In this document: positions 1-25,283 of the stretch, one piece after another | How positions within the stretch are numbered: position 1 is the first letter of the stretch | Layout: each line of letters begins with the position of its first letter | IMG/VR virus record: IMGVR_UViG_3300004097_000050 | Coordinates: 1 to 25,283 of that record | Strand: one strand, 5' to 3' | Length of the DNA stretch: 25,283 nucleotides | Source: a virus | Position numbers and translations under genes: made by a program | Notes under the pieces: model-generated | Databases searched by the model: none | What the model saw: the letters and a program-made list of their open reading frames with translations, nothing else | Told to the model about the DNA's origin: nothing

Positions 1-350
1 TCATTTGACATTAATATCTTCCCATTCCTTACGTTTTGATATAATGTAACCTCACAACTCATGTAACTTCTTTTACCGTAACCAACTCCAGATTCACGCA
101 TATCTAAATCTATAATAGTTCTATGTGGATTATACGTCATTGGTATTGAATCATAAACATATTGCTTGACTCTTTTCTTCAATCCACTAATAACACTTAC
201 ATAATGTTCTGTTTCTTCGTTGATTGGTTCACCCCATGCTGAGATGTTAATGTAAACACTTGTTGGGTTTTTGGAATCTACTGTTCCCGAAACAACTTTA
301 TAATCTTTATAAGTCTTTCCCATTTTAATTTCTTTTCCTTTTTTTATCAT
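1..350 (-). CDS. Conserved phage hypothetical protein, partial (C-terminus off the left edge)
   Basis: The frame is open from an ATG at 350 to the left edge, giving at least 116 residues. A second in-frame ATG at 323 begins MGKTYKDYKVVSG and has A-rich DNA before it, so the start may be either. The visible protein is soluble, mixed alpha/beta, with no signal peptide or membrane segment. A stretch reading NPHRTIIDLDMRESG followed by GYGKRS is compact and looks like a conserved virion-protein core, but I cannot name a family. It is the last visible gene of the minus-strand packaging operon, about 50 bases after the PAS gene. That gap holds a weak promoter-like pair: TTTG (395-398), 20 bases, TATACTTA (367-374). 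Function unknown; a structural role is inferred only from position. Confidence 0.6.
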   Translation of the reverse strand, partial: MIKKGKEIKMGKTYKDYKVVSGTVDSKNPTSVYINISAWGEPINEETEHYVSVISGLKKRVKQYVYDSIPMTYNPHRTIIDLDMRESGVGYGKRSYMSCEVTLYQNVRNGKILMSN

Positions 351-399
351 ACCTGGTATTTTCTCTTAAGTATAAGGAAAATATTTGGATAAGTCAAAT

Positions 400-804
400 T
401 TATTTTTTAACCCTACCAATAGATACAACTGAATTGATTTCTGGATAGAACTTAGCCTTCCAATCTACACTGATTAATTCACCAGTTACACTGACAATAT
501 CACACACAAAAGAATCAAAACCACCTTCTTCATCTAAAATACTACTAGCTTCTGAAATTACAACCTCAGCATGTTCATCTGGAATGAATTCACTCCACTC
601 CTTACCAACACAAAAATCCTCACCATAACCAGTGACTTTTTTCCAATCACCATTAACAGCTATAAATGTCTTTTTAATTGGGTCCGTTATACAACGTATA
701 ACATAATCATTGTGTTTCTTTGAAACCTTATCAATGAATTCCAATTGTTTCAATTCCAATTTAGCAATGGTAAGTTGTAGATTGTTGGTTATTTCCTTTT
801 GCAT
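400..804 (-). CDS. PAS-fold protein with N-terminal helix
   Basis: A 134-residue protein. Residues 1-30 form a charged amphipathic helix, possibly a short coiled coil. From about residue 35 it reads as a single PAS domain: a first strand (DYVIRCITDP), a central FIAVNGDWKKVTGYGEDF segment typical of the PAS core (aromatic after N, then the GY/W turn), GKEWSEFIPDEH, and closing strands ending VSIGRVKK. No histidine-kinase, GGDEF or HTH output domain follows, so it would act through protein contacts or ligand binding. Its start lies inside the end of the upstream membrane-protein gene (16-base overlap), implying coupled translation. PAS proteins are usually sensors; a stand-alone one inside a phage packaging operon is unusual. 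The fold call rests on motif pattern alone, and no cofactor residue can be assigned. Confidence 0.7.
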   Translation of the reverse strand: MQKEITNNLQLTIAKLELKQLEFIDKVSKKHNDYVIRCITDPIKKTFIAVNGDWKKVTGYGEDFCVGKEWSEFIPDEHAEVVISEASSILDEEGGFDSFVCDIVSVTGELISVDWKAKFYPEINSVVSIGRVKK

Positions 805-1088
805 TTTTCTGTTATTTCAATTACTTTATCATCTATGTGAGACTTTATTACACTAATAAATTGGTTATTATCTTCTGACTTTGATTTGAGTACTTTTTGT
901 AAACCCTTGGATGCATCCGATAATAATGGTAACATCTCCCTCAATTCATTTACTCTTGCCAGTTGTTCTTCTTCCAACTTTTCAGCTAATACCTTTTTTT
1001 CATCTTGAATACTTTTAAGCCATAACCACATAACATAGAATGTTGCCCCAGCCCCTCCAAATATTTGGACTAATGATTCTAATTCCAT
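789..1088 (-). CDS. Small single-pass membrane protein with coiled coil (holin- or spanin-like shape)
   Basis: 99 residues. Residues 9-27 (FGGAGATFYVMWLWLKSI) form one hydrophobic, Gly-containing segment, followed immediately by a Glu/Lys-rich helix (about 28-72) with heptad-like leucines, then a second polar helix. A short N-terminus, one membrane helix and a long charged helix is the layout of small phage membrane proteins, including BhlA-type holins, but no diagnostic motif is visible, so holin is only a possibility. It starts 9 bases after the 258-residue gene ends and overlaps the PAS gene by 16 bases, so the two are probably co-translated. The lytic transglycosylase of this window is far away (17662-18471), so there is no classic lysis cassette here. 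Confidence 0.65.
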   Translation of the reverse strand: MELESLVQIFGGAGATFYVMWLWLKSIQDEKKVLAEKLEEEQLARVNELREMLPLLSDASKGLQKVLKSKSEDNNQFISVIKSHIDDKVIEITEKCKRK

Positions 1089-1097
1089 AATATTATA

Positions 1098-1874
1098 TTA
1101 GTTTTCTCCTAACGCTCTATTTAAATCTAAAAGCTTACTAATATCATCAACAAACGTTTCAGACACAAATGAACCATTAAGTAATTTATCTTTCACATCT
1201 AATAATTTTTCTTTATCTGTAGATACTTTTAATTTCTCATTAATTAATGAAATACAACCCTTCAATGTTTCAGTATAAACTTCTTTCCTAGCTTCATCAT
1301 TATTGTTATCTAAGATAACATTCAATACCTTATGCTCACCTTCGGTTAAGTCAGCATATTTTTCATTGAACTTATCAACTGATAAATTAACTAAAAGACT
1401 ATTAGGGATTACCTCAGCGGATTCTACAATTACCTTCTCTTCATTTTCATTGATATACTTAACAATAGATAATCTACTACTAGTTATTTCTTTAACAGTA
1501 GATGGTGTTGGTTCAGTGAATATTAATTTTGAGATAGCTTCGTGTAAATCGTTGTTTGGATATTCTGAATCTAATCTTTCAGATACCATTTGAGACATAT
1601 TAATCAACTTGGTATTTTCTGCGTCAATCTCTTCTTTTGAGAATTCATTTAATATATTGATATTCTCAGTTATAAATAGATTAGCAGAGAACTCATTCTC
1701 ATCAACTCTATTTTCGATATTATTATAAATTAAAAATTGAGTCTTGAGTATTTTACTCTCACTCATACCCTTAATAAATCTTTTAACGATTGATTTCTTT
1801 TCTGCATTCTTATCCACTATGAATTCAGCTAAGATTTCATTAAATGCATTTTTTATTTTACCGAAGTTTTGCAT
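1098..1874 (-). CDS. Hypothetical phage protein, mostly helical
   Basis: 258 residues, acidic, rich in Asn, Glu and Lys, predicted largely alpha-helical, with no membrane segment, no Cys and no recognisable catalytic motif. It begins MQNFGKIKNAFNEIL and ends LLDLNRALGEN. It lies directly after the portal gene in the packaging operon, where T4-type phages place prohead core, protease or scaffold genes. I see no Ser/His/Asp protease signature and do not assign one of those roles. The 46-base gap before it holds the recurring TATTTAT motif on the sense strand (1890-1897), about 16 bases from the ATG, so it may also have its own transcript. Family not recognised. Confidence 0.7.
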   Translation of the reverse strand: MQNFGKIKNAFNEILAEFIVDKNAEKKSIVKRFIKGMSESKILKTQFLIYNNIENRVDENEFSANLFITENINILNEFSKEEIDAENTKLINMSQMVSERLDSEYPNNDLHEAISKLIFTEPTPSTVKEITSSRLSIVKYINENEEKVIVESAEVIPNSLLVNLSVDKFNEKYADLTEGEHKVLNVILDNNNDEARKEVYTETLKGCISLINEKLKVSTDKEKLLDVKDKLLNGSFVSETFVDDISKLLDLNRALGEN

Positions 1875-1920
1875 GTGTTGTATTTTAATTATAAATATGT
1901 GTTTGGTGACAGAAAAACCG

Positions 1921-3966
1921 TTATTCTCCTATAGTGTCATCCAACTCATCAATCATTTTATTGATATCACCAATCATATTGTCAACATCTTCATTTATTT
2001 TCAAGTTCTTATCGTATATCTTTTCTCTAATAATATTTGGGGAATCATCCTTCTTAATTGATTCACTTAACCTATCTAAATAAGTTTTATTATGTTTATT
2101 TGTTCTAAGTATACTCTTACCTTTAAGTAAAGCTTTTTGCTCTGTAAGTAAATTTTCAGCTTGCTTGATTGATTCCTCAGTAGTCTCAGCACCCATGTCT
2201 TCACCACCAGCATCCGCACCAGCATCTTCTTCACCAAAATCAATTTCACCACCAGCATCTTCACCACCAAAGTCTTCACCACCTTCTGCGTCTAATCCTA
2301 AGTCTTCTTCTCCGAAGCCTCCACCTCCGAAGCCTCCACCTCCACCAGCTGGACCACCACCTTCTGCGTCACCACCTTCTTCACCTTCTGGTGCACCACC
2401 TTGTTTAGCAAGTTCGATATCACCATAAATTCTATCTACCTTATCAAACATACCAGTGTTCTTGATTACGTTAGAAGTGTTCTCAAGTTCAGCAGCAGCC
2501 GCTTTCTCCATTCTTTGTTCAAGAAGGTCTTGTTTGATTTCATCATCTGACCATCCAAGAATTTCTCTCTTAGCTTTAGTCATACTCATAGCACCGAACC
2601 CATTACCAGCATCATTAACTGCATCCTTGTAAAGTGTCATCTTAGATTGTAAGTGTTCAACCTTAAGCATCTCAGCTTGTACTGATGGGTTATTAAGTGT
2701 AAGTGTAAAGTTATCTAACTCTTCCTCAAATCCTAGAATATATAAGTGAACAATTGCTATCTTATTTAACTCTTGAATCATCGCTTGTTGAATTCTGTTG
2801 ATTGTTCTTGAGAATCTAATATCTTGCAAGGCAAGGTTCTTTCCTTCACCAACAGCATCTTCAAATCCTAAGAATGATTTAGGTACTCTAAGTGCTGTAA
2901 ACAATTTTCTTTGAAGATATTCAATATCTGCAATTTGGTCTAAGTTCTGTGCACCCGCAAGTGTATCAATTGGATTAGGTGCGCTCTCATCCCTAACAGG
3001 AATAAAGAAATCTTGGTCATTCGCCATTTGATTATATTTTAAATCAATTTGACCTGTTTGTGGGTCAATAACTGGCATACGTTTAAATCTATTTGCAATC
3101 TCATCTACGTATGGTCCTACATCTTCATCATCGATGTTACCAACATAAATCTTATATACTCTTCTCTCTGGTGCTCTTGTTACTCTATAGATAAGCATAG
3201 CATCCTCAGATAAAAGAAGTTGTTTCCAAATTCTTCTAGCCTTTTCAAGTACCGATGTACCATAAGGTAATCTTCTATCATCTCCTAATAAACGGAAGTG
3301 TGCCATTTGCCATGATGAGAATTCAATATCTCTACCCTTCCAAAAGAACTTCACTTTACCATCATCACTATCATCCGTACTTCTTGAAATAGCATCATAC
3401 ATATTCCCCTCTCTTCTTTCCATTTCGAAGTTAGGCATTTGTCTCACCCCAATAATTCCAGCCTTATCATCTATATTAAGATATACAAAGTCATCACCAT
3501 ACTTACATGTGTTTCTAGTCCACATAGGAAGCGTTGTATGTAAATCAAGTCTATTGTTGAATAGGTCTTTAAGTATCTTCTTAACTCTCTTTGAATCAGA
3601 ATAAATATTAAGTACCTCACCTTTATCATTAACTGTAGTTGCCTCTTCCATCATGATATCTAGAGCAGCTGCAATTTCTGGATAGAACTCCATATTCTCG
3701 AAATCGGAATATGAACCAATACGTGTTGTTTCATAATGAATTGATTGTTGGAATAATTCACCATCAACCTTTTTCCATAACCCACCAACATATTTATTTT
3801 GTTGTGCTTGTAATTTCTGAGTTTCATATTCAGCTTTATCAGTAGTTTTTAACAACTCACCGTTACCAATTGAATATCTGTTTGTTTTTTCCTTAGGTAC
3901 ATTTACACCATCTGGTCCAAACATATTATTCATTCTCTGAAAGACCGTCAAATTCTTCTTAGCCAT
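1921..3966 (-). CDS. T4 gp20-type portal protein
   Basis: 681 residues. In T4-type phages the portal forms the dodecameric ring at one capsid vertex, through which the terminase pumps DNA and to which the tail attaches. Family-like segments are visible in order: FYPEIAAALDIMMEEATT (94-111), the wing/core block with MWTRNTCKYGDDFVYLN (148-164), a stem region near VPKSFLG (361-367) and EGKNLALQDIRFSRTINRIQ (374-393), and an ILGWSDDEI segment (469-477). Residues 521-597 are an unusual low-complexity tail of Gly, Glu, Asp and Ala, followed by a helical C-terminus to 681. This acidic Gly-rich insert is absent from classical gp20 as I know it. The gene sits just downstream of TerL, the usual packaging-module arrangement. 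Confidence 0.93.
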   Translation of the reverse strand: MAKKNLTVFQRMNNMFGPDGVNVPKEKTNRYSIGNGELLKTTDKAEYETQKLQAQQNKYVGGLWKKVDGELFQQSIHYETTRIGSYSDFENMEFYPEIAAALDIMMEEATTVNDKGEVLNIYSDSKRVKKILKDLFNNRLDLHTTLPMWTRNTCKYGDDFVYLNIDDKAGIIGVRQMPNFEMERREGNMYDAISRSTDDSDDGKVKFFWKGRDIEFSSWQMAHFRLLGDDRRLPYGTSVLEKARRIWKQLLLSEDAMLIYRVTRAPERRVYKIYVGNIDDEDVGPYVDEIANRFKRMPVIDPQTGQIDLKYNQMANDQDFFIPVRDESAPNPIDTLAGAQNLDQIADIEYLQRKLFTALRVPKSFLGFEDAVGEGKNLALQDIRFSRTINRIQQAMIQELNKIAIVHLYILGFEEELDNFTLTLNNPSVQAEMLKVEHLQSKMTLYKDAVNDAGNGFGAMSMTKAKREILGWSDDEIKQDLLEQRMEKAAAAELENTSNVIKNTGMFDKVDRIYGDIELAKQGGAPEGEEGGDAEGGGPAGGGGGFGGGGFGEEDLGLDAEGGEDFGGEDAGGEIDFGEEDAGADAGGEDMGAETTEESIKQAENLLTEQKALLKGKSILRTNKHNKTYLDRLSESIKKDDSPNIIREKIYDKNLKINEDVDNMIGDINKMIDELDDTIGE

Positions 3967-4012
3967 ATTACTTTTTTATTAATTATACTGTATTTTTATT
4001 ATAAATAAATAC

Positions 4013-4258
4013 TTATATCACATAATCACATTCGACATATGCAATTCTATGTTCAATACCATCATCAAGTACAACTTGGTAAACATATGTAACCTTCCAA
4101 TCCTCACCTTGTGAACGAGGTGTTGCTGTACAAAAGAATGCGTTCGCATTACCACCCTTTGCTATTTTAGTTGTTGGGATAGGTGACCATTTATAAAGCT
4201 CACCACCTTTTTGATTCCCATTCCTTCTAGTAAATACCTTTTTCTTAAATAAAGCCAT
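4013..4258 (-). CDS. Small hypothetical protein between terminase and portal
   Basis: 81 residues, starting two bases after the TerL stop codon and so almost certainly co-translated with it. The N-terminus is basic (MALFKKKVFTRRNGNQKGG); the rest looks like a small beta-rich domain (WKVTYVYQVVLDDGIEHRIAYVECDYVI). No helix-turn-helix of the kind seen in small terminase subunits is visible. Its position between TerL and portal suggests a packaging or head role, but that is inference only. The 46-base gap after it contains the TATTTAT motif and serves the portal gene. Confidence 0.65.
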   Translation of the reverse strand: MALFKKKVFTRRNGNQKGGELYKWSPIPTTKIAKGGNANAFFCTATPRSQGEDWKVTYVYQVVLDDGIEHRIAYVECDYVI

Positions 4259-4260
4259 AA

Positions 4261-6075
4261 TTATTTTGTTCCACTAAATAACCACATGTAGTCCCCGTTA
4301 GGGTCTTGCATGTTGTTTGATACGTTAGGATTAAATCTTGGTCTAGGAGCAGTTTTCTTACCCTTGTTATCCTTAGATACAAATCCACCATCGTAACTTT
4401 TATTATTGATTTCCTCAACATTCTGACCACCAGTGGTCCAACTGTTAAGTATCGCTTTATTTTGAGCCGTAGCTTTCTTAAGGTTTTTAAATGAATATTC
4501 AAGAACCCACATAGCCATACCCAATGACATAAGAAGGTCATCGTGGTAACCATCCATGTGGTCTGGTCTACCATTCTTATATATAAATGTTTTCATTTCT
4601 GAAACCATTCTTCTTGACCTAATCTTAACGAAGTTCTCTCTTAATACCTTTTCCATGTTTGAAATCATTGGAAGACGAACTCCATTGGCGTTGAAACCTG
4701 GCACCTTTTCATTCTCCTTAACCAAACCTAATCTAGATTGGTTAGCTAAAACCTTACCCATTGCTTGTTTATCATGATGTAATAGTTTCTTACTATAATC
4801 CAATTCAATCAACTTAAGTACCGTTGAGACACCCATACCACCTGTAATATCGACAACAGTGTATGCGTTGTACATATTACCGTAATCATATACATATTGA
4901 GCTAGTATATCTGGTTGTACTTTACCTTGATACTCCATTACTTGTTCCATGGTTGTAAAATCAATGATAACTATTGTTGAACTATCTTCACCATCACCTC
5001 TTGATACATCGACACCCATAATATATTTATGGTCCACTATAGGTTCTTCCCATATCCAAAACTCTTGTTCAACACCCTCAACGAATTTAGGGTCACGAAC
5101 ATTTTTCTTATCGTGCATTTCAATGGTCTCATCTTCAATAACGTTACCACCAGAACCTAAGAATGATACATCTAACTCCTGTGCAATCTTTCTAGAATTA
5201 TTATTAAGTGCCATACACATGTTCTCATACCATGTTGATGTTGGTTTCCAATCATCTTCAATTCTCTTAAGATAAGATTCAAGATTAAACTCAACTTCCT
5301 TCTCTACAATATCATCATTATCATCACCCTCAACTTTCTTGTACCATCTAAGGTCTTTATTGTATCGTGGGTCTTCAAACCAACGCATTTCAACAATATG
5401 GTAATTATTATCACCAGATTTAGATTGTTCGTATGTTTTATAGTAAAGTGGGTCCATACCGTTTGGTGTGGAAATTAGAATCACATTACCACCAGTAGAT
5501 ATTGATGACATGGCAGCTGCATATACAGCGTCACCATTATCAATGAAGGCTGCCTCATCAAATACAAGATATGTTGGTGTATATCCACGAAGTGCATCTT
5601 CCGATGTCGCAACGGCAATAACTTGTGAACCATTAGGTAATTCGATTTCTATCTTAGAATCAACAACGAAGATTGATTTTCTTTCGTTTTCTTCAGTACC
5701 ATAATAATCAGAACCCCATATCCATCTTGGTAATTGCTTTAGATAATCCTTAATACCCTTTAAAAATTTTTGTGATAATTTAAGCTTATTTGCAATTACA
5801 AGTATAACCTCTGGGTTATCCTTATCAGCAAAACCAGCTTTAACCGCCATATAAGCTTGTGTAGTGGTAGATATACCAGCTTGCCTTGGCTTGGTAACTA
5901 AATTATATCTATGTTTCTCATAAGCGTTAACAATCTGCCTTTGCCTTGGGAATAATTTGAATGGTACATACCCTTCCTGTGTCTTATCGAAAGTTTCTAA
6001 AAAGTTTTCGATAGCATAGATTGGGTCCTTCAAACAATTGGCATACTCACTATATATTTCGGCTCTTGTTAACAT
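4261..6075 (-). CDS. Terminase large subunit (T4 gp17-type), ATPase plus nuclease
   Basis: 604 residues: the DNA-packaging motor, which translocates DNA into the prohead using ATP and cuts concatemers. ATPase domain: a deviant Walker A, KPRQAGIST (62-70), of the terminase type; Walker B TYLVFDEAA (168-176) with catalytic E174; coupling motif III ISTPNG (201-206). Nuclease domain (RNase H fold): first acidic site IMGVDVSRGDGED (352-364, D355), second VVDITGG (407-413, D409), last YHDDLLMSLGMAMW (510-523). All motifs are intact. The tail after 530 is a polar, likely disordered extension. It follows a shorter paralog (6116-7021) matching only its ATPase half. The start codon is inside one arm of a perfect 14-bp inverted repeat (6065-6104), suggesting translational control or coupling to the paralog. 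Confidence 0.96.
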   Translation of the reverse strand: MLTRAEIYSEYANCLKDPIYAIENFLETFDKTQEGYVPFKLFPRQRQIVNAYEKHRYNLVTKPRQAGISTTTQAYMAVKAGFADKDNPEVILVIANKLKLSQKFLKGIKDYLKQLPRWIWGSDYYGTEENERKSIFVVDSKIEIELPNGSQVIAVATSEDALRGYTPTYLVFDEAAFIDNGDAVYAAAMSSISTGGNVILISTPNGMDPLYYKTYEQSKSGDNNYHIVEMRWFEDPRYNKDLRWYKKVEGDDNDDIVEKEVEFNLESYLKRIEDDWKPTSTWYENMCMALNNNSRKIAQELDVSFLGSGGNVIEDETIEMHDKKNVRDPKFVEGVEQEFWIWEEPIVDHKYIMGVDVSRGDGEDSSTIVIIDFTTMEQVMEYQGKVQPDILAQYVYDYGNMYNAYTVVDITGGMGVSTVLKLIELDYSKKLLHHDKQAMGKVLANQSRLGLVKENEKVPGFNANGVRLPMISNMEKVLRENFVKIRSRRMVSEMKTFIYKNGRPDHMDGYHDDLLMSLGMAMWVLEYSFKNLKKATAQNKAILNSWTTGGQNVEEINNKSYDGGFVSKDNKGKKTAPRPRFNPNVSNNMQDPNGDYMWLFSGTK

Positions 6076-6104
6076 ATTCTTTTTATTATAAATATGTTAA
6101 CAAG
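6065..6104 (-). promoter_or_regulatory. Perfect 14-bp inverted repeat over the TerL start codon
   Basis: The arms at 6065-6078 and 6091-6104 are exact reverse complements (CTTGTTAACATATT), separated by a 12-base AT loop. In the minus-strand mRNA the 3' arm contains the TerL AUG (6075-6073), so the start would be paired when the hairpin folds. The stop codon of the upstream ATPase-only paralog lies 12 bases before the hairpin, close enough for a terminating ribosome to disturb its base. There is no U-tract after it, so it is not a standard intrinsic terminator. The TATTTATA motif (6087-6094) spans the loop and stem edge. Confidence 0.7.
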
Positions 6105-6115
6105 CCCAAATAGCT

Positions 6116-7021
6116 CTAAATCACAAACCCACCCATCTCTTGTTGGAGTTGTTTTTCGTTATAATTAAGCATTATTCGCATTTTTTCATACCATTCATTT
6201 GTTGGTTTATAACCAGCAAGTATTACTTTATCATAATATTCTGGTAAAACCCCAATTAGGGTGTCGATTATTTTACCATCTATTTCAATAACCCATTTAA
6301 GGTCTTTATTGAATCGTTCATCATCCCACCAGTTCAATTCAATTAAATTGAAATTATTTTGACCGCAAACAACACCCATGAAAGTTTTATGGAATAATCC
6401 ATCCATACCATTAGGGGTTGAAACCATAATCAACCTACAACCAACAGCTAGTGAAGCATAAGTAGCCATAAATAACTCATCGTTCTTATCAATAAATGCT
6501 GCCTCATCCATTAATATATATGTTGGTGCCCACCCTCTGAATGCATCTGGTCTGGATGAGGTGACCTTAATCATAGAACCATTTGGTAATACAGCTTCTA
6601 CTTGATTGTCTACTATAAAAATTGACTTACTTTCATTTTCTTCTGAACCATAGTATTCTGAACCCCAAACCCATCTAGGTAAAGTTAATAAAAAGTTCTT
6701 CATCTTAGCTAACATATGTTTACCCAAATCTAACTTATTTGATACCACCATAACCAATTCTGGGTTGTCTGGGTCACTGAAAGCCACCTTATGTGACAAA
6801 TAAGCCTCACTTATAGATGATATACCAGCTTGTCTATATTTCTTAACTATATTTAGTTTATTTGTTTCGTAACCGTCTATAACTAGTTTTTGATTTGATA
6901 ACAACTTAAACGGTACATAATCACCTACCACGTTATTCCAAATCTTAAAATAATTCTCAATAGAATATTGAGGGTTATTAACACATTTAATGTATTCCTT
7001 TGTAATATCAATACTTACCAT
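6116..7021 (-). CDS. ATPase-only terminase large subunit paralog (no nuclease domain)
   Basis: 301 residues, aligning from end to end with residues 1-305 of the adjacent TerL at roughly half identity, for example LPRWVWGSEYYGSEENE against LPRWIWGSDYYGTEENE. The motor motifs are kept: Walker A-like KKYRQAGISS (60-69), Walker B TYILMDEAAF (167-176) with E173, and coupling motif VSTPNG (200-205). It stops at QQEMGGFVI, where TerL enters the linker to its nuclease domain, and only 40 bases separate it from the TerL start, so no decayed nuclease remnant exists downstream. Intact motifs and clean length argue against a pseudogene. It is the first gene of the packaging operon, after a terminator and a TTTG-N19-TATTTTCG promoter-like pair. 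Possible roles: a second subunit of a mixed motor ring, a regulator, or a recent duplication in decline. Confidence 0.9.
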   Translation of the reverse strand: MVSIDITKEYIKCVNNPQYSIENYFKIWNNVVGDYVPFKLLSNQKLVIDGYETNKLNIVKKYRQAGISSISEAYLSHKVAFSDPDNPELVMVVSNKLDLGKHMLAKMKNFLLTLPRWVWGSEYYGSEENESKSIFIVDNQVEAVLPNGSMIKVTSSRPDAFRGWAPTYILMDEAAFIDKNDELFMATYASLAVGCRLIMVSTPNGMDGLFHKTFMGVVCGQNNFNLIELNWWDDERFNKDLKWVIEIDGKIIDTLIGVLPEYYDKVILAGYKPTNEWYEKMRIMLNYNEKQLQQEMGGFVI

Positions 7022-7047
7022 ATATTTTAGTTTTGATAAATATAATA

Positions 7048-7078
7048 CGAAAATAAAAAAAATATATACTAAAACAAA
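7048..7078 (-). promoter_or_regulatory. Candidate Bacteroidota-type promoter before the packaging operon
   Basis: On the minus strand, TTTG (7075-7078) is followed after 19 bases by TATTTTCG (7048-7055), one mismatch from the Bacteroidota TAnnTTTG -7 box. It lies between the 7079-7101 terminator and the first packaging gene (start 7021). A TATTTATC form of the recurring motif follows at 7035-7042. The DNA is very AT-rich, so a chance match is possible. Confidence 0.4.
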
Positions 7079-7101
7079 AAAGCCTCACTAGGTGAGGCTT
7101 T
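7079..7101 (-). terminator. Intrinsic terminator after the 403-residue gene
   Basis: A perfect 10-bp stem (AAAGCCTCAC / GTGAGGCTTT) with a 3-base loop lies 4 bases beyond the stop codon at 7105. The minus-strand transcript continues into UUUUUGUUUU, a good U-tract. It separates the upstream virion-protein operon from the packaging operon. Confidence 0.85.
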
Positions 7102-7104
7102 CTT

Positions 7105-8316
7105 TTACAATAAGTCGTTTATGTCGATATCGTCTAAGTCATTTAGTGAGAATCCGTTGGAGTCGTCATCCCCAATCTCGTCTCGGTATTCATCATCCTT
7201 AATTCTACTCTTCGTTTCTTCAACTAATCTTGAAATGATTTCTTTACCTTCACTAGTCCCAGCCATGATTTCTCTCATCTTATGATTAAACTCTTCAATT
7301 GGTAATGAAGCTAATTCAGAATAAACATTATGTTTATATTTAAAATCTTCACCTTCAAATAGTTTTGTAAATCGTTCCCACAATGCTGGTCCTAATCTCA
7401 TATCCCATGGTTCAGCTGCTAAGAAGTCAGCCTTACCAATTACGTATTCAGCCATCTTTTCCTCTTCTGGTAAACCATGTGCTGAAAGGATTTCCATAAC
7501 ACCCTTAACCAACTCATGTACAAGTACTGGGAATACCATACCTTGTGCGTGTATTTGACACTTAGGGTTTTCTTCTGTTGGAAGGGTAACACTAACAACA
7601 CCACCATTAACTTGTTGGTCCATATTTGGGATAACAAAATAACAGTAATCAGCGGCTGCTATAAGTTTAGCATACTTAGTGCTAAGTGTTGGGTCTATAT
7701 CTAATAATTCTTTCTTAACCATATGGAACATGTGACTTGACTTCTTAGCCGCCCCTTGTGTCATAGCATTAAGGAATCTTCTTTTATATACCCCAGCGTT
7801 AGCTTCTTTTATTTGAGCATGGTTATCAAATTCTAAATCTACAGCTACTGGTGACTTCTCACGCTTAGTACCTTCCATATCTATAGTAGAAGTCAATTCA
7901 GCTGTAATCTCACAAACATCCTCAGATATATTGTATTCATCTCTAATCATTTGAACAGCTAGGTCTTCAAGTTCTTTCTTATGCTTACTCTCAATCTCAA
8001 CACAATCACTAACCATTGGTAATTGGTCATGCATAACTGCTTGGTTATCTATTTCACTAACCTCAAATTTCTCTTTGTAATTCTTCATTACATCTTCGAA
8101 TCTCTCACCAACAATCTTTTGTTCGAAAGTCATTTCATCACTCTCTGGAAATATTGGGTGGTCACCTAATGAATGTTTTCTTTCCTTTAACTCTCTTTCA
8201 AGTTGTGGGTCCATTCTTTCACTATGACCCTCAGCATACCTAATGTTCTCATTCATTGGTTGCTTAGGTTTCCTTGCCTCATCTAAAGACTTCTTTGCTA
8301 GTTTTCTATAATCCAT
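7105..8316 (-). CDS. Conserved phage protein, probable head/virion component
   Basis: 403 residues. The N-terminal about 120 residues are charged and helical (low complexity in K/E). The middle, about 125-300, looks like the folded domain: a hydrophobic helix/strand block with AADYCYFVIPNMDQQVNGG, then VFPVLVHELVKGVMEILSAHG and WDMRLGPALWERF. The C-terminus is an acidic tail (DDLDDIDINDLL). HELVKG superficially resembles a zinc-protease HExxH motif but lacks the second His, so I do not call a protease. Its ATG overlaps the stop of the upstream gene (TAATG), indicating coupled translation. A strong terminator follows. A virion or assembly role is inferred from its place just before the terminase operon; the family is not identified. 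Confidence 0.75.
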   Translation of the reverse strand: MDYRKLAKKSLDEARKPKQPMNENIRYAEGHSERMDPQLERELKERKHSLGDHPIFPESDEMTFEQKIVGERFEDVMKNYKEKFEVSEIDNQAVMHDQLPMVSDCVEIESKHKKELEDLAVQMIRDEYNISEDVCEITAELTSTIDMEGTKREKSPVAVDLEFDNHAQIKEANAGVYKRRFLNAMTQGAAKKSSHMFHMVKKELLDIDPTLSTKYAKLIAAADYCYFVIPNMDQQVNGGVVSVTLPTEENPKCQIHAQGMVFPVLVHELVKGVMEILSAHGLPEEEKMAEYVIGKADFLAAEPWDMRLGPALWERFTKLFEGEDFKYKHNVYSELASLPIEEFNHKMREIMAGTSEGKEIISRLVEETKSRIKDDEYRDEIGDDDSNGFSLNDLDDIDINDLL

Positions 8317-8909
8317 TACTTAATATCTTTTACTTTAACTGTTCTTATAACGTTCTTATTAGTCTTTATATTTTCATTTGCGGTATTTTGAGGTGCACCA
8401 TTTTGTTCTGCTTTTGATGTAATTTTAAGTTGTGCAATTATTGCTGTAAGTTTTGCTCTTGGTACCCCAATTTTTTCAGCAAATTGCCCAATCATTTCTG
8501 CTTGTTCTGTTGGATTATCTATCTTTACTAAGTATGGTTGAATAGACGACATATCTAATTTTCCTAAAACCCTAGCAACATCGTTCTTAAGTTTTACTGG
8601 GTCATTACCCTCATCTATTGGTGTTTCACCTTCATCAGATGCTAATTGGTTCATAAGAGCTCTATAATCTTCGTATTCATCAGCTTGAACCTCTGGGTTC
8701 ATTCCGTGTTCAATACCTCTACTTACAACACCATCACCCTCACCAACAATACCAGCAACAAAACTTTTAGCTTCTGGCTCGTCAATACCTAAACTATTCC
8801 CAGCGATATCAACTAAATTATCGATATTTGCTTCTAATTCCTTAGCATCAATAGGTCCTCCTTCATTTATGGTCTTTAACCCTTTAGTTATCTTCTTCTT
8901 TCTGTCCAT
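8316..8909 (-). CDS. Hypothetical acidic phage protein
   Basis: 197 residues, acidic and helical, with no membrane segment or catalytic motif. It starts MDRKKKITKGLKTINEGG. A central helical region (about 104-165: DVARVLGKLDMSSIQPYLVK to RAKLTAIIAQLK) may be the folded part, and the C-terminus is a polar Asn/Lys-rich tail. It overlaps the upstream 142-residue gene by 26 bases and shares the stop/start TAATG with the 403-residue gene, so the three form one translational unit. Probably a scaffold-like or accessory virion protein by position; not recognised as a known family. Confidence 0.7.
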   Translation of the reverse strand: MDRKKKITKGLKTINEGGPIDAKELEANIDNLVDIAGNSLGIDEPEAKSFVAGIVGEGDGVVSRGIEHGMNPEVQADEYEDYRALMNQLASDEGETPIDEGNDPVKLKNDVARVLGKLDMSSIQPYLVKIDNPTEQAEMIGQFAEKIGVPRAKLTAIIAQLKITSKAEQNGAPQNTANENIKTNKNVIRTVKVKDIK

Positions 8910-9312
8910 TGCTCAATTCTTTCTTGTAATCTAATATTAGGTCATGTTCGTAAAGCTTTGACTCTACATCTTTTATTTCTTCACCGAAGTGAAAGTGTAA
9001 TCTTGATTCTGGGTATACTTCATAACCATCCATATTCTCCCAAGCTAATCCAATTACCCCATCTACTGCATCCCATACTGAAAATGAATCATTATCTTGT
9101 ATGACATTAAATTGTTTATCTGGTGATACCAATACACCAACTTTCTTTACCAATTCTTCAAATGGAGGGTTTGGATTACCACCAGCTGGGATTGAATCCC
9201 AACCATCACCATCAACATTTTCTTTTGTATCTGAAAAGATAAACTCATAGAGTGCAACACCCTTTCTATCACTCCCAATCACATGAATATATATCAAGTA
9301 TAATTCTTCCAT
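8884..9312 (-). CDS. Conserved phage hypothetical protein
   Basis: 142 residues, compact and soluble, beginning MEELYLIYIHVIGSD. The pattern of strands and conserved-looking aromatics (YEFIFSDT, GDGWDSIPAGG, SFSVWDAVDGVIGLAWENMD, LHFHFGEE) suggests a well-folded alpha/beta domain that I associate with conserved hypotheticals of T4-like Bacteroidota phages, without a function. It starts two bases after the 495-residue ORF ends, and its 3' end overlaps the next gene by 26 bases. Coupled expression with the surrounding virion-like genes is likely. Confidence 0.72.
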   Translation of the reverse strand: MEELYLIYIHVIGSDRKGVALYEFIFSDTKENVDGDGWDSIPAGGNPNPPFEELVKKVGVLVSPDKQFNVIQDNDSFSVWDAVDGVIGLAWENMDGYEVYPESRLHFHFGEEIKDVESKLYEHDLILDYKKELSNGQKEEDN

Positions 9313-9314
9313 TA

Positions 9315-10802
9315 TTATTCGTATTTACCTCCGTCTTCATCATAAGACGCATAAAGCTGTTTGTCAAAAATTATATCATTTACTAACATATCATTTTCAC
9401 CTTGAAAGTTAACTAACTCATCATCAGTTAAAGGTTTACCATTTACATATGATGCAGAAGCTATAAATGCATCTACAAAGTCTGGATAATCATTAACCTT
9501 AACACCTTCAATGTTAATAGTATTAACATCAACCACACTCCCGTTGAATTCGATTCCTTCTGAATCACCTTCTTCATGCATCATTTCTCCAGCCTTAGGT
9601 GGTACTTTAACCTTATCTTTTCTCTTTGGTAAGAATGGTCTATCAATTTCTCTTTTTCTCTCTGGTTTTACTGTTGGTTTAGTAACAGGTTCCACCAATG
9701 GTTCAGCAGCTTCCATAATTTTGTCTTTATCTACAAAGGTACGATTTTTTTCTGACTCTTGCAAACCAGCACCCCAACGGTCATCATCTCCCCAACGTTT
9801 ATCACCAGAACCCCAACGTTCATCTTTACCAAATCTAGAGTCTGCTTCTTCTACTGGTTCCTCACCAAAGTCGAAGTTGTCTTCATTCTCTACCTCATTA
9901 TCTATTGGTTCTTCAATATCTTCTTCACCATCTACAGGCATGTCTTCTGGGTCCTCATTCCCAGAATCTTTAACCTTGTTAATAATATCTCGTTGGTCTT
10001 CTTTGTCCATCTCACCAGTATGTGTAGCGGATAATACAGAATTAACTGCAAATTTCTCAAGGTCAAAGTCTGGTTGACCTTCATCTTCGGTATATTGTCT
10101 TAGTGATTGTCCTAATTTTCCAGAAAGTTGTTGTATGTATTTTTCTGGGTCTGTATCTTCATCAGCCTCAACCTCAGCATCGAATGGTTCATCATCAAAT
10201 GGTTTATCACCACCCTCAGCATCCATATCATCTAATCCAGCTAACGGGTCTTCCATTTCTGCATCATCTGGTAAAGGCATTTCATCTTCCATAGAAGAAT
10301 CGGTTGAAGGGGCACTGCCCTTCAACACGTATTTTGTTTCCTCTAAATTTTTTGTATCTATGTTATAACCATCTTCCTCGTCTGCAAATAGACCAGTAGA
10401 CATCCCATCAGAATGAGTCTCATTTATGATTAATTTATAATCCTTATAAATATCATTATTTTTATAATGGTTTATATCAGTTGTTAAATCTTCAATTGAA
10501 GCGAACACCTTAGGTTTACTGAAATATGGCTTACCATCTTGGTAAACCATTTTTGTTAATTCACTTTTAGACCAAACAATAGTATTAGCCTCAGTTATGT
10601 TTTTTTGTGATGCTTCACCAATTGATGAAATCCCAGAATCATTCCATTTATTACCTAGACTACCACCTCTTTTATTTAATTCGTTTGTTGAGATTACATA
10701 TTTGTTACCATAAGAATCAGTCATTAACCAAGACTTACCACCATTTAATTTTTTAATTAACTCAAAATTAAAATTTCCCAAATCTGGGTTAGGTGTCAAC
10801 AT
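9315..10802 (-). CDS. Acidic low-complexity phage protein; probable 3' part of a frameshifted gene
   Basis: 495 residues from the only ATG (10802), but the same frame stays open upstream to about 10966 and the extra stretch reads like protein (GDGVEFLDNLVFVRVVTDNK, then VVGKER before the ATG) with no ATG, GTG or TTG. A -1 shift on the ten-A run (10943-10952) at the end of the upstream gene would join the two into one product of about 802 residues. Folded-looking parts: residues 1-150 and 425-495. Between them are Asp/Glu-rich disordered stretches and a local repeat, DERWGSGDKRWGDDDRWG (about 327-344). No enzyme motif is seen. The acidic, disordered make-up resembles phage scaffold or head proteins, but this is inference. 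Confidence 0.75.
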   Translation of the reverse strand: MLTPNPDLGNFNFELIKKLNGGKSWLMTDSYGNKYVISTNELNKRGGSLGNKWNDSGISSIGEASQKNITEANTIVWSKSELTKMVYQDGKPYFSKPKVFASIEDLTTDINHYKNNDIYKDYKLIINETHSDGMSTGLFADEEDGYNIDTKNLEETKYVLKGSAPSTDSSMEDEMPLPDDAEMEDPLAGLDDMDAEGGDKPFDDEPFDAEVEADEDTDPEKYIQQLSGKLGQSLRQYTEDEGQPDFDLEKFAVNSVLSATHTGEMDKEDQRDIINKVKDSGNEDPEDMPVDGEEDIEEPIDNEVENEDNFDFGEEPVEEADSRFGKDERWGSGDKRWGDDDRWGAGLQESEKNRTFVDKDKIMEAAEPLVEPVTKPTVKPERKREIDRPFLPKRKDKVKVPPKAGEMMHEEGDSEGIEFNGSVVDVNTINIEGVKVNDYPDFVDAFIASASYVNGKPLTDDELVNFQGENDMLVNDIIFDKQLYASYDEDGGKYE

Positions 10803-10952
10803 TCTTTCCTTACCAACAACTTTATTATCAGTAACAACTCGAACAAATACTAAATTATCTAGAAATTCAACTCCATCACCAGATTTCCATGCTTCTTCTG
10901 ATTCACCTAAAGTTTTTAGTTCTATAGAATTTTCACTTATGCTTTTTTTTTT
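10803..10952 (-). other. Frameshift site (A10) and start-less coding extension
   Basis: The minus-strand sequence has ten A (10943-10952), followed by GCA TAA, the stop of the 261-residue ORF. Shifting -1 after the A run gives AGC ATA AGT and then 45 or more sense codons leading in frame into the 495-residue ORF. The stretch has no usual start codon yet encodes a balanced, hydrophobic-core-like segment, so it is most simply read through from upstream. A AAA AAA fits the heptamer type for -1 slippage. One extra A (eleven) would also fuse the frames, so an undercalled homopolymer is equally possible. Confidence 0.65.
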
Positions 10953-11722
10953 AAAAGTTCTGCTAATCTAAGAGTCTCACTTTCAGTAAGTCCTTCAAGG
11001 ATTTCATTAACCTTATCACTTGGTGTAACGGAATCAATAATACCATCAATTTTTTCCATTGATTCAGCAATACTAATACCTTTGTTTGTTTTAGATTCAG
11101 TAATTTCTTCTTCCTCTACTACTTTACTTGGGTCAATCATCTCATCGATGTATGTTTCGTCCTCTGTTAATTCAACTTCTTCCATTACATGCTTTTCAGC
11201 GTGTGTACCAGTGTTACCATCTTTTGTTCCATCAGCCTTAGCTTTCTCGAAATCATCTTCTCCGATGTTATCACCAGTTGCAAGGTTATCACCAGAAGTC
11301 TTTTTATCAACCTTAGCGTCACCACCGTTGATGTCTGTTCCCTCGTTTAATAGGTTATCATTTCTAAGTATGTTGAATACTTTCTCAGTACCTAATGATT
11401 CAGCCAATGACATGAATTTAAGGTTTAAATGTTTAGTTGCCTTAGCATATGAAGGATAAGCCTCACTCTTTTTGTTCATAAGACCACCCATGTAATTGAA
11501 ATCCTCAGTTACTAAGTTTTCAGTCTTATCACTAACCTTGATGTAATACTCACTGTTTTCTTTAACGATAGCGTAAGCTTTACCATCTGGTCCCATTTTG
11601 GATATTTCTACAACAGACCTATTTACACTTTCTTTGATTGGTGTTATATCCATCAAGTCTTTCATTCTACTGATGTTCTCCTGTCCTTTTAATCCAACTG
11701 GTCTTATATTTGAGTTTTTCAT
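10937..11722 (-). CDS. Conserved phage protein; probable 5' part of a frameshifted gene
   Basis: 261 residues. Residues 40-110 form a folded-looking module (KMGPDGKAYAIVKENSEYYI ... YMGG ... YPSYAKATKHLNLKFMSL) of a kind I associate with conserved virion-type proteins of Bacteroidota T4-like phages. After about 125 it becomes Gly/Asp/Glu-rich and disordered, and it ends with a short helix, LTESETLRLAELLKKKA. The last codons are encoded by CTT TTA followed by nine more A, a ten-A run just before GCA TAA. Slippage by one base there would bypass the stop and continue into the next ORF. The leader has the TATTTATA motif (11740-11747), 17 bases before the ATG. Function unknown. Confidence 0.78.
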   Translation of the reverse strand: MKNSNIRPVGLKGQENISRMKDLMDITPIKESVNRSVVEISKMGPDGKAYAIVKENSEYYIKVSDKTENLVTEDFNYMGGLMNKKSEAYPSYAKATKHLNLKFMSLAESLGTEKVFNILRNDNLLNEGTDINGGDAKVDKKTSGDNLATGDNIGEDDFEKAKADGTKDGNTGTHAEKHVMEEVELTEDETYIDEMIDPSKVVEEEEITESKTNKGISIAESMEKIDGIIDSVTPSDKVNEILEGLTESETLRLAELLKKKA

Positions 11723-11765
11723 GTTTATTAATCTTTTTATATAAATATTAGTGATTTCTGTAAAG

Positions 11766-12017
11766 TTATAAAATTATACCAGCAGTTCCACCTGGGTCCG
11801 TAGTACTAGCAGCATCACCAATAACATATACATTGGCAGTTGAACTTATTGTATTTACTACCACATCTATTGTTGACCCAGCAGCCATAACCACTGTTAC
11901 CCCGTTAATTACGGGAGATGCACCAGCACCAGCATAAACTTGTGTATATGTGTAACCGCTAGTATCTGCACTTGATGATAAATGGATAATTGAATTAATT
12001 CCGTTGTGTAATGGCAT
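11766..12017 (-). CDS. Small beta-rich, virion-like protein
   Basis: 83 residues of short alternating strands rich in Gly, Ser, Thr, Val and Ala (YTYTQVYAGAG, INGVTVVMAAGSTIDVVV, NVYVIGDAAS), ending in GGTAGIIL. There is no membrane helix or charged core. This composition is typical of small surface, decoration or fibre-associated phage proteins, and no specific family can be named. It stands alone, with gaps of 43 and 84 bases on either side. Its leader carries two overlapping TATTTATA motifs (12042-12049 and 12048-12055), unlike other genes here which carry one, so it may be a highly expressed late gene. Confidence 0.68.
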   Translation of the reverse strand: MPLHNGINSIIHLSSSADTSGYTYTQVYAGAGASPVINGVTVVMAAGSTIDVVVNTISSTANVYVIGDAASTTDPGGTAGIIL

Positions 12018-12067
12018 ATCTATTTTATTAAAATTCTACTTTATAAATATAAATATCTCTAGATAAT

Positions 12068-12092
12068 AAAAAAAGCACCACATGGGTACTTT
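12068..12092 (-). terminator. Intrinsic terminator after thymidylate synthase
   Basis: Arms at 12072-12079 and 12085-12092 enclose a 5-base loop, 10 bases past the ThyA stop. In the minus-strand RNA the 8-bp stem is complete with one U-G wobble (a C/A mismatch on the other strand) and is followed by a run of U (7 within 8 bases), so it acts on the minus strand. Confidence 0.75.
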
Positions 12093-12101
12093 AGTTACAT
12101 T

Positions 12102-13124
12102 TTAAACGGATATCTTACCCTTTATGGGTGGATGTGACTCATAATCAAGAAACTGAACATCATCAAACGTATACGAAAAGATATCATCAGCTTTTTTCAA
12201 TTGAAGTTTACATAACTTCATTGGTATTCGACCAATTTGTTCTAAAGATTGTTCTAGATGATTCGTATAGATATGTACGTTGGTGAGGTCACCGATTAAC
12301 TTATCTGGAACCATATTACATTGTTGTGCAAACATCTCTAACAACAATGCATAACTAGCTATGTTAAATGGAAGTCCTAAGAATGTATCCACCGAACGTT
12401 GGTGCCACTTAAGTGAAAGTTTACGCTTTGGGATTATTTTATCTAGTTGTTTCTTACCACTTTCTGTTAGGGTACCATCTTCGTTACTTTGACTTTTAGA
12501 AACAAATACGTTATGAGTATTAAGCCATTCTATCCTTTCTTCATCAGTCAATTCCTCAGTATATAACTCGAAGGACCAATGACAAGGTGGTAGTGTCATT
12601 TTATCTAAATCACTAACATTCCAAGCACTAACCATAATTCTACGAGAGTCTGGATTAAACCTCAGCTTATCAATCACATCTTTAATTTGGTCTACATTAC
12701 CATTCCACTTTCTCCATTGGTGACCATAAATAGGACCTAACCCACCCCATTTATCGGCAAAGTCTTTATCTGACTTAATCTTTTCTGAATACTTATCCTT
12801 TGACATCTCATCGAAGCCAGTATCATACCAATCTAACCGCTCGAATTTTTTATATGCATCTGGTGTCCAAATATTAACTCCATTATCAACAAGGTATTTT
12901 ACGTTGGTGTCACCGTTTAAGAACCAAAGTAGTTCATGGATAATACCCTTTGAAAACATCTTCTTAGTTGTAAGAAGAGGAAAACCATCAGACATATCAA
13001 TCTCAAGTGTGTGTGAGAAAATAGAAATAGTAGGAGTACCAGTTCTATTTTCTTTAATCACACCATTATCAATTATCTTATACAAAAGGTCGGTATAACC
13101 CTTATCAACATTAATCACAAGCAC
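12102..13124 (-). CDS. thyA: Thymidylate synthase (ThyA type)
   Basis: 340 residues. Converts dUMP to dTMP with methylenetetrahydrofolate, supplying thymidine for phage DNA synthesis. Family motifs in order: ENRTGTPT (25-32), FPLLTTKK, IIHELLWFLNGDTN, GLGPIYGHQWRKW, PDSRRIMVSAWN, the active-site loop TLPPCHWSFELY with the nucleophilic Cys, HQRSVDTFLGLPFNIASYALL, NVHIYTNHLEQ, and the C-terminal YESHPPIKGKISV. It is longer than the bacterial enzyme of about 264 residues because of two insertions, one before GGLGPIYGH (about residues 94-120) and one after FELYTEE (about 40 residues), as seen in some phage ThyA. The frame opens with GTG at 13124 (a second GTG at 13118), overlapping the KTSC gene by 14 bases, so translation is probably coupled. 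Confidence 0.96.
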   Translation of the reverse strand: MLVINVDKGYTDLLYKIIDNGVIKENRTGTPTISIFSHTLEIDMSDGFPLLTTKKMFSKGIIHELLWFLNGDTNVKYLVDNGVNIWTPDAYKKFERLDWYDTGFDEMSKDKYSEKIKSDKDFADKWGGLGPIYGHQWRKWNGNVDQIKDVIDKLRFNPDSRRIMVSAWNVSDLDKMTLPPCHWSFELYTEELTDEERIEWLNTHNVFVSKSQSNEDGTLTESGKKQLDKIIPKRKLSLKWHQRSVDTFLGLPFNIASYALLLEMFAQQCNMVPDKLIGDLTNVHIYTNHLEQSLEQIGRIPMKLCKLQLKKADDIFSYTFDDVQFLDYESHPPIKGKISV

Positions 13125-13563
13125 AAAGCTTTAATGATGCGGCTCCACCTAACTCACCATGCTTTACAAGCATCTCCCCAAGTCTTTCGATTGATTGTTT
13201 AGTTAATATTGGACTAGTTTCATAAGCAGAAACAATAAGTCTCATCTCATCAACAAGACCTTCCTCAAATTTAGTAAGGGTATCAGCTTTAGCTTGGTTT
13301 ACTTCGTTGATTAATTCTTGACCATCAACAGCATCATTCTTAGTAAAGCTATATGCTTTAATCTTAGCGTTTAATACCACACCTTGACTGTCAGCAGTCT
13401 CGAATCTCATATAGTCTGTTTTAGATACATCGTTATACGTGTATGATGCACCGTGCTTAAAGAGTACGGTTAAATTTTTTCCATTCCATTTTGAGCCTAG
13501 AATATTGCTTGAATCATAGAGTGCATTTACTACTCCGTCTTTTTCTGTTCTTTTTACTAACAT
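13111..13563 (-). CDS. KTSC-domain protein
   Basis: 150 residues. Residues 10-75 match the pattern of the KTSC domain, a small beta-rich domain found in many phage and bacterial proteins: NALYDSSNILGSKWNGKNLT, then LFKHGASYTYNDVSKTDYMRF, and VLNAKIKAYSF. The C-terminal half (80-145) is helical and specific to this protein. The domain's biochemical role is not established, although some are linked to lysyl-tRNA synthetase or nucleic-acid proteins. It is the first gene of a two-gene unit with thyA (14-base overlap). Upstream is a strong host-like promoter (CTTG-N20-TATATTTG, 13604-13635), divergent from that of the Clp gene, which suggests expression by the unmodified host polymerase, probably early. 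Confidence 0.8.
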   Translation of the reverse strand: MLVKRTEKDGVVNALYDSSNILGSKWNGKNLTVLFKHGASYTYNDVSKTDYMRFETADSQGVVLNAKIKAYSFTKNDAVDGQELINEVNQAKADTLTKFEEGLVDEMRLIVSAYETSPILTKQSIERLGEMLVKHGELGGAASLKLCACD

Positions 13564-13603
13564 GTGTTTTAAGATTTACTTTTTTGTTATTTTCGTTATA
13601 CTC

Positions 13604-13635
13604 CAAATATACGCTATTTATTATTAAAAATCAAG
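13604..13635 (-). promoter_or_regulatory. Promoter for the KTSC-thyA unit
   Basis: Minus-strand CTTG (13632-13635), 20 bases, then TATATTTG (13604-13611), an exact TAnnTTTG -7 box of the Bacteroidota primary sigma factor. The identical arrangement occurs before the gene at 24489. Confidence 0.65.
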
Positions 13636-13667
13636 GTTGTTTTAATAATAAATTTGTAGTATATTTG
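13636..13667 (+). promoter_or_regulatory. Promoter for the ClpC-like gene
   Basis: Plus-strand GTTG (13636-13639), 20 bases, then TATATTTG (13660-13667). Its upstream box directly abuts that of the opposite promoter (CAAGGTTG, 13632-13639). The -7 box ends only 6 bases before the chosen ATG (13674), so the transcript would be leaderless or nearly so. Confidence 0.6.
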
Positions 13668-13673
13668 GAAGAT

Positions 13674-16190
13674 ATGAAGAGAGAAATAATACCAAAAGTA
13701 AAAAGAATCATCAATGACTCGATGGTTATAGCGAAAGATATGGATGATGTAAATGTTAGACCAGAACACATCACACTTTCGATAATAAAAAATAATAACA
13801 ATAAATGTATTGATATTTTAGAAGCCCTAGGTGTAGATATCAATATACTCTATGACTTAGTCTATGACCACTTAAACAAATCAGACTTAACACCTAGATT
13901 AGTTAATGCTAAGAAGTTAAAGAGACCATTCTGTAAAATAACCAAACTTATCTTTAATTCTGTTGATGAAGAGTGTGAAGGAGTTGATGATACTATGATT
14001 GACACCACACATTTAATGTTAGCAATCCTAAAGAATAATACACAAACTAAGAAGATTATATTAAATATGGGTGTGAATTATAAGAGTTTTAAACAAATGA
14101 TTAAACAAATGAGAGAAGATATTAATAATTCCACAAATGAAGATGAATATGATTTTGGTAACGAAGGTGGAACTGGTGGTAAAAAATCTAAGGGGAAAAT
14201 TAGTGCTACTAAAACACCAGTCTTAGATAACTTTTGTCGTGATATCAGCAAGGCTGTTGATGAAGGGAAGATTGACCATGTTATTGGACGTGAGAAAGAA
14301 ATCAAGAGAGTTTCACAAATACTATCTAGAAGAAAGAAGAATAATCCGATTCTTATCGGTGAGCCAGGTGTTGGTAAAACTTCCATCGTTGAAGGGTTAG
14401 CCCAACTAATCAAAGATGGTAAGGCACCAATAACACTTTTAGATAAGAAATTATATTCATTGGATTTAGCATCTATTGTTGCTGGTACAAAATACAGAGG
14501 TCAATTCGAGGAAAGAATGAAAGCTATCCTTGAAGAATTAAAGAAGAACCCAGATGTTGTTTTATTTATTGATGAAATCCATACAATTGTTGGGGCTGGT
14601 AATGCTTCTGGTTCTTTAGATGCATCAAACATCTTCAAGCCAGCATTGGCTAGAGGTGAGGTTCAAGTTATTGGAGCAACAACACTTGATGAGTTCCGTG
14701 AGAACATCGAGAAGGATGGTGCACTTACAAGAAGATTCCAACAAGTATTAATTGAAGAGCCAAGTTTAGAGGAAACAATTACAATACTTAAAAATATTCG
14801 TGATAGATACGAGGCACACCACAAGGTTACCTATACTGATGAAGCTATTGAGGAATGTGTTAAAATGGCTGATAGATATATTTCTGATAGAGCAATGCCA
14901 GACAAGGCAATTGACATCATGGATGAGGCTGGTTCATCAACAAATGTAAATGTTGAGACTCCAGAGGAAATAAAGGAACTAGAACTTAAGATAGATGTTA
15001 TCAAGGAGGAAAAAATGTTAGTTGTTACTAAACAGAAATACGAGAAGGCTGCGGCACTTAGAGATGAGGAACGTAAAATAAACGATGAGTTGACTAAAGC
15101 TAAGGATATTTGGATTGAGAGTATGTCTAAAGAACAAACTGTTGTTGATGTGGACTTGATTAGTGAGGTTGTATCAATGATGACTGGTATTCCATTATCT
15201 AAGATATCTACACAAGAAAGTAAGAAGTTACTTGAATTGGATACAGACTTAACTGGTAAAGTTATTGGACAAGATGATGCAGTAAATAAAGTTGTTAAGG
15301 CAATCAAGAGAAGTCGTATCGGAATTAAAGACCGTAAGAAACCAATTGGTTCATTCATTTTCCTTGGACCTACAGGTGTTGGTAAGACATACCTAGCTAA
15401 ATTACTAGCAGAGCATGTATTCGGTGATGAAGATAATCTTCTTAGAATGGATATGTCTGAATATATGGAGAAGTTCTCAGTGTCTAGACTTATTGGTCCA
15501 CCGCCAGGTTACGTTGGTTACGAAGAAGGTGGTCAATTGACTGAAAAGGTTCGTAGAAAACCACACTCAGTTATCTTATTTGATGAGATTGAGAAAGCAC
15601 ATGATGATGTATTCAATCTACTTTTACAACTACTAGATGAAGGTCACTTGACTGATGGACTTGGTAGGAAGGTAAACTTTAGAAATACACTTATCATCAT
15701 GACATCTAACATTGGTGTCAAAGAATTATCTCAATTCGGAACAGGATTAGGATTCAATACTGGTGCAGAGATTGCAAATGAGGAAGAACGAGCAAGAAAT
15801 ATTATCGAAAAAGCACTCAAGAAGAAATTCAAACCAGAATTCCTTAATAGAATTGATGATACAGTTATATTTAACGGACTTAGTTCAGAAGATATTCACA
15901 AAATCATTTATAATGAATTAGAAAACCTAGAAGGAAGGATAAATGAAATGGGGTTTGAACTTAAATTGGGTAAGAATGCTATAAAGTACTTAGCAGATAA
16001 AGGATATGACCCAGAGTACGGTGCAAGACCATTAGCTAGAACAATCCAACGATATGTTGAAGACCCAATTGCTGATGAAGTCTTATCTGGTAACGCATCA
16101 GAAGGTGATACACTAAGGATTGATTATGATGAAAAGTCCGAGAAGATAGTGATAAAGGTTATCAAAAAGAAGAAACCAAAAACAAAATAA
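13674..16190 (+). CDS. clpC: ClpC-type AAA+ unfoldase (Hsp100) with LGF loop
   Basis: 838 residues from ATG 13674; the frame extends to 13491 but that part overlaps the opposite promoter and reads as non-family. Domains: double-repeat Clp N-domain (1-145), Gly-rich linker (160-180), D1 with Walker A GEPGVGKT (229-236), Walker B VLFIDE (296-301) and LTRRF arginine-finger region (351-355), a short middle domain with a UVR-like segment QKYEKAAALRDEERKI (454-469) as in ClpC rather than the long ClpB M-domain, D2 with Walker A GPTGVGKT (565-572) and Walker B VILFDE (633-638), then FLNRIDD and the C-terminal GARPL region. LGF at 692-694 sits where ClpC carries its ClpP-binding tripeptide. ATP-driven unfolding, possibly with host ClpP, is expected. 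Followed by a strong terminator. Confidence 0.93.
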   Translation: MKREIIPKVKRIINDSMVIAKDMDDVNVRPEHITLSIIKNNNNKCIDILEALGVDINILYDLVYDHLNKSDLTPRLVNAKKLKRPFCKITKLIFNSVDEECEGVDDTMIDTTHLMLAILKNNTQTKKIILNMGVNYKSFKQMIKQMREDINNSTNEDEYDFGNEGGTGGKKSKGKISATKTPVLDNFCRDISKAVDEGKIDHVIGREKEIKRVSQILSRRKKNNPILIGEPGVGKTSIVEGLAQLIKDGKAPITLLDKKLYSLDLASIVAGTKYRGQFEERMKAILEELKKNPDVVLFIDEIHTIVGAGNASGSLDASNIFKPALARGEVQVIGATTLDEFRENIEKDGALTRRFQQVLIEEPSLEETITILKNIRDRYEAHHKVTYTDEAIEECVKMADRYISDRAMPDKAIDIMDEAGSSTNVNVETPEEIKELELKIDVIKEEKMLVVTKQKYEKAAALRDEERKINDELTKAKDIWIESMSKEQTVVDVDLISEVVSMMTGIPLSKISTQESKKLLELDTDLTGKVIGQDDAVNKVVKAIKRSRIGIKDRKKPIGSFIFLGPTGVGKTYLAKLLAEHVFGDEDNLLRMDMSEYMEKFSVSRLIGPPPGYVGYEEGGQLTEKVRRKPHSVILFDEIEKAHDDVFNLLLQLLDEGHLTDGLGRKVNFRNTLIIMTSNIGVKELSQFGTGLGFNTGAEIANEEERARNIIEKALKKKFKPEFLNRIDDTVIFNGLSSEDIHKIIYNELENLEGRINEMGFELKLGKNAIKYLADKGYDPEYGARPLARTIQRYVEDPIADEVLSGNASEGDTLRIDYDEKSEKIVIKVIKKKKPKTK

Positions 16191-16192
16191 AG

Positions 16193-16218
16193 AAAAGGCG
16201 CAATTTGCGCCTTTTTTT
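16193..16218 (+). terminator. Intrinsic terminator after clpC
   Basis: AAAAGGCGCAA (16193-16203) pairs with TTGCGCCTTTT (16205-16215); GC-rich stem followed by a T-run. It begins 3 bases after the clpC stop. Confidence 0.9.
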
Positions 16219-16232
16219 ATGTATTTATAATT

Positions 16233-17054
16233 ATGGTTATTGTAAAAACACTACTAAGGGAAGAGTTAATTTTAAATGAAAAGAAACGATTATTGTCGGA
16301 AGAATCATTAAGATTAATTAATGATTGGGAACATGTTAATCATATATTAGGTATTAATACAAGTCTTAATGAACACTTAGACCTATCAATTAGAAAAAGA
16401 ATTATTGAAGAACAATTACTTTTTGAAGATATGTTATCATCAATAAAAAGCTATGTAAAAGATAAGTATGATAAAACTGTTGAGGTTGTAAAATCAATAC
16501 CAGATATAATGGTATTATTAAAAGACATGGTCCAAAGTAGAAATACAATGATAGTGAGTAATTCGTTGATGGGTACAAATCTTGAGACTGGATTACAAAA
16601 ATTCACAACAACCATTGAGGTAATTGTAGATAAGATTAAGGGTAAGGCTGCTAAGGTTGCAGATAAAATCTTAGGTGTCCTTAAAAAAGTAACTGATATA
16701 ATTAAAAAACTACTAAGTCAAGATGGTTGGAGGGGGTTCTTATTAAAGGCTGGTTTATTATTGTTAATTAATTATATCTCCATAAAGTTAATCAAACCAA
16801 TAGAAAATAGTATTGAAACTCTTACAAGTGGATTCGCAACATCATTAATAAGTTCTTTGGATTTTTTTAATGGTTTAAGGGATATGATGAAAAACTTATC
16901 CTCTATAAAACCACTAGTTGGGTGGTTAACTGGTATAGGATTATCAATAGCGATGATTTCTGATGTTTTCACACCTGTTGCTACTAAGGTTAATAAGTGG
17001 AACAAAATGATAGCTAGGGATACACCTAAGAAAATACGAAAAAAGAAAGTGTAA
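16233..17054 (+). CDS. Membrane-associated hypothetical phage protein
   Basis: 273 residues. The N-terminal 65 residues are charged helix (LLREELILNEKKRLLSEESL). Residues 75-165 are amphipathic helices that include several Lys/Val repeats. Two hydrophobic segments follow: about 169-188 (RGFLLKAGLLLLINYISIKL) and about 227-246 (KPLVGWLTGIGLSIAMISDV), and the tail is very basic (KKIRKKKV). This suggests a two-span membrane protein or a virion protein that inserts into membranes. No catalytic motif is seen. It begins after the clpC terminator with a TATTTATA motif (16222-16229) only 3 bases before the ATG, and its stop overlaps the next start (TAATG). Confidence 0.72.
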   Translation: MVIVKTLLREELILNEKKRLLSEESLRLINDWEHVNHILGINTSLNEHLDLSIRKRIIEEQLLFEDMLSSIKSYVKDKYDKTVEVVKSIPDIMVLLKDMVQSRNTMIVSNSLMGTNLETGLQKFTTTIEVIVDKIKGKAAKVADKILGVLKKVTDIIKKLLSQDGWRGFLLKAGLLLLINYISIKLIKPIENSIETLTSGFATSLISSLDFFNGLRDMMKNLSSIKPLVGWLTGIGLSIAMISDVFTPVATKVNKWNKMIARDTPKKIRKKKV

Positions 17055-17665
17055 TGAATAAAGATAAATTAAAGGGTGGTAAGGCTGATAAGATGACCAA
17101 GAAGGACATCGCAGACAAATTTAAAGTGTCTATTCAGAAGGTTACCAAAGAACTTGATATGGGTACCAAGATTGAAATGGAGCATGTTAATAGTAAAAAT
17201 TTAGCTAAAGAAATTGCTATGGACCATCTTGTTGAGATTCCAGATTATTATACACGTCTAAAGAAGATGGAAAAAGATGGTAAGAAAAAATGGCACATCA
17301 AGGAATCTACTAAATTAAACATCAAGAGACTATTCAGAGAACATGTTGAGCTTGGGGTAACTGACGAAACTACAGATACTACTACGTTTAAGTTATTATA
17401 CAACGATAGAGATGCTGGACAACTAGCTGTAGCTGTAAATGATTCCATGAATCAAGCATTAGAATTAGTATTTGTTGAATTACACCCAGATTATAATACA
17501 TTTTATATGACTATAATCAAAGAAGCTATTCACGCTATATTTAAAGAGTTTGAATCGTCTCAAACAATTCTTGTGACTCCTACACCAGAAAGTAGAGCGT
17601 TCTGGGCTAAGATGGGAGCTAAGAGGCTTAACGACTCATTTATGATGATTCAACGAAGTCACTAA
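17054..17665 (+). CDS. DUF5661-like domain fused to a GNAT-like domain
   Basis: 203 residues. Residues 14-72 match the DUF5661 pattern (MTKKDIADKFKVSIQKVTKE, then MEHVNSKNLAKEIAMDHLVE, PDYYTRLKKME), found in many phage and prophage proteins and of unknown function. After a helical linker, residues 108-203 look like the core of a GNAT fold: strands FKLLYNDRDAGQLAV and ALELVFVELHPDYN, a helix, ILVTPTPESRAFWAKMGAKR and a last strand DSFMMIQR. A clear Q/RxxGxG/A acetyl-CoA loop is not visible, so activity is uncertain. Translation is coupled to the upstream membrane-protein gene. Its 3' end overlaps the convergent lytic transglycosylase gene by 4 bases, with a shared hairpin. Confidence 0.72.
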   Translation: MNKDKLKGGKADKMTKKDIADKFKVSIQKVTKELDMGTKIEMEHVNSKNLAKEIAMDHLVEIPDYYTRLKKMEKDGKKKWHIKESTKLNIKRLFREHVELGVTDETTDTTTFKLLYNDRDAGQLAVAVNDSMNQALELVFVELHPDYNTFYMTIIKEAIHAIFKEFESSQTILVTPTPESRAFWAKMGAKRLNDSFMMIQRSH

Positions 17666-17678
17666 GAATGTGACTTCG
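17654..17678. terminator. Hairpin across two convergent stop codons
   Basis: CGAAGTCAC (17654-17662) and GTGACTTCG (17670-17678) form a perfect 9-bp stem with a 7-base loop that contains or touches both stops. U-tracts are weak on both sides, so bidirectional termination is plausible but not certain. Confidence 0.6.
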
Positions 17679-18471
17679 CATAATTTAATTTTCTCATAAT
17701 ACCTGTAATATAGTGGTGATTACAAACTACACCACCATCACGGATATAAATTCTACATCCACCATCACCCATATTATATGATACTAACTGAGTATCAACA
17801 TCACCTTTCTTTTCAAGACTCTTACTTGTAAGGAATCCCCACATTATAATATTATTAACTGGGTTAGATAACCATTCTTTACACTTAGCAACCTTAGTAG
17901 ATGTTGATTGTTCTGTATCAAACACAAATGTAAAGTCTGTTGCACCTAGTGTTTTTATTAAATTAATATCGTTAGAATCAGCATATGTTTTTAACATCCA
18001 TTGACATGTTGATGGGATTATCTGTGTGAAACCAATTGCCCCACCAGAACTAACAACCAACCTACCATCATCATAGTATTGTTTTGCGCCAGATTCTAAT
18101 AATATTTGTCCAGTATACATTTGCCTATGATAATCTGTTACATCTAATTTATACGCACTCATAACCCCTACGAAAAACCTTGTCGTTGTAGTATCAATAT
18201 TAGGGTTAAATGCTTTAAACTTCGGATGAACATAATCAAAATTAGTACCATCAAACTTTTCAATTAATTTATTATCAATGCGTTGTTTAACATTAACACT
18301 ACCTAATGGTACTGGAATGGAATCAACACACTTATCAATGTCCAACCTCTTAGTTGGATTTAGGTTGTTACCCAAATCCTTATCCATATCAGTATTTGTA
18401 TATAATATTTTACCTATCATAAAGGTTGAAAATATTAACATAATTATCATTATTGTACTTAAGTGTTTCAT
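17662..18471 (-). CDS. Lytic transglycosylase (SLT fold), membrane-anchored or exported
   Basis: 269 residues. Cleaves the MurNAc-GlcNAc bond of peptidoglycan, for lysis or entry. Residues 5-23 (STIMIIMLIFSTFMIGKIL) form a signal peptide or signal-anchor with no clear lipobox, so release by a SAR-type mechanism is possible. Catalytic region: GQILLESGAKQ (121-131) with the predicted catalytic Glu126, GGAIGFTQIIPST (143-155) matching the goose-lysozyme/SLT motif, and VSYNMGDGG (230-238). The domain is longer than minimal SLT. The leader has an AT-rich TATATTTAG box near 18500. Convergent with the DUF5661/GNAT gene. No holin or spanin is adjacent. Confidence 0.88.
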   Translation of the reverse strand: MKHLSTIMIIMLIFSTFMIGKILYTNTDMDKDLGNNLNPTKRLDIDKCVDSIPVPLGSVNVKQRIDNKLIEKFDGTNFDYVHPKFKAFNPNIDTTTTRFFVGVMSAYKLDVTDYHRQMYTGQILLESGAKQYYDDGRLVVSSGGAIGFTQIIPSTCQWMLKTYADSNDINLIKTLGATDFTFVFDTEQSTSTKVAKCKEWLSNPVNNIIMWGFLTSKSLEKKGDVDTQLVSYNMGDGGCRIYIRDGGVVCNHHYITGIMRKLNYAKSHS

Positions 18472-18508
18472 AATTTCTAGTTTAAGGGTGCAAGTTACTA
18501 AATATAAA

Positions 18509-18934
18509 TCACTTATGCAAATCTTTTCCTATATATTCGTGACTGAAACATATTCGTTTGTTGTCTGCATAGTGATTATTAAAGAGATTCTCGTGGGTAA
18601 CATCCTTTCTAAGCTTTCTATTTTTAGAGGTTGGTTTCCATAAGGGTGAGGTCTCACGATAGAAGCCCATGCGGGGGTGTGCAGTCCTTGAAAAATATCG
18701 ATGACCTTGGTTAAGGTGAATCTCTGCAATGGCATCTGAAAACCTTACACCAATACCCATACCTTGATAATCTGGGAGTATTACAGTTCTATGACCACGC
18801 CAAGCATTCTTGATGTAACCATTAGGCATTGTCATAGAGGCACCGAATGCAACTAATTGTCCATCCCAATACCCAGCATAACATCTTGATGCATTAGATA
18901 GGTCACCAGTTAAATAATGATGGTCTTTAAACAT
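18509..18934 (-). CDS. GNAT-like C-terminal half of an ABC-ATPase/acetyltransferase protein (frameshifted)
   Basis: 141 residues from the internal ATG 18934, but the frame extends without a start to the T9 run (18989-18997), adding TRPEIKIDVHRIDKSLWG. This is the C-terminal acetyltransferase-like part of COG2401-type proteins (ABC-type ATPase fused to a GNAT-like domain). Visible: MFKDHHYLTGDLSNASRCY, WDGQLVAFGASM, RTVILPDYQGMGIGVRFSDA with the G-x-G-hydrophobic CoA-type loop, and RTAHPRMGFYRETSPLW. The HHYL motif and fold are reminiscent of Mom-type DNA-modification acyltransferases, a weak analogy. If read by -1 slippage with the ATPase, the product is about 358 residues. Otherwise this half could be expressed from its own ATG, or the gene is broken. 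Confidence 0.75.
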   Translation of the reverse strand: MFKDHHYLTGDLSNASRCYAGYWDGQLVAFGASMTMPNGYIKNAWRGHRTVILPDYQGMGIGVRFSDAIAEIHLNQGHRYFSRTAHPRMGFYRETSPLWKPTSKNRKLRKDVTHENLFNNHYADNKRICFSHEYIGKDLHK

Positions 18935-19584
18935 TCCCCATAGGGACTTGTCAATTCTGTGTACGTCGATTTTGATTTCTGGTCGGGTAAAAAAAAACCG
19001 TCAGTGAACTCACCAACATCTGTATCTATAACCCAATCTGGTTCAATCCATTCAAGTATATCTCGATGACATGTGGATAGGACCACATTCTTAATATTAT
19101 TTTTCTTTACATAACGTGACAATGCAACAGAAGCAGCCTTAGCAACATTCCTATCAACCACTGAACTAAATTCATCTATTACCGCCCCATCCTTTATCTT
19201 CCTTGCTAAATCGGCTCTAAATTGTTCACCGTTGGATAAGAATTGAAATGGTCTGTACCATGCTGGTATTGTATTGAGACCAACAGCCATTAATCGATTC
19301 ATTGCGTCATCTGGTGTTTCGAAGTGTGATACGATTGCCCTACTATTGAACCAAATAGGCTCTTCTTCTTCTCCAAAGTCTTTTAATAATGTTGATTTTC
19401 CAGAACCACTAGAACCCACAATGACTCCAATACCAAATTCATTAGGTATCTCTGGTTTCATCCAAGGATATGTTTCTGACTTTCCGTTAGATGTACAGTC
19501 GAAGGCTTTCTCAGCCGCAGCAATAAACTCATCGTGGTAAATATCTACCGACAAAGGGGTTGTACTTCTAATTAACTTTATCAT
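18910..19584 (-). CDS. ABC-type ATPase half of the same split protein (COG2401-like)
   Basis: 224 residues as read. Walker A GSSGSGKST (57-65), an ABC-signature-like LSNGEQFR (116-123), Walker B GAVIDEFSS with the catalytic Glu (133-141), D-loop-like VVDR, and H-loop STCHRD (172-177). No membrane domain, so it is a soluble ABC ATPase of the UvrA/COG2401 kind rather than a transporter. From about residue 199 the frame turns into unlikely sequence (PDQKSKSTYTEL to the stop at 18910) because the T9 run at 18989-18997 throws it off. One more T, or a -1 slip, restores the GNAT domain. The start at 19584 follows an AT-rich TATATTTA box (19589-19596). Role unknown; DNA modification or repair are possibilities. 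Confidence 0.82.
   Translation of the reverse strand: MIKLIRSTTPLSVDIYHDEFIAAAEKAFDCTSNGKSETYPWMKPEIPNEFGIGVIVGSSGSGKSTLLKDFGEEEEPIWFNSRAIVSHFETPDDAMNRLMAVGLNTIPAWYRPFQFLSNGEQFRADLARKIKDGAVIDEFSSVVDRNVAKAASVALSRYVKKNNIKNVVLSTCHRDILEWIEPDWVIDTDVGEFTDGFFLPDQKSKSTYTELTSPYGECLKTIII
18989..18997 (-). other. Frameshift site (T9 homopolymer)
   Basis: Nine A on the plus strand (nine T in the gene) lie between the ABC ATPase and GNAT halves. A T TTT TTT heptamer is present. A -1 slip, or ten T, gives continuous family-like protein (GGT TTT TTT TTT ACC CGA CCA GAA). Confidence 0.75.
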
Positions 19585-19634
19585 AGATTAAATATACTAT
19601 AGTACATCTCAATGTAAACGCTAAAGTTTAGGGA

Positions 19635-19670
19635 ATAAAAATAGCCAGTAACAATTAAGTTACCAGCTAT
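19635..19670 (-). terminator. Intrinsic terminator after the 72-residue gene
   Basis: Arms at 19641-19652 and 19659-19670 enclose a 6-base loop. In minus-strand RNA the 12-bp stem is complete with two G-U pairs and is followed by UUUUAUU, so it works for the gene ending at 19695. Confidence 0.75.
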
Positions 19671-19694
19671 GATTTATTTAATTTTTTAAGTTTT

Positions 19695-19913
19695 TTACTT
19701 AACTGTTTTAGTTACTTTCGCATTCAAAAGCATCTTCTCTAGTTTCGCAACTCTTGATTCTAAAAGAGAGTTTTTATGTGCTGATTTCTTTTCGTTTTCA
19801 GCAATCCATACTTTCTTTTCAGAAGCAACAGCCTCAGTGATAATGTTATCGATTAAATCAACTAAGTTGTTTTCTTCAATGAAGACAGTTTTTTGTTTTG
19901 TGTTTTTTGACAT
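19695..19913 (-). CDS. Small coiled-coil hypothetical protein
   Basis: 72 residues from the ATG at 19913 (MSKNTKQKTVFIEENNLVDL). An upstream in-frame ATG at 19970 exists, but the residues between are Ile/Phe-rich and cross the leader motif, so the inner start is preferred. The protein is a long helix with a likely short coiled coil at 48-65 (LLESRVAKLEKMLLNAK). No membrane segment or known domain. The TATTTAT motif lies at 19948-19954, and a terminator follows. Confidence 0.65.
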   Translation of the reverse strand: MSKNTKQKTVFIEENNLVDLIDNIITEAVASEKKVWIAENEKKSAHKNSLLESRVAKLEKMLLNAKVTKTVK

Positions 19914-20015
19914 ACCTATTAAGTTTAAAAAAATATTATCTTTAATAATAAATATATTGAAATACCACAAAAATCTTAGTAATACAAAATAAATTATATT
20001 TTAATATTAACTAAT

Positions 20016-20174
20016 CTAAGTATTGGACTCAATAACAACATTAAAGAGTCTAACTAAATCACTTATTGGTAAGTGTTTTATCTTAGCAAAGATACTACGT
20101 GCCTCATTAATAGAGGTTGCATATACCTTGTTAATTACCTCACCGTCCTTAGTCTTTAATTGAAATTTATGCAT
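20016..20174 (-). CDS. Small hypothetical protein
   Basis: 52 residues, MHKFQLKTKDGEVINKVYAT and so on, ending NVVIESNT. It has a well-balanced composition: two strands (KFQLKTKDGEVINKVYA), then helices (INEARSIFAKIKHLP, ISDLVRLFNVV), which resembles a small beta-beta-alpha domain. It has its own leader with TATTTAT and a promoter-like pair, ATTG (20209-20212), 19 bases, TATATTTA (20182-20189). Function unknown. Confidence 0.6.
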   Translation of the reverse strand: MHKFQLKTKDGEVINKVYATSINEARSIFAKIKHLPISDLVRLFNVVIESNT

Positions 20175-20214
20175 ACATCAATAAATATACTAAGGACGGG
20201 GTAAAAATCAATAG

Positions 20215-20784
20215 TTAGCAAAGATTATCAGCTGCTTTTGAAGCTGCCCATGCTTCTGGTTTAACCTTATACTCATAACCCATACCTAAGATGTAACCAA
20301 CCGCCTCATTTAAAGCACTGTTAGATGCACCTCTATCTGGGTCTGGGTTGATGTCAGCGTGAATCTCTAACTTGATTCCATACAAATCTAACAATGGTGC
20401 AATTTCATACGCCACTTCAATAGACTTACTTACTTCTAATACCATTCTTTGGTTAAGAACCTCAAGTTCCCTATGCTTCTTAGCCCTAGTACTAGCCTTC
20501 ATTTCTTCCCAGAATGTTGCACCGATAATCATAGCACCACCACCTTTCATAATTTCAGTACCATCCTTATCTAACCCAAGACTTCTTTCTGTTGAGATTA
20601 GGATTACTGTAGCGAATTTATATCCACCACCCTTCTTTTGAGAATCGGTACCAACAGCTACCTTTAATCTGAATCCTTTTTCTAATTCTTCATCAAATAA
20701 CTTTTCTAAGTACTCAACAATTGGCTTACCAATTGGACCAGCATAATCACCTTTACCTTCTCTTTTCCATTTCATAACACTCAT
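20215..20784 (-). CDS. YkuK/DUF458-like RNase H-fold protein
   Basis: 189 residues. Matches the pattern of the YkuK family of predicted RNase H-like proteins: first strand RLKVAVGTDSQ with the acidic D (about 39-49), YKFATVILIS hairpin, central helix RELEVLNQRMVLEVSKSIEVA, IKLEIHADINPDPDRGASN with acidic residues (about 136-154), and a last helix EAVGYILGMGYEYKVKPEAWAASKAADNLC. The spaced acidic residues on strands suggest a metal site. Substrate unknown; RNA or RNA-DNA hybrid hydrolysis would be expected for the fold. The leader contains TATTTAT (20813-20819). Confidence 0.82.
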   Translation of the reverse strand: MSVMKWKREGKGDYAGPIGKPIVEYLEKLFDEELEKGFRLKVAVGTDSQKKGGGYKFATVILISTERSLGLDKDGTEIMKGGGAMIIGATFWEEMKASTRAKKHRELEVLNQRMVLEVSKSIEVAYEIAPLLDLYGIKLEIHADINPDPDRGASNSALNEAVGYILGMGYEYKVKPEAWAASKAADNLC

Positions 20785-20832
20785 AATTTTACATTTTTAA
20801 TAACCTCTATTCATAAATAGAAGTCTATTAAC

Positions 20833-20860
20833 AAAAAAAGCCCCACAATTGTGAGGCTTT
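20833..20860 (-). terminator. Intrinsic terminator after the LRR gene
   Basis: Hairpin AAAGCCTCACAA / TTGTGGGGCTTT on the minus strand, closed by one U-G pair that is a mismatch on the plus strand, followed by a U-run. It lies 18 bases beyond the stop at 20879. Confidence 0.8.
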
Positions 20861-20878
20861 AATTATCTTTTATTATTA

Positions 20879-22306
20879 TTAGTTAAACTTTACACTTGGT
20901 AATAGTTCCACTAATTTTTGATAATTGTTCTCACTAATATCTTTTTTATTTATCGCTAGTCTATATAGTTTCCCACCTCTAGACTTATCTAACATCTTAA
21001 TTGACTCTGGAATAACCGTAATGGGATTCCCAACTAAGTTAAGAAACTCTAAGTTTTTAAGTTTCCCTAATTCACTTGGTAATTCCTTTATTTTATTCCC
21101 ATTCAACGAAAGAAGCATCAAATTTTTCAATGACCCAATCGATGGATGTAAAACTGATAATGATGAATCCATAATAACCATCATCTCTAATTCTTTAAAT
21201 CTAGATACATCTGGTAATTTAGGTACCTTACGCTTCTTATTTGAAGTCCCAGAATCAATCTTTATAATCGGTGTCTCTTCATCAAAGAATTCAAACAACG
21301 ATTCAGTAAACCCAAACTCAGTCAAGATATCAATATAATAGTTACTATCAACACCGTCTTTAAAATCCTTAGCCATCCCCATCAACTCACTACCTAAGTA
21401 GTTTGTTAACCCAACACTTCTTGTTAAGACTTCATCATATAAATCAGTATTCTTATGTATACCATTACTCCTATCCTTAATCTGTCTAGTTTCAAAGTGT
21501 AACTGATAAATATTCTCATTTAACCCTTCAAAGAACCCATTATCAATGACAATGTAGATATCTGCTTTATCACCATTGGGTTTTCTATAATTCTCAGTAT
21601 AATTTTTAAACATACCATTACCAGCCTTAGCTGTACACCAACTTGAAAACCTATCAAAGATAACATTAGCATCCAATGTTTTAGGAACAAATACCGTGTA
21701 TCGTCTATCTTTAAACGGTATTGTTGCTTGTCCCATATTTACATATCTATTCATTATACTTTCAATCTCGCTTGGGTCTCTTATAATGAACGGGTCTACC
21801 GCATCAAATAATTGACTTAAACTTCTATATTCATTTATGTTGGTGATGTCCTTAAACCCCTTAAGACTATATTCAGCCATCTCCCTAAACTTCTTCTTTC
21901 TTTTATTCGCCTCGAATAGTGTTAAGTATTCATTAGCTTGTGGTAAGTCCTCTTCAACAAATCGTCTTGCCTCAGCATCATACCCCTCCTTTAAATCTCT
22001 ACAGAATGTATTAAGCATCCATTGTAAACAAATTTTGTTCGGTGTCGGGTCAGCACCAACCATAGCCGTAAATACATTATATGCTACACTAACTTTAATA
22101 ATAGGGAACCCCCTTTTATTTGGTTTTGATGATACTACAGCAATCACCAAGTGATTTTCACGACCACCATATATTTTTATTTTTTCCCACCCTTCCTCAT
22201 GTAAACTATTACGTTTATCATTAGCGTTACCATCTGAATCTGTTTCAAACACATCAAACTTTTCCGCTAAAAATGCTAACCTTTCGGTTACGTCTAATTT
22301 ACTCAT
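20879..22306 (-). CDS. Leucine-rich-repeat protein with an N-terminal phage domain
   Basis: 475 residues. Residues 1-150 are helical. Residues 150-330 form a domain with FSSWCTAKAGNGMFKNYTEN, DIYIVIDNG and IYQLHFETRQIKDR, a W-C-T-A ... F..Y ... I-I-D ... Q-H-F-E pattern I associate with conserved phage hypotheticals. From about 360 to 450 there are bacterial LRR-type repeats (LKNLMLLSLNGNKIKELPSE, LGKLKNLEFLNLVGNPIT, VIPESI) with the L..L..L.L..N.I..LP spacing. LRRs mediate protein binding. No signal peptide or membrane segment, so it is cytoplasmic or a virion component. Partner unknown. Confidence 0.82.
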   Translation of the reverse strand: MSKLDVTERLAFLAEKFDVFETDSDGNANDKRNSLHEEGWEKIKIYGGRENHLVIAVVSSKPNKRGFPIIKVSVAYNVFTAMVGADPTPNKICLQWMLNTFCRDLKEGYDAEARRFVEEDLPQANEYLTLFEANKRKKKFREMAEYSLKGFKDITNINEYRSLSQLFDAVDPFIIRDPSEIESIMNRYVNMGQATIPFKDRRYTVFVPKTLDANVIFDRFSSWCTAKAGNGMFKNYTENYRKPNGDKADIYIVIDNGFFEGLNENIYQLHFETRQIKDRSNGIHKNTDLYDEVLTRSVGLTNYLGSELMGMAKDFKDGVDSNYYIDILTEFGFTESLFEFFDEETPIIKIDSGTSNKKRKVPKLPDVSRFKELEMMVIMDSSLSVLHPSIGSLKNLMLLSLNGNKIKELPSELGKLKNLEFLNLVGNPITVIPESIKMLDKSRGGKLYRLAINKKDISENNYQKLVELLPSVKFN

Positions 22307-22360
22307 TACTATTAATTTACCACAAAGGTACTAAAACTAAATGATATAAGCAATATTATT

Positions 22361-22391
22361 TCAAAAAAAAAATGTGACCGAAGCCACATTT
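22361..22391 (-). terminator. Intrinsic terminator with UUCG tetraloop
   Basis: In minus-strand RNA, AAAUGUGGC and GUCACAUUU pair (one G-U) around a UUCG loop closed by C-G, followed by ten U-equivalents. It starts 3 bases after the stop at 22394. Confidence 0.9.
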
Positions 22392-22393
22392 CC

Positions 22394-22732
22394 TTATTGA
22401 TAAAATCTTTTATATTTATCTTCGTCAATATAACATTCTATTTGTTCTTTCATAAGCCATATTACACTACTGGAATAATCCCCTCGTTGTATTATGTCAT
22501 AAAAAACCTCATTAACATCTTCACCATCGGTTATCCTATATTTGATTTCATCGTAGGTATTATAGTCATGTTCTTTTTGTAATTCAAATATTATTATTCT
22601 ATATGTTTCATCTCTGTACCCATTATCATCATCAATATTAATTAATGTGGTTCTAAGTAATCTCCCATACATTTTCTCTAGTGAATTATTATTACTGAAA
22701 CTTGCTTGTGTTTTAAAATTAGTATCTTTCAT
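22394..22732 (-). CDS. Small hypothetical protein (paralog-like of 22851-23174)
   Basis: 112 residues, helical, acidic, no membrane segment. The middle (RIIIFELQKEHD ... IKYRITDGEDVNEVFYDIIQ) resembles a segment of the next upstream protein (VIVELKHNIKD ... LLYRLTNREDPNNACIEVIK): EL, then YR-I/L-T, ED-x-N and a C-terminal I in the same order, so the two may descend from one duplication. It has a 118-base leader with TATTTAT (22763-22769) and a strong terminator, so it is transcribed on its own. Function unknown. Confidence 0.65.
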   Translation of the reverse strand: MKDTNFKTQASFSNNNSLEKMYGRLLRTTLINIDDDNGYRDETYRIIIFELQKEHDYNTYDEIKYRITDGEDVNEVFYDIIQRGDYSSSVIWLMKEQIECYIDEDKYKRFYQ

Positions 22733-22850
22733 GTGCCAATTTTTTACTTTTATTTTATAACAATAAATAGCATTGAGATACCCGTTTCGACTAGAAAATG
22801 TGTTAAATTTTTGGTTATCTTTGATTCCTTAATGTATGCCCAGAAAATAA

Positions 22851-23174
22851 TTATGAAAAATTATTTATCTTATTATATAACCTTTCAAGTTCATCAGTTC
22901 TACCATTAATTTCTTTGATAACTTCTATGCATGCATTGTTTGGGTCTTCACGATTTGTTAATCTATACAATAATTCTCTAACTTTTAAAGTATCCTTTAT
23001 GTTGTGTTTTAACTCTACAATGACTTGATTATAAGTAGCCCATTCTTCCTTGTCATGTGTTGAACCTACTATTAATGCTTGTGTAACTTCGTTTAAATAT
23101 TCGTGTTCTAAATTGGTCGTGAATTCTCCATAAGATTCTCTAAGTGCTTTCCTTATTTTATTCTTCAACCCCAT
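22851..23174 (-). CDS. Small helical hypothetical protein
   Basis: 107 residues from ATG 23174 (MGLKNKIRKALRESYGEFTT); a TTG two codons upstream is possible. Entirely helical, with no recognised domain. It shares the Y-R-(I/L)-T-x-x-E-D-x-N pattern with the downstream 112-residue protein, so the two are possible paralogs. It begins 10 bases after the 112-residue gene at 23185-23523, suggesting shared transcription. The basic N-terminal helix could bind nucleic acid, but this is speculation. Confidence 0.65.
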   Translation of the reverse strand: MGLKNKIRKALRESYGEFTTNLEHEYLNEVTQALIVGSTHDKEEWATYNQVIVELKHNIKDTLKVRELLYRLTNREDPNNACIEVIKEINGRTDELERLYNKINNFS

Positions 23175-23184
23175 ACCCAATCCA

Positions 23185-23523
23185 TTATCTCAGCCCAACG
23201 TTTTTCGTTAATTTATAATTCTTTATATCACCATTTAACCAATCTAAAATAATCTGCTTTAATAATGACTTCCCAGCACCCTTATGTTTGTATTCTAAAT
23301 AATAAAATAAATGTTCTGGTGAAACCATTTCATTGTCAGCTTTAATCTTGACAATTGGTTGTTCAAAATATTCACCACCCTCACGATACATTCCAACCGT
23401 TGGTTCATAGTTAAGATTTAAGTCATCAACCACGTTCTTTATGATGAATTCATAATCATTTGATTCATTCATCACAAACTTAGTTAACAGTAAGCCTTGT
23501 CTATCGTTTATTTTAATTTTCAT
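23185..23523 (-). CDS. Small hypothetical protein
   Basis: 112 residues starting MKIKINDRQGLLLTKFVMNE. The N-terminal helix is followed by an IKNVVDDLNLNYEPTVGMY stretch, and the C-terminus has EYKHKGAGKSLLKQIILDWL. The GAGKS string is a chance partial P-loop rather than a real one, lacking the preceding G/A-x-x-G pattern and the beta-strand context. No membrane segment. The TATTTAT motif is at 23542-23548, 18 bases before the start. Function unknown. Confidence 0.68.
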   Translation of the reverse strand: MKIKINDRQGLLLTKFVMNESNDYEFIIKNVVDDLNLNYEPTVGMYREGGEYFEQPIVKIKADNEMVSPEHLFYYLEYKHKGAGKSLLKQIILDWLNGDIKNYKLTKNVGLR

Positions 23524-23576
23524 TAACTTTATTGTTTAATAATAAATATTTCCCAATCATTGAAAAAGCTAAAATG

Positions 23577-23888
23577 TTAGACTAATTCATCAATAATTTT
23601 TTGTAGTGCACTTAACGAATGAACACCATTTATTCTTGTACTTTCCTCACCATCTTTAAAGAAAATTATTGTTGGTATAGTTCTTATACCATAAGCTGCC
23701 GCTGAAATTCCACTATCATCAACATTAACTTTACCAACGTTAACACCTTCATTATTTTTTGCTAATGAATCAATTATTGGTCCTAAGGTTTTACATGGAC
23801 CACACCAAGGTGCCCAGAAGTCTAATACTACGATACCCTCATTAATGAATGTTTTTATTGTTTTGTCGTCCACCACTATACTTTTCAT
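23577..23888 (-). CDS. trxA: Thioredoxin
   Basis: 103 residues, full length for thioredoxin. VVLDFWAPWCGPCKTLGPII carries the redox-active WCGPCK (about 28-33), followed by VNVGKVNVDD, the cis-proline loop RTIPTIIFFKDG and a final helix. It would reduce disulfides, for example in ribonucleotide reductase or a phage replication factor, using host thioredoxin reductase. The leader shares a palindromic TATTTATAAATA (23901-23912) with the divergent gene at 23926. Confidence 0.95.
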   Translation of the reverse strand: MKSIVVDDKTIKTFINEGIVVLDFWAPWCGPCKTLGPIIDSLAKNNEGVNVGKVNVDDSGISAAAYGIRTIPTIIFFKDGEESTRINGVHSLSALQKIIDELV

Positions 23889-23900
23889 AATTTCTATGTT

Positions 23901-23912
23901 TATTTATAAATA
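23901..23912. promoter_or_regulatory. Palindromic TATTTATAAATA between divergent genes
   Basis: This 12-base palindrome presents the TATTTATA motif in the sense direction for both the thioredoxin gene (minus, start 23888) and the gene at 23926 (plus). It is a compact candidate bidirectional promoter for the phage-specific motif seen elsewhere in the window. Confidence 0.45.
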
Positions 23913-23925
23913 CATTAAATATTCA

Positions 23926-24177
23926 ATGACGGATACAACATTAATATGGAAAGCTATGAACATAATGATACTGGACTCACATCCAGCAGTTTATCAATAT
24001 GTTAAAGGTCAAAGTAAAAGTCGTGATGGTGCGGTCATGCGTGTAACTGAGGTCGCACATAAACCATTTATTGGTGTCTTCCCAATATCTAAAGTAAGGG
24101 GTGTTGCAAGAGAATACTTGAAAATGAAGGAATATGAATACAAGGCTGGTAGAATTAAAATTAAATCAATCTACTAA
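23926..24177 (+). CDS. Small basic hypothetical protein
   Basis: 83 residues from ATG 23926 (MTDTTLIWKAMNIMILDSHP). The frame extends upstream to 23845 but that part overlaps the thioredoxin gene, so the inner start is chosen. Basic and mostly helical, with a strand-rich centre (GAVMRVTEVAHKPFIGVFPI) and a Lys-rich C-terminus ending KSIY; this could bind nucleic acid. It overlaps the convergent gene at 24166 by 12 bases. Function unknown. Confidence 0.65.
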   Translation: MTDTTLIWKAMNIMILDSHPAVYQYVKGQSKSRDGAVMRVTEVAHKPFIGVFPISKVRGVAREYLKMKEYEYKAGRIKIKSIY

Positions 24178-24489
24178 TTCCCAGTTAACCTTTTTCATAT
24201 ATCTAATAGCCCTTTGGTATCTATTCCATCTATCATTAATAAAGAACCCACAACATATGTCACCAATATCTTTATCATTCAAAGAAAACGTTCTATTCGC
24301 CTTATAGGATATATAACTTAAGACATTTTTATCCCTACTAGATAAATTATCATTTATTATTGACTCTTTAAGTCGTTCACAAAATGAATTGAAAGTTGTT
24401 GATTTAGAACCAGACCTTGGGTATATTACCAATGCCCATTCACATAATGAATACTCAACCCAACGTCTTAATTTATCTTCACTATCCAT
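24166..24489 (-). CDS. Small hypothetical protein
   Basis: 107 residues, MDSEDKLRRWVEYSLCEWAL and so on. Trp, Tyr and Cys rich, helical, no membrane segment, no known domain. The promoter-like pair CTTG (24522-24525), 20 bases, TATATTTG (24494-24501) ends 4 bases before the ATG, implying a nearly leaderless transcript, as for clpC. Its 3' end overlaps the plus-strand gene ending at 24177 by 12 bases. Function unknown. Confidence 0.65.
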   Translation of the reverse strand: MDSEDKLRRWVEYSLCEWALVIYPRSGSKSTTFNSFCERLKESIINDNLSSRDKNVLSYISYKANRTFSLNDKDIGDICCGFFINDRWNRYQRAIRYMKKVNWELVD

Positions 24490-24493
24490 TACC

Positions 24494-24525
24494 CAAATAT
24501 ACGTTATTTTTAGTAAAGTTTCAAG
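24494..24525 (-). promoter_or_regulatory. Host-like promoter for the gene at 24489
   Basis: Minus-strand CTTG, 20 bases, TATATTTG. Bases around the -7 box (ACGTATATTTGG) nearly match the KTSC-thyA promoter (GCGTATATTTGG), so the two are probably the same class. Confidence 0.6.
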
Positions 24526-24545
24526 TATTTATTTTTAAAGTTATT

Positions 24546-24617
24546 ATGTTAAAAGAACCAGAAGATGAAATTGATGATTGGGAAGAGTTTGGTGACCATA
24601 TGATTACCTCATTTTAA
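24546..24617 (+). CDS. Very short acidic ORF (23 residues)
   Basis: MLKEPEDEIDDWEEFGDHM, then ITSF. A TATTTAT motif lies at 24526-24532, 13 bases before the ATG, the same layout as the other genes. A strongly acidic 23-residue peptide could act as a small inhibitor or DNA mimic, but this is speculation and the ORF may not be translated. Confidence 0.4.
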   Translation: MLKEPEDEIDDWEEFGDHMITSF

Positions 24618-24653
24618 TCTTTACCTTTACAAATAAAAATCCTATTATTGTAT

Positions 24654-24965
24654 ATGAAAAATATGATAATAAAATTCTTAAATAAAAATTTCTATTGTTC
24701 TATAGAGGGTGGTTGTGTATATAGTATTGATAATGATTCGATTGAAATCGGTTATTCAAATTTAGAGGATTTCATTAGAAGGACATTTGATTTAGAGGAA
24801 GATTATTCTTACGCAATAACCTTTAATTGGTTGTTAGATAATAACGCTCCATTAATTAAAAAGAATTGGTACCGTCAATTTGTGGATAATATATCAATTG
24901 GTGGTGATTACGAACAAACCTTAACTGAGGATATTGACTTTGAATATATTATTGTAAATGAATGA
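24654..24965 (+). CDS. Small acidic hypothetical protein
   Basis: 103 residues from ATG 24654; an upstream TTG at 24648 is an alternative. Begins MKNMIIKFLNKNFYCSIEGG. Acidic alpha/beta, with Tyr, Asp and Ile abundant and no membrane segment. It overlaps the next gene by 8 bases. Both proteins start with an (I/V)I-x-(K/R)FL-x-x-x-F segment, so the pair may be distantly related, but the resemblance is short. Function unknown. Confidence 0.65.
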   Translation: MKNMIIKFLNKNFYCSIEGGCVYSIDNDSIEIGYSNLEDFIRRTFDLEEDYSYAITFNWLLDNNAPLIKKNWYRQFVDNISIGGDYEQTLTEDIDFEYIIVNE

Positions 24966-25221
24966 TGAAATTATACTTAGATTTTTAAAAGAGGGTTTTC
25001 CAATAATAAGGATGCGTGTCAACGAGAATGGATACCCATCAACAACTGGAAATTTTAAACGAGTAATTAAAATTGAGGAAGATGGGAAGGTATATAAACT
25101 ATCCAACCCAAATGAACGATATAGTGCGATGTATTCCCTATCTCTGATACTCTGTCGTGTCTTTTATTTAAAAACTGAGGCTGTACTACCATTTATAAAG
25201 AAACACCTTCACATCACTTAG
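24958..25221 (+). CDS. Small hypothetical protein
   Basis: 87 residues, MNDEIILRFLKEGFPIIRMR and so on; the ATG lies inside the end of the previous gene (8-base overlap), implying coupled translation. It has a strand-rich centre (FKRVIKIEEDGKVYKLSN) and a hydrophobic helix (MYSLSLILCRVFYL, about 59-72) that is more likely a buried helix than a membrane span. Its end overlaps a minus-strand reading frame at the right edge by 8 bases. Function unknown. Confidence 0.62.
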   Translation: MNDEIILRFLKEGFPIIRMRVNENGYPSTTGNFKRVIKIEEDGKVYKLSNPNERYSAMYSLSLILCRVFYLKTEAVLPFIKKHLHIT

Positions 25222-25283
25222 TTTCTACATTTCGTAATCTAAGGATAAAATACCCAGCAAAGAATAGATAAAGCCATAGATGC
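25214..25283 (-). CDS. Partial membrane protein C-terminus at the right edge
   Basis: The last 22 codons of a minus-strand frame entering from the right edge: hydrophobic WLYLFFAGYFIL followed by the charged end RLRNVETK and TGA at 25214. A membrane helix with a positive cytoplasmic tail is a natural protein end. Too short to be certain. Confidence 0.4.
   Translation of the reverse strand, partial: HLWLYLFFAGYFILRLRNVETK

Follow-up and report, generated by a model that had tools for sequence, protein, structure and literature searches.

Probable programmed recoding at the ATPase-GNAT boundary of a mobile-element gene family, with slip signals that differ among lineages

Introduction

The dnaX gene (tau/gamma) is a case of -1 frameshifting, with a slip on an X_XXY_YYZ heptamer and two products that have an N-terminal part in common, and transcriptional slippage at runs of nine U or nine A is known from mxiE of Shigella and dnaX of Thermus, a run of about nine being the length at which slippage by the polymerase becomes efficient. 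In gpG/gpGT of phage lambda, as presented in the accessible part of PMC5009743, a -1 slip on a heptamer of this form likewise gives products with a shared N-terminal part. In prfB the +1 signal is made up of AGGGGG, then CTTT at a distance of three bases, and a C that is conserved behind the stop codon (available sections of PMC12421855 and PMC8710568). In the accessible literature programmed frameshifts of phages are found mostly in tail-assembly genes, and the Shine-Dalgarno (SD)-CTT +1 signal is described from prfB.

Here we describe the joint of a viral gene that couples an ABC-type ATPase to a GNAT domain. Acylation of a DNA base has been predicted for a GNAT coupled to an ABC ATPase (PMC7824862), and the example given there, QAX98348.1, is the record gene of one of our hits (H1, locus L053), a relative of our gene in which the two domains are the same and follow each other in the same way. 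The available text of that work describes a fusion and makes no mention of recoding, whereas the joint examined here is very probably recoded. Our literature search, which covered main texts outside subscription, found no paper linking this family to frameshifting; nor was the family found in the main text of the GeneTack clusters (PMC3711429), where an unnamed cluster may include it.

Results and Discussion

The gene and its joint

The window, that is, the whole stretch of DNA analysed, comprises 25,283 nucleotides of a viral record (IMGVR_UViG_3300004097_000050). On its minus strand the ATPase and GNAT halves lie in different frames joined at a T9 run (Table 1), as the original prediction had proposed; frames and codons bear this out, and the range it gave, 18509-19584, was exact. 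At the joint the zero frame reads GGT TTT TTT TTA CCC, with the heptamers U_UUU_UUU at 18997-18991 and U_UUU_UUA at 18994-18988. Ribosomes reading the run normally would keep the frame and make the ATPase alone, the last 25 residues of its 224 being a tail encoded by the frame overlap, and a fraction of them would enter the -1 frame. After a -1 slip the A is re-read and followed by ACC CGA CCA GAA (TRPEIKIDVHR...), which gives a 358-aa ATPase-GNAT fusion, ...DGFFL-TRPEIKIDVHR..., ending at the TGA at 18511-18509. That such a slip restores the linker and the domain, also part of the prediction, agrees with the alignment of the -1 frame linker (RPxIxIxIYR) with that of true fusions. Within the GNAT frame of the window no ATG, GTG or TTG occurs ahead of 18934.

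Table 1. Features of the ATPase-GNAT gene in the window.
Feature	Position	Strand	Details
Zero-frame ORF, ABC-type ATPase alone	19584-18910	minus	224 aa; ORF list
T9 run (A9 on + strand)	18989-18997	minus	letters; identical in near-identical contig
Tandem overlapping in-phase heptamers, proposed -1 slip site	18988-18997	minus	sequence; codon conservation
-1 frame, linker and GNAT domain	18509-18988	minus	159 codons from ACC, then TGA
Zero-frame stop TAA, end of ATPase-alone product	18910-18912	minus	overlaps GNAT His-His-Tyr-Leu motif
ATG within GNAT frame	18932-18934	minus	sole ordinary start upstream of GNAT core

The gene, which may be of the COG2401 type, matches a single PHROG profile (phrog_11143, 357 positions) with adjoining parts, the ATPase half covering 9-194 and the GNAT half 200-352. 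It has the N-terminal ABC-type P-loop ATPase and the C-terminal GNAT with conserved HHYL and QGxGxG that characterize this family. Pfam searches bear out both domains, with a match of the ATPase half to ABC_tran (6.5e-05), and structures modelled with AlphaFold from alignments that included relatives (pLDDT 92.6 for the ATPase, 83.7 for the GNAT) had ABC cassettes as best PDB matches of the former and GNAT acetyltransferases as matches of the latter. PADLOC and NCBIfam searches gave no specific family for the gene. ParB-like genes adjoin the family gene in several phages and formyltransferase-like genes neighbour it in two, which would fit a DNA-modification cassette, and the predicted function remains the acyl modification of DNA bases put forward in the accessible text of PMC7824862. 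The simplest use of two products would be a complex in which only a few of the many ATPase subunits bear a GNAT domain, and the stoichiometry of a predicted DNA-modification enzyme thus becomes a testable question. Elsewhere in the window there are two adjoining terminase-large-subunit-like ORFs on the minus strand (6116-7021 and 4261-6075); by eye, the 301-aa product of the former is similar to the first half of the 604-aa product of the latter and looks like a truncated duplicate.

Conservation of the joint in the window group

As a run by itself T9 was rejected as remarkable. Runs of nine A or T are not exceptional in the window (3 of at least 9 nt vs 2.3 expected from shuffling), and the weight of the case therefore lies in the conservation among relatives. 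One of these, contig IMGVR_UViG_3300028844_005117, is 99.9% identical to the window and has the same T9 and the same frame; over the compared stretch the two differ elsewhere by 11 mismatches and an 84-nt gap. What is absent from this contig (L010/L001) is window 14632-14715, 28 codons inside a ClpA/B-like ORF (13491-16190, plus strand). No near-identical DNA was found among named phages.

A search with the GNAT half retrieved 40 loci. Among the 42 distinct junctions of the window group, 35 have T9 and the -1 relation, and four more keep this relation and the same phase with a junction of only four T (A_AAT_TTT in three, G_GAT_TTT alone in L023); these four cannot be homopolymer errors. Upstream of the joint, pairs of sequences differ at rates of 0.27, 0.10 and 0.51 at codon positions 1, 2 and 3, the pattern of a sequence that codes in the zero frame, whereas the third positions of the slip codons GGT TTT TTT are invariant or nearly so. 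In 34 of the 39 distinct -1 junctions there is no ATG, GTG or TTG in the GNAT frame before the GNAT core. Counting against recoding, two members of the group (L038 and L092) have T10 and are fused in one frame; L102 is also in one frame. In these two T10 genes the fusion would be the default, a -1 slip would stop after 17 and 3 codons, respectively, and a +1 shift would yield the usual ATPase tail.

Our reading is that the T9 joint is very probably a programmed recoding site yielding both the ATPase alone and the ATPase-GNAT fusion, a view that rests on comparison of sequences. The programmed shift that figured among the options of the original prediction is in this way strongly supported, dozens of diverged contigs having the -1 relation where the slippery run stands.

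The joint across the family

We gathered 308 loci with ATPase and GNAT profiles and from phage records, 309 records with the window, near-copies included. The two domains are fused in frame in 188, in the -1 relation in 108 and in the +1 relation in three, the rest being four in one frame but interrupted and six incomplete, which lacked one domain and were dropped before the counts. A quick tree, whose deep nodes are weak, was made from 293 records reduced to 195 rows at 90% identity. The window clade (34 rows, SH-aLRT 100) contains 28 U-run joints, three A_AAT_TTT (L016, L025 and L026), one G_GAT_TTT and two in frame. A second clade (14 rows, SH-aLRT 99), mainly of Flavobacteriales isolates and MAGs and mostly chromosomal, has A9 or A10 at the same joint, all of them -1, in 13 rows and A8 in one, and includes isolate genomes of Chryseobacterium, Flavobacterium and Bizionia. 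The tree requires at least eight changes between in-frame and shifted states, that is, the state has changed repeatedly. A slippery heptamer stands at the joint of 49 of the 56 distinct -1 genes vs 6 of the 135 in-frame genes, the rates in control windows being 0.078 and 0.043.

Other members of the -1 group differ in their joints. The marine contigs L002-L006 have TAATG or TGATG stop-start joints, the Firmicutes phages L051 and L055-L059 have less clear signals, and A_AAA_AAG with six A occurs in L058, L002 and L392. Depending on the member, the same boundary would thus be recoded by a signal like that of RF2 (+1), by an A9/A10 -1 site, by A_AAA_AAG or by a stop-start overlap. Phage records annotate several of the shifted genes as two genes, and ATPase/GNAT genes annotated as 'split' or 'frameshifted' may well be intact. 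Most relatives are plain fusions, so the ATPase alone may not be needed everywhere.

Some individual cases are worth recording. L299 (Riemerella columbipharyngis) and L314 have A8 in place of A9, with which a -1 slip would not put the GNAT in frame; an off-state, decay or polymerase slippage are candidate explanations. The gene of Tenacibaculum phage pT24 (L052), annotated as two genes, is in one frame with a stop codon within the GNAT part. Matches were obtained in 6 of 197 in the family survey, and three genome surveys, in which the genome of the query itself was counted, gave too few for a fresh set (1 of 369, 1 of 396 and 3 of 395).

A putative +1 signal in the fused relatives

At the place where the window clade has its run, the fused relatives have AGGGGG, CGGGGG, GGGAGG or CGGAGG, three bases, and CTT, followed by CGG, CGA, AGG, TGG or CAT and then C. 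The likeness to prfB is evident when the E. coli site, AGGGGGUAUCUUUGAC, is set beside that of the in-frame relative L183, AGGGGGTATCTTCGGC: both have the AGGGGG-like SD, the 3-nt spacer, the CTT and the C after the next codon (prfB according to the available sections of the sources above). In the best SD duplex over ten joint positions, 3 nt before the codon, 81% of 135 in-frame genes reach -8 kcal/mol or lower, a level reached by 1.75% of 1,485 ten-position control windows. Elsewhere in the in-frame genes there are 87 strong SDs, and three of them precede CTT. Of the 99 genes with a Leu codon at the joint, 88 have CTT as the nearest one, whereas CTT makes up 17% of 3,355 other Leu codons.

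The full pattern (SD hexamer, 3-nt spacer, CTT) was present in 86 of 133 joints and at none of 41,239 control codon positions, and the hexamer stood exactly 3 nt before the slip codon in 125 of the 133; these counts, from which two T10 genes were left out, refer to a pattern written after the sequences had been seen. For this reason we froze the pattern and applied it to a fresh set of 80 loci, 79 of them complete, 56 new at 90% and 53 in frame. SD plus CTT was found in 34 of the 53 vs 2 of 14,704 control positions, and the SD alone, at the same distance, in 43 of the 53 vs 32 of 14,704, although all these joint counts come from related sequences and are not sets of independent events. CTT is absent in about a third of the joints, the slip codon then being GAA, GTT, CAT, CAA or others. 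Tests on Arg/Gly codons were discarded as circular, the sites having been chosen by the pattern.

There are clear differences from prfB. UGA is absent from the A site of the in-frame joints, which have sense codons there (CGG, AGG, CGA, TGG, CAA), unlike prfB, and a shift in the relatives would shorten the product and would take place with no in-frame stop codon to drive it. The signal may therefore work like that of prfB, yet it is not strictly a prfB-type site. A +1 shift at the fused joint would lead into a frame equivalent to the zero frame of the window clade, which most often ends 24-30 codons further on at a stop supplied by the GNAT HHYL codons (31 of the 135 genes have tails longer than 45). 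Judging from these frames, the +1 signal should divert some ribosomes of the fused genes to the ATPase alone, the direction being deduced, and both kinds of gene, +1 and -1, would yield the same two products but differ in which of them is the default. In one Moraxella MAG (L248) the SD-like hexamer contains G6 instead of the G5 of its relatives, which puts the GNAT in the +1 frame; this is either an error or a true +1-dependent fusion.

Agent of the proposed -1 slip and other explanations

The likeliest agent at T9 would be -1 ribosomal slippage on the tandem U_UUU_UUU/U_UUU_UUA. The downstream coding frame lies at -1 and overlaps the upstream one, and there is an in-phase X_XXY_YYZ heptamer conserved beyond coding need. 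As in dnaX and gpG/gpGT, the slip would take place on X_XXY_YYZ with a shared N-terminal part, and A_AAA_AAG occurs in relatives of the window gene; here, as in gpGT, the slip would give the long form, whereas in dnaX it gives the short one. Unlike both, this is a different gene in which neither an SD nor a stem-loop stimulator, which are not obligatory for the class, was found. Folding methods that cover structures other than pseudoknots found no stem-loop downstream of the window joint (z = +1.40), and 38 sequences had no compensatory pairs there; L014 (ATPase partly deleted), L038, L092 and L102 were left out of the joint and structure analyses. In E. coli, heptamers with no stimulator reach only about 0.3% at best (available part of PMC4066793), so that a stimulator that escaped notice, or else slippage by the polymerase, may be required.

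Insertion of an extra U at T9 by RNA polymerase in some transcripts, with ordinary ribosomes then making the fusion, would still be a programmed event, and we regard it as a possible, though less probable, agent that may also contribute. Run length speaks for the polymerase: it is exactly nine in 35 of the 42 distinct junctions, the A-run clade has 9-10, and a single heptamer would require less. The missing ribosomal stimulator points the same way. The length is that of the runs in mxiE and Thermus dnaX. The accessible part of PMC4066793 discusses transcriptional slippage at AAAAAAA and UUUUUUU within genes of E. coli. However, the four members with A_AAT_TTT or G_GAT_TTT are too short to slip on and keep the frame relation without a homopolymer, unlike the mxiE and dnaX cases, the three A_AAA_AAG members have only six A, and the phase is always that of the ribosomal heptamer. 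We thus consider the ribosome the likelier of the two.

Two proteins made by coupling, the ATPase ending at its TAA and translation restarting at the ATG at 18934 on a short GNAT, appear improbable. An ATG is present at the matching place in 35 of the 39 distinct -1 junctions, with TTG or GTG in two more, and stop-start joints do occur in L002-L006, but a GNAT begun at this ATG would lack the conserved first strand (RPxIxIxI), no start exists at that place in L090 or L101, SD is unused in the window clade, and the -1 frame upstream of the ATG encodes a conserved linker like that of true fusions. A broken gene or a sequencing or assembly error, both raised by the original prediction, are very unlikely and unsupported, for although A/T runs are prone to error and mutation, T10 relatives exist and pT24 has its interrupted GNAT, another contig of this virus species agrees with the window in T9 and frame despite its differences elsewhere, T9 recurs in 33 or more further distinct junctions, and both frames are open and conserved, also in members without a homopolymer.

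Signals and the use of Shine-Dalgarno sequences

The homopolymer -1 clades belong to genomes without SD usage. On ORFs within the loci, an SD precedes 0.7% of gene starts in the window clade vs 1.0% after shuffling (299 genes), and 4.5% vs 4.5% in the Flavobacteriales-type clade (89 genes). The corresponding values are 28% vs 12% for in-frame loci (674 genes), 40% vs 13% for stop-start loci (47 genes) and 44% vs 8% for Firmicutes-type loci (25 genes). According to the available text of PMC8710568, the anti-SD is occluded in Bacteroidia ribosomes, and the Weeksellaceae, which include Chryseobacterium, have an altered anti-SD and uniformly lack the prfB frameshift. An SD-driven +1 shift would be poor in such hosts, while a homopolymer -1 site needs no SD. 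However, the same source reports that the prfB frameshift is kept in many other Bacteroidia, so that the barrier is not absolute. We infer a Bacteroidota host for the window virus from its missing SD usage and A-rich start regions; Bacteroidota-type promoters gave no signal in the window (2 matches vs 1.86 expected).

Our best reading of these sequence patterns is that recoding at the domain boundary would be SD-dependent and +1 in most lineages and has been replaced here by an SD-independent -1 slip. Probably, then, a mobile-element family is recoded at its domain boundary to give both products, with a mechanism that tracks the host ribosome, SD-driven +1 having been swapped several times for -1. 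The RF2-type +1 shift would thus operate outside prfB in SD-using hosts, and -1 slippage, on a homopolymer or X_XXY_YYZ, above all in hosts with an occluded or altered anti-SD. Phage and bacterial lineages alike seem to retain the two products, while their signals alternate between +1 and -1 according to host SD use; this amounts to a natural experiment on the requirements of recoding.

Counting against such a swap, the two domains are in one frame in some members from Bacteroidota, such as a Porphyromonas phage (L066) and Dysgonomonas (L306); in these and similar contigs the SD is lost and CTT CGG is kept, with no shift. P12024S of Nonlabens is a plain fusion. Two genomes have two copies of the gene, all four with A-run -1 joints: Chryseobacterium sp. 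ZHDP1 (L286 and L297) and Flavobacterium sp. UMI-01 (L278 and L283).
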